From: Xylanibacter brevis ATCC 19188
GTDB lineage: Bacteria; Bacteroidota; Bacteroidia; Bacteroidales; Bacteroidaceae
Direction: 5' to 3'
DNA length: 64,000 bases
Assembly: GCF_000621725.1 (NCBI RefSeq)
Contig: NZ_JHXM01000014.1
Location: 62,001 to 126,000, forward strand
Positions 1-64,000 of the stretch are shown here, in pieces (the stretch's first letter is position 1; each line of letters starts with the position of its first letter). The notes beneath the pieces were generated by a model that saw nothing but the letters and a program-made list of their open reading frames with translations, did not search any database and was not told where the DNA came from. Both the position numbers and the translations under genes were made by a program.

Positions 1-1344
1 CCTGCTGCTACTTCTGGAGACATCGAGAAGATGGCCACGACAAAACCCGCAGCGAATGCCGTTTACACTCTGCAGGCTCAGATGTTGCCTGGCTACACTT
101 TCAATGAGGGTAGCAACGTCAACGTGCTGGAATTTATTATTGATGACAACAAGTATTTCATCACTCAGGATATGATGCTCGATGCACTGAACAAGGGACA
201 GGGCACTTCCGAGCCTTCGCTCACAATGGCTCAGGGCAAGAACTATGTGTTTACCATCACTGTCGGTAAGAGTAAGATTATCAACGTGACGGCAACTCTG
301 GAGCCTTGGACTGATGTGACGGCTGCCAACAAGGATATGGACAACTCGCACATCGAACTGAGCCTCTTTAAAAACGATAATGGTACTCCTGCTGACAACT
401 TCGACCTCTATCGCTTGAACGACGAGTCTGCAGAGATTAACACAGGTGCAAGTGAAGCTAAGAACTGGAAGGGTAACTATACCGACAAGGCTGGCCTTAA
501 ACCGAATGGCAACATTTGGACTACCGACTGGTTCTTCGAGAACAACAAGTCATTCTATCACTTCCGTACCGTAAACTCAGGCATCAAAATTAAGAATACA
601 GATAACACCGAAGATGACTATTTCGATATCACCTCTGGTGACCAAGCAAGTCACGATTATCACTGGGGTGCTCCCTTCCTCACCAGCACAACCAGTCCTA
701 TTCAGTACAGCACCACCGACGGTTATGCAGCCACGCTGAGCCCTGCTATCGGTGCTACCAACTCTACCATCAACATGACAGAGCTGCACATGATGAGTAA
801 CATCAACGTTGTATTGCGTACCACCAAGTCAACAAGTCCTGATCATGTGGAGCTGGAGGATGGTGCTAACCAGTGTGTGGTATATCTGACCTACTTCTAT
901 GTTAATGGACAGGTGAAGATGGGTAATGGTCTTGTTACCCCAACAGGCAGCCTCACTGACAGCGATGCATTCACTGCACCTAACGCCGGACTTGATAAAA
1001 CTGATAAAACATATGATGTAACAGGTACATTTACCTATGCTGTTGTACCGCAGGCTCTGGTTCGTACAACAGGAGACCAAAACCATTTGTATGTTGGTAT
1101 CACCATCAAGACTCCCGACAACAACCAATATTACGTGGTTAAGAAACTGAGCGAAATCGTTGCTACGGCTAATGGTGGCAGTCAGAACCAGACCGCCAAC
1201 AGTCCTGTTACTTTCTGGTATCCCAACCACAACTACACCTACACCTTCACTTTGACAAAGGCAGGTATCAAGAGTGTGACCTGCACCGTGGAAAAATGGG
1301 TTGACGTAACTGCTGAAAACAAAGATATCACTCTGGAAGACTAA
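1..1344 (+). CDS. Fimbrillin-family (Mfa-like) protein, 5' truncated by window edge
   Basis: The frame is open from base 1, so the Met codon at 31 is internal and about 447 C-terminal residues are present; the lipoprotein signal lies outside the window. Two fimbrillin-like modules are visible. Each closes with the motif seen at module ends throughout this cluster, a beta strand followed by W-x-D-V: VTATLEPWTDV near residue 102 of the visible part and CTVEKWVDVTAENKD at the C-terminus. The family (Mfa_like_1) supplies major or accessory subunits of Bacteroidales type V pili, exported as lipoproteins and assembled at the cell surface. The next gene starts 9 bp downstream, suggesting one operon. 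GC is lower (53 of 120 bases in 961-1080) than in later genes of the cluster. Subunit position (stalk or tip) cannot be told from sequence. Confidence 0.8.
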   Translation, partial: PAATSGDIEKMATTKPAANAVYTLQAQMLPGYTFNEGSNVNVLEFIIDDNKYFITQDMMLDALNKGQGTSEPSLTMAQGKNYVFTITVGKSKIINVTATLEPWTDVTAANKDMDNSHIELSLFKNDNGTPADNFDLYRLNDESAEINTGASEAKNWKGNYTDKAGLKPNGNIWTTDWFFENNKSFYHFRTVNSGIKIKNTDNTEDDYFDITSGDQASHDYHWGAPFLTSTTSPIQYSTTDGYAATLSPAIGATNSTINMTELHMMSNINVVLRTTKSTSPDHVELEDGANQCVVYLTYFYVNGQVKMGNGLVTPTGSLTDSDAFTAPNAGLDKTDKTYDVTGTFTYAVVPQALVRTTGDQNHLYVGITIKTPDNNQYYVVKKLSEIVATANGGSQNQTANSPVTFWYPNHNYTYTFTLTKAGIKSVTCTVEKWVDVTAENKDITLED

Positions 1345-1353
1345 TTCTCTGTA

Positions 1354-3417
1354 ATGACAGGAAAGAATTTCATATATACGCTGATGACCTCATTTGTGCT
1401 GGTACTTGGTGCCTGCACAAGTGAGGACGTGAGCGATTCGTTTGACAGGACGGCTGATGGCACGATAGACTTCAATGTTGGTGTTGAGGCTTCGCCTGTC
1501 AACCGCACCATTACTCGTGGCGGCGAGTCTTCGGCTTCCAAGTACTATGCCATGAAGGCAGGTACGCAGGTGCGACTGAAGGTGGATGGTACATGGGCAG
1601 GAAAGGATCCTGAAGCTATCAGTAAAAAGACCACATGCACCACAATAGCTGCCACTGATGCCGCACCAACCATCAATGCCTTGTCGTTTACAGAGAACGA
1701 AATGCTCTATTGGGACGATTATGGCACAGGTGATCCCAACAACAAAACCAACACTGATAATGGCTTAAAAGTACTTGGCGTAGCTGTGGATGGCATGGCT
1801 GAGGTTCCTGCTGTAAAAGACACAGAGTGGGAGAGGCTTACTTGGCCTGTTATCACCGATGGCAAGGATGTCTTGAATGGCGACATCATCGTATCGAACA
1901 ACCTTTATACGGATCCTTATAAGTTCGTGAAGCCAACAAAGGAAAATGTTCGTAACATGATTTTCGTTCATCCTTTGAGCAAGATCACATTCAACCTGAA
2001 GGCTGCCGATGGCTTCACAAAGGGAACCGTAGGTGCAACGAAATATAAGTTTGAGAAGGACCCCACGGTGACGCTGACCAATGCCAACACGCTGGCCGGC
2101 ATTAGCAACCCAGACCACAACTATGCGCTGACCAAGGGTAAGGTGAGCATTGCCAGAGCCGTGGCAGAAAGCGACGGCACGAAGGAGACGCTCATTGCCG
2201 GCACCACCAGCACCACAGATGAAGATATCACCGTGATAAAGCAGGCAGTGGTTTACCCCGGCACACAGTTGGGCGCAACCGCAGACACCGTGATTGCCAT
2301 CGTGAATGCCGACGACAACATCTACTATATCAGAGCGAAAGAGATACACGATGCTATCGATGACAAAGGCGGGCATACAGACTATAAGACCCTGGCGGGC
2401 TACAACTATATCATCAACGTGACCATCAAGAAGACAGGCATCGTGCTGACGGCTACCGTAGAGAAGTGGGTGGACGTGAACTCTGACGAGGTACACCCCG
2501 TCATCAACGTCAACACGACCGTAGGTGGTGGCAGCTATAAGCCTACTGGAGCCAACATGTTTGCCTTCTATCGCAGCGAAGCTATTGATAAGGGTTATAC
2601 CAATGACGCAACGCCCGAGATGGAGGCCGACGGCACGGTGAACTGGAACAACACCACAACACTCTACTGGACCAGCCATTATCAGCACTACCACTTCCGA
2701 GGCATCTATCCCGCAACAAGAACCGTGGTGGAGGATGCTACCGACCAGACACAGTATGTAGAGGTGGCAAACGGTGACTACGATGCTGCGACCTTCCCCA
2801 GCAACTTCGTGATGGGCATGCCCGAGATTGCAGCAGGAACGCTGTGCGGCAACCCAGACCACACTCAGGTGGACATGAGCATACATGGCATCTGCGCCCG
2901 TGAGGCTGCCATCAACCTGAATTTCCGCTATATGATGAGTCAGGTGGAGGTGGTTCTCTCTTCAAGCGCTGAGGGAGCCCACGACCATGTGGACCTGAGC
3001 AACGTGAAGGTGGAACTGGTGAACGTCTATAACACAGGACACATCCTGCTGAAAGATCGCTCGGCCGTGGTCACTGGCACAGCTACCGACTTCACTCTGC
3101 CACAGATAGATGACGCCAAGCATCAGTACCTGGGCGTCATCGTACCACAGGCGCTGCCCTACACCACCGCTGGTGCAGCAACCAACCTGCGCTTCCGCAT
3201 CACCGTGACCAACAGCGATAGCACGAAGGACATCTACTATGCCGACGTGGAGCCTATTCTGAAGAAAGGCACCACCGAGAAAGTAGCGCCCAAGGGCAAA
3301 TGGGAATCGGGCATACACTACGTCTATAACCTGAAGGTGACAAAGACAGAGATCAAGTCCACCGCATCGCTCACCGACTGGCAAACTGAAGATGCCGAGG
3401 AGGAAGTGTGGTTCTAA
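1354..3417 (+). CDS. Fimbrillin-family lipoprotein with two Mfa-like modules
   Basis: This 687-residue protein begins with a short lipoprotein signal ending LVLGAC, lipidated Cys21, followed by acidic residues. A T-R dipeptide (TITRGG, Arg55) lies 34 residues after the Cys, where pilin precursors of this superfamily are cut by an Arg-specific protease in Porphyromonas. Two modules follow. The first ends near residue 375 with TATVEKWVDVNSDE and the second at the C-terminus with TASLTDWQTEDAEE. The tail EEEVWF is acidic then aromatic. The gene sits 9 bp after one fimbrillin gene and 22 bp before another, so cotranscription is likely. Base composition changes inside the gene near 2040-2100, the upstream part being AT-richer. 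It is probably a surface pilus subunit or accessory adhesin; the exact role is inferred. Confidence 0.82.
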   Translation: MTGKNFIYTLMTSFVLVLGACTSEDVSDSFDRTADGTIDFNVGVEASPVNRTITRGGESSASKYYAMKAGTQVRLKVDGTWAGKDPEAISKKTTCTTIAATDAAPTINALSFTENEMLYWDDYGTGDPNNKTNTDNGLKVLGVAVDGMAEVPAVKDTEWERLTWPVITDGKDVLNGDIIVSNNLYTDPYKFVKPTKENVRNMIFVHPLSKITFNLKAADGFTKGTVGATKYKFEKDPTVTLTNANTLAGISNPDHNYALTKGKVSIARAVAESDGTKETLIAGTTSTTDEDITVIKQAVVYPGTQLGATADTVIAIVNADDNIYYIRAKEIHDAIDDKGGHTDYKTLAGYNYIINVTIKKTGIVLTATVEKWVDVNSDEVHPVINVNTTVGGGSYKPTGANMFAFYRSEAIDKGYTNDATPEMEADGTVNWNNTTTLYWTSHYQHYHFRGIYPATRTVVEDATDQTQYVEVANGDYDAATFPSNFVMGMPEIAAGTLCGNPDHTQVDMSIHGICAREAAINLNFRYMMSQVEVVLSSSAEGAHDHVDLSNVKVELVNVYNTGHILLKDRSAVVTGTATDFTLPQIDDAKHQYLGVIVPQALPYTTAGAATNLRFRITVTNSDSTKDIYYADVEPILKKGTTEKVAPKGKWESGIHYVYNLKVTKTEIKSTASLTDWQTEDAEEEVWF

Positions 3418-3439
3418 TTATAATATAAGGTATAGGTAA

Positions 3440-5266
3440 ATGACAATCAAAAGATACATCATACTCGCACTATCAGCACTGACGCTGGCTGGATGCAGCA
3501 ACGACGACGAGGCCTCGCTGGTGCAGGAGCGCTTGCCCCTGACATTCGAGACATCGCTCTCGGGCAGTAGTCTGGTGACACGCGCCGCTGGCAGCACGAT
3601 AGAAGCCGACGACAAGCTTTTGTGCTACGTGCGCCACATCGCTGACCAACAAGCAGATCCCGTGCAGAGCAAACTGGTGACCATCATCAATGATGCGCCT
3701 ACCGAGCCCCTCTACTGGGATGACTTCAGCGAATCGACAGCAGATGGCGCCAAGGACCTGCGCACCAGCGGTCACGGACTGCAGTCGTTCTACGGCTACT
3801 GCTATAATGGCGGCACGCCGACGGTGCTTGATGAAGCAACGGGTGTCCTGGGTTGGACCACCGCTGCCGACCAGACAACTACCAAGGCGCTGAAGGAGAA
3901 CGACCTGCTGTGGTCGGACGCTCAGAGTATGATAACCTATCAACATGCTAAGGACAAGCATGGCACGCTGACAGTGCCTTTCTATCATGCCATGAGCAAG
4001 TTTACCATCGTGGTGGTGCTGGACAAGGGCTTTCAGGCTGACGACCTGGCAACTACTACAGTCACCCTGGCTGGTATGAACCTGAATGGCACCTTCACGG
4101 CGCCAGACTCGACGGTCACCGCCACGGGAACTACCCCCGTGAAGATGTATGCCAACGCAGCCTCAACGACAGAGGCAGGCAAGCCATGTCGCACCTACGA
4201 GGCCGTGGCTGTACCCCTGACAGCACTGACCGACGGCAAATTGCTGGCCACGATTCAGTCGGTGGATGGCAACGACTATGAGGTGGTGCTCAACTCGGAC
4301 GTACTGAATAGTTGGCAGGATGGCATCAAGAACAATGCCAGCATCAGCGGCGTGAACTATAAGCTCACCGTGACACTGAACAAGCAAGCCATCAGTCTGG
4401 TGGCCACGCTGGCCGACTGGACCGACGTGAGCGCAGAAACTATTGGCGAAATCAACTTCACCGCAGACGTGAAGACCATCGACAAGACCAACAATGCCAG
4501 CCTGAAGGCCGGCGACTCGTTCTCGCTGTGGCGCTCTACCGACGATACCGAATTTGGTACGATGGCTACCACAGCGACTTACGACGGCAGCAAGTTTGTC
4601 AACACGACAATCATCTATTGGCCCAACGGCAGCACCAACTATTATTTCCGTGCATTGGCCCAGAAGACCAACGAGAAAACACTGGAGGCTGTCACCACGA
4701 TGGAGGCTCATCAAGGCACCGACCTGCTGTGGGCTACCACCGCTGCGCACACAGGTACGGAAGCCGATGGCACCACCACACATGACTATGCCGAAGGCGA
4801 CGCCATCAATCCCCGTACGGGCGACGTGCCCCTAGTGTTCAAGCACGTGATGAGCAACGTAAAGGTAGAGCTGAAGACCAGCAGCGATGCCTCTGCCGTT
4901 GACCTGACAGATGCCACGGTGACCATGACAAACCTGAAGAACAAGGGTGAGGTCAGTCTGGCAACAGGTGTTGTCACGGCTGGTACAACCAAAGCCACCA
5001 TTCCGGTGGAGGACGAGACAATCATGGTGCCACAACACATCACAGATGCGTCAAGACTGGTCATCACCCTGAAAGATGGTACGACCTACTCAGTGCAGTT
5101 GAACCTTTGTGAGGATGACACACAACAGGTCATCACCAAATGGCTTGGCGGTAATAAGTACACCTACACCATCACACTGACGAAAGAGGCTATTCAGTTC
5201 CGTGCCCTGATCAAGGATTGGACCGAGAACACCGGCAGTGGCAATGCAACACTGGATTGGGACTAG
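3440..5266 (+). CDS. Fimbrillin-family lipoprotein with two Mfa-like modules
   Basis: A 608-residue lipoprotein: the signal LSALTLAGC puts the lipidated Cys at residue 19, with SNDDE after it. LVTRAAG (Arg48) lies 29 residues past the Cys and matches the maturation-site position of its neighbours. The first Mfa-like module ends near residue 330 with VATLADWTDVSAE. The second ends at the C-terminus with RALIKDWTENTGSG and an acidic Trp-containing tail. Both modules contain the family's KF/HVMSN-type strand (FKHVMSNVKVEL near residue 470). A 22-bp gap separates it from the previous gene. A GTGCGGC hairpin plus GATGAGA repeats lies directly after the stop codon. It is inferred to be a pilus subunit or adhesin exported by the lipoprotein route. 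Confidence 0.82.
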   Translation: MTIKRYIILALSALTLAGCSNDDEASLVQERLPLTFETSLSGSSLVTRAAGSTIEADDKLLCYVRHIADQQADPVQSKLVTIINDAPTEPLYWDDFSESTADGAKDLRTSGHGLQSFYGYCYNGGTPTVLDEATGVLGWTTAADQTTTKALKENDLLWSDAQSMITYQHAKDKHGTLTVPFYHAMSKFTIVVVLDKGFQADDLATTTVTLAGMNLNGTFTAPDSTVTATGTTPVKMYANAASTTEAGKPCRTYEAVAVPLTALTDGKLLATIQSVDGNDYEVVLNSDVLNSWQDGIKNNASISGVNYKLTVTLNKQAISLVATLADWTDVSAETIGEINFTADVKTIDKTNNASLKAGDSFSLWRSTDDTEFGTMATTATYDGSKFVNTTIIYWPNGSTNYYFRALAQKTNEKTLEAVTTMEAHQGTDLLWATTAAHTGTEADGTTTHDYAEGDAINPRTGDVPLVFKHVMSNVKVELKTSSDASAVDLTDATVTMTNLKNKGEVSLATGVVTAGTTKATIPVEDETIMVPQHITDASRLVITLKDGTTYSVQLNLCEDDTQQVITKWLGGNKYTYTITLTKEAIQFRALIKDWTENTGSGNATLDWD

Positions 5267-5270
5267 AGGG

Positions 5271-5326
5271 GTGCGGCTGCGCCACAAGATGAGAGATGAG
5301 AGATGAGAAGTGAGAGGTACTTTTAA
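5271..5326 (+). repeat. GTGCGGC hairpin followed by GATGAGA/GTGAGA purine repeats
   Basis: Directly after the previous stop codon, GTGCGGC-x-GCGCCACAAGATGA is followed by tandem GAGATGA and GTGAGA units. The same head plus purine tail occurs at 40753-40816, and the purine tail alone at 13573-13612. It looks like a dispersed intergenic repeat rather than a gene. Function is unknown. Confidence 0.65.
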
Positions 5327-5336
5327 GTGAGAAGAC

Positions 5337-6524
5337 GTGAAGAATTGGTATAACATATATTTAAGCTTTGTATTGCTGTTGGCAGGATGTACTGCTGAAC
5401 AGGAGACATACGACGGCGGACAGCAGATGGAGCGCATGCCGGTGCTTTTCTCTGCCGGCAATACGGATGCGGTCATCACGCGTGCCGCTTCGGCTTCCTT
5501 TATGCCAAAGGATGGCCGCTTCGTGTGCTCGATGTTCTTCCATGCCGGTGCCAACGACGACAACGATACGGAGTTCTACTCTGAGACTAAGGAGTTGTCG
5601 GAGGATGTCAACATGACAACGGCATGGATGAAGATCAACAACACCGTGGGCAATGCCGTTTACTGGAACAGGGCCTATGAGGATGCCATCAAGACCGACA
5701 GCTATGGTTTTGACGAGGCTGCCAAGTGCTTCTACTGGCAGAACCGCCTGAACCATATCTTCTTGGCACTGGCCGACTACAACAAGCTGAACAGCGATGA
5801 TGGTACGGATGCAGGCAACCTGAGACTGTATCCCAGCGTGACCACGCAGTACAAAGACCAGTATATGATGGCCTATGACCTGACCCGTGGCGACAAGACT
5901 GCCATGACACAGCAACCCGACCCCATCCTGGCTGTAGAGGTAGCCAAGCCCTCAGGTGCTACACCCGAGGCCAACCGCGTAAAACTGTTCTTCAAGCACC
6001 AGTTCTCGCAGATTCAGGTCAACCTAAAGAACTCGCAGGATGCATCGGTCACCATCTCCCCCGAACAAATATTAAGCGTAGAACTGCTGGGCGTTGCCGA
6101 AACAGGCTATGTGCCCTATTGCATACAACCAGATGGCAGTGTGCCCGCCACCACGTCGGTCCCCATCAATGTGGACGATGCTAGATACAGTGCCACGAAG
6201 AAAGACAATCCCTACGGTTCGCTCTTCAACATGTTTGAGCGCGCCACCACGACACCCGGCTACCTGAAGTCGTTCGAGGGTATTGCCTTCGGTACGCTGC
6301 AGGGCATCCGAATCACGTGGAAGGAATCAGATGCTGCCGATGCCGTGGTGCACAAGGCCACCTTCAAAGGCGTGAAGAACCTGACGCTGGAGAGTGGCAA
6401 GAAATATATCTATAATATGGAGTTGCGTCGTAGTCTGATAGCACAGGTTACAGCCGAGATTGCCGACTGGGAAACCGACAAGACGGTTTACGATGCTGAT
6501 GCCACCATTCAAAATAACGATTAA
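5337..6524 (+). CDS. Fimbrillin-family lipoprotein, single module
   Basis: This 395-residue protein starts at a GTG codon; no ATG in frame would keep the signal peptide. FVLLLAGC gives lipidated Cys18. AVITRAAS (Arg49) lies 31 residues after it, at the conserved maturation position. One Mfa-like module fills the rest. It includes KLFFKHQFSQIQVNL near residue 220, a version of the strand found in the other paralogues, and closes with VTAEIADWETDK before a short polar tail. The gene follows a 70-bp gap occupied by a purine repeat and ends 7 bp before the next start. Being single-module, it is the closest in size to a classical pilus subunit in this cluster. That role is an inference from length. 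Confidence 0.8.
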   Translation: MKNWYNIYLSFVLLLAGCTAEQETYDGGQQMERMPVLFSAGNTDAVITRAASASFMPKDGRFVCSMFFHAGANDDNDTEFYSETKELSEDVNMTTAWMKINNTVGNAVYWNRAYEDAIKTDSYGFDEAAKCFYWQNRLNHIFLALADYNKLNSDDGTDAGNLRLYPSVTTQYKDQYMMAYDLTRGDKTAMTQQPDPILAVEVAKPSGATPEANRVKLFFKHQFSQIQVNLKNSQDASVTISPEQILSVELLGVAETGYVPYCIQPDGSVPATTSVPINVDDARYSATKKDNPYGSLFNMFERATTTPGYLKSFEGIAFGTLQGIRITWKESDAADAVVHKATFKGVKNLTLESGKKYIYNMELRRSLIAQVTAEIADWETDKTVYDADATIQNND

Positions 6525-6531
6525 GACACGT

Positions 6532-9213
6532 ATGAATATCAACCAGCTATATAAACAGTCACGTATCGCACTCATGGCCGCACTTGCCTGTTCGCTGACA
6601 AGCTGCAGTGAGTTGCTGGACGGTCTCTTCTCTGACAATGGTTCAGAGCAAGAAGAGGTGATGTTTACCACTGCTATTCCCAATGTCACGATGACTCGCT
6701 CGGCCAAATCAGAATACGAAGAAGCCATGGGAGCCTATCAGGCCGTGAACAAAGCCTACGAGTTTACCGTAGGCATGTATGCAGCCAACGGAGAGCTGTT
6801 GGGCACCGGCATCTATCAGCCTGTGGCCGACGACGCCCTGGGCACGCTGGCTTCCAAGGAGGACGAGACACCCCTGTACTGGCCCAGCACCACCACGGCC
6901 TATGGCTTTAAGGCAACTGCCGGTACGGAGACGCTCTCTGCCAACCAATCGACAAAAGAGAGCTGGCTGCTGCAAGACCGACTGGAGGGCTACGGTTATA
7001 TCCAGAAATGGGATGGCGACGACGACAGTGGCAGTCCTATTGATGACCTTGACGCCCTGAACTACCACACCGCCAAGGAGTGGCGACGACTGAATAGCGA
7101 GACAAAACTGGTGAGCGATGACGAGGACTACAAGAAGATTCCCCTCTACCTGCAGCACCAGCGCGCACTGATCACCATCATCCTGAAAGCCGACGAGGGC
7201 GTGAGCAGAAAGGCACTGAACTTCAACGTGGCCGAAAACGACCTTAGCGCCAAGATCTACTCGTACGACACCGACGCCATGGCCATCACACCCCTGGCAG
7301 GCGAGGAGTTTATTGACTACGACGAAGACAAGAACGGTGCTGCCGAGACGCATGTCAGCACCACACGCTACGATGCAATTGTTGAGCCTCACGACTACTC
7401 CCTTCAGCCCGCCAGCGACCTCATCACGCGAATCTCGCTTTCCGGTCAGCACTATTCTTTCTATGCCGGCAACGACAACGACTTCGAACACAATAAAGAC
7501 AGTTACAACCTGGAGGCTGGCAAGCACCTCATCATCACCGTGACGCTGAGTCGTAACAGTCGTAAGGTGATGATGACGGCCTATATCGAGGACTGGACCG
7601 AACAGGTGACCAACACCATCTGCGACGACTATGGCAATGCGGGCGACCCCATCATGATTGAGAACCGCCAGGAACTGATAGACTTCCTCAGAAGCGAGTC
7701 GCAGAACAAGGCCGGAAACATTGCTTTGATCACCAACGATATTGACCTGGAAGACTGGTCCACGACCTACGACCTGAACTGCACGTTGAACCTGGGTGGC
7801 TGCACCCTGTTGAGCAACTATCGTTTCCTGAACAACATGCAGGATGCTGCCAGTCTGCTGAATGGTACCATCCAGATAGGCGCTACCGTCGATGCCGCCA
7901 TTGCCACCACCAACAACGGAACCATTGAAGACGTCAAGGTGACAACGAGAAGCAATAGTGATGCCCATGCCACCGTGGCAGGTGCCGTGGTACACAACGC
8001 AGGTACCATCTCGCGCTGCCGTTCGTCGCTGAAGGTAGTGGGTGCCGCCACTACCGCATTCGTCGGTGGCATTGCAGCCATCTCTGCCTCTAGCAGCAAC
8101 AAGATAGCCACCATCGACGCCTGTAGTGTGAGCAACAGCGTGAAGGGCGGACAGGTTGGCGGCGGCATTGCAGGTCAGGCCAACGGTGTGGTGACGAACA
8201 ACACCTTTGAATACGGCATCACCCTGCTGCAAGACAAACAGACCCATAAGAACATTGTGGGCCTCAAGAATGCCGACCATACCTTCACGGCTGAAGGCAA
8301 CGCCTGGCCCACGGTCGATGACGACCTCGACCTGGAGAATGTCACAGCCAGCGAACTGCGCTATGATGGTATCATCGACAATGGTGAAGAGCTGCAAGAA
8401 TCAACCAAGAACGCCTATAACAGCGACACCAAGCGCTACCGTCTGGCTCAGAACATCAACGTGAGCCATCAGGTGGGCAGCATCGCCTACGAGCTGGATG
8501 GTAACAACAAGCAGATTGCTACAGAGGATATGATCTTTGGTGCCATCACCGGTCGTGTACACGATCTGACCGTCTATGTAACAAAGAACCTGATTGCCAA
8601 ACCAGACGAGACCGCAGCCACCGATGCCATTGCCGCCCTAGCCTACGAGGTACATGGCGAGAATGCCTCCATAGAGCATGTCAACGTGAAGATGGCCGAT
8701 GGCACCAAGATACAGGCATCCAACCCTGCTGGTCTGGTGGTATGGATATGGGATGGTGCCACTCTGAGCGGCTGTGAGGCCAAGGTGAACCTCTTTGCCG
8801 ATGTCGAGGCCAACATCACCCAGGGACGTAAGTTCGCCGGTGGACTGGTATCTACCGTTTCCCGCGGCACCATCACCCAGTGTATCCTACATTCTGGCAG
8901 CACCTTTAACGGCACCACGTCAACCATCATCTTCTATGGCGGCATCGTGGGCGGTATCGAGAAAAAAGACGATTCCAACGATGTTCCCTCGCTCTGCATC
9001 ACCGACTGTACCAGCTTTGTGAAGATGACGAAAGACGTACACCATGGTGCCATCCTGGGCAATGCCTTGCAGGCCTCGCAACTGGCCACCAACGACTGCC
9101 AGGGCAACTGGTGGGATGCCGACTGCAACGGTGTAGGTACCTGCACAGGGCATAGCATCGAGGAAGCCATCGGTAAGCGTAATGCTATTATCCCCACAGA
9201 AAAGGACTTTTAA
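6532..9213 (+). CDS. Fimbrillin-like lipoprotein fused to a GLUG-like beta-rich C-terminal region
   Basis: The start is the ATG at 6532. An in-frame ATG at 6460 lies inside the preceding gene and would bury the signal peptide. The protein has 893 residues. ACSLTSC gives lipidated Cys25, and VTMTRSAK (Arg56) lies 31 residues later. A fimbrillin-like module runs to about residue 385 and ends with TAYIEDWTEQV. The following ~500 residues are rich in G, N, T and V, with short repeats such as VGGGIAGQANGVVTN and FAGGLVSTVSRGTITQ. These resemble GLUG-type beta-helix or adhesin repeats. The combination suggests a large surface or tip-associated adhesin anchored through a pilin-like module. The next gene starts 2 bp after the stop. 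Family membership of the C-terminal part is by eye only. Confidence 0.75.
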   Translation: MNINQLYKQSRIALMAALACSLTSCSELLDGLFSDNGSEQEEVMFTTAIPNVTMTRSAKSEYEEAMGAYQAVNKAYEFTVGMYAANGELLGTGIYQPVADDALGTLASKEDETPLYWPSTTTAYGFKATAGTETLSANQSTKESWLLQDRLEGYGYIQKWDGDDDSGSPIDDLDALNYHTAKEWRRLNSETKLVSDDEDYKKIPLYLQHQRALITIILKADEGVSRKALNFNVAENDLSAKIYSYDTDAMAITPLAGEEFIDYDEDKNGAAETHVSTTRYDAIVEPHDYSLQPASDLITRISLSGQHYSFYAGNDNDFEHNKDSYNLEAGKHLIITVTLSRNSRKVMMTAYIEDWTEQVTNTICDDYGNAGDPIMIENRQELIDFLRSESQNKAGNIALITNDIDLEDWSTTYDLNCTLNLGGCTLLSNYRFLNNMQDAASLLNGTIQIGATVDAAIATTNNGTIEDVKVTTRSNSDAHATVAGAVVHNAGTISRCRSSLKVVGAATTAFVGGIAAISASSSNKIATIDACSVSNSVKGGQVGGGIAGQANGVVTNNTFEYGITLLQDKQTHKNIVGLKNADHTFTAEGNAWPTVDDDLDLENVTASELRYDGIIDNGEELQESTKNAYNSDTKRYRLAQNINVSHQVGSIAYELDGNNKQIATEDMIFGAITGRVHDLTVYVTKNLIAKPDETAATDAIAALAYEVHGENASIEHVNVKMADGTKIQASNPAGLVVWIWDGATLSGCEAKVNLFADVEANITQGRKFAGGLVSTVSRGTITQCILHSGSTFNGTTSTIIFYGGIVGGIEKKDDSNDVPSLCITDCTSFVKMTKDVHHGAILGNALQASQLATNDCQGNWWDADCNGVGTCTGHSIEEAIGKRNAIIPTEKDF

Positions 9214-9215
9214 GT

Positions 9216-10955
9216 ATGAAGATGAAGACTACTTATATCTATATAGCAATGGCCCTCGCCATGCTGTCGGCTTGTACGCAAGACGAGGACCTCGCCACTG
9301 TCGATGACAGCAGCATCATCCACGTGGGAGGTGTCAGCACCGAAGCGATGATGACCACCGCTGTGGTGACACGTGCTGTCACACCCGTACCAGCAGAACA
9401 GGAAGACTGGCTGGCAACCATGCTGAAACAAGGCATGGACATCACCTATTTCACCAAGAGCGCTCAACAGAAAGCGAAGCTGCTGCTGCAGACCGACGAT
9501 GAAGGAAACATCCTGAAGTCTGAAGGCGGTTTCACGGTATATAGTCTGAATGCCTATAACACCGACGGCGAACTGACAACCATCCCGGCCAAATGGCTGA
9601 ACAACGGTGTGCACACCTTTCAGGGAGTCATCGTGCCAGACGGTCTGAAAGACCAGCAGAGCGCAAAGACCCACGAGGACCTGTCGCACTACACGGCCGT
9701 GCCGCCAATGGCAGACATCTCGGCCACCGTGGGACGCATCACCATTCCCCTGCAGCACCGTCTGGCGCGTGTAGAGGCCTATGTGCTAATAGAGCCGGGC
9801 ATGAATGCCACCCTGAAGGGCTACGACACCAAGAATCCGCAAAACAACGAGAACGTAGAGAACACCAAGTTGCGCTTCTGCAACGTGAAGACGCTGGACT
9901 ATGTCAACGCACAGGGCCAGCCCGTGTGGAAGACGGAACGTAAGGCCATCCCCCACTTCATGGGCGAAGAGGAGGTCATCCTCTACAAGAACAAATCTAC
10001 CGGTGACCTGGTCTTCCCAACCGATGAAGGATGGACCGAGGCCCACGCCGACTATACGGCTAAAGGCAGCAGCAGTAAGTACACCGCTACGAACTATGGA
10101 AAGTGTCCTTACTACGACCTCATCGTGCGTCCCACCTATACCGTACGTACCGAAGGCACAAATGTGATGTACGATGAGACAACACCCACCGCAGCAGAAT
10201 CAAACAATATCGACTTTGAACTCACGCTGAACAACGACCTGGAATACGAGAAGTCGTTCACCTTCGACCTCAATGCCAACGACGAGACGGTGGTCTATCT
10301 GCGTGTGAGTCCGGAACGCATCGACTATAACAGTGCCGGTTCGCGCCTGTGGAAGGAGAGTACCCATGCCGACAACTATTATGGCGTGAACAACCAGAAC
10401 GGCAACAACCTCTCGGTGGCTGGCAGCGGTTGGCAGCGTGCCTACACCAACAAGATATTGAATACAGGCGTCACCGATGGTCACCTGTATGATGCTGACG
10501 AAGAAGATCCGGAAGCACAGTATGTCTCTGACGCCAAATGGATAGAGCTGTTCTTCCAAGCCTGTAAGGATCGCGCACACCACGGCGACTACTTCATTCT
10601 GGACCACGACATCACCATCCCAGCCTCAGCCATTCCCGCAGACTTCAAGTTTACCGGTCATCTGGACGGCATGGACCACACCATCACCATCGAAGGCGAC
10701 TACCTGCTGACAGGACTGGACGGGACCTATCTCACCGCACAAGAAGACAATCCCAAAGCCCCGTGGGAGGCCAACGTACACCTGGAGGGCAACACATGGG
10801 TGCCCACCACAGGCTGGCGCTCTGAGATTGTCAACATCACCATTGCCGGCGGCCGTTTGCTGCAGGCTGGTGCCGATGTGACGGGCTATATCAACAACTG
10901 TCAGGATAAAACAGGTGCCATCACCCATCATCCCACCACCATCCCAACCTATTAA
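9216..10955 (+). CDS. Fimbrillin-cluster lipoprotein
   Basis: A 579-residue lipoprotein: LAMLSAC gives lipidated Cys20 followed by TQDED. AVVTRAVT (Arg53) lies 33 residues after the Cys, the same spacing as in the other members. The N-terminal half resembles a fimbrillin module, with PLQHRLARVEAYVLI near residue 185 in place of the usual HxMS strand. The closing W-x-D-V motif is not evident. The C-terminal ~130 residues (FILDHDITIPASAIP onward) resemble the beginning of a GLUG/beta-helix region but end early. The gene is separated by 2 bp from the gene before and 3 bp from the gene after, so it is almost certainly cotranscribed. It is probably a surface pilus accessory or adhesin; the specific role is unknown. 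Confidence 0.72.
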   Translation: MKMKTTYIYIAMALAMLSACTQDEDLATVDDSSIIHVGGVSTEAMMTTAVVTRAVTPVPAEQEDWLATMLKQGMDITYFTKSAQQKAKLLLQTDDEGNILKSEGGFTVYSLNAYNTDGELTTIPAKWLNNGVHTFQGVIVPDGLKDQQSAKTHEDLSHYTAVPPMADISATVGRITIPLQHRLARVEAYVLIEPGMNATLKGYDTKNPQNNENVENTKLRFCNVKTLDYVNAQGQPVWKTERKAIPHFMGEEEVILYKNKSTGDLVFPTDEGWTEAHADYTAKGSSSKYTATNYGKCPYYDLIVRPTYTVRTEGTNVMYDETTPTAAESNNIDFELTLNNDLEYEKSFTFDLNANDETVVYLRVSPERIDYNSAGSRLWKESTHADNYYGVNNQNGNNLSVAGSGWQRAYTNKILNTGVTDGHLYDADEEDPEAQYVSDAKWIELFFQACKDRAHHGDYFILDHDITIPASAIPADFKFTGHLDGMDHTITIEGDYLLTGLDGTYLTAQEDNPKAPWEANVHLEGNTWVPTTGWRSEIVNITIAGGRLLQAGADVTGYINNCQDKTGAITHHPTTIPTY

Positions 10956-10958
10956 GCA

Positions 10959-13577
10959 ATGAAGATAAAACACACCATATATTATTTGTTTGCAGCCATC
11001 GCACTGACGGCTTGCACCGCAGACGACGACGACATCGTGCTCTCTGACGAGCAGCAAGAGCTCATCGGTCAGGCCGTGCATTTCGATGCGTCGATGGCGG
11101 AACCTTTCACAACACGCGCCACCTATCGCCACGATGGCTCGTTCAACGAGGGCGACCAGATGCGCATCTTCCGTCAGTATGCCGATGCCACCGGCTCGAC
11201 GTTCCTCACTGACGGCGAGAACTTTCGCACTTACTACCAGAAGGTGAACTACGCCGCCGGCACCTCGGTGTCGCTCGATGCCGACTGGCTTCCCATGGCA
11301 GGCAAGCTGAAGTCTGATACCCTCGGAAGCACTGCCGTCCAGACCGCAGCCGACTCGCTGACCTGGGAGAACGGTAAGATTGTGCGTTTCCGTGCCTGGG
11401 GTCGCAGCAACCTGGCTGGTGCGCTGAGTGCTGGCACCAAAGGCAGTTACTATCCAGACTATACCATCTCTGACTGGGTGACGGTGTCGGGCCCCACGAA
11501 GAGTATTCCGCTCACCATGCGCCACATCACGTGTCGCATCGGTCTGACCTGCAAGGCCGGCAACGAGTTTGGCAGTGCAGAGATATGCACAGACTGGCAC
11601 GACTATAAGCGCCAGGATAATGCCGACACCAACGAACACGACGCGCTGGAGACAGACAAGAGCGACGAGCAAGCGCAGGCAGAGCTGGCCCAGGTGATGG
11701 CCGTCTATAACAAGATGTGCATGCCTGCCGGCGTTGACGACCAGACTTTCCTGTTGACCACCATGACTCAGGCTCTCTACGACGGCGCAACTACCGACTT
11801 TAAGAACCTGGAGAAATACACCGAGGCCGACGGTATCGTGAAGATTGGCACCAAGACGGCTGAGGAGATTGCCAACGAGGTGCAGCACCCCGTGTTCAAT
11901 GGCAACGACGGTCGCCTGTATATGATGTCTACCCCCATCGACATGAGCAGCAGCGATGCCGGTCAGGAACTGGTATTGCCTGCCTGCACCCGCTTCAAGG
12001 TGTGGCTCTACGACGTGAACAATGGCGACCGCCAGACCACCACGGGTACCACGGGCAGCGAGAGCAGCTATCATATCTTTGCGCTGAGCGACATCAAGAA
12101 CAGCAAGGGAGAGCCCCTCTTTGCCGACGGTCTGACGCTGAAGGCAGGCTATAGCTACCTGTTCAACGTGGGCTACCACTACGACAAGTTCACCATCACG
12201 CCCGCCGACAACTTCTCATGGGAAAAACAGGACCTGGGTTCACAGAATGCCGACAACAAGGCGGTGACGCAGAACGCCCTGGATTTCAGCTGGTGGACCA
12301 GCGCCTATGTCAAGGCAGCTAAAGAGGCGCTTTCCGGTGGTGACTTCCTACCAGAGTTCAGCATTGCCGACCAGACGCAGTTCGTCACCTTTATCAAACT
12401 TGTCAACGGCACTGCAGCCACTAGGATGACCGGACTGACACGTGGCGAGGTGCGCGGAACAGACCAGGATGGCTTTGAGACCTACTGGTGGATTTCCGAC
12501 ACCGAGACCGACGAGAACGGACAACCCAAACAATACACCAAGGCTGAGGCTGAGGCTGTGGGCTATGTGTTCTATCCCCACTTCTACCCCACGGTTTCTA
12601 CACAGGCTGCTCATGTGATTGAGGACTACGTGCAGGGCCCCATGGACTTCTACGACACCGACTTTGGCAATCGCTATCGGGTGAACCTCATGAGCGATCT
12701 GGACCTCTTCGACTGGGCGTTGCCCAGCATCGGCGAGGACAACAAAAAACCCTTCCGCGGCAACTTCCTGGGCCATGGCCACACGCTGCGCAACGTGAAC
12801 ATGCAGCGTGGCTATCTCTTCGACCACGTCATGGATGGAGCCATCAGCAACCTGAAGATAGAAAGCACACACCCCACCTGTCTGCTCAACACGGCTGTGG
12901 CCAGTGGCACCACGGGATGGGGCTGCTATATCGCCGGCATCTCGATGCTGTGCCCCAGCACCACCAACAGTATCGCCACCAGCCTCAGCGGCACCAGTTC
13001 GGTGGTGGGCTGCATCCACGTGGGCAAAGCCGGTGGCGCACTGGTTGGTTCGGCCGACAATCTCACCATGCTGGGCTGCATGCAGGCCGCTGCAGGCATC
13101 CCCACGGGCACTGGCGCATTGCTGGGCTCCTATGGTGCAGGAGCCAAGACCAGCTTCTTTGCACCTCTGTCAAAGAGCAGTCTGACGTGGGGCACGTTTA
13201 TGTGCAACTACTACGACGCGGAAAAGTCGCCCAAGACCAATGCCGTGGGCAGCACCACCGACGCCTATCTGCCCCAGCAATACATCCGCGGCAGGAAGTC
13301 GCACATCCTGAAGGCGAAGAACGACTACCTGCTCGGCTCTAGCGAGGACTACAATAAGCTGAATGCCAACATGAAGCAGGAGATCTACGGTGTGGCACCA
13401 TGGAGGGCCATGAACTATGCCATCGCTAAGTACAACGAGTCGAAGCTCGGCAAGGATTATCCCTGTGAGATGAAGTACAAGGCGTCGGAGGTGGGCTACA
13501 GTCACCTCTACCCCACACTGATCAATGGTGCACCCGCCATGGATGACAGTGCGAATCCTTTGGTGCAGAACAACTGA
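10959..13577 (+). CDS. Large fimbrillin-cluster lipoprotein with beta-helix-like C-terminus
   Basis: This 872-residue protein has the signal IALTAC with lipidated Cys19, then TADDDD. PFTTRATY (Arg53) lies 34 residues after the Cys. The N-terminal ~430 residues include GDQMRIFRQYAD and LTMRHITCRIGLTCKAG, strands comparable to those of the other fimbrillin-like members. From about residue 590 the sequence turns to GLUG-like repeats: FRGNFLGHGHTLRNVN, HVMDGAISNLKIES and GKAGGALVGSADNLTMLG. The ending GAPAMDDSANPLVQNN is polar. It starts 3 bp after the previous gene. It is likely a tip-type or surface adhesin using the same export and maturation path as its neighbours. Assignment to the fimbrillin family rests mainly on the N-terminal layout and context. 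Confidence 0.7.
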   Translation: MKIKHTIYYLFAAIALTACTADDDDIVLSDEQQELIGQAVHFDASMAEPFTTRATYRHDGSFNEGDQMRIFRQYADATGSTFLTDGENFRTYYQKVNYAAGTSVSLDADWLPMAGKLKSDTLGSTAVQTAADSLTWENGKIVRFRAWGRSNLAGALSAGTKGSYYPDYTISDWVTVSGPTKSIPLTMRHITCRIGLTCKAGNEFGSAEICTDWHDYKRQDNADTNEHDALETDKSDEQAQAELAQVMAVYNKMCMPAGVDDQTFLLTTMTQALYDGATTDFKNLEKYTEADGIVKIGTKTAEEIANEVQHPVFNGNDGRLYMMSTPIDMSSSDAGQELVLPACTRFKVWLYDVNNGDRQTTTGTTGSESSYHIFALSDIKNSKGEPLFADGLTLKAGYSYLFNVGYHYDKFTITPADNFSWEKQDLGSQNADNKAVTQNALDFSWWTSAYVKAAKEALSGGDFLPEFSIADQTQFVTFIKLVNGTAATRMTGLTRGEVRGTDQDGFETYWWISDTETDENGQPKQYTKAEAEAVGYVFYPHFYPTVSTQAAHVIEDYVQGPMDFYDTDFGNRYRVNLMSDLDLFDWALPSIGEDNKKPFRGNFLGHGHTLRNVNMQRGYLFDHVMDGAISNLKIESTHPTCLLNTAVASGTTGWGCYIAGISMLCPSTTNSIATSLSGTSSVVGCIHVGKAGGALVGSADNLTMLGCMQAAAGIPTGTGALLGSYGAGAKTSFFAPLSKSSLTWGTFMCNYYDAEKSPKTNAVGSTTDAYLPQQYIRGRKSHILKAKNDYLLGSSEDYNKLNANMKQEIYGVAPWRAMNYAIAKYNESKLGKDYPCEMKYKASEVGYSHLYPTLINGAPAMDDSANPLVQNN

Positions 13578-13612
13578 GAAGTGAGAGGTGAGAAGTGAGA
13601 GGTGAGAAGTGT
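13573..13612 (+). repeat. Tandem GTGAGAGGTGAGAA repeat between fimbrillin genes
   Basis: Two and a half copies of a 14-bp purine unit, GTGAGAGGTGAGAA, fill the gap between two genes of the cluster, overlapping the stop codon of the first. The unit matches the tails of the repeats at 5271-5326 and 40753-40816. Confidence 0.6.
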
Positions 13613-13624
13613 AATTAGATTTTT

Positions 13625-14686
13625 ATGATGAGATTATATAATACATTTTGTTTCTTTGTTTCTTTGTGTGCAGTTTTCCTGTTGATGGTGGGCTGCACAG
13701 CTGAAGATGCGGAAGAGGGGGAGCAGCAGGGGATGCTGACGATTACCACGGCTGTCGAGAACTTCGATGGCGAAACGGTGACACGCACTAACTTTACGGG
13801 TAACGCCTTTGAAGATGGCGATAAGATCAAACTGAAGATTATCTGTCCATTCTCTGCACACACCGAGTTTGGCGAGACGACCTATGGCAACAGCTTCGAT
13901 GCTTTCTGGCTGTTGAAATGGGATGCCAACAAATGGAGCACGCTGACCGCCAAGGATGGCTTCGACATCAATGGCGACTACAGTCCTTCGGGGTCGCCAG
14001 ACATCTATGCGCGCTACGAAGCACAGCAAACGCCCTATGTCTATACGGCTCAGACCTGGAGCGAGGAACAGATCTTTATCGCGGGCAAGGGCACCCGCGT
14101 AGAACAGTATAGCAACGTGTTTCATGCCGATCAGACGAAGGCCGCCGACTATAAGGCCTGCGACCTGATGTGGGCACAAACCATCCAGCAGACAGGCTCG
14201 TACAATGTGCATCTGAGTTTTAAGCATGTCATGGCGGCACTACTGATCACGGTAGATGCCAAAGCAAACCTTAACATCTCTGACAATGCGGTGCTGACGC
14301 TCGAAGGTATGCCCGACATCGACCAGCGTGAGGTAATCGTGGGCGACTACTATGCCGCTAAAAGCAAGGTCAACTCCAGCGCCTATGGCTATATGAACAA
14401 ACATAACTGCACGGTTGCAGACAATGGGAAGGTGATTGGTGTGGCAGTGGTTGACGACAGTCAGGCGAAGGCCTACGCCAAGTCGCTGGACAACGTAGAT
14501 CAGACTGCCACCTATACGGCTTATAATGCCGGCAGTAAGACCTACCGCCTGATTGTGCCTCCCTGCACGCTCAATGGAAAGGCCACCTTCTGGCTGCGCG
14601 ATGGCGAGAAGCGCTACAGCATGCAGCTGCCCCTGAATGAGTTTAAGGGCGGCAAGCTCTATCAAATAACAATGAAGATTCAATGA
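13625..14686 (+). CDS. Fimbrillin-family lipoprotein, single module
   Basis: At 353 residues this is the smallest complete member of the cluster. The hydrophobic signal ends LLMVGC with lipidated Cys24, then TAEDAEE. ETVTRTNF (Arg54) lies 30 residues later. The module contains EDGDKIKLKI, VHLSFKHVMAALLITVDA near residue 200 (the family strand) and QITMKIQ at the end. The usual W-x-D-V terminus is absent. The stop codon overlaps the next start (ATGA at 14683-14686), indicating translational coupling. A purine-rich repeat lies just upstream. The likely role is a surface-exposed pilus subunit or accessory protein. Confidence 0.78.
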   Translation: MMRLYNTFCFFVSLCAVFLLMVGCTAEDAEEGEQQGMLTITTAVENFDGETVTRTNFTGNAFEDGDKIKLKIICPFSAHTEFGETTYGNSFDAFWLLKWDANKWSTLTAKDGFDINGDYSPSGSPDIYARYEAQQTPYVYTAQTWSEEQIFIAGKGTRVEQYSNVFHADQTKAADYKACDLMWAQTIQQTGSYNVHLSFKHVMAALLITVDAKANLNISDNAVLTLEGMPDIDQREVIVGDYYAAKSKVNSSAYGYMNKHNCTVADNGKVIGVAVVDDSQAKAYAKSLDNVDQTATYTAYNAGSKTYRLIVPPCTLNGKATFWLRDGEKRYSMQLPLNEFKGGKLYQITMKIQ

Positions 14687-16662
14687 TGAAAGCATATCAG
14701 TATTTCTGTCTCATCGCCATGATGGCGCTGGCCTCGTGCAGCAACGAGGACGACAGCTTCATGCCAAGCGATGCCCTGGAGATTGTGGGCATCGAGGCTA
14801 CCATAGACGGCGAACAGCCCAGCCGACGTGCTGCGGCCACCCCCGCCGTGACGGTGGGCCGCACAGAGTTTGCGCCCGACGACCGCATCGTGTTCACCAG
14901 CATCAAGCGAACCACCGCGCCACTGGAGAGCTTCACCTATAGCGACATCCGCTATTACTTCACCGACAAGAAGAACTGGAAGCGCACCGAGGGCAACCTG
15001 CCGGAAAAGATCTATTGGACCGACGGTTCGTCGCCCCACACCTTCATTGGCTATAGCCTTCCTGCAGAAGACTACCACTGGGTGGATAATGACAATGGTA
15101 CCTATTCCGGCGAACTGGGATATGGCAAGGATACGCTCGACTTCTCCACAGGTAACGACGAGATCAAGAAAGAGGACCTGCTGCTAAACTACAGCACGAA
15201 GACGGTGGCTGAGACCGGCGGTCTGTCCACCAAGGTCATCTTTACGCATGCCCTGAGCAATGTGCGTGTCGTGGTGAACATCAAGAACTTTGCTTCCAGC
15301 GCCAGTGCGGTAGATACCAAGGTGGGCGTCGGCAATATGGTACTGCATAATCAGCCCACCAAGTTCAAATGGGGTATTCATAGCAGTAAGGTGCAGGTGC
15401 TCGACATCAACGACAGCAAACAGAGAACAAAGGACCTCATGCTGTGGTGCCCGGCTGCTGACGGCGAGGGCACTGGCCAGAGCAAGACGTTTACGTTTTA
15501 TGGTCTGACCACGCCCCAGGACGAGCTCTACCATCACATCAACGGCAACGACCAGCCGCTGACGTTCTCGTTTACGGTGAGCTACCCCAACCCCATGAAT
15601 CCCGCCGAGACCCTGACAAAGACTTATTCCGGTGCGTTCAACGACCTGGTGCACTTTAACCCAGGCATGTGCACCACCATCAATATCTCGCTGAACCACA
15701 AAGACGAACAGATGTTCACCGATGTGTCTTATAGCGACTGGAACTTCGTGGCCACCCCCGACCTGGGTGAGCTCCGCAAGAAATCAACGTTCCTCGACAT
15801 CAACAGCAACGTGACCATCCACACCGACGCACAGGCCACCATCTACGACGCCACATGGCTCTACAACGATGGCGCCGTGCTGAGAGACATCTATGGCAAC
15901 GACGGAACGGTGGGTATGCCCTACCGCATCTCGTCGGCATCGCAGCTGCTGTCGTTTGCAAAAGAGGTCACGGCAGGACTGACGTTCAAAGACAAGTATA
16001 TCCGTCTGGATGCCGACATCACCATGCAGTCTAGCTCTGCCAAGACCAACCTGGAAGACACCACCTCGACGCAGGCGGCGGTGAAATGGATTGGCATCGG
16101 CACTGCTGCCCACCCCTTCGAGGGCACGTTCTTGGGTGGCGACCGCTTTGTAAACCGTCTATACGACGCACCCCTGTTTGCGTGTCTGGGAAGTCAGGCT
16201 CGCGTCGAACAACTGCACATCACCACCATAGGAAGTATCTCGGGTGGCGGTGCACTGGCCCAGACCAACCAGGGCATCATTGGCGCCTGCAAGGTGATTG
16301 ACGACGTGGAGACCACGGGTGGCGCACTGGTGGGCACCAATAGCGGCCTCATCTATGCCAGCTATCACACTGGCGACACCAAGGGCACGGCAGGCCTAGT
16401 CGATACCAACACCAACACGGGCACCATCGTCGGCTGCTATCAGGCTGGCGATGTTGCTGGCGGCACGGCCTTCAGCATTGCCAAGACCAACCAGGGCACC
16501 ATTGCCTGTCCTGTACCCACATCGCTCTACGAGATTCAGCAGCAGGCATTCACCGACCAGCTGAACAAAGGCCTGAAAACCTGGTATGCCACACAGGCCA
16601 GCCGCACTCAGTTCTACTACGTTCACACGGCCGCCAACTGGCCCACCGTGCAGAGGCAATAA
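14683..16662 (+). CDS. Fimbrillin-like lipoprotein with GLUG-like C-terminus, last gene of cluster
   Basis: The protein has 659 residues (or 658 if the second of two adjacent ATGs is used). MALASC gives lipidated Cys19 followed by SNEDD. Here the maturation-type site reads PSRRAAA (Arg48/49), 29-30 residues after the Cys. The fimbrillin-like module includes KVIFTHALSNVRVVVNI near residue 190 and ends around residue 355 with DVSYSDWNFVATPD. Residues ~395-640 show GLUG-like repeats: GGGALAQTNQGIIGACKV, GGALVGTNSGLIYASYHTG and TNTGTIVGCYQAGDVAG. These are typical of secreted adhesins. It overlaps the previous gene by 4 bp. A separate promoter for the next gene lies 32-62 bp after its stop, marking the end of the operon. 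Confidence 0.78.
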   Translation: MMKAYQYFCLIAMMALASCSNEDDSFMPSDALEIVGIEATIDGEQPSRRAAATPAVTVGRTEFAPDDRIVFTSIKRTTAPLESFTYSDIRYYFTDKKNWKRTEGNLPEKIYWTDGSSPHTFIGYSLPAEDYHWVDNDNGTYSGELGYGKDTLDFSTGNDEIKKEDLLLNYSTKTVAETGGLSTKVIFTHALSNVRVVVNIKNFASSASAVDTKVGVGNMVLHNQPTKFKWGIHSSKVQVLDINDSKQRTKDLMLWCPAADGEGTGQSKTFTFYGLTTPQDELYHHINGNDQPLTFSFTVSYPNPMNPAETLTKTYSGAFNDLVHFNPGMCTTINISLNHKDEQMFTDVSYSDWNFVATPDLGELRKKSTFLDINSNVTIHTDAQATIYDATWLYNDGAVLRDIYGNDGTVGMPYRISSASQLLSFAKEVTAGLTFKDKYIRLDADITMQSSSAKTNLEDTTSTQAAVKWIGIGTAAHPFEGTFLGGDRFVNRLYDAPLFACLGSQARVEQLHITTIGSISGGGALAQTNQGIIGACKVIDDVETTGGALVGTNSGLIYASYHTGDTKGTAGLVDTNTNTGTIVGCYQAGDVAGGTAFSIAKTNQGTIACPVPTSLYEIQQQAFTDQLNKGLKTWYATQASRTQFYYVHTAANWPTVQRQ

Positions 16663-16693
16663 GTTTGGTTACACATTATTAGCGTTTATTAAC

Positions 16694-16724
16694 TTGGGTA
16701 GTTCGTCGAAATAGCGTACCTTTG
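16694..16724 (+). promoter_or_regulatory. Bacteroidetes-type promoter for the OB-fold gene
   Basis: TTG at 16694-16696 and TACCTTTG at 16717-16724 are separated by 20 bp, matching the phylum's -33 TTG and -7 TAnnTTTG. Transcription would start near 16730 and give a ~90-nt leader. The leader contains a GC-rich hairpin, CCGCCC...GGGCGG, at about 16741-16761. Confidence 0.75.
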
Positions 16725-16822
16725 CACGCGGTTTTCGAGCCGCCCCTCTAAAGAGGGCGGTGACAGGCTAGTAAGTAATAAGGCAACCATTTTGTATTAT
16801 ATTCAGGATAAAACCATTAAAC

Positions 16823-17140
16823 ATGTACCAAACAAAATTCAGTGCTGCTGATATCCATGCAGCTTTTGTGAACGACAGAAACAGAGCGTACAAGGTGTTT
16901 TTCAATGAACATGTTGAGGTCAGCGGAGAGATTTCCTATATTGGTCCCGACCGTTACGATCGCCCCTCTATCGAGATGGGCGGCAACCACTACGACGGTT
17001 CACAGGTGGTTTTCATCTTCGCTTCGGGCTACGACAAGAATGTCACCGTAGAGAAGAACCAGAACGTCACCATCAGCGGCGAATGCCGTGGCGCCCTTCA
17101 GAACGGTACCGTGGTGATTGAGAACTGCAAGATTCTGTAG
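16823..17140 (+). CDS. Small OB-fold (tRNA_anti-like) protein
   Basis: This 105-residue protein has no signal peptide or membrane segment. The pattern FNEHVEVSGEISYIG, VVFIFASG, KNVTVEKNQNVTISGECRG and GTVVIENCKIL follows the five-strand OB fold of the tRNA_anti-like family, which in Bacteroidetes occurs both as lipoproteins and as short soluble proteins. Nucleic acid binding is not demonstrated for this group, and no function is assigned here. The gene has its own promoter upstream and an intrinsic terminator 30-75 bp after the stop, so it is monocistronic. It is not part of the fimbrillin operon despite lying on the same strand. Confidence 0.65.
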   Translation: MYQTKFSAADIHAAFVNDRNRAYKVFFNEHVEVSGEISYIGPDRYDRPSIEMGGNHYDGSQVVFIFASGYDKNVTVEKNQNVTISGECRGALQNGTVVIENCKIL

Positions 17141-17172
17141 TCTGTCAGAGACTGCAGGACGTATTCCAACGG

Positions 17173-17217
17173 AAAAGACGTGATGAACATGGCCTACATG
17201 CTCATCACGTCTTTTTT
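17173..17217 (+). terminator. Intrinsic terminator after the OB-fold gene
   Basis: AAAAGACGTGATGA (17173-17186) pairs with TCATCACGTCTTTT (17202-17215), a 14-bp perfect stem. The stem runs into a T-tract. It lies 33 bp after the stop codon. Confidence 0.85.
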
Positions 17218-17291
17218 TGTTGTACAGAAAAAAAAATCTGCTGCCACAGAATATTCTTCAAAATAATGATGGTCTATTAAAAGATAATTTG

Positions 17292-17299
17292 TATCTTTG
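17292..17299 (+). promoter_or_regulatory. -7 box for xpt
   Basis: TATCTTTG matches the -7 consensus TAnnTTTG and lies 26 bp before the xpt start codon. A clear -33 TTG is not seen at the right distance. No purine riboswitch structure is visible in the short leader. Confidence 0.6.
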
Positions 17300-17324
17300 C
17301 CGACAAATCCTTAAATAGAAAGAC

Positions 17325-17906
17325 ATGGCACTAAAAGTATTGTGCGACCGCATCCTGTCAGACGGCCGCAGTCTGGAAGGCGCCATCCTGAAGGTTGACC
17401 GTTTCATCAACCATCAGATGGACCCCTACCTAATGAAACAGATAGCAGTAGAGTTCATACGTCGGTTCAACGACATTCAGCCCAACAAGATCCTGACGGT
17501 CGAGGCATCGGGCATCGCCCCCGCAGTGATGCTGGGCTACATGATGGAACTGCCCGTGGTCTTCGCCAAGAAGAAGCAGCCCTCCACCATGGACGACGCC
17601 TATGTAGCACTGTCGCACTCGTTCACCAAGGACAGCGACTGCCAATATATGGTCAGCCGCGAGTATCTCACGGCCGATGACCGCATCCTCTTTGTCGATG
17701 ACTTCCTGGCCTATGGCAATGCCGGCAAGGCCATCATCGACCTGTGCCAGCAGGCTGGCGCCACCATCGAGGGCATGGGCTTCATCATCGAGAAAGAGAT
17801 GCTGGGCGGGCGCCAGCGTCTGGAGGACGAAGGCATCAAGCGCATCGAATCGCTGGCTATCATCGACTCGCTCGAGAACAACGAGATACACATCAAGGAG
17901 GATTAG
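17325..17906 (+). CDS. xpt: Xanthine phosphoribosyltransferase
   Basis: This 193-residue cytosolic enzyme joins xanthine to PRPP to form XMP in purine salvage. The type I phosphoribosyltransferase PRPP loop is visible as [14 protein letters not shown] around residues 121-134. The N-terminal [15 protein letters not shown] and [11 protein letters not shown] (residues ~58-68) are characteristic of Xpt rather than of Hpt or Apt. Length is normal for the family. The gene has its own -7 box and no obvious downstream partner. The 22-bp palindrome array begins 33 bp after its stop and may lie in its 3' untranslated region. The function call is secure from these motifs. Confidence 0.93.
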
Positions 17907-17938
17907 GCTCGGTGGGCACACCGCGCTGAATAGATTCA

Positions 17939-18129
17939 GAAAGTGGCACTATGAACCGTCAAAAGCAGTCCTTTTGACTCGTTAAAGTGCCACTTTCGCT
18001 ATGCAATAGTGGCACTCTTGCTCTGATTCTAGACTCTAGAAACAGGCTTTCTAGACTTTAGAAATGGTCGTTCTAGACTCTGGATTTGGTGATTCTAGAC
18101 TCTAGAATTGCCTTTTCTAGAGTCTAGAA
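17939..18129. repeat. Nine-unit palindrome array with exact 22-bp spacing (locus A)
   Basis: Dyad centres fall at 17946, 17968, 17990, 18012, 18034, 18056, 18078, 18100 and 18122, every step exactly 22 bp. Units 1, 3 and 4 are AGTGSCACT dyads. Unit 2 is GTCAAAAG-CAGTC-CTTTTGAC. Units 5-9 are TTCTAGACTCTAGAA or close variants, the last with the centre base flipped. The 7-bp spacers between units 5-9 (ACAGGCT, ATGGTCG, TTGGTGA, TTGCCTT) share no sequence. GAAAGTGGCACT at 17939 and AGTGCCACTTTC at 17986 can also pair over a distance. The array lies between xpt and the GH92 promoter. The rest of this 384-bp gap holds a small TGCC-GAAA-GGCA hairpin at 18155 and the promoter. Confidence 0.85.
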
Positions 18130-18236
18130 TCGAAATGAGAGTTTGACTGTGGCGTGCCGAAAGGCAGGGAATAACGTGCTGAAAGCATGCGTTTTGTACC
18201 GCCATATCGGCTATTTTCTTAACTTTTCTCAAAAGC

Positions 18237-18268
18237 TTTGGTAGTCTCGTGCAAAAGACTTAACTTTG
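18237..18268 (+). promoter_or_regulatory. Promoter for the GH92 gene
   Basis: TTTG at 18237-18240 and TAACTTTG at 18261-18268, separated by 20 bp, match the Bacteroidetes -33/-7 pattern. The start codon lies 22 bp further on. Confidence 0.8.
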
Positions 18269-18290
18269 TAGCATCTAAAACTAAATAGTA

Positions 18291-20450
18291 ATGATTAAAA
18301 GCCTTGACATGAGAAAATTATTTGTATTTTCCGCAATTATCGCATCTACATGCATGGTGACCATTTCTGCAATGGCACAACGACTGACATCTTTTGTTGA
18401 CCCCTATATTGGCTCGGGCGGCCACGGCCACGTGTTTGTGGGTGCCAACGTGCCGTTTGGCATGGTTCAGCTGGGCCCCACCGAGAAATCGCGCGGCTGG
18501 GACTGGACCTCGGGCTATCACTATAGCGACTCTATCATCGTGGGCTTTGCCCACCTGCACCTCAGCGGCACGGGCTGCGGCGACCTGGGCGACCTGGCAC
18601 TGCTGCCCATCAGCAATGTGCAGCAGCGCGACATTCACTTCAAACACAGTCAGGAGACCGTGGCACCGGGCTACTATCGTCTGAAGACCAGCGACGTGGA
18701 CGTGGAGCTGACCAGCACCAAACGTGTGGGCATGCACCGCTACACGTTCAGCGGCAAGAACGGTCTGCTGCGCATAGACCTGAACGAGGGCGTCGGCGAC
18801 GAGCTGACGGCTGCCGACCTGCGCCAGGTGGACGACTGCACCCTGGAGGGCTACCGCAAGTCGCGCGGATGGGCACCGCGTCAGGAAGTGTACTTCACCA
18901 TCACGTTCAACCAACCTGTCCGTCTATGGGAGCCTCAGCCCGGCGAGGGCATCGTGGACCTGAAAGACACCAGTCGCCCCGTGCTGGTGAAGGTAGCGCT
19001 GTCGCCCGTGAGCAGCGAGAAGGCGCATCAGAACATGACGGCCGAACTGCCCGGTTGGGACTTCGACCAGGTGCGCCGCGATGCGGATGCTGCCTGGGAG
19101 CGTGAACTGGCGCGCGTAAAGATTGAGACCGCCAACGTGCAGGACAAGAAGATCTTCTACACGTCGATGTATCACCTCATGGTGGCTCCCTCGGAGTTCT
19201 GCGATGTGGACCGCCAGTATCGCGGCAGCGACGGCAGGGTGTACAACGGCGACTTCACCAACTACACCACCCTCTCGCTCTGGGACACCTATCGCGCCTT
19301 CCACCCGCTGATGACGCTCATTTACCCCGAGCTGCAGGCCGACTATGCCGAGACGTTCATCAAGATATTCGAACAGCAGGGCCGTCTGCCCATCTGGCAC
19401 CTGTGGGGCTCGGAGACCGACTGCATGGTGGGCTCTTCGGCCGTGCCCGTGCTGGCCGACCTGGCCCTGAAGGGCTTTGTGCGCAACCCCGAGCAGGCTT
19501 TCAACGCCATGAAGACCTCGCAGTTGCAGGACGTGCGCTCGCTGGGACTGCTAAAGAAGTATGGCTTCATCCCCTACGACAAGGAACCGGCCAACGAGAC
19601 CGTGGCCAAGGCGCTGGAGTACTGTCTGGACGAAGACGGACTGGCACGCGTGGCCAAGCAGTTGGGACATGAGGAAGACTACCAGTATTTCTTCGACCGC
19701 AGCCGTTCCTACAAGAAATACTTCGACCGCGACATCCAGTTCATGCGTGCACTGGGCAGCGACGGACAGTTCCGTCCGGAGTTCGACCCCATCAAGGTGA
19801 TTCACCGTGCCGACGACTATACCGAGGGTAATGCCTGGCAGTACACCTGGCTGGTGCCCCACGATGTGCACGGACTCATCGGCCTCTTTGGCAGCGAGAA
19901 GCAGTTCCTCAAGAAGCTCGACGAGTTCTTCGTGACCGAGGGCGACATGGGTCCCGAGGCTTCGCCAGACATCAGCGGCTTCATTGGCCAGTATGCTCAC
20001 GGCAACGAGCCCAGCCACCACATCATCTACCTCTACAACTACGCCGGACAGCCCTGGAAGGCAGCACCCAAGCTGCGCTATGTGATGCGCAAGCTCTACC
20101 ATGCCGAGCCCGACGGACTTTGCGGCAACGAGGACGTGGGCCAGATGTCGGCTTGGTATATCCTGTCGTCACTCGGCCTCTATCAGGTGGAGCCTAGTGG
20201 TGGCCGCTTCATCATGGGCACCCCGCTGTTTGCCAAGGCCCAAGTGAACGTGGGCAACGGCAAGACGCTGCAAATCACGGCACGCAACCTGAGCGACAAG
20301 AACATCTACGTGCAGGGTGTGCGCCTCAACGGCAAGAAATACACCAAGACCTACGTTGATTTCGACGTGCTGCGCCAGGGTGGCACCCTCGAGTTCCAGA
20401 TGGGTCCACGACCCTCGAAGTGGGGCACAGCCATTGCCGACCGTCCATAA
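18291..20450 (+). CDS. GH92 alpha-mannosidase, secreted
   Basis: A 719-residue glycoside hydrolase family 92 protein, a family of Ca-dependent exo-alpha-mannosidases that trim N-glycan mannose. The N-terminal signal peptide ends near ISAMAQ. Translation may begin at 18291 or at the ATG at 18309, which gives a more typical signal. Family hallmarks in order: FVDPYIGSGGHGHVFVG, NVPFGMVQLGP, GFAHLHLSGTGC, WGSETDCMVG, EGNAWQYTWLVPHDV, HGNEPSHHIIYLYNYAG and GNEDVGQMSAWYILSSLG. The E-P-S-H-H stretch is conserved in active members. Codons are GC-rich. It is followed 46 bp later by a secreted esterase on the same strand. Linkage specificity cannot be read from sequence. Confidence 0.93.
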   Translation: MIKSLDMRKLFVFSAIIASTCMVTISAMAQRLTSFVDPYIGSGGHGHVFVGANVPFGMVQLGPTEKSRGWDWTSGYHYSDSIIVGFAHLHLSGTGCGDLGDLALLPISNVQQRDIHFKHSQETVAPGYYRLKTSDVDVELTSTKRVGMHRYTFSGKNGLLRIDLNEGVGDELTAADLRQVDDCTLEGYRKSRGWAPRQEVYFTITFNQPVRLWEPQPGEGIVDLKDTSRPVLVKVALSPVSSEKAHQNMTAELPGWDFDQVRRDADAAWERELARVKIETANVQDKKIFYTSMYHLMVAPSEFCDVDRQYRGSDGRVYNGDFTNYTTLSLWDTYRAFHPLMTLIYPELQADYAETFIKIFEQQGRLPIWHLWGSETDCMVGSSAVPVLADLALKGFVRNPEQAFNAMKTSQLQDVRSLGLLKKYGFIPYDKEPANETVAKALEYCLDEDGLARVAKQLGHEEDYQYFFDRSRSYKKYFDRDIQFMRALGSDGQFRPEFDPIKVIHRADDYTEGNAWQYTWLVPHDVHGLIGLFGSEKQFLKKLDEFFVTEGDMGPEASPDISGFIGQYAHGNEPSHHIIYLYNYAGQPWKAAPKLRYVMRKLYHAEPDGLCGNEDVGQMSAWYILSSLGLYQVEPSGGRFIMGTPLFAKAQVNVGNGKTLQITARNLSDKNIYVQGVRLNGKKYTKTYVDFDVLRQGGTLEFQMGPRPSKWGTAIADRP

Positions 20451-20496
20451 GTGACGAGAAAAGTATAGACACCCTTTTAACATACACTTAAGAACA

Positions 20497-21651
20497 ATGA
20501 AACGACTCGTTATTTTTTCATTTGCCTGCATGATGGCCGTCACTGGAATGGCACAGCAGGCATTGGGTATGCGCCCCTCTGTGAAATCGCCCATCGTGAA
20601 TGGCGACGGCACGGTGACGTTCAACTTCTTCGGTCCTAAGGCTCAGGAGGTGAGCGTGACGGGCGACTTCGAAGAGATTCACTGGAAGACACTGCCCATG
20701 ACCAAGCAAGACAACGGTGTATGGACCGTGACAACCAAGGCTCTGAACCCTGAGCTCTACTCTTACATCTTCAACGTGGACGGACAACGCATCGTGGATC
20801 CGGCCAACAGCTATGTGAACCGTGACATCTCGACACTGAGCAACTTCCTGATTGTGACAAAGAACAAGGACGACAAGGGGCACCTCTACCAGGTGAACAA
20901 CGTGCCTCACGGCACCTTGGCACGCGTTTGGTACAACAGTCCCACACTGGGACAGCAGCGCCGCATGACCGTCTATCTGCCTGCTGCCTACGACGGCAAG
21001 AAGCGTTTCCCCGTGATGTACCTGCTCCACGGACATGGCGGCGACGAGACGGCCTGGGGCGACCTGGGGCGCACCTCGCAGATTATGGACAACCTGATAG
21101 CTGAAGGCAAGTGCGTGCCTATGATTGTGGTGATGCCTAACGGCAATCCCACGTGCAACGCAGCACCGGGCTGGTGGCACGAAGGACTCTACACGCCCGA
21201 TGGCAACGCCTTCAACGAGCGCGGTGCCAAGGCTTCGATGGAAGAGAGCTTCATGGATATCGTGAACTATGTGGACCGTCACTACAAGACCATCCGCAAG
21301 CGCTCGGCACGTGCCGTGACGGGTCTGTCGATGGGTGGCGGCCATACGTTCAACATTGCCCGTCTCTACCCCGAGACGTTCGACTACTATGGTCTGCAGT
21401 CGGCTGCTGCCCGCATGAGTCGCGATGCCGACAAACTGGACGACCAGATGGCCCGCCTTTTTGCCTCGAAGCCCAAGCTCTACTGGATAGCCATCGGCAA
21501 GGAGGACTTCCTGTTTCAGATGAACAGCGACCTGCGTCGCTATCTGGATGCCCACAAGTATCCCTACGAATACTACGAGAACGATGGTGGACACATCTGG
21601 CGCAACTGGCGTATCTACCTGACACTCTTTGCACAGAAGATATTTAAATAG
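20497..21651 (+). CDS. CE1-like secreted esterase with N-terminal E-set/CBM48 domain
   Basis: This 384-residue protein has a signal peptide ending near TGMAQQ. Residues ~30-115 form an early-set/CBM48-like domain (GTVTFNFFGPKAQEVSVTG, YSYIFNVDGQRIVDP). The rest is an esterase-D-type alpha/beta hydrolase. Visible parts are VMYLLHGHGGDETAW (oxyanion region), nucleophile Ser278 in GLSMGGG, and the catalytic His in DGGHIWRNW near residue 365. Related proteins include feruloyl and acetyl-xylan esterases of carbohydrate esterase family 1 and mycolyltransferase-like folds. It follows the GH92 gene by 46 bp and probably shares its transcript. A strong bidirectional terminator follows. The substrate is uncertain. 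Confidence 0.85.
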   Translation: MKRLVIFSFACMMAVTGMAQQALGMRPSVKSPIVNGDGTVTFNFFGPKAQEVSVTGDFEEIHWKTLPMTKQDNGVWTVTTKALNPELYSYIFNVDGQRIVDPANSYVNRDISTLSNFLIVTKNKDDKGHLYQVNNVPHGTLARVWYNSPTLGQQRRMTVYLPAAYDGKKRFPVMYLLHGHGGDETAWGDLGRTSQIMDNLIAEGKCVPMIVVMPNGNPTCNAAPGWWHEGLYTPDGNAFNERGAKASMEESFMDIVNYVDRHYKTIRKRSARAVTGLSMGGGHTFNIARLYPETFDYYGLQSAAARMSRDADKLDDQMARLFASKPKLYWIAIGKEDFLFQMNSDLRRYLDAHKYPYEYYENDGGHIWRNWRIYLTLFAQKIFK

Positions 21652-21658
21652 AAAAAAC

Positions 21659-21704
21659 GAAGTGAACCCCAGAAGCTTGACAGGATGCTTCTGGGGTTCA
21701 CTTC
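21659..21704. terminator. Bidirectional terminator between convergent genes
   Basis: GAAGTGAACCCCAGAAGC (21659-21676) and GCTTCTGGGGTTCACTTC (21687-21704) form an 18-bp perfect stem with a 10-nt loop. It has A-rich sequence before and ATTTTG after, so it can serve both the esterase gene (+) and the nuclease-fold gene (-). Confidence 0.85.
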
Positions 21705-21734
21705 ATTTTGAGACAACCTCTATTTTTTCTAACG

Positions 21735-22700
21735 TTATCGGTTCAGTCTGACAAACACGGGATAGTGGTCGGACGGCAGGCGTTTGGTATGCTTGCTAAA
21801 GTCTATCTCCTGAGGAGCATGCGCCCCTTTCTGCTTCTGCTGTGATGCCTCGTTGGCAGTCCAGTAGGTGTTGGTCAGCACGCCATAGCGCTCCACGGTG
21901 AACGCGGGCGACACGAAGACATGGTCTATGCGGCTGTCGGTCTTCAGCTCGGGGTCGAAAGCGTTGAAGGTGCCATTCTCGGCAAAGCGCCAGGTGGCAT
22001 GTTCGTAGCTGTCCTTCAGGATGCCTGATTTGGTAAAGATGGTGTAAATCTCATTGGTCTGGTCCACATTGAAGTCGCCAGTCAGGATGACGGGCTGGCC
22101 CTTGGCAATCTCGCGGATGCGGCTCACCACCAGCTTGGCACCCTCGCGGCGTGCCACGATGCCCACATGATCCATGTGGAGGTTAAAGAAGAAGAAGGTC
22201 TTCTTGCTCACCTTATCCTTGAACTTACCCCATGTGCAGATGCGTGTGCAGGCAGCATCCCATCCCAGTCCTGGCTTCTCGGGGGTCTCTGACAACCAGA
22301 AGTCGCCATGATCCAGCACCTTCAGTCGCTGTTTGTCGAAGAATATGCACTCGTGTTCGCCCCCACTCTTTCCATCCTCGCGGCCCACGCCGATATAGTC
22401 GTAGTCTGGCAGTTGTGCCAGCATATCGTCCAACTGTGAGCGCAGCACCTCTTGTGTGCCGAAGATGTCGGGATGCTCGAAGTTCAGCTGACCGCAGATC
22501 ACAGGGCAGCGCTGCACCCAGCCATTGCCCTGGCGGGCATCGTCATTGTTCTGATTACGAATGTTGTAGCTGCCCACATACAGTTGTTGAGCCAGCGCGC
22601 CGGTGGTCACCAGCAGAAATGCTGCCATCAGCAGCAGACGACCTACCGCAAGACCTCCGGTTGTGAGGTACTTGCTGTGAGAAATCTTGTTTGTTTTCAT
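21735..22700 (-). CDS. Secreted endonuclease/exonuclease/phosphatase-family protein
   Basis: This 321-residue protein has an N-terminal hydrophobic segment (LLLMAAFLLVTTGALAQ) that fits a cleaved signal peptide. The metal-dependent EEP fold is shown by SYNIRNQN, IFGTQEVL (metal Glu), NLHMDHVG, LTGDFNVDQTNEIY and SDHYPVFV at the C-terminus. Family members cleave nucleic acids, phosphoinositides or sphingomyelin. Secreted Bacteroidales versions are usually of unknown substrate. It lies 45 bp downstream of the DUF2851 gene on the same strand, so the two may be cotranscribed, and ends at the shared bidirectional terminator. Residues needed for catalysis appear intact. Confidence 0.85.
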   Translation of the reverse strand: MKTNKISHSKYLTTGGLAVGRLLLMAAFLLVTTGALAQQLYVGSYNIRNQNNDDARQGNGWVQRCPVICGQLNFEHPDIFGTQEVLRSQLDDMLAQLPDYDYIGVGREDGKSGGEHECIFFDKQRLKVLDHGDFWLSETPEKPGLGWDAACTRICTWGKFKDKVSKKTFFFFNLHMDHVGIVARREGAKLVVSRIREIAKGQPVILTGDFNVDQTNEIYTIFTKSGILKDSYEHATWRFAENGTFNAFDPELKTDSRIDHVFVSPAFTVERYGVLTNTYWTANEASQQKQKGAHAPQEIDFSKHTKRLPSDHYPVFVRLNR

Positions 22701-22745
22701 TTTTACTTCCTATTTAATAGTTGTTCTAGATATTGTTTCAACGAC

Positions 22746-24041
22746 TTATTTCCGCTTGAGATATTCAAAGCCAATGCGACAACGCAGACAGTCTTTGCGG
22801 TCGCAATACTCCTTTTTGAGTTGGATGAGCGCCTGCGACTCACCGGCGGTGCTCACCTCCAGGCCGCACTCTTTCCACATGGTGATGATGTGGTTGCGCT
22901 CGGCTCCCAGCTGTTCCAGGAAGTCGAAGGCGCGGTCGCACAGCTCGTCTTTCTGACGGTGGCGCCCCACGGCAAAGAGCATGGGAACGGCCGTGTTGAT
23001 GATGAGCAGATTCATGGACGATGCCGATATGTTCTTGGTGCTCTTCGTGCTCTCTGAACCAAAGGTGTAGTGCGTCTCCCAATAAGGGGTGACGTGTGTG
23101 GAGAGCAACTGTCGCAACTGGTCTAGCGACTCGCACTCGAGCAGGGCGCTCAGTCCCGCCCGGCGCTCGTAGTAGAGGTTGGCCAACTGCGAGATTCGCA
23201 CGTGAGGGAAGTTCTGTGGGCGCAAGCGCAGAAAGCGCCAGGCAGAAGCGTTCATCGGTGTCAGCGAGAACTTATGCGCCAGGTAGGCATATTCATTTTT
23301 GAGCTTATTAAAGTAGCCCTCTTGCAAGGCCGCATCATGATAGCGGGCGGGGATTGCATCGAGCGTGAGCAGTCCGGCCTGTCCCATAAAGATGGCCTCT
23401 ATCTGGAAGAGGTCGTCGCGGTGCTTGCCGACAGCATTCAGCGGCACGTATTGTGCCCACTGCTCGAAGGCATCGCCATTGATGCCGAAGCCGAAGTTGC
23501 GCGCCAGCGTGGTGAAATAGGCATCTTCCCACGAGCCGTTGCAGTGCTCCACGCGCTGCACGATGGCTTGTGTCTTCTGCTCGAGTCGCTCGGTCTGCAG
23601 GGCTGCCATCCAGGAATGGACGGTGAGGCGACTCAGGTCGGGAATGATACGATAACAAGGGGGATACATGTCAGTGGCTAACAGTTCTCGATAGCTGGTG
23701 ACGACAGTCTCGGGCACCGTGATGACCAACTGTGGCAACCAGAGGCCGCTGGCCGTCTGCACCTCGCGGTCGGCCTCGGCTACTACGTGCAGCACCACAT
23801 TATTATAGCGGGCATCATGCTCATGGCCGTGCAGATACCAGTCGCTGGAGCGCTGGTGTATCTCCACATTGCCCACCCACAGCGTGTCATCTATCTTCAC
23901 CTTGGCATTGAAGAAGTCAGGCCCCGCATTTTGATTGTGCAAGCCCACGTCAACCACCTCGACAAGGCGTCCGTCGGTGGTCCGTAGCTCTTTCAGAGGC
24001 AACAGCTTGTGTTTCCAAGTGTAGTGCAACAGTTGTTCCAT
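22746..24041 (-). CDS. DUF2851 family protein
   Basis: A 431-residue cytosolic-looking protein with no signal peptide. It begins MEQLLHYTWKHKLLPL and carries NAGPDFFNAKVKIDDTLWVGNVEIH and SDWYLHGHEHDARYNNVVLHVV, signatures of DUF2851, a conserved Bacteroidetes family without an assigned reaction. The N-terminal part has a D/E-rich arrangement reminiscent of PD-(D/E)XK nuclease cores (GPDFFNAKV...VEIHQ). That is suggestive only. The C-terminus CDRKDCLRCRIGFEYL has a Cys cluster. It is read divergently from dapB, with facing promoters in the 106-bp gap. Confidence 0.82.
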   Translation of the reverse strand: MEQLLHYTWKHKLLPLKELRTTDGRLVEVVDVGLHNQNAGPDFFNAKVKIDDTLWVGNVEIHQRSSDWYLHGHEHDARYNNVVLHVVAEADREVQTASGLWLPQLVITVPETVVTSYRELLATDMYPPCYRIIPDLSRLTVHSWMAALQTERLEQKTQAIVQRVEHCNGSWEDAYFTTLARNFGFGINGDAFEQWAQYVPLNAVGKHRDDLFQIEAIFMGQAGLLTLDAIPARYHDAALQEGYFNKLKNEYAYLAHKFSLTPMNASAWRFLRLRPQNFPHVRISQLANLYYERRAGLSALLECESLDQLRQLLSTHVTPYWETHYTFGSESTKSTKNISASSMNLLIINTAVPMLFAVGRHRQKDELCDRAFDFLEQLGAERNHIITMWKECGLEVSTAGESQALIQLKKEYCDRKDCLRCRIGFEYLKRK

Positions 24042-24065
24042 GGATGATTTTTAGTTTTTGTGGTG

Positions 24066-24073
24066 CAAAGGTA
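24066..24073 (-). promoter_or_regulatory. -7 box for the DUF2851 gene
   Basis: CAAAGGTA on the plus strand reads TACCTTTG on the minus strand, 25 bp upstream of the start codon. It is half of a divergent promoter pair with 24115-24122. Confidence 0.65.
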
Positions 24074-24114
24074 TAAATAATTCTTAATTATGGCCTTAAT
24101 TCGTAGATTTTTTT

Positions 24115-24122
24115 TATCTTTG
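24115..24122 (+). promoter_or_regulatory. -7 box for dapB
   Basis: TATCTTTG follows a T-rich run and lies 25 bp before the dapB start. It is the only good promoter element ahead of the dapB-lepB-lepB-wbqC run. Confidence 0.65.
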
Positions 24123-24147
24123 CACCCGTATTAACACGAATTACAAC

Positions 24148-24861
24148 ATGAAGATTGCTTTGATAGGCTACGGCAAGATGGGTAAAATGATTGAAGAGAT
24201 TGCCATCAGCCGAGGCCATGAAATTGTGAGTGTCATCGACATTCAAAATCAACAGGACTTTGACAGTGAGGCCTTCGCATCAGCGGATGTGGCCATCGAG
24301 TTTACAAACCCCACCGCAGCCTTTGGCAACTACCAGAAAGCCTGGAGCAAGGGCGTGAAGGTGGTCAGCGGTTCAACAGGTTGGATGAAGGAGCACGGCG
24401 ACGAGGTGAGAAACGCCTGCGAGAACGGCAAGACGCTGTTCTGGGCCTCTAACTTCTCTATCGGCGTGGCCATTTTCTCGGCAGTCAACCGCTATCTGGC
24501 TAAGATTATGAACCAGTTCCCACAGTACGATGTAGAGCTGGAAGAGACGCACCATGTGCATAAGTTGGACCATCCCAGCGGTACAGCTATCACCCTGGGC
24601 GAGGAAATCGTGGAGGCCATCGACCGCAAGGAGGCTTGGGCCGAGGATACCACCGATCCCAAACTGCTGCGCATAGACCATATCCGCCGCGGTGAGGTGC
24701 CAGGCATCCACACCATTCGCTATGACAGCGATGCCGACATGATCAGCATCACACACGACGCGCACTCGCGTCGCGGCTTCGCGCTGGGTGCTGTGCTGGC
24801 AGCAGAATACACCAAGGAGCACACGGGTCTGCTGACCATCAGTGATATGTTTAAATTCTAA
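24148..24861 (+). CDS. dapB: 4-hydroxy-tetrahydrodipicolinate reductase
   Basis: A 237-residue enzyme of the diaminopimelate/lysine pathway; it reduces the DapA product using NAD(P)H in the cytosol. The N-terminal nucleotide-binding loop is IALIGYGKMGKMIEEIA. The catalytic signature ETHHVHKLDHPSGTA places His135 and His136 and Lys139, with the PSGTA substrate loop following. It is slightly shorter than the E. coli enzyme but typical for Bacteroidetes. It heads a run with two signal peptidase genes and a WbqC-like gene, with only 3 bp before the next start. The product supplies meso-DAP for peptidoglycan, consistent with an envelope-related operon. Confidence 0.95.
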   Translation: MKIALIGYGKMGKMIEEIAISRGHEIVSVIDIQNQQDFDSEAFASADVAIEFTNPTAAFGNYQKAWSKGVKVVSGSTGWMKEHGDEVRNACENGKTLFWASNFSIGVAIFSAVNRYLAKIMNQFPQYDVELEETHHVHKLDHPSGTAITLGEEIVEAIDRKEAWAEDTTDPKLLRIDHIRRGEVPGIHTIRYDSDADMISITHDAHSRRGFALGAVLAAEYTKEHTGLLTISDMFKF

Positions 24862-24864
24862 GAC

Positions 24865-26358
24865 ATGGAAAAAAGAGAAAAGAAAAAGCTAAATATGAAG
24901 GTGCAGTGGACCAAGTTCGTGATTGTCACGATCTTGTGGCTGCTGTTCCTCTATTGGGTAGAGTCATGGCTGGGCCTCCTGGTGTTGCCTTTCATCTATG
25001 ACGCCTATATCTCGAAAAAGATCGACTGGCAGTGGTGGAAGGATGCTGAGGGTCCCACGCGCTTTGTGATGTCGTGGGTCGATGCCATCGTCTTTGCGCT
25101 GGTGGCCGTCTATTTCATCAATCAGTTCTTCTTCCAGAACTACGTCATCCCCTCTTCTTCACTGGAGAAGTCGCTGCTGACAGGCGACTACCTGTTCGTA
25201 TCGAAGGTGAGCTACGGTCCCCGCATTCCTGAAACGCCCCTCACGGTGCCCCTAACGCAGCACACGCTGCCCATCGGCAACATGAAGTCGTATGTGGAAT
25301 GGCCCCACTGGGACTATCGCCGCGTGAAAGGTCTGGGCAACGTGGAGCTGAACGACATCGTGGTGTTCAACTACCCCGCCGGCGATACCATCTGTGCTTT
25401 CATGCAGACAGAATACTACCACCTGTGCTACGGCTACGGCCACGGCATCTATGAGCAGCTGTACCCCGATGCCGTGAGCATCGACTCGCTGTCGAAGGCC
25501 GACCAGCTGAAGCGCTTCGAGGAGATCTACTATCTGGGCAGCCAGTATATTCGTCAGAACCATGCGTCGTTTGGCGACATCGACACACGTCCCACCGACC
25601 GTCGTGAGAACTACGTGAAGCGCTGCGTGGGACTGCCCGGCCAGACGCTTCAGATCGTGGATAAGGTGATCTACCTGGACGGTAAGCCCAACAAGGAGCC
25701 CGACAATGCGCAGTTCGAATACGACGTACAGTTTGTGGAACATGCCCAACTGACCGACGACCTGCTGAAGGAGCTGCACATCACGCTGGAAGACCTGAAC
25801 CTGTCAACGGCCGACCGCGGCGCGCTGGACAGCAATGGCTACGTGGAACTGCTCTATTCGCACGTGATCATGCCCATGACACGAGCCACCTACGAGGCAC
25901 TGAAGAAGCGCTCGGACCTGGTGGTCAACATCACACCAGTGAAAGGCGGAGACACGTGGGACATCTACCCACAGAACGGCAACTACCACTGGACGCGCGA
26001 CAACTACGGACCGGTGTGGATTCCGAAGAAGGGCGAGACCATCGACCTGACACTCGACAACATTGCCATCTATGAACGCCCCATCAAGATCTACGAGAAG
26101 AACGACTTGCAGATTCGCGACGGCAAGATTTTCATCAATGGCAAAGAGAGCAAGAAATACACCTTTAAGATGGACTACTACTGGATGATGGGCGACAACC
26201 GTCATAACTCGGCAGACTCGCGCTACTGGGGCTTCGTGCCCGAGGACCACATCGTGGGTAAGCCTATCTTCATCTGGTGGTCGAAAGATCCCGACCGCGG
26301 CCTCATCTCGGGCATACGCTGGAACCGTCTGTTCCGCATGGTCGATAATATCAAGTAA
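24865..26358 (+). CDS. lepB: Signal peptidase I
   Basis: This 497-residue membrane protease removes signal peptides from secreted proteins. Two N-terminal hydrophobic segments (residues ~15-45 and ~68-90) precede box B, VIPSSSLEKSLLTGDYLFV, with nucleophile Ser99. The general base is Lys252 in NYVKRCVGLPGQ. Box E reads MMGDNRHNSADSRYWGFVPEDHIVG. The protein is long because of an insertion between boxes C and D, as is usual in Bacteroidales. The start at 24865 lies 3 bp after dapB; an internal Met at residue 11 is an alternative. It is followed 10 bp later by a second, degenerate homologue. Confidence 0.93.
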   Translation: MEKREKKKLNMKVQWTKFVIVTILWLLFLYWVESWLGLLVLPFIYDAYISKKIDWQWWKDAEGPTRFVMSWVDAIVFALVAVYFINQFFFQNYVIPSSSLEKSLLTGDYLFVSKVSYGPRIPETPLTVPLTQHTLPIGNMKSYVEWPHWDYRRVKGLGNVELNDIVVFNYPAGDTICAFMQTEYYHLCYGYGHGIYEQLYPDAVSIDSLSKADQLKRFEEIYYLGSQYIRQNHASFGDIDTRPTDRRENYVKRCVGLPGQTLQIVDKVIYLDGKPNKEPDNAQFEYDVQFVEHAQLTDDLLKELHITLEDLNLSTADRGALDSNGYVELLYSHVIMPMTRATYEALKKRSDLVVNITPVKGGDTWDIYPQNGNYHWTRDNYGPVWIPKKGETIDLTLDNIAIYERPIKIYEKNDLQIRDGKIFINGKESKKYTFKMDYYWMMGDNRHNSADSRYWGFVPEDHIVGKPIFIWWSKDPDRGLISGIRWNRLFRMVDNIK

Positions 26359-26368
26359 ATGAAATAGT

Positions 26369-26920
26369 GTGAGTAAAAGGAGTCTGGTTCGTTTCCTATT
26401 GGCGCTTGTCATCGCCTTCGTCCTGATGCTAGTCTTCAGGACCACTGGTGTGACGATGTGTACCATAGCAGGAAATGGACTGGAGCCTACGCTCTTGGAG
26501 GGTGACCACGTATTGGTGAACCGCTGGAGCTACGGTCTGCGCATTGGCGGAACAGGCAAGCTGTTCAGCTATGGCAGAGTGGGCCGGCAGGAGGTGAAAC
26601 GTGGCGACCTGATAGCTTTTGAGAACCCCGCAGACTCTGCAAACAGACAAATGCTGATTTGTCGCTGTAAGGCGTTGCCTGGCGACACCATTACCACGGC
26701 CGAGGGTACGGTGGTGGTGCCAAGCATCAAGGACTGTGCCGACCGCGACTACTATTGGGTGGAATCGCTGCATAACGACAAGACGAAAGAGGGCCCTACG
26801 CAGGGATTTATCGCCGAGGAATACATCATCGGACGTGTCTGCATGGTTGTGTATAGCCGCAACACGGCAGATCCGATACACAAAGGATGGCGCTATTACA
26901 GAATGTTTGTTCCACTATGA
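26369..26920 (+). CDS. Signal peptidase I homologue lacking catalytic Ser and Lys
   Basis: A 183-residue S26-family protein starting at GTG, with one N-terminal membrane segment (RFLLALVIAFVLMLVF). The box that should carry the nucleophile reads IAGNGLEPTLLEGD, so the G-x-S-M-x-P-T-L serine is Gly37 (codon GGA). The general-base box reads LICRCKALPGD, where Lys of V-K-R is Cys98; a Lys sits three residues later. The rest of the fold is kept: LVNRWSYG, VKRGDLIAFENP and YWVESLHNDKTKEGPTQGFI. It follows lepB by 10 bp and overlaps the next start by 4 bp (ATGA). It is probably a pseudoprotease that could bind or regulate LepB or act as a scaffold; that is inference. Confidence 0.85.
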   Translation: MSKRSLVRFLLALVIAFVLMLVFRTTGVTMCTIAGNGLEPTLLEGDHVLVNRWSYGLRIGGTGKLFSYGRVGRQEVKRGDLIAFENPADSANRQMLICRCKALPGDTITTAEGTVVVPSIKDCADRDYYWVESLHNDKTKEGPTQGFIAEEYIIGRVCMVVYSRNTADPIHKGWRYYRMFVPL

Positions 26921-27522
26921 GAAAGGCATTACTAGCAACAACCTATTTCGGACCAATACAATGGTATCAGAAGCTGAACCGCTACGACGAGGTTGAAATC
27001 GAACAGCATGAGTCGTTTCAGAAACAGACCTACCGCAACCGTTGTATGATAGCAACTACGCAGGGTGTTCAAGCACTATCTTTCCCTGTGGAGCATGGAG
27101 CCGACGACCGTATTGCCAACATGCGGTTGAGCGACCATGGCAACTGGCGACATGTGCACTGGCAGGCTATCGCTTCGGCCTACGGCGACTCGCCGTTTTT
27201 TGAATTCTATGAAGATGACATCAGACCGTTTTTCTTTGAGAGAAACTGGGAACGCCTGATAGACTATAACGAAGCCATCGCACAGACCATGTGCGAACTG
27301 CTAGACATCCATCCCGCAGTACGTCGCACGGAGCAATATGCGGCCAACAGCGATGCGGATGATTTCCGCGAGGTGATACGCCCCAAGCGCCCATTGCCCG
27401 ACGAGAGTTTTGTGACCAAGCCCTACTACCAGGTATTCCGGGAAAAGCACGGCTTTCTGCCGAACCTGAGCATCCTGGACCTGCTGTTTAACATGGGACC
27501 AGAAGCCATTTTCTACTTATAA
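26917..27522 (+). CDS. WbqC-like family protein
   Basis: The start at 26917 overlaps the preceding stop (ATGA) and gives LLATTYFGPIQWYQKL at the N-terminus, typical of the WbqC family; an upstream in-frame ATG at 26887 is less likely. The 201-residue protein contains ANMRLSDHGNWRHVHWQAI and YGDSPFFEFYEDDIRPFFF, also family signatures. WbqC-like proteins occur in O-antigen and other glycan gene sets and in this Bacteroidales dapB-lepB neighbourhood. The reaction is not established. No signal peptide is present. Tight coupling to the signal peptidase genes suggests shared expression rather than shared function. Confidence 0.85.
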   Translation: MRKALLATTYFGPIQWYQKLNRYDEVEIEQHESFQKQTYRNRCMIATTQGVQALSFPVEHGADDRIANMRLSDHGNWRHVHWQAIASAYGDSPFFEFYEDDIRPFFFERNWERLIDYNEAIAQTMCELLDIHPAVRRTEQYAANSDADDFREVIRPKRPLPDESFVTKPYYQVFREKHGFLPNLSILDLLFNMGPEAIFYL

Positions 27523-27542
27523 CAATAAAAATACCAAGCTAT

Positions 27543-30023
27543 ATGAAAACAAGCCTACTAACTTCACTACTGACTCTTGTGTGTGCTACAACAGCATGGG
27601 CACAGCCCCGACAAGAAATAACCCTGCAAGACAACTGGCAATTCTCGCGTGACATGAAGTCATGGGAGACCGTCAGCGTGCCGCACGACTGGGCCATCAG
27701 TGGTCCTTTCGACAAGAAATGGGACCTGCAGGTGGTGGCCATCGAACAGAATGGCGAGAAAGAGGCCACAGAGAAAAGTGGACGCAGCGGTGCTCTGCCT
27801 TGGATTGGCGAGGGACACTACGAGCGTATCTTTTCTATTCCCGAGAACTTCAAGGGACATGCCGAACTGGTGTTCGACGGTGCCATGGCAGAACCAACAG
27901 TATCTGTCAACGGACAGCATGCCGGCTACTGGGCCTATGGCTATAACGCCTTTCGCATAGATATCAGCAAACTGATTGTGGCTGGCGACAACAAACTGAG
28001 GGTTGACCTCAAGAATCTTGAGGAGAGCTCGCGCTGGTATCCCGGCGCCGGCATCTATCGCCCGGTCAAGCTGATTCTCACACCGCAACAGGCGCATATC
28101 GACGACTGGGGCATCACCACTAAGACGGAACTGCACGCCATGAAAACGAAAAACGGGCACGACGTGACGAAGTTTACTGTCGAGGTGCCTGTGGCTGACG
28201 GTCAACTGCCCGTAACGATGGAGCTTATTGCGCCCAACGGAGAAGACCATACATTTGTGAGTCCTGCACCTATGCGCAAGGGTACATCAACGGCAGTGGG
28301 CACCTTCATGATTCCCAACGCCAAGTTGTGGACTCCCGAGACGCCCGACCTCTATACGTTACGCATCACGCTCTGCGATGGTAAGGGCAACCCCAACGTG
28401 TATGATGACTTCGGAAAGGTCATCGACCAAAAAACCATGAAGGTGGGACTGCGCACAGTCAAAGTGTCGAAGGAAGGCGGCTTCCAACTGAATGGCGTGA
28501 CACGCAAGCTGAAAGGTGTCTGTCTGCACCACGACCTGGGACCACTCGGTGCTGCCGTCAACAAGGCGGCACTGATACGTCAGATTAAGATTATGAAGGA
28601 GATGGGCTGCGACGCCATCCGTACAGCCCACAACATGCCGAGTCAGATGCAGATGGAGGTGTGCGACTCGCTGGGTATGATGGTGATGGCCGAGAGCTTC
28701 GACATGTGGATTTATCCTAAGTGTAAGAACGGTTACGCACGCTTCTTCAAGGAGTGGGCCGACTGCGACATTGAGAATCTGGTGCGTGCCAACCGCAACC
28801 ACCCCAGCATCGTGATGTGGAGCATTGGCAACGAGATACCCGAGCAGTGGTCGAAGGAAGGCACGGAGATTGCTGCTCATCTGCAGAACCTGTGTCACCG
28901 TCTGGACCCCACACGTCCTGTCACACAAGGCATGGATCGTGCAGAACAGGCTCTTAAAAGTGGTTTTGCGCAGGTCATGGACGTGCCGGGATTCAACTAC
29001 CGTGTTCATAAGTACGAGAACAATATCAAGCAGTTGCCACAGGGCTTTTTGTTGGGTTCCGAAACAGCATCAACCGTCTCGTCGCGCGGCGTGTATAAGT
29101 TTCCTGTGGTGCCTCAGGCTGCCGACAGCCGTGAAGGAAAAGCTTTCCACCAGGACGGACAATGCTCTTCGTACGACGTTGAATGGTGCTCATGGAGTAA
29201 CTTGCCCGACGACGACTGGGTGTGGCAGGACGATAAAGACTGGGTCATCGGTGAGTTCGTGTGGACGGGTTTCGACTACCTGGGTGAACCAACGCCCTAT
29301 GACGAATACTGGCCCAGCCGCAGCAGCTATTTCGGCATCTGTGATCTGGCAGGACTGCCCAAAGACCGTTATTTCCTGTATCGCTCGCACTGGCGCAACG
29401 ATGCGCACACCATCCATTTGTTGCCACACTGGACATGGGGCAAGGACCGCATAGGACAGGTGACACCCGTCTATTGTTATACGGACTATAACGAAGCTGA
29501 ACTCTTTGTGAACGGCAAGAGTCAGGGACGCATCAAAAAGAATACAAAGGAGCGCCTGGACCGCTATCGCCTGCGCTGGAACAACGTGAAGTATCAGCCC
29601 GGCAAACTGAAGGTGGTGGTCTATGACGACAATGGCAAGGTGGCTGGAAAGAAGACTGTGAAGACAGCTGGAAAGCCTGCCAGACTGCAGGCCAACGTAT
29701 GGACACAGCATGATGGCGACTTCCTGAAAGCCAACGAAAACGACCTAGCCTTCGTCACCCTGCAGCTCACCGACAAAGATGGCAACCTGATTCCCGACGC
29801 CACTGATCAACTGACCTTCGAGGTGGCAGGTGCCGGCACTTTCAAGGCCGTCTGCAACGGCGATGCCACATCGCTAGAGTCATTCACCGAACCCACGATG
29901 AAACTCTTTGCTGGTCAACTGGTTGTGATTGTTGAAGCAGGAAAGGAGCGAGGCCAGATTGAGCTAACAGTCAAGGACTCACAACGCAAGCTGTCGCAGA
30001 AGGTTCTGATTGGGGTTAGATAA
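27543..30023 (+). CDS. GH2 beta-galactosidase-like glycosidase, secreted
   Basis: This 826-residue protein has a signal peptide ending CATTAWAQ. Domains in order: GH2 sugar-binding jelly roll (residues ~20-185, VPHDWAISGPFD, GEGHYERIFSIP), Ig-like domain, then TIM barrel (KLKGVCLHHDLGPLG onward). The acid/base Glu is in VMWSIGNEIPEQW near residue 428. The nucleophile Glu is in VIGEFVWTGFDYLGEP near residue 570. A DUF4982-like segment (VTPVYCYTDYNEAELFVNGKS) and a C-terminal Ig-like domain follow. Layout and length match Bacteroidales periplasmic GH2 enzymes, mostly beta-galactosidases. It lies 20 bp after the WbqC-like gene with no visible promoter of its own. Substrate is uncertain. Confidence 0.9.
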   Translation: MKTSLLTSLLTLVCATTAWAQPRQEITLQDNWQFSRDMKSWETVSVPHDWAISGPFDKKWDLQVVAIEQNGEKEATEKSGRSGALPWIGEGHYERIFSIPENFKGHAELVFDGAMAEPTVSVNGQHAGYWAYGYNAFRIDISKLIVAGDNKLRVDLKNLEESSRWYPGAGIYRPVKLILTPQQAHIDDWGITTKTELHAMKTKNGHDVTKFTVEVPVADGQLPVTMELIAPNGEDHTFVSPAPMRKGTSTAVGTFMIPNAKLWTPETPDLYTLRITLCDGKGNPNVYDDFGKVIDQKTMKVGLRTVKVSKEGGFQLNGVTRKLKGVCLHHDLGPLGAAVNKAALIRQIKIMKEMGCDAIRTAHNMPSQMQMEVCDSLGMMVMAESFDMWIYPKCKNGYARFFKEWADCDIENLVRANRNHPSIVMWSIGNEIPEQWSKEGTEIAAHLQNLCHRLDPTRPVTQGMDRAEQALKSGFAQVMDVPGFNYRVHKYENNIKQLPQGFLLGSETASTVSSRGVYKFPVVPQAADSREGKAFHQDGQCSSYDVEWCSWSNLPDDDWVWQDDKDWVIGEFVWTGFDYLGEPTPYDEYWPSRSSYFGICDLAGLPKDRYFLYRSHWRNDAHTIHLLPHWTWGKDRIGQVTPVYCYTDYNEAELFVNGKSQGRIKKNTKERLDRYRLRWNNVKYQPGKLKVVVYDDNGKVAGKKTVKTAGKPARLQANVWTQHDGDFLKANENDLAFVTLQLTDKDGNLIPDATDQLTFEVAGAGTFKAVCNGDATSLESFTEPTMKLFAGQLVVIVEAGKERGQIELTVKDSQRKLSQKVLIGVR

Positions 30024-30080
30024 TCCCTCTTAACTGCCATAGGTACCCGACATAACCTCCCCTTGGGGAGGCATAAAAAG

Positions 30081-30122
30081 TAGTGAACCTGGAAAGTCGC
30101 ATAGGCCTTTCCAGGTTCACTA
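30081..30122. terminator. Bidirectional terminator between GH2 and upp
   Basis: TAGTGAACCTGGAAAG (30081-30096) and CTTTCCAGGTTCACTA (30107-30122) form a 16-bp perfect stem with a 10-nt loop, flanked by AAAAAG and GATTTTTA. A second palindrome, CCTCCCCTTGGGGAGG, lies at 30056-30071. It serves convergent genes. The stem sequence is close to that at 21659-21704. Confidence 0.85.
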
Positions 30123-30172
30123 GATTTTTAAAAGCCCCTCCCTTTGGAGATGCGTCGGGAGGAGACGCCAGA

Positions 30173-30829
30173 CTAAAGTTTCTCGCCATAACACAGGTCA
30201 CCGCAATCACCGAAGCCCGGAACAATGTATTTCTGTTCGTTCATGCCTGGGTCGATGGCGGCGCACCAGAGTGAGGTATCCTCGGGCAGGTTGCTCTTCA
30301 GCATCTCAACACCTTCGGGCGTGCCAATCACACTGGCAATATGAACACTGGCGGGCTTGCCGGTCTTCAACAGAGCCTGATAGGCTGCTACCATCGAACC
30401 ACCGGTGGCCAACATGGGATCAACGATGATGAGCGTCTTGCCCTTGACCGATGGCGAAGCCAGGTATTCCGTATGCACGCCCACCTCTGTATGCTCACGA
30501 TTCGTGTACATACGATAGGCCGAGACGAAGGCGTTGGCAGCATGGTCGAACACTCTCAAAAAGCCCTCGTGGAAAGGCAGACCGGCACGCAGCACAGTGG
30601 CCAGGACCACCTCGTCCTTCACGAGAGGTATATCGATAGTACCTAAAGGTGTAGTAACCGTTTTCGTCTTGTAGGTTAACGTTTTAGAAATCTCATAAGC
30701 CATCATCTCGCCAATGCGCTCGATGTTATTGCGGAACAGCAAACGGTTCTTCTGATAGCTCTTGTCGCGAATTTCAGCCATGAAATGGTTCATGACGGAA
30801 TTCTGTTCACTGAAATTAATGATGTTCAT
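30173..30829 (-). CDS. upp: Uracil phosphoribosyltransferase
   Basis: A 218-residue cytosolic enzyme making UMP from uracil and PRPP in pyrimidine salvage. Visible motifs are VLRAGLPFHEGFLRVF, the PRPP loop IIVDPMLATGGSMV, and the uracil-binding C-terminal region IVPGFGDCGDLCYG. Length is normal. The -7 box lies 24 bp upstream of the start, and a bidirectional terminator lies about 50 bp beyond the stop, so it is monocistronic. It is divergent from pckA. Confidence 0.95.
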   Translation of the reverse strand: MNIINFSEQNSVMNHFMAEIRDKSYQKNRLLFRNNIERIGEMMAYEISKTLTYKTKTVTTPLGTIDIPLVKDEVVLATVLRAGLPFHEGFLRVFDHAANAFVSAYRMYTNREHTEVGVHTEYLASPSVKGKTLIIVDPMLATGGSMVAAYQALLKTGKPASVHIASVIGTPEGVEMLKSNLPEDTSLWCAAIDPGMNEQKYIVPGFGDCGDLCYGEKL

Positions 30830-30852
30830 AGTGTAAGCTTTAAAATTGAGGA

Positions 30853-30860
30853 CAAAGATA
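30853..30860 (-). promoter_or_regulatory. -7 box for upp
   Basis: CAAAGATA on the plus strand reads TATCTTTG on the minus strand, 24 bp upstream of the upp start. No clear -33 is seen. Confidence 0.6.
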
Positions 30861-30999
30861 CAAAACCCATTTTAATTTTGTAAACTCCGCGTGCCAAAAA
30901 AGCAGCAAAACACTTTATTTTTTGATACTTTAACCAAAAAAAGCTTTGTGCGCGCACAAATAAGTAGCTTGATTCAAGTAGCAATTCTGAATTTATTCG

Positions 31000-31007
31000 T
31001 AACTTTG
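31000..31007 (+). promoter_or_regulatory. -7 box for pckA
   Basis: TAACTTTG followed by GCACCC lies 53 bp upstream of the pckA start. The leader is A-rich, and an AAGAAAGAAAAATG context provides an A-rich initiation region rather than a strong Shine-Dalgarno. Confidence 0.65.
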
Positions 31008-31059
31008 CACCCGTAAAAAGAATCACACATAGTAATTTTTAAATATTTAAGAAAGAAAA

Positions 31060-32673
31060 ATGGCAAAGTTAGATTTAACGCAGTATGGCATCACCGGTTC
31101 TACCGTGATTGCTCACAATCCTTCGTATGAGACTCTGTTCGCAGAGGAGACTAAGGCTGAGCTGACTGGCTATGACAAGGGTCAGAACACTGAGCTGAAC
31201 GCTGTTAACGTGATGACAGGTATCTACACCGGCCGTTCACCTAAGGACAAGTACATCGTTTGCGATGCACAGAGCAAGGACAAGGTATGGTGGACTTCTG
31301 AGGAGTATAAGAACGACAACCACCCCATGAGCGAGGACGTATGGGCAAAGGTTAAGGAGATCGCCGTTAAGGAGCTCTGCAACAAGAACCTGTATGTAGT
31401 TGACGCATTCTGCGGTGCTAACGAGGGTACTCGTCTGGCTGTTCGCTTCATCGTTGAGGTAGCTTGGCAGGCACACTTCGTTACAAACATGTTCATTCAG
31501 CCCACCGCTGAGGAGCTGGAGAACTTCAAGCCTAACTTCGTAATCTATAACGCCTCTAAGGCAAAGGTTGAGAACTACAAGGAGCTGGGTCTGAACTCAG
31601 AGACTTGTGTTGCCTTCAACACAACAAGCCGCGAGCAGGTTATCATCAACACATGGTACGGTGGTGAGATGAAGAAGGGTATGTTCTCAATGCAGAACTA
31701 CTACCTCCCCCTGCAGGGTATCGCTTCAATGCACTGCTCTGCTAACACCGACATGGAGGGTAAGAACACCGCTATCTTCTTCGGTCTGTCTGGTACAGGT
31801 AAGACCACTCTGTCAACCGATCCTAAGCGTCTGCTGATTGGTGACGACGAGCACGGATGGGACGACGAGGGTGTATTCAACCTCGAGGGTGGTTGCTATG
31901 CTAAGGTTATCAACCTGAGCAAGGAGAACGAGCCCGACATCTACGGTGCTATCAAGCGCAACGCTCTGCTGGAGAACGTAACTGTTGACGCAGAGGGTAA
32001 GATCGACTTCGCTGATAAGAGCGTAACTGAGAACACTCGTGTTTCTTATCCTATCGATCACATCGAGAAGATCGCTCAGAAGGTAAATGGTAAGAGTGCT
32101 GGTCCTGACGCTAAGAACGTTATCTTCCTGTCAGCTGACGCATTCGGCGTACTGCCCCCAGTATCTATCCTGACTCCCGAGCAGACCAAGTACTACTTCC
32201 TGTCTGGTTTCACAGCTAAGCTGGCTGGTACAGAGCGTGGTATCACTGAGCCTACTCCTACATTCTCTGCTTGCTTCGGCCAGGCATTCCTCGAGCTGCA
32301 CCCCACAAAGTACGCTGAGGAGCTGGTTAAGAAGATGGAGAAGAGCGGTGCTAAGGCTTACCTCGTTAACACTGGTTGGAACGGTACCGGCAAGCGTATC
32401 TCTATCCCCGATACACGTGGTATCATCGACGCTATCCTGGATGGCAGCATCCTGAAGGCTCCCACCAAGAAGGTTCCTTTCTTCGACTTCGAGGTTCCCA
32501 CAGAGTTGCCTAACGTTAACTCTGGCATCCTGGATCCCCGCGACACTTACGCTACTGCAGCTGAGTGGGAGGAGAAGGCTAAGGATCTGGCTGCTCGCTT
32601 CATCAAGAACTTCAAGAAGTACGAGGGTAACGAGGCTGGTAAGGCACTTGTTGCTGCTGGTCCAAAGCTCTAA
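31060..32673 (+). CDS. pckA: Phosphoenolpyruvate carboxykinase (ATP)
   Basis: A 537-residue cytosolic enzyme interconverting oxaloacetate + ATP and PEP + CO2 + ADP. In Bacteroidales it runs in the carboxylating direction toward succinate. The kinase P-loop is [16 protein letters not shown] near residues 240-255, followed by the metal/substrate loop [13 protein letters not shown] and [20 protein letters not shown] near the N-terminus and [11 protein letters not shown] near the C-terminus are ATP-type PckA signatures. Codon choice (GGT, GCT, CGT, AAG) differs strongly from neighbours and fits high expression. It is monocistronic, with a terminator 75-107 bp downstream. Confidence 0.97.
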
Positions 32674-32747
32674 AACAGCGAAACAGCGCTGTAAAGGCGC
32701 TTGTTTAGGGCTAAAAATTGAAAGATTTGTTAAATCCTTCACAATAG

Positions 32748-32780
32748 AAGAGGTAAGGCTTTGCTTTACCTCTTTTTTTT
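32748..32780 (+). terminator. Intrinsic terminator of pckA
   Basis: AAGAGGTAA (32748-32756) pairs with TTACCTCTT (32766-32774) around a GGCTTTGC apex and runs into eight T residues. The T-tract directly abuts the next gene's -7 box. Confidence 0.85.
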
Positions 32781-32781
32781 G

Positions 32782-32789
32782 TATCTTTG
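32782..32789 (+). promoter_or_regulatory. -7 box for the histidine kinase gene
   Basis: TATCTTTG begins one base after the pckA terminator T-tract. It overlaps an in-frame TTG at 32787, which therefore cannot be the start codon. Translation must start at the ATG at 32820. Confidence 0.7.
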
Positions 32790-32819
32790 CAACACCAAAA
32801 AACCTTTAAACCATTTATC

Positions 32820-34805
32820 ATGAAGAAGAGTCGCAGTTTCGTCCTGCTACTGATGAACGTTTTACCCTCTCATCAACTGTGCCTTATTGGTGCTGCTATG
32901 CTTTTATTTCTTTCGGCTTGCAATCGCCCTCTGGTCCCTTTTGCAGCTGAAAACGGAGTTGATTCTATCTGGGCTGACTCTGCCTACCAACGGGCAAAGA
33001 AAGCCGAATTCTACTATAACAACAATCTTAAAGACTCACTGTTCAAACAGGTTGCAGAAGACATGGCCTTTGACAAGGAGCATCAACAATGGAACTGGTA
33101 CTACTATTCCTGGATGCTGCTGGTCAACAAGTGCACCTTCAGCGGCGATGTCAAGCGCGCCCTGGAGGAGTCGAACCTCATGCACTCTGATGCCACCGAG
33201 CGCAACAACGCCTATGGTCTGGCACTGGCCAAATACGCCATGGCCCTGGTCTATGCCTGTCAGGAGAACTATGAAGAGGCCACCATCGGCTTTGAAGAGG
33301 CTCTGAGGCGCTATCCGAAGGACTGCGACCCCTCGGTGCTGTTCGTCATCTACTATTACTACAGCAGCACACTGGAGGAGAAGCACGACCTGAAAAGCAA
33401 CGAGGAAGTGCTCACACTGTGGAAGGCCACACTTGACAAGACTTTCCAGGAAAGCGATAAATACGACGACACCAAAGCGCTGTGGCTCTATCAATACTAT
33501 AAGGCCCTCTTCGGCTTTCACTTCTCGCAGCAAGACCTGGCACAGGCCACCGACGACCTTGACTCCATGCAATACTACGTGGAGCACAGCGGCAACACCG
33601 TCTTTGGTGTAGCCTACGTCACAAGTTCACGTTCAAAGCTGGCATTGGCATCGAAAGACTATGCCACAGCCATTGCATATAATAATAAGGAATACGCAGA
33701 AAGTAAGAAGCTCGGTCCTACGATCTACATGAAAGCTGTGGAACGCCGTGCAGAGATTCTGGAGGCCATGGGCATGTATCGCGAAGCGCTCAAACTGAGA
33801 AACGAGTTCGACCGCTTGAAAGACTCGCTCAACCAGGCCGACAGCCAGCACGAGTTGAACGAGATGGCCAAGCGCTATGAACTGGACGAACTGCGCACGC
33901 AGCAGGAGAAAGAGAAAGACGCCCTCAAACAGCGCCAGATGAACTTCATCAAGGCCTTTGCCGCCATCCTCTTCTTCATCATGCTGGTAGTCAGCATCAT
34001 CCGTCACCGCTCAAGACTGCGTTTGGCACAAGAGCACCAGAAGTTGACCGACGCCTATAAGCAGTTGACCATCGCCAACGAGAAGGCCGAGGAATCGTCG
34101 AAGATGAAGACGATGTTCATCAAACAGATGTCGCACGAGATTCGTACGCCACTCAACATCCTCTCGGGCTTCACACAGGTGCTGACCTCAACCGACGTTG
34201 AACTGGACGAAGAGACACGTGCCGAGGTGAACGAACGAATCACGAAGAACACCGCACGCATCACCGAACTGGTCAACAAAATGCTGGAGCTCAGCGATGC
34301 CAATAGCACATCGGTCATCGAGAAGAATGACACCATCACCGTGGAGCAGATCATCATCAGCGCCGTAGAGTCTGTAGGCATGTCATCCTACAAGATGATT
34401 GACTTCCGCACAGAGATAGCCCCCGAAGCCAACAATAAGACGCTGCTCACCAACTACGACCAGTCGGTGAGAGCACTCTCGCTGATTCTGGCCAACGCCC
34501 GCAAGTTCTTGCAGAAGCCCACAGGCGAGGCCAACGGTCAGTCTATTGGTAAGATTCGCCTGAAGGCCGATCTCCAAGCCGATAACCTCATCGCATTCGC
34601 CGTCGAAGATTCTGGCATTGGTGTGCCACCATCGGAGGCCGAACACATATTTGAAGAGTTCGTTCAGTTGGATTCCTACTACGAAGGTATGGGAATTGGA
34701 CTCACTGTGGCTCGCAGTATAGCACGAAGACTGGGTGGCGACATCACCCTCGACACCACCTTTACAGGCGGCGCAAGGTTCATTATGACGCTTCCTTTGA
34801 GTTAA
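32820..34805 (+). CDS. TPR-containing sensor histidine kinase with lipoprotein-type N-terminus
   Basis: A 661-residue sensor kinase. The N-terminal hydrophobic stretch ends AAMLLFLSAC with Cys34 in a lipobox-like context. Residues ~45-345 are helical repeats of TPR type (AYGLALAKYAMALVYAC, AVERRAEILEAMGMYREAL), then a short coiled coil. A membrane segment lies near residues 379-400 (FAAILFFIMLVVSII). The HisKA box KQMSHEIRTPLN carries phospho-acceptor His439. The ATPase domain has an N-box LILANARKF, then VEDSGIGV and GMGIGLTVARSIARRLGG. There is no receiver or DNA-binding domain, so a separate response regulator must be used; none is adjacent. The sensed signal is unknown. Confidence 0.85.
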   Translation: MKKSRSFVLLLMNVLPSHQLCLIGAAMLLFLSACNRPLVPFAAENGVDSIWADSAYQRAKKAEFYYNNNLKDSLFKQVAEDMAFDKEHQQWNWYYYSWMLLVNKCTFSGDVKRALEESNLMHSDATERNNAYGLALAKYAMALVYACQENYEEATIGFEEALRRYPKDCDPSVLFVIYYYYSSTLEEKHDLKSNEEVLTLWKATLDKTFQESDKYDDTKALWLYQYYKALFGFHFSQQDLAQATDDLDSMQYYVEHSGNTVFGVAYVTSSRSKLALASKDYATAIAYNNKEYAESKKLGPTIYMKAVERRAEILEAMGMYREALKLRNEFDRLKDSLNQADSQHELNEMAKRYELDELRTQQEKEKDALKQRQMNFIKAFAAILFFIMLVVSIIRHRSRLRLAQEHQKLTDAYKQLTIANEKAEESSKMKTMFIKQMSHEIRTPLNILSGFTQVLTSTDVELDEETRAEVNERITKNTARITELVNKMLELSDANSTSVIEKNDTITVEQIIISAVESVGMSSYKMIDFRTEIAPEANNKTLLTNYDQSVRALSLILANARKFLQKPTGEANGQSIGKIRLKADLQADNLIAFAVEDSGIGVPPSEAEHIFEEFVQLDSYYEGMGIGLTVARSIARRLGGDITLDTTFTGGARFIMTLPLS

Positions 34806-34906
34806 TAAGTGTCATTTTTGTACCTATAAATCTTTATTTATTTAAAATCGTGTTATAAATGTGTTAAGAAATGTGTCTTAACGATACAACTGAAAGAAAT
34901 TCTTTG

Positions 34907-34914
34907 TACCTTTG
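34907..34914 (+). promoter_or_regulatory. -7 box for candidate small RNA
   Basis: TACCTTTGCATCCG matches the Bacteroidetes -7 box with the commonly following GCA. No gene starts within 320 bp. The next transcription signal is the terminator at 35048. Confidence 0.65.
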
Positions 34915-34919
34915 CATCC

Positions 34920-35085
34920 GTAGTCGAGATGACTATACACGTTATTCATTAGGTTAGTAGTTAATAGATTTAAGGTAAAGATTATGTTATTAGATTTTCC
35001 GACGGTCATGTAAGTTTAACCAATTGGTGACTTGCATCCGTTGAAAGGAGCGCGGGGTGAGTGATTCATACCGCGCTCTTTTTTT
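34920..35085 (+). ncRNA. Candidate ~165-nt small RNA with own promoter and terminator
   Basis: Between a -7 box at 34907-34914 and an intrinsic terminator at 35048-35085 there is no credible protein gene. The 3' half folds well: GACGG and ATGTAAG (35001-35014) pair, with two G-T wobbles, to CTTGCAT and CCGTT (35031-35042) around the palindrome ACCAATTGGT. The 5' half is AT-rich and mostly unpaired. A seven-codon frame (34928-34951) at the 5' end may be chance. I do not recognise an Rfam family; a 6S-like or Bacteroidales-specific sRNA is possible. The remaining 34806-34906 holds a GTTAAGA...TCTTAAC hairpin at 34863-34882. In 35086-35237 there is only a promoter. Confidence 0.6.
35048..35085 (+). 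terminator. Intrinsic terminator of the candidate small RNA
   Basis: GAGCGCGG (35048-35055) pairs with CCGCGCTC (35071-35078) and is followed by seven T residues. It does not follow a protein gene. Confidence 0.85.
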
Positions 35086-35203
35086 ATTTATTTTTGAAAG
35101 AACACAGCATGGAAAAACACTAAAACAACTTAAAATAGAACAAAGAATGATATTTTTTCATTAATAATAAGGTGAAAAAGTACAATAATTGAGGAATTGT
35201 TTT

Positions 35204-35211
35204 TACCTTTG
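35204..35211 (+). promoter_or_regulatory. -7 box for the DUF6242 gene and envelope operon
   Basis: TACCTTTGCACC lies 26 bp before the start codon. It is the only good promoter element seen before a run of closely spaced envelope genes extending to 44558. Confidence 0.65.
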
Positions 35212-35237
35212 CACCTAAATTGTTTAAACAATAAGAA

Positions 35238-36494
35238 ATGAAAAGAGTTTTTAGGAACCTTGGCGTTCTGCTGGTGGCACCCATGTTGCTTGCCTCATGT
35301 CTGGGCGATGGCGACACGGAAGAAATAACCCCACACAGCGATGTGGCCATCACATCCTTCACCTTGGGAACGCTGAATAGAGACACCCATACCACCTCGT
35401 CAACGACAGGCAATGATACAATCATCAGGACCACGTTGACTGGCTCTGACTATAAAATGACCATCGACCAGCTGGGACATCAGATTTATAATCAGACGTC
35501 TCTGCCACTGGGTACAGACATCAAGCACGTTGTTTGTACTGTAGTGTCGAAGAACAGTGGATGGATCACGCTGAAATCCATGACCAGCGATTCTTTGTCA
35601 TGGTACAGCTCTACAGACTCTATCGACTTCTCACAGCCACGCACATTCCGCATCTTCGCGATTGACAATTCGGGCTATCGCGACTACACCGTGACGCTGA
35701 ACGTCAACAACACCGAAGGACTGGACTTCGGATGGACCAAGATGAAGGACGACGCAGCCCTCGCTGGTTGGACAGCCAAGAAACTGGTGCCTTTCGCTGA
35801 CACCGTCAAGCTGGTAGATGATGGTGTGGTGATGAGAGCTGGCAAGGGCTATCGCATCAACGGTCAGGGTTATGTAGAGGCGTCAGAAGATCTGGAGAAC
35901 TGGTCGCTGGCCGATGGCGTGGTCTATACCAATGCCAATCTGAAACAGCTCCTGGGTGCCAGCAGCAAAGAACTGTATGCACTGGGTAACGACGGCATGC
36001 TGAAAGTTTCTGCTGATGCCTATGCAAAAGACTGGACCAATGAGACACTCGACGAAGCTGCCTCGCTGCTGCCTGCCAATAATATCGCCATGATCAGCTG
36101 GCCCTATGCCTCTGCCAACAATACCGACTATGTCCTGATGGTTGGCGATGCTTCGTATGCCAACAACCAGACATCCGTATGGCGCAAGCTGAGCTGCTAC
36201 GACACAGAAGCCAACAACAAGTGGGTGTTCATGGGACTGGATGACAGCAACCGCTACACGCTGCCTATACAAGAGCACCTGTCGCTGACCTGCTACAACG
36301 GTCACGTACTGGCCATTGGCGATGCCAAGACCATCTACGAGAGCCGCGACCAGGGCCTCACCTGGCGCGAGGAATCCATCTATCAGTTGCCCACATCCGT
36401 GCAGGGCACGCAGTTCAGCATGACCACCGACTCGCAGGGACGCCTTTGGGTGATTACCAATAGCGGAGAACTGTGGAAAGGCTATAAGAAATAA
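35238..36494 (+). CDS. DUF6242 family lipoprotein
   Basis: This 418-residue protein begins with a signal ending MLLASC, lipidated Cys21. The N-terminal part (residues ~30-155) is beta-rich, with DVAITSFTLGTLNRDT and FRIFAIDNSGYRDYTVTLNV, the DUF6242 N-domain. The second part resembles a kelch/BNR-like propeller (DGVVMRAGKGYRING, YESRDQGLTWREESIYQ). Family function is unknown. It is an outer-membrane or periplasmic lipoprotein heading the run DUF6089-uppS-bamA. The next gene starts 27 bp after its stop. Confidence 0.82.
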   Translation: MKRVFRNLGVLLVAPMLLASCLGDGDTEEITPHSDVAITSFTLGTLNRDTHTTSSTTGNDTIIRTTLTGSDYKMTIDQLGHQIYNQTSLPLGTDIKHVVCTVVSKNSGWITLKSMTSDSLSWYSSTDSIDFSQPRTFRIFAIDNSGYRDYTVTLNVNNTEGLDFGWTKMKDDAALAGWTAKKLVPFADTVKLVDDGVVMRAGKGYRINGQGYVEASEDLENWSLADGVVYTNANLKQLLGASSKELYALGNDGMLKVSADAYAKDWTNETLDEAASLLPANNIAMISWPYASANNTDYVLMVGDASYANNQTSVWRKLSCYDTEANNKWVFMGLDDSNRYTLPIQEHLSLTCYNGHVLAIGDAKTIYESRDQGLTWREESIYQLPTSVQGTQFSMTTDSQGRLWVITNSGELWKGYKK

Positions 36495-36521
36495 AAACGA
36501 AAGGAGACAAGGCTTTTGACG

Positions 36522-37226
36522 ATGCGAATCCTGATTCTCACCACTTGTCTGCTGCTGGGCGTCCTTGGGACAAAAGCGCAGGAAGAACCTGAATACCGCA
36601 TGGAAATAGGTGCTGGAGCAGGTGCACAGAGTTACGTGGGCGATTTGGATGCCAACCTGCTCAGAGGACAGAACGCCATGGCAGGAGTGGTGGCAAAATA
36701 CAAGCCAAACCCTCGCACCGCATGGGCCGCCAACCTGCGTTTTGGCAAACTGGACGGTTCTTCATCCAATGCGGAGACCGTCTATCCCGTGCTGAACGGA
36801 GAGGCATGGAACTTCAAGACTAAGACGGTGGACTTTGACGTCACCTTCGAATACAACTTCTGGCCCTACGGCACAGGACAGGAATACCACGGTGCACGTC
36901 CCTTTACGCCCTTCATCGCACTGGGCATGGGACTCACCTTTGCCAATGCCGACGTCACCGGCCTCGACAACTTCAAGAAGTCATCGACCGGTTTCCAGAT
37001 GCCTTTCGGCATAGGCGTGAAATATAAGGTTGCCAACCGCCTGAACCTATCAGCAGAATGGCTGATGCACTTCACAGGCACCGACAAGCTCGACGGACTG
37101 GCAGACCCCTACGGCATCAAGAGCAGCGGCCTCTTTAAGAACACCGACTGCTACAGCACCTTGCAGCTGTCACTTACCTACGACCTATGGACGAAGTGTA
37201 AGACCTGCATGAATGACGACGATTAA
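36522..37226 (+). CDS. DUF6089 family outer-membrane beta-barrel protein
   Basis: The ATG at 36522 is preferred over an in-frame TTG at 36516; AAGGAGA lies about 15 bp upstream. The 234-residue protein has a signal peptide ([11 protein letters not shown]). Alternating beta strands follow, starting with [20 protein letters not shown] Tyr/Phe-rich barrel continues through [29 protein letters not shown] and [20 protein letters not shown]6089 is a small barrel family found in Bacteroidetes next to uppS and bamA. The C-terminus has an unusual CKTCMNDDD tail. It overlaps possible upstream starts of uppS. Function is unknown. Confidence 0.82.
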
Positions 37227-37248
37227 CAATGAAATAACGATAAGCATT

Positions 37249-38001
37249 ATGGAATATGCATTAGATATGACGCGCATCCCCCAGCACATTGCCATCATCA
37301 TGGACGGTAATGGCCGTTGGGCCATGGAACGTGGCAAGGAGCGCACCTACGGCCACCAGGCCGGAGTGGAAACCGTGCGCCGCATCACCAAGGAGTGTGT
37401 ACGATTGGGTGTGAAGTATCTCACGCTCTACACCTTCTCTACGGAAAACTGGAACCGCCCTACCGACGAGGTGGCAGCCCTGATGGGACTGGTACTGACC
37501 TCGCTTGAGGACGAGATCTTCATGAAGAACAACGTTCGTTTCCGTGTGATAGGCGACCGCAGTCGCATTCCTGCCGAAGTCAACAAGAAGCTTGACGAGA
37601 CCGAACAGCATACAGCCAACAATAGCGCTATGACCATGGTCGTAGCGCTGAGCTACTCTTCAAAACTTGAGATCGTCAAAGCCACTCAGAGCATCGCTCA
37701 GCAGGTGAAAGACGGTCTGCTCAAGGTCGAGGATATCAACGAGACCACTATCGACCAGAACCTATGGACCAACTTCATGCCCGATCCCGATCTACTGATT
37801 CGTACGGGCGGCGAGGTGCGCATCTCTAACTATCTGTTGTGGCAGATTGCCTATTCCGAGTTGTATTTCTGCGACACCTACTGGCCCGCCTTTATGGAGG
37901 AAGACCTGCACAAGGCCATCGGTAGCTTCCAGCAGCGCCAGCGCCGTTTCGGCAAGACCGAAGCCCAGGTAGAAGAAGAGGATGTGAAGAATGAAAAGTG
38001 A
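37249..38001 (+). CDS. uppS: Isoprenyl transferase (undecaprenyl diphosphate synthase)
   Basis: Cis-prenyltransferase that makes the C55 lipid carrier for peptidoglycan and surface glycans. From the ATG at 37249 the protein has 250 residues; an upstream in-frame ATG at 37213 would overlap the previous gene. The Mg-binding Asp19 sits in [12 protein letters not shown]. Further signatures are [24 protein letters not shown], and the C-terminal [23 protein letters not shown]. The C-terminal tail is charged. It precedes bamA by 9 bp, a frequent arrangement linking lipid-carrier synthesis with outer-membrane assembly. Confidence 0.95.
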
Positions 38002-38010
38002 ACTGTAAAG

Positions 38011-40740
38011 ATGAATAATAAGATCATATATAATATGGTGAAGAAAGGCATGAAGAAGACCAAACTGATGCTCTGCGCAGCATTCCTCCTTCTGCAGGCT
38101 CCACTATTCACTATAAATGCACAGAACGTCATTGTCAACCCCGATATCTCTTATGCGGGTACACCACGCCAGTGCACCATCGGTGGCATCAGAACCGAAG
38201 GTGTAGAAGGCTATGAGGACTATGTACTCATCAACCTGTCTGGACTTTCTGTTGGTCAGCAGATTGAAGTGCCTGGCGCTGAGATCACCGAGGGTGTGAA
38301 ACGCTACTGGAAGCACGGACTGTTCTCAAAGGTGTCTATCACCGCCGACTCTATCGTGGATTCGCGCGTTTATCTGTGCATCCATCTGGCTCTGCGCCCA
38401 CGTATCTCTGCCATCCACTACACGGGTGTGAAGAAGAGCGAGCGCGAAGACCTCGAGTCGAAGCTGGGCATGGCAAAGGGCATGAGTCTGACCAAGAACC
38501 TTGTTGACCGTGCAAAGATTCTGGCCAAGAAATATTTCGACGACAAAGGCTACAAGAACGCCGAGATTGAGATCACCCAACATGACGACGTGACTGGCAA
38601 GAATCAGGTTGTACTGGATGTAAACATCGACAAGAAAGATAAGATGAAGATACGTCACCTCATCCTGGATGGCAACAAGCAGCTCTCTGACACCAAGATT
38701 AAGGGTAGCCTGTTTAAGAAAGGTGCCTTCGGCAAGATTCATGAAGCTGGCAAACTGTCTTCTTTCCTGAAGTCCAAGAAGTTCACCCCCGAGCGCTATC
38801 AAGAGGCGAAAGAAAAGCTCATCGAACGCTACAACGAGCTGGGATTCCGCGATGCCACTATTGAGGAAGACTCTATCTGGAACAACGACGAGAAGCACCT
38901 CAACATCTACTTGAAGATTGACGAGGGACAGAAATACTATCTACGCAACATCTCTTGGGTGGGCAACACCGTGGTAAACACTGACTATCTGGATGCCGTG
39001 CTGGGCATGAAGAAGGGCGACGTGTACAACCAGAAGTTGATGGACAAGCGTCTGAAGACCGACGACGATGCCGTGGGCAACTACTATTATAACAATGGTT
39101 ATGTATTCTCGAGCGTTGACCCAACTGAAATCAACATCGTTGAAGACTCTATCGATATTGAAGTACGCATCCACGAAGACCGTCAGGCCCACCTGAGCCA
39201 CGTACGCATCTTTGGTAACGACCGCCTCTACGAAGAGGTCGTACGTCGTGAGCTGCGCACCAAACCCGGTGACCTGTTCAACAAAGAGGCCTTGACACGT
39301 TCTTACCGCGATATCGCCTCAATGGGCTACTTCGACCCTGAGGCCATCGACCCGAAGGTGGAACCCAACTACGAAGACGGTACTGTAGATATCAACTGGA
39401 ACCTGGAACAGAAATCAAACGACCAGTTGGAACTCTCACTGGGTTGGGGACAGACAGGTATCATCGGTCGTGTAGGTATCAAGTTCAACAACTTCTCGCT
39501 ACGCAACCTCCTGGGCAAGAACAAGCTGCACCGCGGCATCCTGCCTGCAGGTGATGGCGAGCAGATCGGCCTCAGCTTCCAGACCAACGGTCGCTACTAC
39601 AGTTCGCTGAGTGGTAACTATTCTACCGGCTGGTTTGGCGGCAAGCGTCCTAACGCCTTTAACATTGGTGCCTACTACTCTAAGCAGAGCGACGTATCGA
39701 GCAACTACTATAACCAGTCATGGATGAACAGCTATATGTTGTCATCTCAGGGTTTAGGCATGTATAATGGTGGCTACTTCAACAACTACGAGAGCTTCCT
39801 TGACGACGACAAATACGTGAAACTGTTCGGACTTTCTGTTGGATGGGGTAAGCGTCTGCGCTGGCCCGATGACTACTTCCAGTTCTCGGCCACCCTGGCC
39901 TATCAGCGCTACATGCTGAAGGACTGGCGTTACTTCCTTATCTCTAACGGTAACTCCAACAACCTCAACCTGTCGCTGGCACTCACACGAACATCGACAG
40001 ACAACCCCCTGTTCCCACGTCATGGTTCAGAGTTCTCGCTTAGCGTAACTCTTACCCCACCCTGGTCACTCTTTGACGGCAAGGACTACAAGAACCTGGC
40101 ACTGGCATCAACTTATGAGAATGACCAAGAGCGCTACCAGGCCGAACAGCAGGAGAAATACCGCTGGGTGGAGTATCATAAGTGGAAGTTCAAGAGTCGC
40201 ACCTATACAGCCCTCACCGGCGGTCAGAAGTGCTTCGTGCTGATGACCCGCGTAGAGTTCGGTTTGCTGGGTGCCTACAACCAGCATAAGAAGTCACCCT
40301 TCGAAACCTTCTATGTGGGTGGTGACGGTATGAGCGGCTACAGCACCAGTTATGCCGAGGAGACCATCGGTCTGCGCGGTTACGAGAATGGTTCGCTCTC
40401 TTACTCTGCCAACGTGAAGGCTGGCTCTACCGGTGGCTACGGCTACTACGATGCCTACGCCTATGACCGCTTCACGCTGGAGCTTCGCTATCCCTTCATG
40501 CTGGGCAATACCACCATCTACGGTCTGACATTCCTCGAAGGAGGTAATGCCTGGGCCAACACCCGCAGTTTCAATCCCTTCGACATGAAGCGTTCGGCCG
40601 GTATTGGTGTGCGCATCTATCTGCCAATGGTTGGTCTGATGGGTATCGACTGGGCCTACGGCTTTGACAAGGTGTATAATGGCTCTGGATGGAACAAGGG
40701 TGGCAGCCAGTTCCACTTCATCCTTGGACAGGAGTTCTAG
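38011..40740 (+). CDS. bamA: Outer membrane protein assembly factor BamA
   Basis: The 909-residue core of the machine that inserts beta-barrel proteins into the outer membrane. A signal peptide (LCAAFLLLQAPLFTINAQ) is followed by five POTRA-type repeats over residues ~45-450, for example IRTEGVEGYEDYVLINLSG, RISAIHYTGVKKSEREDLE, IRHLILDGNKQLSDTKI and LRNISWVGNTVVNTDYLD. A C-terminal 16-strand barrel ends FHFILGQEF, with the terminal Phe typical of barrel proteins. VGGDGMSGY and ETIGLRGYENGSL form the conserved barrel loop region. Several in-frame starts exist before the signal peptide (38011, 38035, 38050). Downstream lies a purine repeat, then three ompH-like genes. Confidence 0.95.
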   Translation: MNNKIIYNMVKKGMKKTKLMLCAAFLLLQAPLFTINAQNVIVNPDISYAGTPRQCTIGGIRTEGVEGYEDYVLINLSGLSVGQQIEVPGAEITEGVKRYWKHGLFSKVSITADSIVDSRVYLCIHLALRPRISAIHYTGVKKSEREDLESKLGMAKGMSLTKNLVDRAKILAKKYFDDKGYKNAEIEITQHDDVTGKNQVVLDVNIDKKDKMKIRHLILDGNKQLSDTKIKGSLFKKGAFGKIHEAGKLSSFLKSKKFTPERYQEAKEKLIERYNELGFRDATIEEDSIWNNDEKHLNIYLKIDEGQKYYLRNISWVGNTVVNTDYLDAVLGMKKGDVYNQKLMDKRLKTDDDAVGNYYYNNGYVFSSVDPTEINIVEDSIDIEVRIHEDRQAHLSHVRIFGNDRLYEEVVRRELRTKPGDLFNKEALTRSYRDIASMGYFDPEAIDPKVEPNYEDGTVDINWNLEQKSNDQLELSLGWGQTGIIGRVGIKFNNFSLRNLLGKNKLHRGILPAGDGEQIGLSFQTNGRYYSSLSGNYSTGWFGGKRPNAFNIGAYYSKQSDVSSNYYNQSWMNSYMLSSQGLGMYNGGYFNNYESFLDDDKYVKLFGLSVGWGKRLRWPDDYFQFSATLAYQRYMLKDWRYFLISNGNSNNLNLSLALTRTSTDNPLFPRHGSEFSLSVTLTPPWSLFDGKDYKNLALASTYENDQERYQAEQQEKYRWVEYHKWKFKSRTYTALTGGQKCFVLMTRVEFGLLGAYNQHKKSPFETFYVGGDGMSGYSTSYAEETIGLRGYENGSLSYSANVKAGSTGGYGYYDAYAYDRFTLELRYPFMLGNTTIYGLTFLEGGNAWANTRSFNPFDMKRSAGIGVRIYLPMVGLMGIDWAYGFDKVYNGSGWNKGGSQFHFILGQEF

Positions 40741-40752
40741 GGAACTGAGAGG

Positions 40753-40816
40753 GTGCGGCTTTGCCGCAAGATGAGAGGTGAGAACTGAGAGGTGAGAACT
40801 GAGAGGTGAGAGATAT
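40753..40816 (+). repeat. GTGCGGC hairpin plus GTGAGAACTGAGAG repeats
   Basis: GTGCGGCTTTGCCGCAAGAT forms a GTGCGGC/GCCGCA hairpin and is followed by nearly three copies of GAGAGGTGAGAACT. It is very similar in head and tail to 5271-5326. It occupies most of the gap between bamA and the first ompH-like gene. Confidence 0.65.
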
Positions 40817-40890
40817 GATTAGATTATGCGTCTGACTCTTCCCTTGAAAAGTCGCCTGAAAGAAATAAAGTAATTGTGGAACTATCAACA

Positions 40891-41415
40891 ATGAATATGA
40901 TGAAAAAACTAATTATCCTAATGATTTGTGCTGTATGCGGGCTTTCAACGGCCTCAGCACAGAAGTTTGCCTTGGTAGATATGGACTATATCTTCAAGAA
41001 CATCCCTGCCTATGAGCGCGCCAACGAGCAACTCTCACAGGTATCTAAGAAGTGGCAGGCCGAAGTTGACGCTTTGACCACCGAGGCACAGACCATGTAT
41101 AAGAACTATCAGAACGAGGTAGTCTTCCTCTCAAAGGAACAAAAGAAGGCCAAGCAGGATGCTATCATGGAGAAAGAGAAGCAGGCTGCCGACCTGAAGA
41201 AGAAATACTTTGGACCCGAGGGCGAGCTGTTCAAGAAGCGCACCGCCCTCATGACTCCCATTCAGGACGAGGTCTATAATGCCATCAAAGATGTGGCCGA
41301 CTTCCGCGGCTACCAGCTGGTGCTGGACCGTGCCAGCGACACCGGCATCATCTTCGGTTCACCCAAGATCGACATCAGCGATGAAGTGCTGAAGAAGTTG
41401 GGCTACACCTATTAA
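40891..41415 (+). CDS. OmpH/Skp-family periplasmic chaperone (copy 1)
   Basis: A 174-residue protein from the ATG at 40891; an in-frame GTG at 40876 only adds residues ahead of the signal. The signal peptide is AVCGLSTASAQ. The mature part begins KFALVDMDYIFKNIPAYERAN, the conserved N-terminal strand-helix of OmpH/Skp. Long charged helices (LTTEAQTMYKNYQNEVVF, KEKQAADLKKKYFG) form the tentacle-like coiled coil. The C-terminal ISDEVLKKLGY is typical. Skp proteins hold unfolded outer-membrane proteins in the periplasm before delivery to BamA, encoded just upstream. Two paralogues follow directly. Confidence 0.88.
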   Translation: MNMMKKLIILMICAVCGLSTASAQKFALVDMDYIFKNIPAYERANEQLSQVSKKWQAEVDALTTEAQTMYKNYQNEVVFLSKEQKKAKQDAIMEKEKQAADLKKKYFGPEGELFKKRTALMTPIQDEVYNAIKDVADFRGYQLVLDRASDTGIIFGSPKIDISDEVLKKLGYTY

Positions 41416-41449
41416 ACGAAAACATTAAATTAATAAAATCATAACAACA

Positions 41450-41962
41450 ATGAAAAAGATTATTCTTTGCGCTATTTGCGCCATCTGCAGCTTCACCGCT
41501 GCATCAGCACAGAGTGCTCCCAAGTTCGGACACGTAAACACTCAGGAGATCATCCAGGCTATGCCCGAGTTCACCGCTGCCCGCACCGAGATCGAGAAGC
41601 TCACACAGCAGTATGAGGCCGACCTGAAGTCTATGCAGGAAGAGCTGCAGAAGAAGGCTGAAGCTTTCGAGAAGGAAGAGGCTACTCTGCCCGAGAACAT
41701 CAAGACCCGTCGCAACCAGGAGCTGCAGGACCTCTACCAGCGCATTCAGCAGACCTATCAGGACAACCAGCAGGCTCTGGGCAAGGCTCAGCAGGAGAAG
41801 ATGCAGGTGATCCAGACCAAGGTGCTCGACGCCATCAAGGCCGTTGGTCAGGAGGGTGGCTATGTATATATCATGGACACCACTGCCGGTATCCCCTTCA
41901 TCAGCACCACACTGTCAACCGACGTAACCGCTTCTATCAAAGCTAAGCTGGGTCTGAAGTAA
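41450..41962 (+). CDS. OmpH/Skp-family periplasmic chaperone (copy 2)
   Basis: This 170-residue protein has the signal peptide CSFTAASAQ. KFGHVNTQEIIQAMPEFTAA starts the Skp fold, followed by highly charged helices with Gln/Glu/Lys repeats (QQYEADLKSMQEELQKKAE, NQQALGKAQQEKMQ). It ends with VTASIKAKLGLK. It lies 34 bp after copy 1. Its TAA stop overlaps the ATG of copy 3 by one base (TAATG), so translation is likely coupled. The role is inferred from family and context to be holdase activity for outer-membrane proteins. Confidence 0.88.
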   Translation: MKKIILCAICAICSFTAASAQSAPKFGHVNTQEIIQAMPEFTAARTEIEKLTQQYEADLKSMQEELQKKAEAFEKEEATLPENIKTRRNQELQDLYQRIQQTYQDNQQALGKAQQEKMQVIQTKVLDAIKAVGQEGGYVYIMDTTAGIPFISTTLSTDVTASIKAKLGLK

Positions 41963-42510
41963 TGAAGAAATTCCTGTTATTAATCATGATGATGGTGTCG
42001 CTGCCTCTTCTGGCTCAGGAGAGTAGCGACACCACCACCGTTGTTCCTCGCCAGCCTGTCATCTGCATTGGCTATCTGAGCTACGACGCAGCCCTGACCG
42101 CCATGCCCGAGTACGGCAACGTACAACAGCAGGTGAAGGATCTGCGTGCAGCCTACGAGGCCGAGATGAAGCGTGTGGAGAAAGAGTTCAACACCAAGTA
42201 CGAGGCTTTCCTCGACGGACAGAAGGACTTCCCCCGCACCATTCTCTTGAAGCGACAGACCGAACTGCAGGAGCTCCTGGAGCGCAACCTCCAGTTCAAG
42301 AAGCAAGGACGCGAAGATATCCAGAAGGCAGAGCGTGAAGCCATGGCTCCCCTTCAGCTCAAACTGAAAGAGGCTATTGCCAAGGTGGCACAAGAACAAG
42401 GACTGGCCCTCGTGGTGAATACCGACTCAAATGCCTGTCCATTCATCGAACCCCAGATGGCCGTTGACATCACCCTCGACGTCAAGGAACTACTGAATCA
42501 AACAAAATGA
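41962..42510 (+). CDS. OmpH/Skp-family protein, divergent (copy 3)
   Basis: This 182-residue protein has the signal peptide MVSLPLLAQ. The mature N-terminus ICIGYLSYDAALTAMPEYGN keeps the OmpH pattern but diverges from copies 1 and 2. The coiled-coil region (YEAEMKRVEKEFNTKYEAF, ELLERNLQFKKQGREDIQ) is preserved. Its start overlaps the copy 2 stop by one base, and its stop overlaps the murI start by 4 bp (ATGA), making a translationally coupled set. A specialised chaperone role is possible but unproven. Confidence 0.82.
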   Translation: MKKFLLLIMMMVSLPLLAQESSDTTTVVPRQPVICIGYLSYDAALTAMPEYGNVQQQVKDLRAAYEAEMKRVEKEFNTKYEAFLDGQKDFPRTILLKRQTELQELLERNLQFKKQGREDIQKAEREAMAPLQLKLKEAIAKVAQEQGLALVVNTDSNACPFIEPQMAVDITLDVKELLNQTK

Positions 42511-43343
42511 AGCTTCCCTCCACAGCCGGTCCCATCGGCATTTTCGATAGCGGATATGGCGGACTGACCATCCTGCATGGCATCCGTCAACTGCTGCCCG
42601 AGTACGACTACTTGTATCTCGGCGATAATGCACGTGCACCCTACGGTCCACGTTCGTTCGATGTAGTCTATGAGTTCACCAGACAGGCTGTGCTGCGACT
42701 TTTCGAGATGGGCTGCCACTTGGTCGTACTAGGGTGTAACACGGCCTCAGCGAAGGCGCTACGCACCATTCAGCAGGTCGATCTGCCACAATGGGATGCC
42801 GACCGTCGTGTGCTGGGCATCATCCGCCCCACTGCCGAGGTCATTGGCTCGCTCACCCAGAGCCGCCACGTAGGCGTGCTGGCCACCGAAGGCACCATCA
42901 AGAGCGAGAGCTATAACTTAGAAATTCACAAGCTGCATCCAGACCTCACCGTCTCGGGTGTGGCTTGTCCTTTTTGGGTACCACTGGTAGAGTATAACGA
43001 GGCCGACAGTCCGGGTGCCGACTACTTTGTGAAGAAGCGCATTGACCAGATCATGCGCCTCGACCCGCAGATAGACACCATCATCCTCGGCTGCACGCAC
43101 TACCCGTTGCTGATGCCCAAGATACTGAAATACCTACCCTCAGGCGTCCGTGTCGTCCCACAAGGTGAGTATGTGGCCGACAGCCTGAAGCACTATCTGC
43201 AGCGCCATACCGACCTAGACAGCCTCTGTTCGAAAGGCGCCACAGTCCACTATCTCACCACCGAGAATCCCCAGAAGTTCAAGGAGCAAGCGCAAATCTT
43301 CCTCCACGAACCCGTAGAGGTGGAAAACATCACCCTCGGCTGA
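42507..43343 (+). CDS. murI: Glutamate racemase
   Basis: A 278-residue cofactor-independent racemase supplying D-glutamate for peptidoglycan. The catalytic pair is Cys77 in VVLGCNTASAKA and Cys196 in IILGCTHYPLL. The N-terminal IGIFDSGYGGLTIL and LGDNARAPYGPRS are family hallmarks. Length is normal. The start codon overlaps the stop of the third ompH-like gene, placing cell-wall precursor synthesis under the same transcript as outer-membrane assembly. The next gene, a NagZ-like lipoprotein, follows after 45 bp without a visible promoter. Confidence 0.96.
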   Translation: MKLPSTAGPIGIFDSGYGGLTILHGIRQLLPEYDYLYLGDNARAPYGPRSFDVVYEFTRQAVLRLFEMGCHLVVLGCNTASAKALRTIQQVDLPQWDADRRVLGIIRPTAEVIGSLTQSRHVGVLATEGTIKSESYNLEIHKLHPDLTVSGVACPFWVPLVEYNEADSPGADYFVKKRIDQIMRLDPQIDTIILGCTHYPLLMPKILKYLPSGVRVVPQGEYVADSLKHYLQRHTDLDSLCSKGATVHYLTTENPQKFKEQAQIFLHEPVEVENITLG

Positions 43344-43388
43344 GGCTCTTTATCGAGTAACAACTAACCAATAATAACGTACATTTTA

Positions 43389-44558
43389 ATGAAAAAGAAT
43401 CTATGGATGCTTACCGCCATCCTGATGACCTGCGGTATTTTGTTTTTCACTTCGTGTTCAGATGATGACAACACAACCGTTCCCGATGTCATAGAACAGC
43501 AACTGCAACAGATGACCCTCCGCGAGAAGATTGGTCAGATGTTCATGACCCGCATCGAGTCGCTCGACACCACCATCCACACCCATGACTATGCGCCCAT
43601 AAAGACACAAGAGGTCAATCAGACGATGACCAACGTCAATGCCGATTATCCCGTTGGTGGCATCATCCTCTATGCCCACAACATCAACGACGAGACACAG
43701 CTGACACATTTCGTTTCACAGATACGCCGCTTTAAGGGTGCACCTATGCTCTGCATCGACGAGGAAGGCGGTCGCGTGGCACGCATCGGCAACAACCCCA
43801 ACTTCAACGTTGATAAGATACAGCCCATGGGCACCATCGGAGCCACAGGCGACCCACAGCAGGCTTACAACGCTGCCAACTACATTGGTACTTATCTGTA
43901 CCGCTATGGCTTCGACGTAGACTTTGCACCCGTTGCCGACGTCAACACCAACCCCGACAATATCGTCATTGGCGCACGTGCTTTCAGCGACGACCCCGAA
44001 GTGGCCGCCACAATGGTTGTCAGTTATCTGCAGGGACTGAAAGACGCAGGCATCACCGGATGTATCAAGCACTTCCCCGGTCATGGCGACACCAAGGCCG
44101 ACACGCACTATGGCTACGCCCAGTCACTGAAGACCTGGGACGAGATTAGCAACTGCGAGATGATACCCTTCCGTGCAGGTATCAACTGGGGCTGTCAGCT
44201 CATCATGACTGCTCACATCTCACTGCCCAACGTATCAGGAGCCGACATGCCCTCTACCCTCTCCAGCTACATTCTGCAAGACAAGCTTCGTAAGGAGATG
44301 GGCTATAAGAACGTCATCGTTGCCGACGCCATGGAGATGGGAGCCATCACTCAGCAGTACAACAACGTAGAAGCCACGCTGCTGGGCATACAGGCAGGCC
44401 TTGACATCATCCTCAACCCCTACAACCTTGTAGAGGCCTTCGATGCCGTTGTCGATGCCGTCAACAAGGGCACCATCAGCGAAGCGCGCATCGATGAGAG
44501 CGTGCGACGCATCCTGAAGCTGAAGCAGAGCCTGCGTCAGCCCACCAGCAAGAAATAA
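43389..44558 (+). CDS. GH3 beta-N-acetylhexosaminidase-like lipoprotein (NagZ-type)
   Basis: This 389-residue glycoside hydrolase family 3 protein has a lipobox LFFTSC, Cys23. The barrel carries LREKIGQMFMTRIES, MLCIDEEGGRVARI, and the loop KHFPGHGDTKADTHYG from Lys227, whose Asp/His dyad is diagnostic of NagZ-type N-acetylglucosaminidases. The nucleophile is Asp313 in VIVADAMEMGAI. The second GH3 domain is absent, as in NagZ. E. coli NagZ is cytosolic, whereas this one is predicted to be lipid-anchored, suggesting periplasmic or surface turnover of muropeptides or chitin-type sugars. It follows murI by 45 bp and ends at a terminator. Confidence 0.88.
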   Translation: MKKNLWMLTAILMTCGILFFTSCSDDDNTTVPDVIEQQLQQMTLREKIGQMFMTRIESLDTTIHTHDYAPIKTQEVNQTMTNVNADYPVGGIILYAHNINDETQLTHFVSQIRRFKGAPMLCIDEEGGRVARIGNNPNFNVDKIQPMGTIGATGDPQQAYNAANYIGTYLYRYGFDVDFAPVADVNTNPDNIVIGARAFSDDPEVAATMVVSYLQGLKDAGITGCIKHFPGHGDTKADTHYGYAQSLKTWDEISNCEMIPFRAGINWGCQLIMTAHISLPNVSGADMPSTLSSYILQDKLRKEMGYKNVIVADAMEMGAITQQYNNVEATLLGIQAGLDIILNPYNLVEAFDAVVDAVNKGTISEARIDESVRRILKLKQSLRQPTSKK

Positions 44559-44601
44559 GCATTCGTACATCCCACAACGGGGTGTTGACACCCCCATCAT
44601 A

Positions 44602-44636
44602 AAAGCCTGACTTTCCCGTAACGAAAGTCAGGCTTT
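44602..44636 (+). terminator. Terminator-like hairpin after the GH3 gene
   Basis: AAAGCCTGACTTTC (44602-44615) and GAAAGTCAGGCTTT (44623-44636) form a 14-bp stem with a 7-nt loop, 43 bp after the stop codon. The trailing T-run is only the three T residues of the stem end. Confidence 0.7.
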
Positions 44637-44714
44637 CAAGTAAGCAAGCTCCAGGTTTCAGGGCTCAGTAGAAATTTAGTGGGCTCAGTTGCAATTGCGT
44701 AGGTTTCGCGATGC

Positions 44715-45011
44715 TCCCAGAGTCTTGAATTGGCATTTCCAGAGTCTGGAGAGGGTCGTTTTAAAGTCTAAAAGCACGTATTCTTAAGTCTAGAAGAGGC
44801 ATTTCTGAAGTCTAAAACCGAAGCTATCATTTCTGGTCTAGCCCCTGGATGCTCTACATCCAGCCCTTAGAACAACCGCATCCAGGGGCTAAAACGACTC
44901 GTTTCAGGGGCTGAATGCGCCACATCTAGGGGCTAGACGGACATCAAAAGTAAAGCTATTACAACGCAAAAGCGAAACTATAACAAGACGAAAGCAGCAC
45001 TATGACAGTGC
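44715..45011. repeat. Palindrome array with 22-bp spacing, three blocks (locus B)
   Basis: Block 1 has five dyads centred at 44722, 44744, 44766, 44788 and 44810; examples are TCCAGAGTCTGGA, TTTTAAAGTCTAAAA and TTCTTAAGTCTAGAA. Block 2 has five dyads centred at 44843, 44865, 44887, 44909 and 44931 around a GGGGCT or AGCCC core, such as TTCAGGGGCTGAA and TCTAGGGGCTAGA. Block 3 has three CTATnACA units centred near 44960, 44982 and 45004, the last extended to GCACTATGACAGTGC. Spacing within each block is exactly 22 bp; block junctions are 33 and 29 bp. Block 1 is the reverse complement of the TTCTAGACT units at 18027-18129. Upstream, GGGCTCAGT occurs twice 20 bp apart (44661, 44681). Confidence 0.8.
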
Positions 45012-45038
45012 GAAACCGTTCCTATTCCGACCAAGAAC

Positions 45039-45339
45039 AACCCCACCACGACTCTCCCTCTGGAGGGCTGGGCTGTTTTTTTAACCAAAACCGTGAAAAC
45101 CCGCTTCTGTTGTTGATGGTCCTTCGGCCCATCGGTTTGTTGCCAATGCTTCATCGAAGTCAAGCAAGCTTGCCTTCGCCGCCGCATTACCCCCAAACCG
45201 CCTGTCGGCTGCAACAACAGAAGCGAAAAACCAAGAAAACCGCCTACGGCTTGGTAAATATTAACTGTGAGTAAGGCTTTAGGAGTCAGATTGGAAAGGA
45301 CAGAATTACTCCCTCCCTTGGGAGGGCCGGGGTGGGGTT
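45039..45339. mobile_element. MITE-like element with inverted ends
   Basis: AACCCCACC (45039-45047) and GGTGGGGTT (45331-45339) are inverted ends of a ~301-bp segment. Next to each end is a self-palindrome, CCCTCTGGAGGG on the left and CCCTCCCTTGGGAGGG on the right. CCAA flanks the left end and TTGG the right. Inside, CGCTTCTGTTGTTG (45102-45115) and CAACAACAGAAGCG (45212-45225) form a 14-bp inverted repeat. Short open frames here on both strands have no family resemblance and are composed of repeat sequence. No transposase is present. A target-site duplication was not seen. Confidence 0.5.
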
Positions 45340-45377
45340 CCCCCATTGGTTTTCAGGACCGAAGGTCCGTGGTTTTT

Positions 45378-45504
45378 CCTTTGTGAGACAGAAAGCCCCA
45401 AAGGGGGCATGGTGTCAGTGGGAAGCTTGATGTGAACCTGTTCACAAGAAGGATTACCACTGACACCATGAAAGGCTCGACAGAGACTTCTGCCTCACAA
45501 AGGG
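45378..45504. repeat. Long compound hairpin in the gene-free region
   Basis: CCTTTGTGAGACAGAA (45378-45393) pairs with TTCTGCCTCACAAAGG (45489-45504), with one wobble. Inside, ATGGTGTCAGTGG (45409-45421) pairs perfectly with CCACTGACACCAT (45457-45469), and within that TGTGAAC-CT-GTTCACA (45431-45446) forms a third stem. GCCCC-AAAG-GGGGC adds a side hairpin at 45395-45408. It looks like a structured RNA or DNA element. No family is recognised. Confidence 0.6.
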
Positions 45505-45507
45505 GTA

Positions 45508-45599
45508 TTCTCGGTTTTTGTTCAATAAACACAAACTGAAAACACGAAAGGTCTCAGAAAACTGCGTTTCTCGGTTTTGTTCAATAAACACAGACTGAA
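45508..45599. repeat. Pair of 32-33 bp direct repeats
   Basis: TTCTCGGTTTTTGTTCAATA onward (45508-45540) recurs as TTCTCGGTTTTGTTCAATAA onward (45568-45599). The copies differ by one T in the run and one A/G near the end (CACAAACTGAA, CACAGACTGAA). A further hairpin follows at 45607-45647, with CAAGCGAAAA pairing to TTTTCGCTTG. No gene is associated. Confidence 0.65.
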
Positions 45600-45683
45600 G
45601 TCGGGGCAAGCGAAAAATAAAGGATTACCCCTATGAATTTTCGCTTGAGCCTAACCAAAGTCAACGAAAGGCAGACCCAACGA

Positions 45684-48600
45684 TTAATGTTCCTTGATAT
45701 AATCCGTAGGACTCTTTCCTGTAAACTTCTTAAACTTCTTTGAGAAATAGTTGGGGTCGGAGAATCCGCTGCGATAAGCCGTCTCCGACACTTTATAGCC
45801 TTCGTCCATCAATCGGCAGGCATACTGTATGCGCTTGTGGTTGATATACTCACTGATAGACATATTGAAAAGACTCTTCATCTTAACATGAAGCAGCGTA
45901 CGACTGACGTTCATCTCGGAGGTGATATCTGCCACACAAAGGTCACCGTTGCAGATATTCTGATCTATATAGGCATTGATGCGCACAATAAACTCCTGGT
46001 CCAGCTTGTTCAGATGCGGCACTTCCTTCTCCTCTTCAACGGGCGTCTTGAGCAAAGCATCCTGACGAGCCTTTAACAGCTGAATCATATTGTTCACCTG
46101 AAGGTCGAGTGCCTGCGGATCGAAAGGCTTTGGAATATAAGCCTCAGCACCACTCTGATAGCCCTCAATAAAGTCCTGCTGCTGATTCTTAGCCGTCAGC
46201 AGGATGACGGGAATGTGCGAGGTGGCCACATCGCTCTTCAACCGATGGCACATCTCTATGCCATCCATGCGTGGCATCATCACATCGCTGATAATCAGCA
46301 TCACGTCGTTCGACTGTGCCATCTTCAAGCCCTCATCGCCATCACGCGCTGTGAAAACGCGGAAATGAGGCGAGAGATAGTCGGCCAAGAACAGCCGCAA
46401 CTCATCGTTGTCCTCCACAATGAGGATGGCATTCTTCTTTTCCTCACCATCTTCGGTCTGTTCTGTGGTAGGAAAGAACGACGTGGTAACCTTAGCAATA
46501 TGATAGTCGTCGATAGATGCGAGCGTCTTAGCATCGCCAACCAGACTCTTCTCGTCGAAAGCACGTCTGTCCACATTCACCCATACCTGGAAGTCAGAGC
46601 CCCTGTTTACCTCGCTTTCCAAACCGATGAAACCCTTGTGAATCTCCACCAGGCGCTTCACCAGCGAGAGTCCGATACCCCATCCCGTTGTACCAACAGA
46701 GACACCGCGAGGCGTCTGATAGAAGCGATTGAAGATGTTCTGCTGCTCTTCCTTCACAATGCCTATACCATTGTCTATCACCTCAAAGAACAGGTAGTTA
46801 AAGATATCGCCCTCGCGATTCTTTATCGCAGCATTAACGATCACCTCACCACCGTTCTTCGTATATTTAAAGGCATTGGTCAAGAGGTTGTTTAAGATAC
46901 GCTCTACATAGAACGGCGAGAACCACACCTCCTCGCCATTATCCTCACAGCGCACATAGAAGGCGATACTCTTCTCGCGTGCCACATCCTGGAAGGCAGC
47001 TGTCACACGGTGGATGAACGCCAGCGGGTCGCCTTTCTGCAAATAAAAGGGGAAGTTGTCGCTTTCCACCTTGTTGAAGGTCACCAGCTCGTTGATAAGT
47101 TCCTCCATTTTCCCCGTGTTATGAATGGCCATATCCAGATGCTTGCGTTCATCCTCTGGAATGTTTTCACGGTGAATGCTTTTCAAGGGGGCGACAATCA
47201 GCGAAAGCGGGGTCTTCAGTTCGTGAGACACCGTCGTAAAGAAGCTCGACTTTGCCTTGTCCAATTCCTCTATCTTCTCCTTCTCCATCAGCGCCATCCT
47301 TGTCTGGTTGCGCGCCTCCATACGGTGTGTGTACTGCCGTTGTATGTAGCCCACGATGAGTACCAGTATGATGAGATAAAAGACGTAAGCCCACGTAGAG
47401 CGATAGAACGGTGGTTTTACTACTATCTTGAGCACCGTCTCCGGACACTGATCCCAGTTCTCGCTGCTGTTATTAGCCCTGAGATGCAGCACATAAGTGC
47501 CAGGTGCCAGGTTGTAGGCCATAAAGCGATGGTCGTTTCCTGCATCCTGCCACGTCTTGTGAATACCCTCCACCCATATCTGGTAATTGATGCTACTATT
47601 GTTAGCAGGGATTATCACACCATAATCGATGGCAAAAGAACGACTTTGCTCATAGGAAAGCGTTACCTCTCGAGTCGAATTCAGCTCCTTTTCGAGTGGA
47701 GAATCAACTGTTCCCGCATCGATTAGCTTACCATTGATGGTCAGTTGCTTGAGGAACACCTTATAATCCACCTTTCCGCCCTCCAAGTTTCCGGGGTTAA
47801 AATAAACCAATCCATCGACCGTTCCGAAGTAGAGATTACCATCAGAACAGCGAAGGGAGGAAGAGAAGTTGAACTGATTGGTAGGTAGTCCGTTCTCTGT
47901 GGTGAAGCGTGTCAGCGCACGTGTCTTTGAAGAATAGCGGAAAAGACCGCGGCTGGTACTTATCCATATATGTCCGAAGCTGTCGCCAATGATACTGCAA
48001 ACGGTGCATTGCTGCAGCGTGGACTCGCCCTCTATCTGGCTGAACTTGCCCGTTTGCGGATGGAACGTCTGCAAGCCATTATTGTTTGTACCCAACCACA
48101 CGAGGCCGTCGTCAGCCACATAGATACTTGTCACATAATTGTCCTTCAGTCCATTCCTTGTATTAGTGACATTCCATTCCGTCACCTGACCCGTTTTTCC
48201 CTCTATACGGAAGAAGCCATTAGTAGTGGTTCCTGCCCATATATTATTAGCAGCATCAGCTGTCAGCGTATAGACAAAGTGGTTATCCAGGAAATCATGT
48301 CCCATCTTCTGGAACGAATCCGTCTTGTCATCATACCAACGCAGTCCCTGCGTGGTAGCCACCCATAGCTTTCCATCGCGCTGCTTGGCAAAGCTAAAGA
48401 CACTGTTGGATGTAAAACCAGGAATTATCTCATAGCGTTTCTTAGCCTTTGTCTTCAGATTATACCTGAAAAGACTATTGCGGAAAGTACCTATCCACAT
48501 GTCACACGTCTGCTCATCGTAATAAAGACTATGGATATTAGTGCCTATATCAGGAATCGCCGTGAAAGGCTGTATCTCCCTCTTCTGCATGTCGCAGATA

Positions 48601-49709
48601 TTCAATCCTCCGTCTTCCGTAGCTATCCAGATAATACCCTGTCCCACTTCAGCCATCATACGTGCCACCTTACCGGACAGGTTGAACTGTTCCTTGCCAG
48701 GTACAATCCATTGGAAGGTGTGATTATTCTGCAACAACAGGTCTACACCACCAAAGTAAGTGCCTATCCATGCATTGTTATCAAAGTCAAATAGGATATC
48801 ATAGATGGCATTGTCAGAAAGCAAGTCCTTGTTCACCAAGTCCTGACGAATGATGTCTATCTGTCCGTTCTGCCGGATAATCGTCACTCCCTGCTCAGTA
48901 CCCAACCAGATGTTGTGCAAAGCATCTTCGCGAATTACACGCACCGTACCATCGGAAAGCATCTGTGGCTCATAGACCCTCAACTGTTTAGTCTTCAAAT
49001 CGATGACTTCTACGCCCTTTCCATTACGACCTACCCATAAACGATCATAAGCATCAAAGAGCATAGGACATATACCATCAGCTCCCGTCAGAAAGTCGTA
49101 GTATTCCGATGGCAGATGCTCTATGCGCTTCATGTCTTTGTCGTAGTAGTAAATGGAATTGTTGGTAGCCACAAAGACCCGTCCTTTCTTATCGGATGCC
49201 ACAGCAAGGTTAAAGCCCTCGCCAATAGAAGGTATCGCATTGAAACGGTCGTTCTCCTCATCATAGACATAGACATCGGCTCCGGCTGCAATGATACGCC
49301 CAGAGGTTGTCTCTGTGATACAAGGTATTTGACGGTCGGGGTAGTCGTAGTTCACGAAGTCGTTCGTCGTATTGCGATATCGACTGATACCCTCTTCCGT
49401 ACCTATCCACAGACGGTGCTTTCTGTCAATAAAAAGATCCTTGATGAAATTATGACGCAGAGAATGAGGGTTGCCATCATCGTGGAAATAGGTTCGCATG
49501 CCGTAGCCGTCGTAACGCGCCAAACCATTACGCGTGCCAAACCAAATATAGCCATTGCCATCCTGGGCAATGGCCTCGACCTGCTGGTGCGGCAGGCCTT
49601 TCTGACTGGAGATGTGCTGGAAACGAATACCGTCAGCCCGTATGACCATTGCCAGAAGGAGCAATGGGCATAACAGGAGTAACCGGAGTTCGTTTCTTCT
49701 CGTCATCAT
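45684..49709 (-). CDS. Hybrid two-component system regulator (HTCS) of the PUL
   Basis: A 1341-residue single-chain sensor-regulator typical of Bacteroidales polysaccharide loci. After a signal/anchor segment come ~14 Reg_prop propeller repeats (GNGYIWFGTRNGLARYDG, HRLWIGTEEGISRY) and a Y_Y_Y domain (residues ~690-760) in the periplasm. A membrane segment lies near 770-790. HisKA follows with His829 in TVSHELKTPLS, then a HATPase domain (NGIGIVKEEQ, TGWGIGLSLVKRL). The receiver domain has the phospho-acceptor Asp1142 in ISDVMMPRMDG. A C-terminal AraC-type helix-turn-helix (residues ~1240-1341, ISEYINHKRIQYACRLM, ETAYRSGFSDPNYFSKKFK) binds DNA. Its start overlaps the stop of the upstream enzyme gene by 4 bp, so it is the last gene of the PUL operon and may autoregulate it. 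Confidence 0.95.
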   Translation of the reverse strand: MMTRRNELRLLLLCPLLLLAMVIRADGIRFQHISSQKGLPHQQVEAIAQDGNGYIWFGTRNGLARYDGYGMRTYFHDDGNPHSLRHNFIKDLFIDRKHRLWIGTEEGISRYRNTTNDFVNYDYPDRQIPCITETTSGRIIAAGADVYVYDEENDRFNAIPSIGEGFNLAVASDKKGRVFVATNNSIYYYDKDMKRIEHLPSEYYDFLTGADGICPMLFDAYDRLWVGRNGKGVEVIDLKTKQLRVYEPQMLSDGTVRVIREDALHNIWLGTEQGVTIIRQNGQIDIIRQDLVNKDLLSDNAIYDILFDFDNNAWIGTYFGGVDLLLQNNHTFQWIVPGKEQFNLSGKVARMMAEVGQGIIWIATEDGGLNICDMQKREIQPFTAIPDIGTNIHSLYYDEQTCDMWIGTFRNSLFRYNLKTKAKKRYEIIPGFTSNSVFSFAKQRDGKLWVATTQGLRWYDDKTDSFQKMGHDFLDNHFVYTLTADAANNIWAGTTTNGFFRIEGKTGQVTEWNVTNTRNGLKDNYVTSIYVADDGLVWLGTNNNGLQTFHPQTGKFSQIEGESTLQQCTVCSIIGDSFGHIWISTSRGLFRYSSKTRALTRFTTENGLPTNQFNFSSSLRCSDGNLYFGTVDGLVYFNPGNLEGGKVDYKVFLKQLTINGKLIDAGTVDSPLEKELNSTREVTLSYEQSRSFAIDYGVIIPANNSSINYQIWVEGIHKTWQDAGNDHRFMAYNLAPGTYVLHLRANNSSENWDQCPETVLKIVVKPPFYRSTWAYVFYLIILVLIVGYIQRQYTHRMEARNQTRMALMEKEKIEELDKAKSSFFTTVSHELKTPLSLIVAPLKSIHRENIPEDERKHLDMAIHNTGKMEELINELVTFNKVESDNFPFYLQKGDPLAFIHRVTAAFQDVAREKSIAFYVRCEDNGEEVWFSPFYVERILNNLLTNAFKYTKNGGEVIVNAAIKNREGDIFNYLFFEVIDNGIGIVKEEQQNIFNRFYQTPRGVSVGTTGWGIGLSLVKRLVEIHKGFIGLESEVNRGSDFQVWVNVDRRAFDEKSLVGDAKTLASIDDYHIAKVTTSFFPTTEQTEDGEEKKNAILIVEDNDELRLFLADYLSPHFRVFTARDGDEGLKMAQSNDVMLIISDVMMPRMDGIEMCHRLKSDVATSHIPVILLTAKNQQQDFIEGYQSGAEAYIPKPFDPQALDLQVNNMIQLLKARQDALLKTPVEEEKEVPHLNKLDQEFIVRINAYIDQNICNGDLCVADITSEMNVSRTLLHVKMKSLFNMSISEYINHKRIQYACRLMDEGYKVSETAYRSGFSDPNYFSKKFKKFTGKSPTDYIKEH

Positions 49710-51595
49710 TTCATCATCACCTTATGTATGCTCGTAGAACCATCAGCATGCTGCTGACGCACAATGACAGGTGCTCCCCTCTTACGAAGAAGAGGGAAGC
49801 TATTGCCATTCGTTTGTTCTATTAATCGTCCTTGAAGGTCGTAGATACCGACCTTGTTTGTCTTGTTGCTTACCTTCGTATCTTGAACGGCTGATACGTC
49901 ATGAGGTTGCAGATAGAAGTCCATCCACGACCACGACTCGTCGCGCTTGGCATCAGGCAGCATCTCATAGTTCAATGTTGCATCACTGGTACTGCGGTTC
50001 TGCAACATTACATTCACACGCATATGTGTGCCATTGGGACGTGTTTCCTTAGAGAATCCTAAACGTTCCCAGGGAATGGCCGCCTCAACAATATAATAAC
50101 GGTCGGTGCCGCCACGCTTGTAATTCACGCCAAGCGTATCTGCACTCATGGCATTCCATTGCCACGAGCTGGTGCCATTACCTTTAGCCACTCGCATCTT
50201 CCCATTGGCCATAAATTGGAAGCGGAATGTTCCTTCTGAAATAATTTGGTCAGAAGAACTATTCTTGGTATCAATGAACAACGTGACACCATCGCCATTA
50301 GAGCCACTTGAAACCTGATCGGTGTCTGACACGCGCGAAGTGAAATAGAGCGAATCCTCATCATAGGCAAAGTCGCCTGTGAAACGCATGCCGTTCTGCA
50401 GACCCAGTATCATTTGCGTAGCCATAGCGCCATAATAGCCCTCGTTGCGCGTTTGCACACCATCAATCATCGTTTTGGCAAACGGGGCCTGCAACATTCT
50501 TACGGCATAGCCTTTCTCCATATAGACACCGCCACCCACCAGGTTTCCTACGGCCACGACGACACCCGTATCAATCACGCTGACGGAGTTCCACATATAG
50601 TCCTCGTTGGCACTGGTCTTAAACGGATTGCTCATCGCCTTGAAGCTCTGCGCCTTTTCATCACCCACATAGACCATCATCTCGTATTTCCCGTTGTAAT
50701 GAGTCTGGTGCGACAAGACCGTCTCACCCCATGGCAACTTACGGATATAGGGAGCACCACCCTTGACCTGCGGATTCACATAATCGCGATCGATGGCCTG
50801 CCAACGATTTGTCGAAGGATAAGGCACAAAGCGCTTCCAGTTGTCCTTGACAGCACAGACAGCTATTGTTGGAATGAAGTCGCCAACGCCCGGCCATCCA
50901 GGATTCTCAAAACAGAGCGCAATACTGTCGTTGTCCAGAATCACAGCCGACGGCATTCCGTCGCGACTTCCAGAATGGTAGGCAACGATCTTCGGAGTCG
51001 TCCACGTAACACCTTTATCAGAAGAACGACAGATGGCTATGCGCTGGTCATCATTACTGGTAAAGGGAGTCTCGTCTGCAAAGTAAAGATGCACCTCTCC
51101 ACCGGGCATTTCCAGGAAAGCCGGCTCCCAACAACCGTCCCTGAAGTCATAGTTTCCGTCAAACACCGCGATATCGTCGCTCCAAGTCTTTCCGTTGTCG
51201 GTGCTTCGCTTCAAGTGAATACCAAACAGACGATCGGCAGAATAAGGTGCCGAAGGTCGAGGGTTGTAGGCCACAAGGATGGTGCCGTCGCTCAACTGAA
51301 TCAGATCGGGCGCACACTCAGGGATGTTCCCGTTCGTCACTATCTTTGTAGGAGCGGTCCACGTATTGCCCTTGTTGCTACTAAAGGCAATGTCGATACC
51401 GTGATTTTCACAAACAGCCATCAGCCTACCGTCCTGCAGCTCTATCATTCGCGGATAGCCGCCACTGGAAAAAATCTGTTTCTTGGTAGCCGTATCCCAG
51501 AAGATACGAGAACCTGTATAGGGAGCCTTACTACCTGCATACACACCTTGCAGACAGAAAAGTATCACGAGAAAAAATGAGAATATCTGTTTCAT
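49706..51595 (-). CDS. Secreted Asp-box glycosidase (sialidase/GH93-like) with CBM9-like domain
   Basis: A 629-residue secreted protein (signal peptide ends FCLQGVYA). The six-bladed propeller region contains three Asp boxes: SSNKGNTW (72-79), STDNGKTW (131-138) and SSDKGVTW (191-198). GGYPRMIELQDGRLMAV resembles the F/Y-R-I-P segment of sialidases. DGCWEPAFLEMPGGEVHLYF resembles the W-E-P motif of GH93 exo-arabinanases. Residues ~400-560 look like a DOMON/CBM9 carbohydrate-binding domain (DSLYFTSRVSD, YYIVEAAIPWERLGF). The end, VGIYDLQGRLIEQ...VIVRQQ, resembles a type IX secretion sorting domain. Substrate is either sialic acid or arabinan; the W-E-P motif favours the GH93-like option. It is the enzyme gene of the PUL. 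Confidence 0.8.
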   Translation of the reverse strand: MKQIFSFFLVILFCLQGVYAGSKAPYTGSRIFWDTATKKQIFSSGGYPRMIELQDGRLMAVCENHGIDIAFSSNKGNTWTAPTKIVTNGNIPECAPDLIQLSDGTILVAYNPRPSAPYSADRLFGIHLKRSTDNGKTWSDDIAVFDGNYDFRDGCWEPAFLEMPGGEVHLYFADETPFTSNDDQRIAICRSSDKGVTWTTPKIVAYHSGSRDGMPSAVILDNDSIALCFENPGWPGVGDFIPTIAVCAVKDNWKRFVPYPSTNRWQAIDRDYVNPQVKGGAPYIRKLPWGETVLSHQTHYNGKYEMMVYVGDEKAQSFKAMSNPFKTSANEDYMWNSVSVIDTGVVVAVGNLVGGGVYMEKGYAVRMLQAPFAKTMIDGVQTRNEGYYGAMATQMILGLQNGMRFTGDFAYDEDSLYFTSRVSDTDQVSSGSNGDGVTLFIDTKNSSSDQIISEGTFRFQFMANGKMRVAKGNGTSSWQWNAMSADTLGVNYKRGGTDRYYIVEAAIPWERLGFSKETRPNGTHMRVNVMLQNRSTSDATLNYEMLPDAKRDESWSWMDFYLQPHDVSAVQDTKVSNKTNKVGIYDLQGRLIEQTNGNSFPLLRKRGAPVIVRQQHADGSTSIHKVMMK

Positions 51596-51598
51596 TGT

Positions 51599-52567
51599 TC
51601 AAAGGATTTCAAAAGTAATAATAGATGTTGCTTTCACACGACTGTTCTCTGGCGCTGTTGTTACAAGGGTATAGGTAGCCCCCTGTGTTAAGTCAATTGC
51701 GGCGCCCGATTGCATCTCGCTTCCATTAATATAAAACTTCACATTTGCATTTATATTGTATAAAAGAGTGAGATTTCTCTTATCGGTACCCTCGGGAAGC
51801 GTAAACTGATAAGTCAGCGCATCCTGATTGAAAGCATTACGAACCAACACGCCGTCAACACCATTCAGTGAGACAGAAGTAAACTCCGGATAGATAAGTG
51901 TATAGAGTTTATAATCGCGCACAGAGCCAAAGTCTGATTCCACCTTGATGCTATGCGTCTTGGTCAAGTCATAATAGGTCTTGGCTGTCCAAAGCACATC
52001 GTCAACATAGATTTTCGATGAGTCTGACTCTATGTCGAAACTCAAGCGCTGCTTTTCGGCTTTCAATGTCACCTCACGATTGTTATACACCTGCTTGGAA
52101 GGAAGGCGAAGCACCCAGTCACTACTCTCTTCCAGCAACTCTGCATAATAGACATTGGGGGTGATGCTGGAGTAAACCCTGTCGATGGTTGTCACATCAT
52201 CCTTCACCACGACATCGAAAGCTATTGTGTCACTGCTCAGACTGCCACCCATATAGGTATCGTAAGTGGAAGCTACCACCACCACATGAAACTCTCCAGG
52301 CACACTATACGAATAGGAGAAATGTCCTTTGTTCATTGCAAAACCGGTATCTCCTGCCTTACGATTGGCATAGCTGTGTCCCTCATCACCAGGCCACACC
52401 ACAACTTGGTCGGCTACGCCCGTAAAGGAAATCTGTGCACTTTGATTGATTTCCAGTTCCGTCTCACTGATTGTGGCACTGGCAACGGGTGTGCGAGCAC
52501 TCTCGTTTTCGTCAGAGCATGCCACCAAAAGGAGACCCATCATTATAATAGCAAATATTTTCTTCAT
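51599..52567 (-). CDS. PUL surface lipoprotein with PKD-like domain (SusE/F position)
   Basis: A 322-residue lipoprotein with lipobox GLLLVAC, Cys17, and SDENES next, a negatively charged motif similar to the surface-export signal of Bacteroidetes lipoproteins. Residues ~30-125 form a PKD/Ig-like domain (GEFHVVVVASTYD). The rest is beta-rich without recognised family. It lies 21 bp after susD and 3 bp before the enzyme gene. Position suggests a surface glycan-binding protein equivalent to SusE/SusF. That role is inferred from context. Confidence 0.72.
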   Translation of the reverse strand: MKKIFAIIMMGLLLVACSDENESARTPVASATISETELEINQSAQISFTGVADQVVVWPGDEGHSYANRKAGDTGFAMNKGHFSYSYSVPGEFHVVVVASTYDTYMGGSLSSDTIAFDVVVKDDVTTIDRVYSSITPNVYYAELLEESSDWVLRLPSKQVYNNREVTLKAEKQRLSFDIESDSSKIYVDDVLWTAKTYYDLTKTHSIKVESDFGSVRDYKLYTLIYPEFTSVSLNGVDGVLVRNAFNQDALTYQFTLPEGTDKRNLTLLYNINANVKFYINGSEMQSGAAIDLTQGATYTLVTTAPENSRVKATSIITFEIL

Positions 52568-52588
52568 GTTCGCTTATGTTTCTATTTA

Positions 52589-54292
52589 TTAATAGCCATG
52601 ATTCTGTTTCACCACACCATTCGACACATCGACCTCCGTCTGAGGGATAGGCATCAGCTCATGCACACCTTCACGGAAGTAAGCACCACGACGAGTAGCA
52701 CGATACTGAGCAAAGTTGTGAAGCGTCTTGGCAGCGATACCCTGACGAACCAGGTCGAAATAACGGTCCCACTCAAAGGCAAACTCCATGCGGCGCTCAC
52801 TCCATATCTGGTCGCGTATATAGCCATAGCCACCTGCCACATAGAGTTTCGTGGAATTATTAAGCGTGTTGACCTGTGCCTTACACTTATTCAGATTGGC
52901 AAGCGCCTGCTCACGCTGTCCGCACTCGTTCAGCGCCTCAGCATACATCAGCACCACATCGGCATAGCGCAAGACGCGACGGTTTCTGCCGTTATCGCCG
53001 GCATACTTTGGTTTATCCTTCTTTGGCGTGTACCATTTCAACGACACATAGTTGCCTTCGCCACCTTGCCATATCTCTCCATCGAAGGTCTGGCCCTGGT
53101 GATGAATCGTAAAGTCCTTTCTCACGTCGGTATCAAAGATATTAGTCAACAACTGATCGGTGGCGTACATCTTCACCTGACCAACATTGAAGAATTCCAG
53201 CCCCTGTCCTTCGTTGGTATCACCACTGGTGCCATCGGCACTCTCCTTGAAGTTGATCTCCCAAATAGACCCTTTGCTGAACTCACCATCGTTGTAGAAC
53301 TGATACAGATACGACAGCTTATCACCATTATGCAGAGCATTGCCATAATAGTCCTTATACTCCAACGAATATACATTGTTCATGGTTGGCAGATTCGCTG
53401 TAGGACTCTCATATTCGCTGGTGTTCTCTGTGCCGTTCTGTATCAGCGACACAGGCTTGAACCACAGACGCTCTCGCAATGTTTCCCAGTCTTCCTTTCC
53501 GTCGTATTTCAACATCTGAGCATAGGTCATTGTAGTATTGTCAACCATATACTGTCCCAGCTCCACCATCTCGTTCCATTTGTCAGAAGCCACGCCTGGC
53601 TTCGCCTCATACATCAGCACTTTCATCAGCAGGGCGATGGCAGCACCACGAGTCACTTTACCCAGATCAGAAGAACTGGTATAGACATTCGGTAACATGA
53701 TAGCAGCTTCACGCAAGTCTTTCTCTACATAAGCATAGCACTCCTCCAAGGTAGAGCGAGGCACAACCAGGGAGTCCACACTTTCCTGTTCCGGTCTGAT
53801 GGGCACGCCACCAAAAGTCTTTATCAGGTTGAAGTAATAATACGCACGCAGGAACTTTGCCTGTCCATAAATCCAGCGCACCTGATTATAGGTAGCCAAC
53901 TGATCATTGGTGATGCGCACCCGGTGGATGTTATAAATCACCTGATTGGCGCGGTGAATACCCTTATAGTTCACGCGCCACCGCTGCAGAATCCATGTGT
54001 TCGACGTGTTGAAACGAAAGTTCACCAGCTGTCCCATCTGCGACGAGAGTCCTTCGTCTGTGCCAAACACATTGTCGCCCATAGCTTCGCCGAAGCGCCA
54101 CTCCTGGTCGTTATATTCATCAGACTGCAACTCATCATAGGCCGCATCAAGTGCGCTCTGCATCTTATACCGCGTGTCGTAATAGTTCTCGTCGGTGGCA
54201 TTGCCCAGCACGTCCTTATCCAGGAAGTCGTCACAGGCCGTCATCGAGAAGGCCATCGCAAGAACGGATATCTTATATAAAAGCTTGTTCAT
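52589..54292 (-). CDS. SusD/RagB-family nutrient-binding lipoprotein
   Basis: The ATG at 54292 is chosen; an in-frame TTG at 54307 is less likely. The protein has 567 residues with lipobox AFSMTAC, Cys20, then DDFLDK, the classic SusD opening. Helical TPR-like elements include YKMQSALDAAYDELQSDEY, RANQVIYNIHRV and KFLRAYYYFNLIKTFGGVP. The C-terminal half holds VLMYAEALNECGQREQALA and ERRMEFAFEWDRYFDLVRQG, both strongly conserved. SusD caps the SusC transporter on the outer surface and hands it the glycan. It is encoded directly after susC. Confidence 0.95.
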   Translation of the reverse strand: MNKLLYKISVLAMAFSMTACDDFLDKDVLGNATDENYYDTRYKMQSALDAAYDELQSDEYNDQEWRFGEAMGDNVFGTDEGLSSQMGQLVNFRFNTSNTWILQRWRVNYKGIHRANQVIYNIHRVRITNDQLATYNQVRWIYGQAKFLRAYYYFNLIKTFGGVPIRPEQESVDSLVVPRSTLEECYAYVEKDLREAAIMLPNVYTSSSDLGKVTRGAAIALLMKVLMYEAKPGVASDKWNEMVELGQYMVDNTTMTYAQMLKYDGKEDWETLRERLWFKPVSLIQNGTENTSEYESPTANLPTMNNVYSLEYKDYYGNALHNGDKLSYLYQFYNDGEFSKGSIWEINFKESADGTSGDTNEGQGLEFFNVGQVKMYATDQLLTNIFDTDVRKDFTIHHQGQTFDGEIWQGGEGNYVSLKWYTPKKDKPKYAGDNGRNRRVLRYADVVLMYAEALNECGQREQALANLNKCKAQVNTLNNSTKLYVAGGYGYIRDQIWSERRMEFAFEWDRYFDLVRQGIAAKTLHNFAQYRATRRGAYFREGVHELMPIPQTEVDVSNGVVKQNHGY

Positions 54293-54310
54293 AGTTGTTC
54301 TATTCAATAA

Positions 54311-57300
54311 TTATAAACCCAGTTTGACACCAAATGTAAACGAACGAGCCTGGGGATAGTTACCTTGGTCAACGCCCATGCTGAGGTTGTTGGTTTCCGT
54401 ACCTGATACCTTACCTACTTCAGGGTCGAAGCCGTCATAGCCGGTAATAGTAAACAGGTTGTAGGCTGTCAACGACAAAGACAGAGAGTTGATCTTCAAG
54501 CGCGACAGCACACTCTGAGGCAGGTTGTAAGTGAGTTGCACCTGCTTCACGCGTAGGTAGTCGCCGTCCTGAATGAAGAAGTCGCTGGCGCGGAAGTTGC
54601 GCGGTGTATCGTTGTTCGCCAAGTCTGGAATGTTGGTATTCGTATTCTTGGGGAAGAATGTGCGTGCCTGACCTTCCAGCTGTCCAGACCAGTGGCGCGA
54701 GCGGATGTCGGCATAGACATTGCCCTCGGCGGCATTATAGAGGTAGTAGTCTGTGACGTTGAAAATCTTATTGCCCGTCTGGCCCTGCATGAAGATGCTC
54801 AGGTCGAAGTCCTTATAGCCTACCGACACAGGGATGCCGAACACAAAGTCGGGCAACGGTGAGCCCAGGAACGTACGGTCCTCGGCCGTGATACGGTTGT
54901 CGCCATTCAGGTCCTTGAAACGGAAGTCGCCGGGCATTGTGGTTTGCTCAAAGTCATTCTTTCCCACCTCATACTGTGCACTCTGCTTCACCTCGTCGAA
55001 GGTCTGGAAGATACCATCGGTTACGTAGCCATAGAAGCTACCGATAGGCTGTCCGACTGCTGTCTTTGTAACATAGTCCACAATGCTACCCTCTGAAAGG
55101 TAAGACCCCCAAATAGGCTCATTTCCTGTTCCAAGACTCGTCACCTTATTCTTAATCCATGAGAGGTTAAAACCAATCTCATAGCGCCAGTCGCGTGCAA
55201 TGTGGTCACGCCACTTCACGTCGAACTCCCATCCATAGTTCTTGACTGCACCGGCATTCGTCATAGGACTGCTGTCCAGTCCGGCAGAGCTGACCGTAGG
55301 CACACGCAAAAGCATGTCGGAGGTCTTTCGGTTAAAGTATTCGGCAGTCAGCATCAGTCGGTTATTCCACAGCGAGATGTCAAGACCCACGTTCCAGCTC
55401 TCGTTCTTCTCCCACTTGATATCATCATTGCCAAGCACAGTGGCCGTGGCACCTTCGAATACGGTGGAGTTGCCAAGACCGAAGGGGTAGTTGAAGCCCG
55501 AGGTCAGATAGGTATAGCGAGAGAGTTCATCAATACGGTTATTACCCAACAGGCCCCAGCCCACGCGCAACTTGGCGTTAGACAGCCAGCCCTTGAACGA
55601 CTGCATGAAAGCCTCGTTAGAGAATTTCCAACCCAAAGAGACCGAGGGGAACACACCCCATCGGTTGCGTTTCGAGAACATAGAAGAGCCGTCAGCACGC
55701 ACATTGGCCTGCAGAAGATAGGTGTCGTTCAGACTATAGTTGACACGACCTATATAACCTATTGACGTCCATTCACGATCCAGGCCGTAGGCCTTATCAC
55801 CAGTATAGGCACCCGACAGATAACGGAACGCCTCTTCGTTACTGGGAGTGCCAGAACGATAGCCTTCCTGCCAACTGTACTTATAGCCTTCAGCTGTCTG
55901 ACCTGCCAGAACTGTGATACTATGGTGCTTATCCTGCCACATGAAAGTAAGCAGGTTATTGATTTCCCATTTATTGGTATTGCCTTGTTTCTTGTAAACA
56001 GTTGACAGAGAAGTAGGCATTACAAAATCCTCATCAAGTCCGAAGACCTCTGAATAATCATCATCAACGCGACGTATGGTATAGTATGACGCCTTGAACT
56101 GATAATCGAAATACTTCAGGAACTTAGCATCCAATGAAAGATTCAAGTCCAGACGGTCATTACGCATCTGGTTGTTATATTGATCCAGCTTAGCAATAGG
56201 GTTTGCACTATACCAGTAGCCCACATTATTATAAAGATATTCCATTGGCGACTCGTAAAGCGCTTGCTTCAAAATACCAGAAGAGCCCTCGGGCACACCG
56301 TTGCGCCGCTCATTGGTATAGGCCATATTTCCTTGCATCGTGAGCCATGCAGCCAACTTCGTGCTGATGTTCAGACGACTGTTGAAACGGTTGTAGTCCG
56401 ATGTCCTCACAATACCATTCTCCTTATAGTAACTGCTGCTGGCCAGAAACTGTGTCTTCTCCGACCCACCGCTCACACTGACGCCATGCTGCATCTTCAG
56501 TCCTGTGCGCGTCACAGCATCCCACCAGTTGCCTGCCGAGTTATGGTGCAACGTGTCGAGGATGGCATATTTTGCCGGGTCGTAACTATAAGAGCCATCA
56601 CCGTTCTTGCTCATGAACAGCCGTCCGTCGGCAGAATAGGTCGAAGAGCCATTGACATAGTCCATCATCAGGGCATAGTTGTCGGCATCCATCACGTCAA
56701 TCTTCTTCCAAGGGTTCGACACGCCCATATATCCATCATAGACAATAGCCACCTTACCCTCCTTACCGCGTTTCGTGGTAATGGCCACAACGCCGTTAGC
56801 GGCACGCGAGCCGTAAACGGCACTTGAGGCAGCATCCTTGAACACTTCCACGTTTTCGATATCATTAGGGTTCAGATAATCGATATTGTCCACGATGAAA
56901 CCATCTACCACATAGAGCGGGTCGGCATCGTTGATGGTTCCCGTACCACGGATTTTGATTGTGGTTCCGCCACCAGGCGCACCAGAGTTCTGGACGATGT
57001 TCACACCGGCGGCGCGGCCTTGCAGCGCCTGCAGTGCAGACGACACGGGGGTATTGTTGATGTCCTTACCAGCAATAGAACTGATAGAACCAGTAATATC
57101 ACTCTTTTTCTGCACGCCATAGCCAATGACCACCAGTTCGTCGAGTGTGTTGGTGTCGGAATGCAGGATGACGTTCACCTTTCGTTGTCCGTTAACCGCC
57201 AGCGACTGTGTCTGATAGCCCACATAAGAGAATACCAGCGTACTACCGGCAGAAACCGTAATAGAGTAATTACCGTCAAAGTCTGTGACGGTACCGTTCG

Positions 57301-57454
57301 TCGTGCCCTTCTCTTTGACGGTGACGCCAATCAGGGGCTCACGAGTGTCGTCAATCACTTGACCCGTGATGTTCATTTTCTGTGCAAAGCCGAAGCTCGC
57401 ACAGAAAACGAACAGGGAAACAAGTAAGCAACGAGTGAATGCTTGTTTCAACAT
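54311..57454 (-). CDS. SusC/RagA-family TonB-dependent outer-membrane transporter
   Basis: A 1047-residue outer-membrane importer. A signal peptide (FCASFGFAQ) is followed by a carboxypeptidase-regulatory-like domain (ITGQVIDDTREPLIGVTVKE to ~105). The TonB box/plug region starts DELVVIGYGVQKKSDITGS and continues ALQALQGRAAGVNIVQNSG, IRGTGTINDADPLYVVDG and EVFKDAASSAVYGSRAANG. The rest is a 22-strand barrel ending QARSFTFGVKLGL. It imports oligosaccharide using TonB energy and pairs with the SusD product. It lies 21 bp downstream of the ELWxTDGT-repeat gene. Confidence 0.96.
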   Translation of the reverse strand: MLKQAFTRCLLVSLFVFCASFGFAQKMNITGQVIDDTREPLIGVTVKEKGTTNGTVTDFDGNYSITVSAGSTLVFSYVGYQTQSLAVNGQRKVNVILHSDTNTLDELVVIGYGVQKKSDITGSISSIAGKDINNTPVSSALQALQGRAAGVNIVQNSGAPGGGTTIKIRGTGTINDADPLYVVDGFIVDNIDYLNPNDIENVEVFKDAASSAVYGSRAANGVVAITTKRGKEGKVAIVYDGYMGVSNPWKKIDVMDADNYALMMDYVNGSSTYSADGRLFMSKNGDGSYSYDPAKYAILDTLHHNSAGNWWDAVTRTGLKMQHGVSVSGGSEKTQFLASSSYYKENGIVRTSDYNRFNSRLNISTKLAAWLTMQGNMAYTNERRNGVPEGSSGILKQALYESPMEYLYNNVGYWYSANPIAKLDQYNNQMRNDRLDLNLSLDAKFLKYFDYQFKASYYTIRRVDDDYSEVFGLDEDFVMPTSLSTVYKKQGNTNKWEINNLLTFMWQDKHHSITVLAGQTAEGYKYSWQEGYRSGTPSNEEAFRYLSGAYTGDKAYGLDREWTSIGYIGRVNYSLNDTYLLQANVRADGSSMFSKRNRWGVFPSVSLGWKFSNEAFMQSFKGWLSNAKLRVGWGLLGNNRIDELSRYTYLTSGFNYPFGLGNSTVFEGATATVLGNDDIKWEKNESWNVGLDISLWNNRLMLTAEYFNRKTSDMLLRVPTVSSAGLDSSPMTNAGAVKNYGWEFDVKWRDHIARDWRYEIGFNLSWIKNKVTSLGTGNEPIWGSYLSEGSIVDYVTKTAVGQPIGSFYGYVTDGIFQTFDEVKQSAQYEVGKNDFEQTTMPGDFRFKDLNGDNRITAEDRTFLGSPLPDFVFGIPVSVGYKDFDLSIFMQGQTGNKIFNVTDYYLYNAAEGNVYADIRSRHWSGQLEGQARTFFPKNTNTNIPDLANNDTPRNFRASDFFIQDGDYLRVKQVQLTYNLPQSVLSRLKINSLSLSLTAYNLFTITGYDGFDPEVGKVSGTETNNLSMGVDQGNYPQARSFTFGVKLGL

Positions 57455-57475
57455 ACTAACCTAAACAATAATTAT

Positions 57476-59224
57476 TTATAAAACGATATGTTTCTTGTTA
57501 CCAATGATGTAGATGCCTTTCTTCAGGCCCTTGGCGGCCTCGTTGGCATCGATGCTGCGGTGCAGCTGTGTACCATTGATAGTATAGACATTGACGGTTT
57601 TCTCCTGAACCTTGTCGCCAGCCATGTTCTTTATGGCATCGGGCATGCTGCCAAAGTCAGGCTCCATATAGCCCTTGTCGCTTTGACCGTCCCAGTTCAC
57701 CTTAGTATATTCATCAGCATAAAGGCGGTTGTTCGCACCACATACATAGAGGATTGTGCCGTTCAGGTTACGCAGCGTGTTCACATTGTCACCAGTCGTT
57801 GTGATAGTAGGAACAACAACAGGCTCGTCAGCAAGGTCATCCAGACGATAGAGTCCGCTACCCAAGCCCTGATCCACATTGTTTGCTTCGTTCATCCAGT
57901 AGAGAGAACCACCTGCTACGATAGGCTCTTTCACCCAGTTGCAGAGAGTACCAGGGAACTTTGTCTCAGTCTGGCGAGTAATGGTCTCACCATCGAATAT
58001 CAGCATCTCACCACCATGCTGCACCGGATCGGCATTGGCATCAAAGCCGTCTGCACCGCAGAACACATACTTATCCTGGAAGACACAACCTGGATCGGGA
58101 AAAGAGTTGTGGTCCTGCGAGGGATTCAGCGTGAAGTAGTCGAACACCTGGTAGTCGCCCTCCTCCAGGTTCGAGCCCACAAGCTCGTAACCTGTTGACG
58201 AGCTCCATCCGCGGAACCAGATGCGGTCTTTGTAAACCTCCCAGCCTTCGCCAAAGACGCCAGGACCAACGCCCAGACCATTGTTGGGATTAATGGCAGG
58301 ATTGGCATCATAAACCTGATAGGTGCCAGCCTCTGTACCATCAGAAGCCCACAACTCGTTTCCGCTCTCCATGGTCCATGCCTTGAAGAAGAGTTTACCA
58401 TTCTTATAGTTCTCCATACAGTCAATGGCAGAGTCGCGCGTATAGCCATCGCCCTTGTCGGTATTGGGCTCTTTGTTGATATCCTTCACCAGATAGGTAC
58501 CAGCCTCCGTACCGTCGGTCACCCACAGCTCCGTGCCATAGTGACCGTCAATGTCGTCGGCTTTGAAGAACAGACGGCGACCCACACGCACAAAGGCAGA
58601 GTGCTGGTTGGTGTTCTCCTTACCTGGGTTGTCCACCTTCACCTGCTTCACAAACTTCGTTCCCTCTTTTGTTCCGTCGGTGATCCACAACCAATACTGT
58701 GCACCATTATCGGGATCATATTCCGCACTCTCGTCACTAATGGCAGCAAAGACAGCCTGTGTCTCGTTGATCTGATAGATAGCCTGAGGATTGCCGTCGC
58801 CCATCTCGTAGGTCTGTGCAATCAGTTGTGTGCCGGCCTCGGTGCCGTCGGTCACCCACAACTGTCGTCCCTCATTATCTGTATAGGCAGAAAACAGCAC
58901 CTTCTCGCCCAGACGACAGAGCCATGCCGGCGAAGAAGAACCACTACCAGGCAGAATGTCTAACACCATCTTCGTGCCATCCTTCGTACCGTCGGTCACC
59001 CACAGCTCCGTGCCATGTTCATCGTCGGTAGCGGCAAAATAGGCCTTGTAGCCTTTAGCTTCGCTACCAGCCACCACCAGATTCTTCTCCTTCACGGTTC
59101 TGCGTTCAGGGTTAATGTCGGTCGTCACTCCATTAGGAAGCAGGTCAATCACATGGTCCGACTGAGCAATTGCACTACCCATGGTCAGTGCCAAGACTGT
59201 TGAGAGTAAAACTTTCTTTTTCAT
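57476..59224 (-). CDS. Secreted ELWxTDGT-repeat protein, first gene of the PUL
   Basis: The start is placed at 59224 (MKKKVLL), which begins the signal peptide TMGSAIAQ; 21 more in-frame residues upstream are not needed. In 582 residues there are five repeats of [EQW]LW-[VIA]-[TS]-DGT-x-x-GT, at about 73-84, 121-132, 179-189, 232-243 and 290-301. These are blades of a propeller-like surface protein. The C-terminus VNVYTINGTQLHRS to GLKKGIYIIGNKKHIV fits a short type IX-like sorting domain. No catalytic motif is visible. Being first in the operon ahead of susC and secreted, it may be a surface glycan-binding protein. This is an unusual PUL component. Confidence 0.75.
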   Translation of the reverse strand: MKKKVLLSTVLALTMGSAIAQSDHVIDLLPNGVTTDINPERRTVKEKNLVVAGSEAKGYKAYFAATDDEHGTELWVTDGTKDGTKMVLDILPGSGSSSPAWLCRLGEKVLFSAYTDNEGRQLWVTDGTEAGTQLIAQTYEMGDGNPQAIYQINETQAVFAAISDESAEYDPDNGAQYWLWITDGTKEGTKFVKQVKVDNPGKENTNQHSAFVRVGRRLFFKADDIDGHYGTELWVTDGTEAGTYLVKDINKEPNTDKGDGYTRDSAIDCMENYKNGKLFFKAWTMESGNELWASDGTEAGTYQVYDANPAINPNNGLGVGPGVFGEGWEVYKDRIWFRGWSSSTGYELVGSNLEEGDYQVFDYFTLNPSQDHNSFPDPGCVFQDKYVFCGADGFDANADPVQHGGEMLIFDGETITRQTETKFPGTLCNWVKEPIVAGGSLYWMNEANNVDQGLGSGLYRLDDLADEPVVVPTITTTGDNVNTLRNLNGTILYVCGANNRLYADEYTKVNWDGQSDKGYMEPDFGSMPDAIKNMAGDKVQEKTVNVYTINGTQLHRSIDANEAAKGLKKGIYIIGNKKHIVL

Positions 59225-59371
59225 AAAAGTAATAAATTGTTTAAAAGTAAGTAAAGTATAACTGATTGGTAAAATTTCCGTTGGCAAAGGTCACCAAAAA
59301 TGCAGATAAAGAAGGGTAAGAATGTGCTTTTTACCCGGTACAGATGTTCAGAAGTGCCGCTTTTAAACAAA

Positions 59372-59408
59372 AATACCTGTTCCCAGCACAAGAACAGGTA
59401 TTTTTTTT
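59372..59408. terminator. Bidirectional terminator downstream of the M6 protease gene
   Basis: AATACCTGTTC (59372-59382) and GAACAGGTATT (59392-59402) form an 11-bp stem with a 9-nt loop, flanked by T-runs on both strands. It ends the minus-strand M6 transcript about 27 bp after its stop codon and insulates the PUL. The stretch 59225-59371 holds no gene; GGCAAAGGTCA near 59293 is a weak -7 candidate for the PUL. Confidence 0.8.
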
Positions 59409-59428
59409 ATATGATTTATGTAGAAGGA

Positions 59429-60946
59429 TTATCGCATAATCTTTCTTACTGCTCCATTGGCATAGCGCACAATGGCGATATTGCCAAGGGTGTAGAGAAT
59501 GGTGTAGGTGCCTTTTGGCGCAGACGAGGCTGGCGTGGTGATGGCGCTGGGCGCATCACGCTTCATAAAGCTGAAGCTGGCCAAGCCATTGGTCACCGCC
59601 ATGTTGTAGATAGGCTTCGACATCAGCTTACGGTCGTCGGTATTAGCATTGATCAGCACCGAGGCAGGCTCACTGTTGTTGGTCAGCGAGTCGTTGTCCT
59701 CATAGGGGTAGGCCCACCCGTCAAGTTCCCTGAGCTTTTGATAAGAAGGAGGCGCCAGGACCGTATTGTTGGCGGCTATAATATAAAGGTTTTTACTGCG
59801 ATTAGGCACGTTAGGCATCTCGTAGCGTTTCCATTCAGGATTGTAGTTCACGTGGAAGATGATGATGCCACTGCCCGGCAACGGCTCGTCCCACGACACC
59901 TGCTGGCGGTTCTCCACCACGTAGTATTCGTCGCGACAGGAATCGTTGCGAATGATGTAGGCCTCGGGATGCGTGGCCAGCGCGTTCATGTCCGTGATGC
60001 TGACAGGCTCTGTCAGTTCGGTAGGTGTGATCCATCCCATCTCCATACGCTCAAATGCCGAGTAGCCACAAGGACGGAATCCGCCATCGTTATAGTTGCC
60101 AGAGTCCATCAGGTCCCAATGGTCCAGAAATGTTGTATTACCATAATATATATCAGGCAATCCAAGACAATGACTGAACTCATGGCAGATGGTGCCAAAG
60201 ACGCCATACGTTTTAGAGGAAGTCTGTTCCTGCACACAGCAGTAGCTGTCCACCACGCGCTGCGCACCGTCCGTGCCCACCACGATAGACTGACAGTCCT
60301 CATGCTCACTGAGCCAGCCCTGGTGGGGCCATATCAAGTTTGGCTCGCGGCTGTCGTTCATGCCCTGACCGGCATAGACCATGAGCAGCTGGTTCACCTC
60401 GCCATTGTTGTTCCAGTCGTAGGGTGTCCAGTCTATGTGGCGCTGCTCCAGTACCTCTACCACGTCCTGCACCAGGTATTTAGAGTTCTCGTCATCAAAA
60501 TCCGTGCTTTTGTATTTGGCGCATGAATCACCGAGCACCACATACTGCAAGTCAAACTGCAGGTTCAGTCGTCCGTAGCTCTGATCATGGAAATAGTCGT
60601 GCACCGACCCGAAGAACGGCGCTTCGTTGAAGTGCTCCTCGTTGAAGATGCGGTTCCATATCCTCAGCGTCCTGACTTCCGTGTCCTGAGCGCTCTCCGT
60701 GGCGCTCTCCTTACTAAAGCCCTTATCGGAAAAAGCCACCAGCACCACCAGTTGACGGCGATTGCCCAGATACTGCACGGCCGTGGCCGAGTCTGCGGCT
60801 GCCGCTGCCCTATGGCGCGCCTCCGTCTGCACCTTGCGGTGGCCCGTGCGGCACATGCGGCGACGCATAGGCTGATAGTCGTCGGCCATCATTGTGACCG
60901 ACAATAGCGCCAGCAATAAGAGTAAAAGTCCTTTCTGTCGTTTCAT
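59429..60946 (-). CDS. M6-family zinc metalloprotease, secreted
   Basis: A 505-residue protein with a signal peptide (LLLLALLSVTMMA). A propeptide-like segment rich in Arg and Ala follows (residues ~25-60). The immune-inhibitor-A-type catalytic domain contains VVLVAFSDKGFS, FGSVHDYFHDQSYGRLN and the zinc motif CHEFSHCLGLPDIY near residue 252. The Met-turn-like LMDSGNYNDGGFRP follows. The C-terminus, GTYTILYTLGNIAIVRYANG, resembles a short type IX-like tail. It cleaves extracellular proteins; the target is unknown. It lies 18 bp after the EamA gene on the same strand, so the two may be cotranscribed. Confidence 0.88.
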   Translation of the reverse strand: MKRQKGLLLLLLALLSVTMMADDYQPMRRRMCRTGHRKVQTEARHRAAAAADSATAVQYLGNRRQLVVLVAFSDKGFSKESATESAQDTEVRTLRIWNRIFNEEHFNEAPFFGSVHDYFHDQSYGRLNLQFDLQYVVLGDSCAKYKSTDFDDENSKYLVQDVVEVLEQRHIDWTPYDWNNNGEVNQLLMVYAGQGMNDSREPNLIWPHQGWLSEHEDCQSIVVGTDGAQRVVDSYCCVQEQTSSKTYGVFGTICHEFSHCLGLPDIYYGNTTFLDHWDLMDSGNYNDGGFRPCGYSAFERMEMGWITPTELTEPVSITDMNALATHPEAYIIRNDSCRDEYYVVENRQQVSWDEPLPGSGIIIFHVNYNPEWKRYEMPNVPNRSKNLYIIAANNTVLAPPSYQKLRELDGWAYPYEDNDSLTNNSEPASVLINANTDDRKLMSKPIYNMAVTNGLASFSFMKRDAPSAITTPASSAPKGTYTILYTLGNIAIVRYANGAVRKIMR

Positions 60947-60964
60947 TATGAAGTAGTCGTTATG

Positions 60965-61837
60965 TTATTTTGACGTCAATGCCCGCCTGCTTTGCAGCAG
61001 CACGCTGAGCAGTATCAATGCAATGCCGATGTAGAACGAGAAGTTGATCTCGCGGCCCTCGCCAAAGATGAAGAAGGCCAGCACGATGGTGTAACAAGGC
61101 TCCAGGTTGTAGGTCAGGTTCACCGTGAAGGCCGACAAGCGCTTCAGGGCCTGGATCTGCAGCAGATACATGCCCACCGTGCAGAACAGCGCATGACAGA
61201 GCATGAACCACAGGTTATGACCTTCGGGCAGCACCACCACCGGCTGTTCAGAGGGGAAGAACAGCAGATAGAGCGGGATGATGGCCGACACCAGCACCAG
61301 TCCGCCCGACATCTGGTACATCAGCACCGTCCTGCTGCGCACACCCACGCTCACCTTCTTGTTGCAGATGGCATAGAGCGCGCAAACGGCCGACGACACC
61401 ACGCCGATGCCGATGCCATAGCGATAGCGGGCGTCGAGCGAGAAGATGCACAGCACGCCAGCCACGGTGATGAGCGAGAACAGCAGTTCGGTCCACGACA
61501 GTCGGCGGCGATAGATCAGCGGTTCGAAAAGGGCGGTGAAAAAGCCTATCAGCGAGAAGCAGATCACACCGATAGACACGTTAGAGGCCTTGATGCTGCC
61601 ATAAAACAACATCCAGTGCAGTCCCAGCAGGGCACCGCAACCGCACAGTTGCAGAAACTTGCGCCACCCGACGCGGGGCATACCGGTGAAGACCAGAAGT
61701 ATCAAACTGGTGAACAGCATGCGATACCAGACGATGTCCACCTCGTTCAGCGTGATCAGTCGCCCAAACAGCCCTGTAAAACCAGCCAGCAGCACGCTCA
61801 GGTGCAACTGCACAAAACCTTGTCGCGTCTCATTCAT
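60965..61837 (-). CDS. EamA-family (DMT superfamily) transporter
   Basis: This 290-residue inner-membrane protein has about ten hydrophobic segments in two EamA repeats, for example VQLHLSVLLAGFTGLFGRLI and VSIGVICFSLIGFFTALFEP in the first and LEPCYTIVLAFFIFGEG in the second. Substrates in this family are amino acids, nucleotides or other metabolites. None can be assigned here. The -7 box TAACTTTG ends only 4 bp before the start codon, so the transcript may be leaderless. It is followed by the M6 protease gene. Confidence 0.85.
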   Translation of the reverse strand: MNETRQGFVQLHLSVLLAGFTGLFGRLITLNEVDIVWYRMLFTSLILLVFTGMPRVGWRKFLQLCGCGALLGLHWMLFYGSIKASNVSIGVICFSLIGFFTALFEPLIYRRRLSWTELLFSLITVAGVLCIFSLDARYRYGIGIGVVSSAVCALYAICNKKVSVGVRSRTVLMYQMSGGLVLVSAIIPLYLLFFPSEQPVVVLPEGHNLWFMLCHALFCTVGMYLLQIQALKRLSAFTVNLTYNLEPCYTIVLAFFIFGEGREINFSFYIGIALILLSVLLQSRRALTSK

Positions 61838-61841
61838 AGTG

Positions 61842-61849
61842 CAAAGTTA
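61842..61849 (-). promoter_or_regulatory. -7 box abutting the EamA start codon
   Basis: CAAAGTTA on the plus strand reads TAACTTTG on the minus strand, with only CACT between it and the ATG. This is too close for a normal leader if the box is used. Confidence 0.5.
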
Positions 61850-61919
61850 CGCTTTTTTTATCAGAAAAAGAATGCTTTGCCTACAAAAAAGCGACACGCT
61901 GCGCGACGAACAGCACCTA

Positions 61920-63362
61920 TCATTCTTTCTTAGGAATGCGCTTGGTGAGACCCATGGCGCCCGTAGGACATACCAGTCGGCAGAGGTGACAGCCCACGCA
62001 CTTCGTGCCTACGATATGCGGCTGACGCGTGGTCGTGTCAAACGTGATGGCCTGATGACCACCATCTGCACACGACAGCTGACAGCGCCCGCAACCGATG
62101 CAGCGCTCGCGGTCTATCTTGGGATACACCACCGTGTCGCGGTCCATGTCGGAAGGCTTCACCACGCTGCCCAGCAACTCGCCCACACAGTCGGCCAGTC
62201 GTGTCACGCCGCGGCGTGCCATCTCGTGCTGCATGCCCAGCACCAGGTCGTCGATGATGCGGTAGCCATACTCCATCACTGCTGTACATACCTGCACGTT
62301 GGTGCACCCCAGCTGTATGTATTCTAGGGCGTCGCGCCACGTCTCGATGCCACCAATGCCACTATACTCCACGCCCTTGATGATGGGGTTCGAAGCCATG
62401 TCGGCAATAAATCGCTGGGCAATGGGCTTCACGGCCCGTCCCGAATAGCCCGAGATGGCGTACTTATCACTGACCTTCACCTCTTCGTTCAGCGTGATAC
62501 TCTTGATGGTGTTGATGGCCGAGATAGCATTAGCCCCGGCAAAGTAGGCGCCCATGGCTGGCTCGTTGATATTGGTGATGTTGGGTGTCATCTTCGGGAT
62601 GACGGGAATCTTCACCGCCCGCTTCACGTAGGCTGTGTAGAAGGTCACCAGCTCGGCATTCTGCCCCACGTCGCTACCCATGCCCGCCAGTCGCATCTGC
62701 GGACACGAGAAGTTCAGTTCCACGGCATCTACGCCAGCCTCCTCGGCCATGTGTGCCAGTTCTATCCACTCCTCTTCGGTCTGTCCCATAATCGAGGCCA
62801 CAATCATCTTCGTGGGGTATTGCTGCTTCAGGCGGCGCAGAATGTCGAAGTCCATGTCCACGGGGTTCTCGCTGAGCTGCTCCATGTTGCGGAAACCGGA
62901 GAATGGTTTTCCTATGGCATCAAAGCGAGGCGACACCTCCTTGATTTCCTGCATACAGATAGTCTTGTAGAACACGCCCGCCCACCCTGCTTCCAGGGCG
63001 CGCGCCACCATCTCGTAGTTGGTACACACGGCCGACGAGGCCAGGAAGAAGGGGTTCTCGCAGTGGAAACCGCAGAAGTCTATCTCGAGCGACGGCAGTG
63101 CTGCTTTTGCTGGCTGTGGCACGGCAGCCAACAGCTCTCGGATGCGTATCGGACGGTCGTAGTGGATACAGGCCTGTTCGGCACGCTCCAGGTCGGCCTC
63201 GCTGCATGCAGCCACCCATTGACCGGCAATATCGGCATTGTCAAATCGTATGGCACGAATGGCCCTGGCGGGGTCGCCCGTACCGCAAGCCTTTGTACAC
63301 GGTGCGTCCTGACAGAACAGACATCGCGCGGCTTCTTCTCGGATGTTCAATTGTCGTTTCAT
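61920..63362 (-). CDS. preA: NAD-dependent dihydropyrimidine dehydrogenase subunit PreA-like, with N-terminal Cys-cluster domain
   Basis: A 480-residue flavoprotein reducing uracil/thymine. Residues ~1-60 carry CLFCQDAPCTKAC (Cys14, 17, 22, 26), a piece of the Fe-S domain usually found on the partner subunit PreT. Residues ~85-390 form the FMN barrel of PreA (CGFHCENPFFLASSAVCTN, AVELNFSCPQMR, ISGYSGRAVKPIAQRF). The C-terminus has two [4Fe-4S] motifs, CIGCGRCQLSC and CVGCHLCRLVC. A separate PreT gene is not adjacent, so electron delivery is unclear. The gene has its own divergent promoter. Confidence 0.88.
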   Translation of the reverse strand: MKRQLNIREEAARCLFCQDAPCTKACGTGDPARAIRAIRFDNADIAGQWVAACSEADLERAEQACIHYDRPIRIRELLAAVPQPAKAALPSLEIDFCGFHCENPFFLASSAVCTNYEMVARALEAGWAGVFYKTICMQEIKEVSPRFDAIGKPFSGFRNMEQLSENPVDMDFDILRRLKQQYPTKMIVASIMGQTEEEWIELAHMAEEAGVDAVELNFSCPQMRLAGMGSDVGQNAELVTFYTAYVKRAVKIPVIPKMTPNITNINEPAMGAYFAGANAISAINTIKSITLNEEVKVSDKYAISGYSGRAVKPIAQRFIADMASNPIIKGVEYSGIGGIETWRDALEYIQLGCTNVQVCTAVMEYGYRIIDDLVLGMQHEMARRGVTRLADCVGELLGSVVKPSDMDRDTVVYPKIDRERCIGCGRCQLSCADGGHQAITFDTTTRQPHIVGTKCVGCHLCRLVCPTGAMGLTKRIPKKE

Positions 63363-63389
63363 GACTCACTAGGTTTTTAGTTAACGTTG

Positions 63390-63419
63390 CAAAGATAATG
63401 TTTTTCTCTGTATCGCCAA
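63390..63419 (-). promoter_or_regulatory. Promoter for the preA-like gene
   Basis: On the minus strand TTGG (63419-63416) and TATCTTTG (63397-63390) are 18 bp apart, matching the phylum consensus. The start codon is 28 bp downstream. Confidence 0.7.
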
Positions 63420-63439
63420 CGTTTTTCGTAAAAAAAAGT

Positions 63440-63447
63440 TATCTTTG
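63440..63447 (+). promoter_or_regulatory. -7 box for the YfiH-family gene
   Basis: TATCTTTGCATC lies 20 bp before the start codon at 63468 and is divergent from the preA-like promoter. AAGGAATG gives a possible ribosome-binding context. Confidence 0.65.
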
Positions 63448-63467
63448 CATCACAATTTACTTAAGGA

Positions 63468-64000
63468 ATGAAGCAACCTGTACTGCACAATTATCATATG
63501 GGCGAAGGTGTCACTGCCTTCAGCACCACACGCCAAGGGGGCTATAGCGAGGGGCGCTATGGCGAGTTCAACATCAACCGCTACTGCGGCGACAGCGAGG
63601 AGGCCATAGGCCGCAACCGCCAGGCGCTCACCCAACTGCTGGGCATTGACGATGCCCACCTGCTGATGCCTCATCAGGTGCACCTCACGGAGATAGCCGT
63701 GGTAGGCAATGATTTAAACATGAATCTGGAGGGCTACGACGCCTTGATGACCGACGTAGCGGGGGTGTGCATCGGTGTGAGCACGGCCGACTGTATTCCC
63801 GTGCTGCTCTACGACCGCCGTCAGCGGGCCGTCTGTGCCATTCATGCCGGATGGCGTGGCACCGTGAAGCGAATCACCGAGAAGGCTGTGGCACGTATGA
63901 CGGCCGTCTATGGCACCCAGCCACAAGACGTCATCGCACAGATAGGTCCCGGCATCCATCTGGACAGCTTCGAGGTGGGCGACGAAGTTTATGATGCCTT
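63468..64000 (+). CDS. pgeF: YfiH/PgeF-family (polyphenol oxidase/LACC1-like) protein, 3' truncated
   Basis: The frame starts MKQPVLHNYHMGEGVTAFST and stays open to the window end, giving 177 residues. Family motifs are GEFNINRYCGDSEEAIGRNR, LLMPHQVHLTEIAVV, GVSTADCIPVLLYD and VCAIHAGWRGTVKRI. The zinc ligands are the His of PHQVH, the Cys of TADC and the His of AIHAGW. Members act as purine nucleoside phosphorylase/adenosine deaminase-type enzymes or edit misincorporated L-Ser in peptidoglycan (PgeF). Which role holds here cannot be told. The gene has its own promoter, and its end lies beyond the window. Confidence 0.88.
   Translation, partial: MKQPVLHNYHMGEGVTAFSTTRQGGYSEGRYGEFNINRYCGDSEEAIGRNRQALTQLLGIDDAHLLMPHQVHLTEIAVVGNDLNMNLEGYDALMTDVAGVCIGVSTADCIPVLLYDRRQRAVCAIHAGWRGTVKRITEKAVARMTAVYGTQPQDVIAQIGPGIHLDSFEVGDEVYDA

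Follow-up and report, generated by a model that had tools for sequence, protein, structure and literature searches.

What is a row of nine short palindromes, with centres exactly 22 bp apart, doing between two genes of Xylanibacter brevis ATCC 19188? Bacteria have long posed the puzzle of palindromic repeats that are regularly spaced and have no clear purpose. The row lies in a stretch of 64,000 nucleotides, here called the window. A reading of the sequence alone had suggested a protein that reads dyads along one DNA face, or else an ordered multi-hairpin transcript, rather than simple tandem duplication. Below, G000 is the genome of the window, G117 is its sister genome, and L numbers denote loci.

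The nine dyads and their neighbourhood

Three dyads occur in the arrays of this genome, A (AAAGTGSCACTWT), B (TTCTAGASTCTAGAA) and C (TTCTAGSSSCTAGAA). The features around the first array (array 1) are as follows.

17325..17906, + strand: gene for a phosphoribosyltransferase-like protein to the left of array 1 (xpt in the sequence-only reading); Pfam Pribosyltran score 23 bits, below the cut-off of 26.3
17939..18019, no strand: four A-class units, centres 17946, 17968, 17990, 18012; one extra A unit in G117
18027..18129, no strand: five-B block, centres 18034, 18056, 18078, 18100, 18122; in G117 five C units in equal register
18237..18268, + strand: promoter-like TTTG...TAACTTTG, ahead of the GH92 gene; identical in G117
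18291..20450, + strand: GH92 glycosidase gene, right of array 1

All nine proposed centres were borne out, i.e. each dyad is odd-centred, has 5-7 of 7 complementary pairs (offsets 1-7) and follows its neighbour in an exact 22-bp step. The number of pairs is 5 at 17946, 6 each at 17968, 17990 and 18012, 7 at 18034, 6 at 18056, 5 at 18078 and 7 at both 18100 and 18122. The positions flanking the nine centres have 2-4 pairs, and six or more pairs are seen at just 0.16% of window positions. The view that one register runs through different dyad sequences was likewise upheld, also at the orthologous locus with its five C units for five B units. Of the three palindrome sequences named for this array, differing dyads are indeed present, but GTCAAAAG/CTTTTGAC is probably not a separate kind; it sits at the expected place of an A-class unit and looks like a variant of it. 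The spacers had been called unrelated, which is too strong: among 214 B/C spacers, position 3 is a purine in 84% and position 5 a pyrimidine in 80%, so they are not fully random. Nor is 17939-18129 the whole extent of the element, as there is a second array in the window and there are dozens in the genome.

At the G117 locus, which is 86% identical over 1015 bp, the xpt-like gene is absent and the array has one A unit more. Window 17223-17943, which holds this gene and the region ahead of it, is unmatched at the syntenic locus, and one break falls at the edge of the array. The register of array 1 is kept there, and no broken register was found in G117. The spacers of the B units and of the C units opposite them are alike at 15 of 28 positions, a value reached by 1.5% of random spacer sets. 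On this comparison a change from B to C in place appears likelier than a replacement. Array 1 ends about 110 bp upstream of the TTTG...TAACTTTG motif, which we take to resemble the Bacteroidota -33/-7 promoter consensus.

Repeats of other kinds were also seen. Two ruminant Prevotella MAGs have 19-bp tandem repeats (AATTCGTGAAATCAAAGAC and its reverse complement; L091 3403-3560 and L093 3703-3920) upstream of the GH92 gene, i.e. at the place of array 1 in the window. Two related 14-bp tandem repeats (TGAGAAGTGAGAGG / TGAGAGGTGAGAAC) lie 27 kb apart in the window, at 13575-13611 and 40772-40811.

Arrays elsewhere in the genome and in its relatives

The distribution of such rows was investigated with a sequence-unbiased scan of 464 kb, made up of the window and 20 stretches of its own genome (13 near blastn hits and 7 blind), for rows of five in-register dyads. 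At a score of at least 24 of 35 the scan found 18 sites at period 22, one at 19 and none at the other periods between 16 and 30, against 0 sites in one first-order Markov simulation. Four of the seven blind stretches had a site. Together with the genus scan below, this places the runs above chance frequency. Blastn of the arrays against their own genome gave dozens of places, the weakest with E near 0.6.

The second array of the window, at about 44690-45063, has B, C and A-like units and belongs to a dispersed element of about 375 bp:

44682..45057, no strand: array-2 extent common to G117 loci (non-orthologous L186, L191 and L193, 88-94% identity; further copy L210; orthologous L205, 96% identity)
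44690..44711, no strand: 22-bp unit TGCAATTGCGTAGGTTTCGCGA before array 2; similar 22-bp repeats stand ahead of the array in L034
44715..44817, no strand: degenerate B-like block, centres 44722, 44744, 44766, 44788, 44810
44818..44835, no strand: separator; the flanking dyad centres are 33 bp (1.5 units) apart, and similar separators lie between B and C blocks elsewhere
44836..44938, no strand: C block of five, centres 44843, 44865, 44887, 44909, 44931
44942..45041, no strand: A-like units, the last ones degenerate

In the orthologue of array 2 one two-sided difference preserves its dyad, but others break dyads. The G117 copies at L186, L191 and L193 have equal spacers and different left ends, and the copy at L210 lies beside a Y1 gene. 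Comparison of these loci indicates that whole arrays are copied to new places. The L193 copy occupies the place of an EamA transporter gene of G000, of which just the end is left in G117, i.e. this is not a clean insertion.

Other dispersed sequences adjoin the arrays. Window 45076-45509 (about 430 bp) is another dispersed intergenic repeat, 94% identical to L063 14061-14496 of the same genome and absent from the G117 orthologue. A repeat of about 150 bp (L193 8814-8954, L186 16895-17041, L219 521-656) adjoins some arrays and stands alone at L219. In G117 a hairpin with CATGGGGACAGG arms lies between the Y1 transposase gene and a truncated array (L210 1958-2270).

It is conspicuous that blocks of five dominate. 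Among 54 B/C runs of at least three units in G000 and G117, counted after copies and overlapping windows were taken out, 42 have five units, 7 have four, 3 have eight and 2 have three. At the listed loci, adjoining B and C blocks with a separator (like CAAARCAATAGTTTC) start 121 bp apart, which leaves 33 bp between the neighbouring dyads. The centres of C dyads are nearly always CCC or GGG. In 25 C blocks, related copies among them, unit 1 is CCC 22 times and unit 5 is GGG 22 times, which gives the whole block a two-fold symmetry. CCC and GGG swap blockwise, and mixed centres (CCG/GCC) are found in just 3 of 155.

The arrays are intergenic: none of the 42 non-redundant arrays of G000 and G117 has its midpoint inside an ORF of at least 90 aa. 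After copies and overlapping windows were dropped, the flanking genes were convergent for 17 of them, tandem for 17 and divergent for 8, compared with 27, 94 and 38 of 159 background gaps, which include the array-holding gaps (p 0.003 for convergent). Convergent placement was seen in 7 of 21 rows in G350 and in 3 of 15 in G016, i.e. with no convergent preference in G016; some places are doubled in these rows (L307 with L280, L314 with L284, L295 and L296 with L268, L302 with L267). The arrays of both genomes appear to sit inside MITE-like elements. G350 has at least 40 copies of an element of about 230 bp (40 of 40 candidates scored, of 153), and the 12 aligned copies have conserved, inverted-looking ends of the TATATTTATGCA type around four full dyads. 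In G016 an array with a conserved tail has 42 matches at about 40 places.

A column scan of the noncoding DNA in 1.57 Mb from 13 genomes of the genus, G000 among them, found 63 arrays at period 22 (control 1), but just 2 at 21 and 3 at 23 (control 0 for each); known hits had guided the choice of 6 of the 20 stretches from G117 and of one from G076. Periods 12 (38, control 12) and 14 (16, control 3) were also rich. G004 had no array in 140 kb, therefore the element is dispensable. A covariance model built from G000 and G117 blocks had matches in 71 of 398 genomes of the genus, these two included, and in 10 of 393 across the order, G000 included. Blastn of array 1 matched 3 of 120 genus genomes, its own included, a count that understates the class because the dyads differ. 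The dyads of other genomes include TTCCA-N5-TGGAA, GGAAC..GTTCC, TACCA..TGGTA, AATTTGATGCAAATT, AAAAGTTSAACTTTT and GGTAAT..ATTACC, and the geometry is unchanged. The dyad arms are too different between genomes for one conserved regulator to read them all.

The eight inspected matches outside the genus all had a best period of 21, two of them (L329, L336) resembling 7-bp repeats, and one Bacteroides array has period 23. In 80 named loci 24 noncoding sites passed the 0.5 threshold, several of which turned out to be weak dyads or common repeats of short period (L101, L119), and 12 were at periods 21-23 (control 1). Of 28 inspected loci, L227, L239, L240 and L249 were without dyads in the displayed row. 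In several related genomes (L230, L237, L238, L244, L245) the spacer is repeated along with the dyad, so the arrays probably arose by duplication of a 22-bp unit. The contrast originally drawn with simple tandem duplication is therefore only half right.

Constraint on the dyads and the hairpin reading

Arrays found by pairing alone were compared for likeness within each array. Arms and spacers were alike at 65% and 32% in G000 (n=17), 55% and 28% in G117 (n=11) and 77% and 43% in G350 (n=13); the arm values are lowered by the presence of more than one dyad class in an array. Blocks picked by pattern gave 82% for arms and 34% for spacers, with an invariant A5-T11 pair. These values are circular in part and prove little, because the pattern fixes A5 and T11 and permits just C/T or A/G at six arm positions. 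Covariation exceeded that of shuffles modestly (68 cells vs 50.4 +- 5.9).

Over 38 near-copy block pairs, differences were seen at 5.2% of arm, 3.0% of centre and 15.4% of spacer positions; the pairs are not independent, and the distant ones were selected partly by arm likeness. In the 25 closest pairs (at least 96 of 103 positions alike) the values were 3.3% for arms and 5.6% for spacers, i.e. about 1.7-fold, which means that recent constraint is weak. In other words, the contrast between arms and spacers comes mostly from the distant pairs. Both sides of an arm pair had changed 14 times, several of these being one event in several comparisons, and one side 70 times.

If the dyads acted as ordered hairpins in a transcript, as a 3' UTR stabiliser, a terminator or a small RNA, the five hairpins of a block could fold, and the preference for convergent gaps in G000 and G117 would suit such a role. 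Selection at the RNA level would predict G.U pairs well above A.C pairs. In 26 blocks between tandem genes we counted 536 Watson-Crick, 46 G.U, 53 A.C and 5 other cells on the sense strand as presumed from the neighbouring genes, i.e. no excess of G.U (p 0.55), with a block pattern that admits G.U and A.C equally and few other mismatches. The asymmetry between the two instead tracks the centre base (35 G.U and 20 A.C in C-centred units, 11 and 33 in those centred on G; p 0.0002), and CCC and GGG units stand together on one strand. This asymmetry and the two-fold symmetric C blocks suit double-stranded reading. Neither the window nor any of nine loci searched matched an Rfam family at its gathering score. 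The multi-hairpin transcript proposed at the outset therefore fares badly, and we consider it very improbable. A described RNA family was dropped on the Rfam result, and arrays of guide RNAs, as in CRISPR or TIGR systems, were dropped on a general comparison.

Known systems and the origin of the arrays

In the literature searched, with most subscription journals outside reach, no 22-bp phased dyad array was found in Prevotella. The nearest system is BrickBuilt, a MITE of Porphyromonas gingivalis, in which a leader and a tail enclose an array of 23-nt repeats (PMC4596501). Its repeat is a single sequence, known from P. gingivalis and P. gulae, that occurs 1 to 22.8 times without spacers; 22-nt tandem repeats in strain W83 are also mentioned. 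Both systems are dispersed, intergenic repeat arrays of Bacteroidales, whereas the present units consist of a dyad and a spacer, come mostly in fives, mix B with C and have many sequences unrelated to each other. Conserved flanks were found in the 12 aligned G350 copies and a conserved tail in G016.

REP/BIME elements are described as dispersed intergenic palindromes with mosaic unit types, genome-specific families and regular unit spacing (PMC2817692, PMC3733652). The arrays share these traits, including the many copies per genome. The arrays differ in their 15-bp odd dyads, their 22-bp register (often 21 outside the genus) and their blocks of mostly five. A Y1 gene is present in the array-bearing G000, G117 and G016, and array-bearing G003 has no Y1 match.

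Targets of Lrp/AsnC proteins are clustered inverted repeats of 13-17 bp with centres two or three helical turns apart, on which an oligomer wraps the DNA (PMC2995911, PMC10201364). The arrays share this repeat size and spacing. They differ in that there are dozens per genome, with species-specific sequence, and 1-3 PF01037 genes per genome. PF01037 is present in 11 of 11 genomes, including array-free G004, and does not separate array-bearing from array-free genomes; as a pointer to the array protein it was set aside as uninformative. Lrp-type regulators demonstrate that such a geometry can work, but nothing here ties an Lrp protein to the arrays.

The explanation we prefer, at a little short of an even chance, is that the array is a copy of a dispersed intergenic element of the BIME/MITE kind, with a core that is a row of putative sites for a dimeric, sequence-specific protein. 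In its strongest competitor, Y1 (RAYT-like) transposases, enzymes that bind hairpins of single-stranded DNA and spread them, would use the arrays as substrates of the REP/BIME type, and the arrays would have no host function. PF01797 matches were found in 6 of 7 genomes tested, and an array lies within about 1.5 kb of 5 of 9 Y1 places in G000, G016 and G117 (L209, L213, L345, L210, L347), where about 1.4 of 9 would be expected by chance (a hand estimate from array densities). The copies are also dispersed and genome-specific, as REPs are. However, the G016 places are partly duplicates (L209 matches L213 at 96% over 925 bp), which makes the count non-independent, and G003, which is 99% complete, has a matching array and 22-bp arrays with no PF01797 match at E <= 0.001. 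We regard this account as unlikely, and we would put at the same level the possibility that the arrays are neutral minisatellites, in which slippage makes the 22-bp repeats, copying spreads them and hairpin-promoted slippage and template switching let the palindromes persist. The spacers repeated along with the dyads at the five loci named above, the one A unit gained or lost in array 1 and the merely 1.7-fold lower arm rate of close copies are in line with neutrality, and the blockwise swap of CCC and GGG is as expected of hairpin-mediated inversion. Neutrality accounts less well for the arm/spacer contrast over all 38 near-copy pairs, for five B against five C units at one locus, for the dominance of exactly-five blocks (42/54) and for a single period shared by unrelated unit sequences in many genomes.

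Under the preferred explanation, a row of sites for a dimeric protein, each 15-bp dyad would be the site of one dimer. Sites 22 bp apart, or 33 bp between B and C blocks, would put neighbouring dimers on nearly one face of the DNA, where they could touch. The block of five would be the working or assembly unit, and about 9-17 dimers could coat or wrap 200-375 bp. The units would have arisen by tandem duplication of the 22-bp repeat, the dyads later being kept better than the spacers. Species would share the geometry and differ in the recognition sequence, which probably changed even inside one locus (B to C). The analysis demonstrates the register, the blocks of five, the dispersal, the recurrence across the genus with other dyads, spacers that diverge faster than arms and no mark of constraint at the RNA level; we infer the protein, its cooperative assembly and any effect on neighbouring genes, which may be insulation, supercoil buffering or element mobility. 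Counting against the explanation are the dyad arms, too different between genomes for one conserved reader, the weak recent constraint, the modest covariation, the missing convergent preference in G016 and the array-free 140 kb of G004. The original idea of a protein reading dyads along one DNA face is sustained as far as the two-turn register across dyads is concerned, but no such protein was found.

A more specific version, which we regard as unlikely, would make the five-dyad block a chromosome-wide docking platform, on which five dimers of a fast-evolving putative DNA-binding protein form a two-fold symmetric complex over about 110 bp, with dyad turnover between species, an in-place B-to-C switch and a 21/22-bp architecture kept across Bacteroidales. 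Dozens of arrays were found per genome, and about a hundred are estimated by extrapolation. Were this version true, each genome would have about that many platforms of a nucleoid or insulation system not described before.

What is kept is the geometry, i.e. a 15-bp dyad, a spacing of 21 or 22 bp and often five units, and not the sequence, which means that the constraint is separable from ancestry and that the protein that reads it should be findable. If the arrays are instead a mobility signal, the elements would explain how repeats come to be scattered through the intergenic DNA of Prevotella and how genes disappear at element edges.
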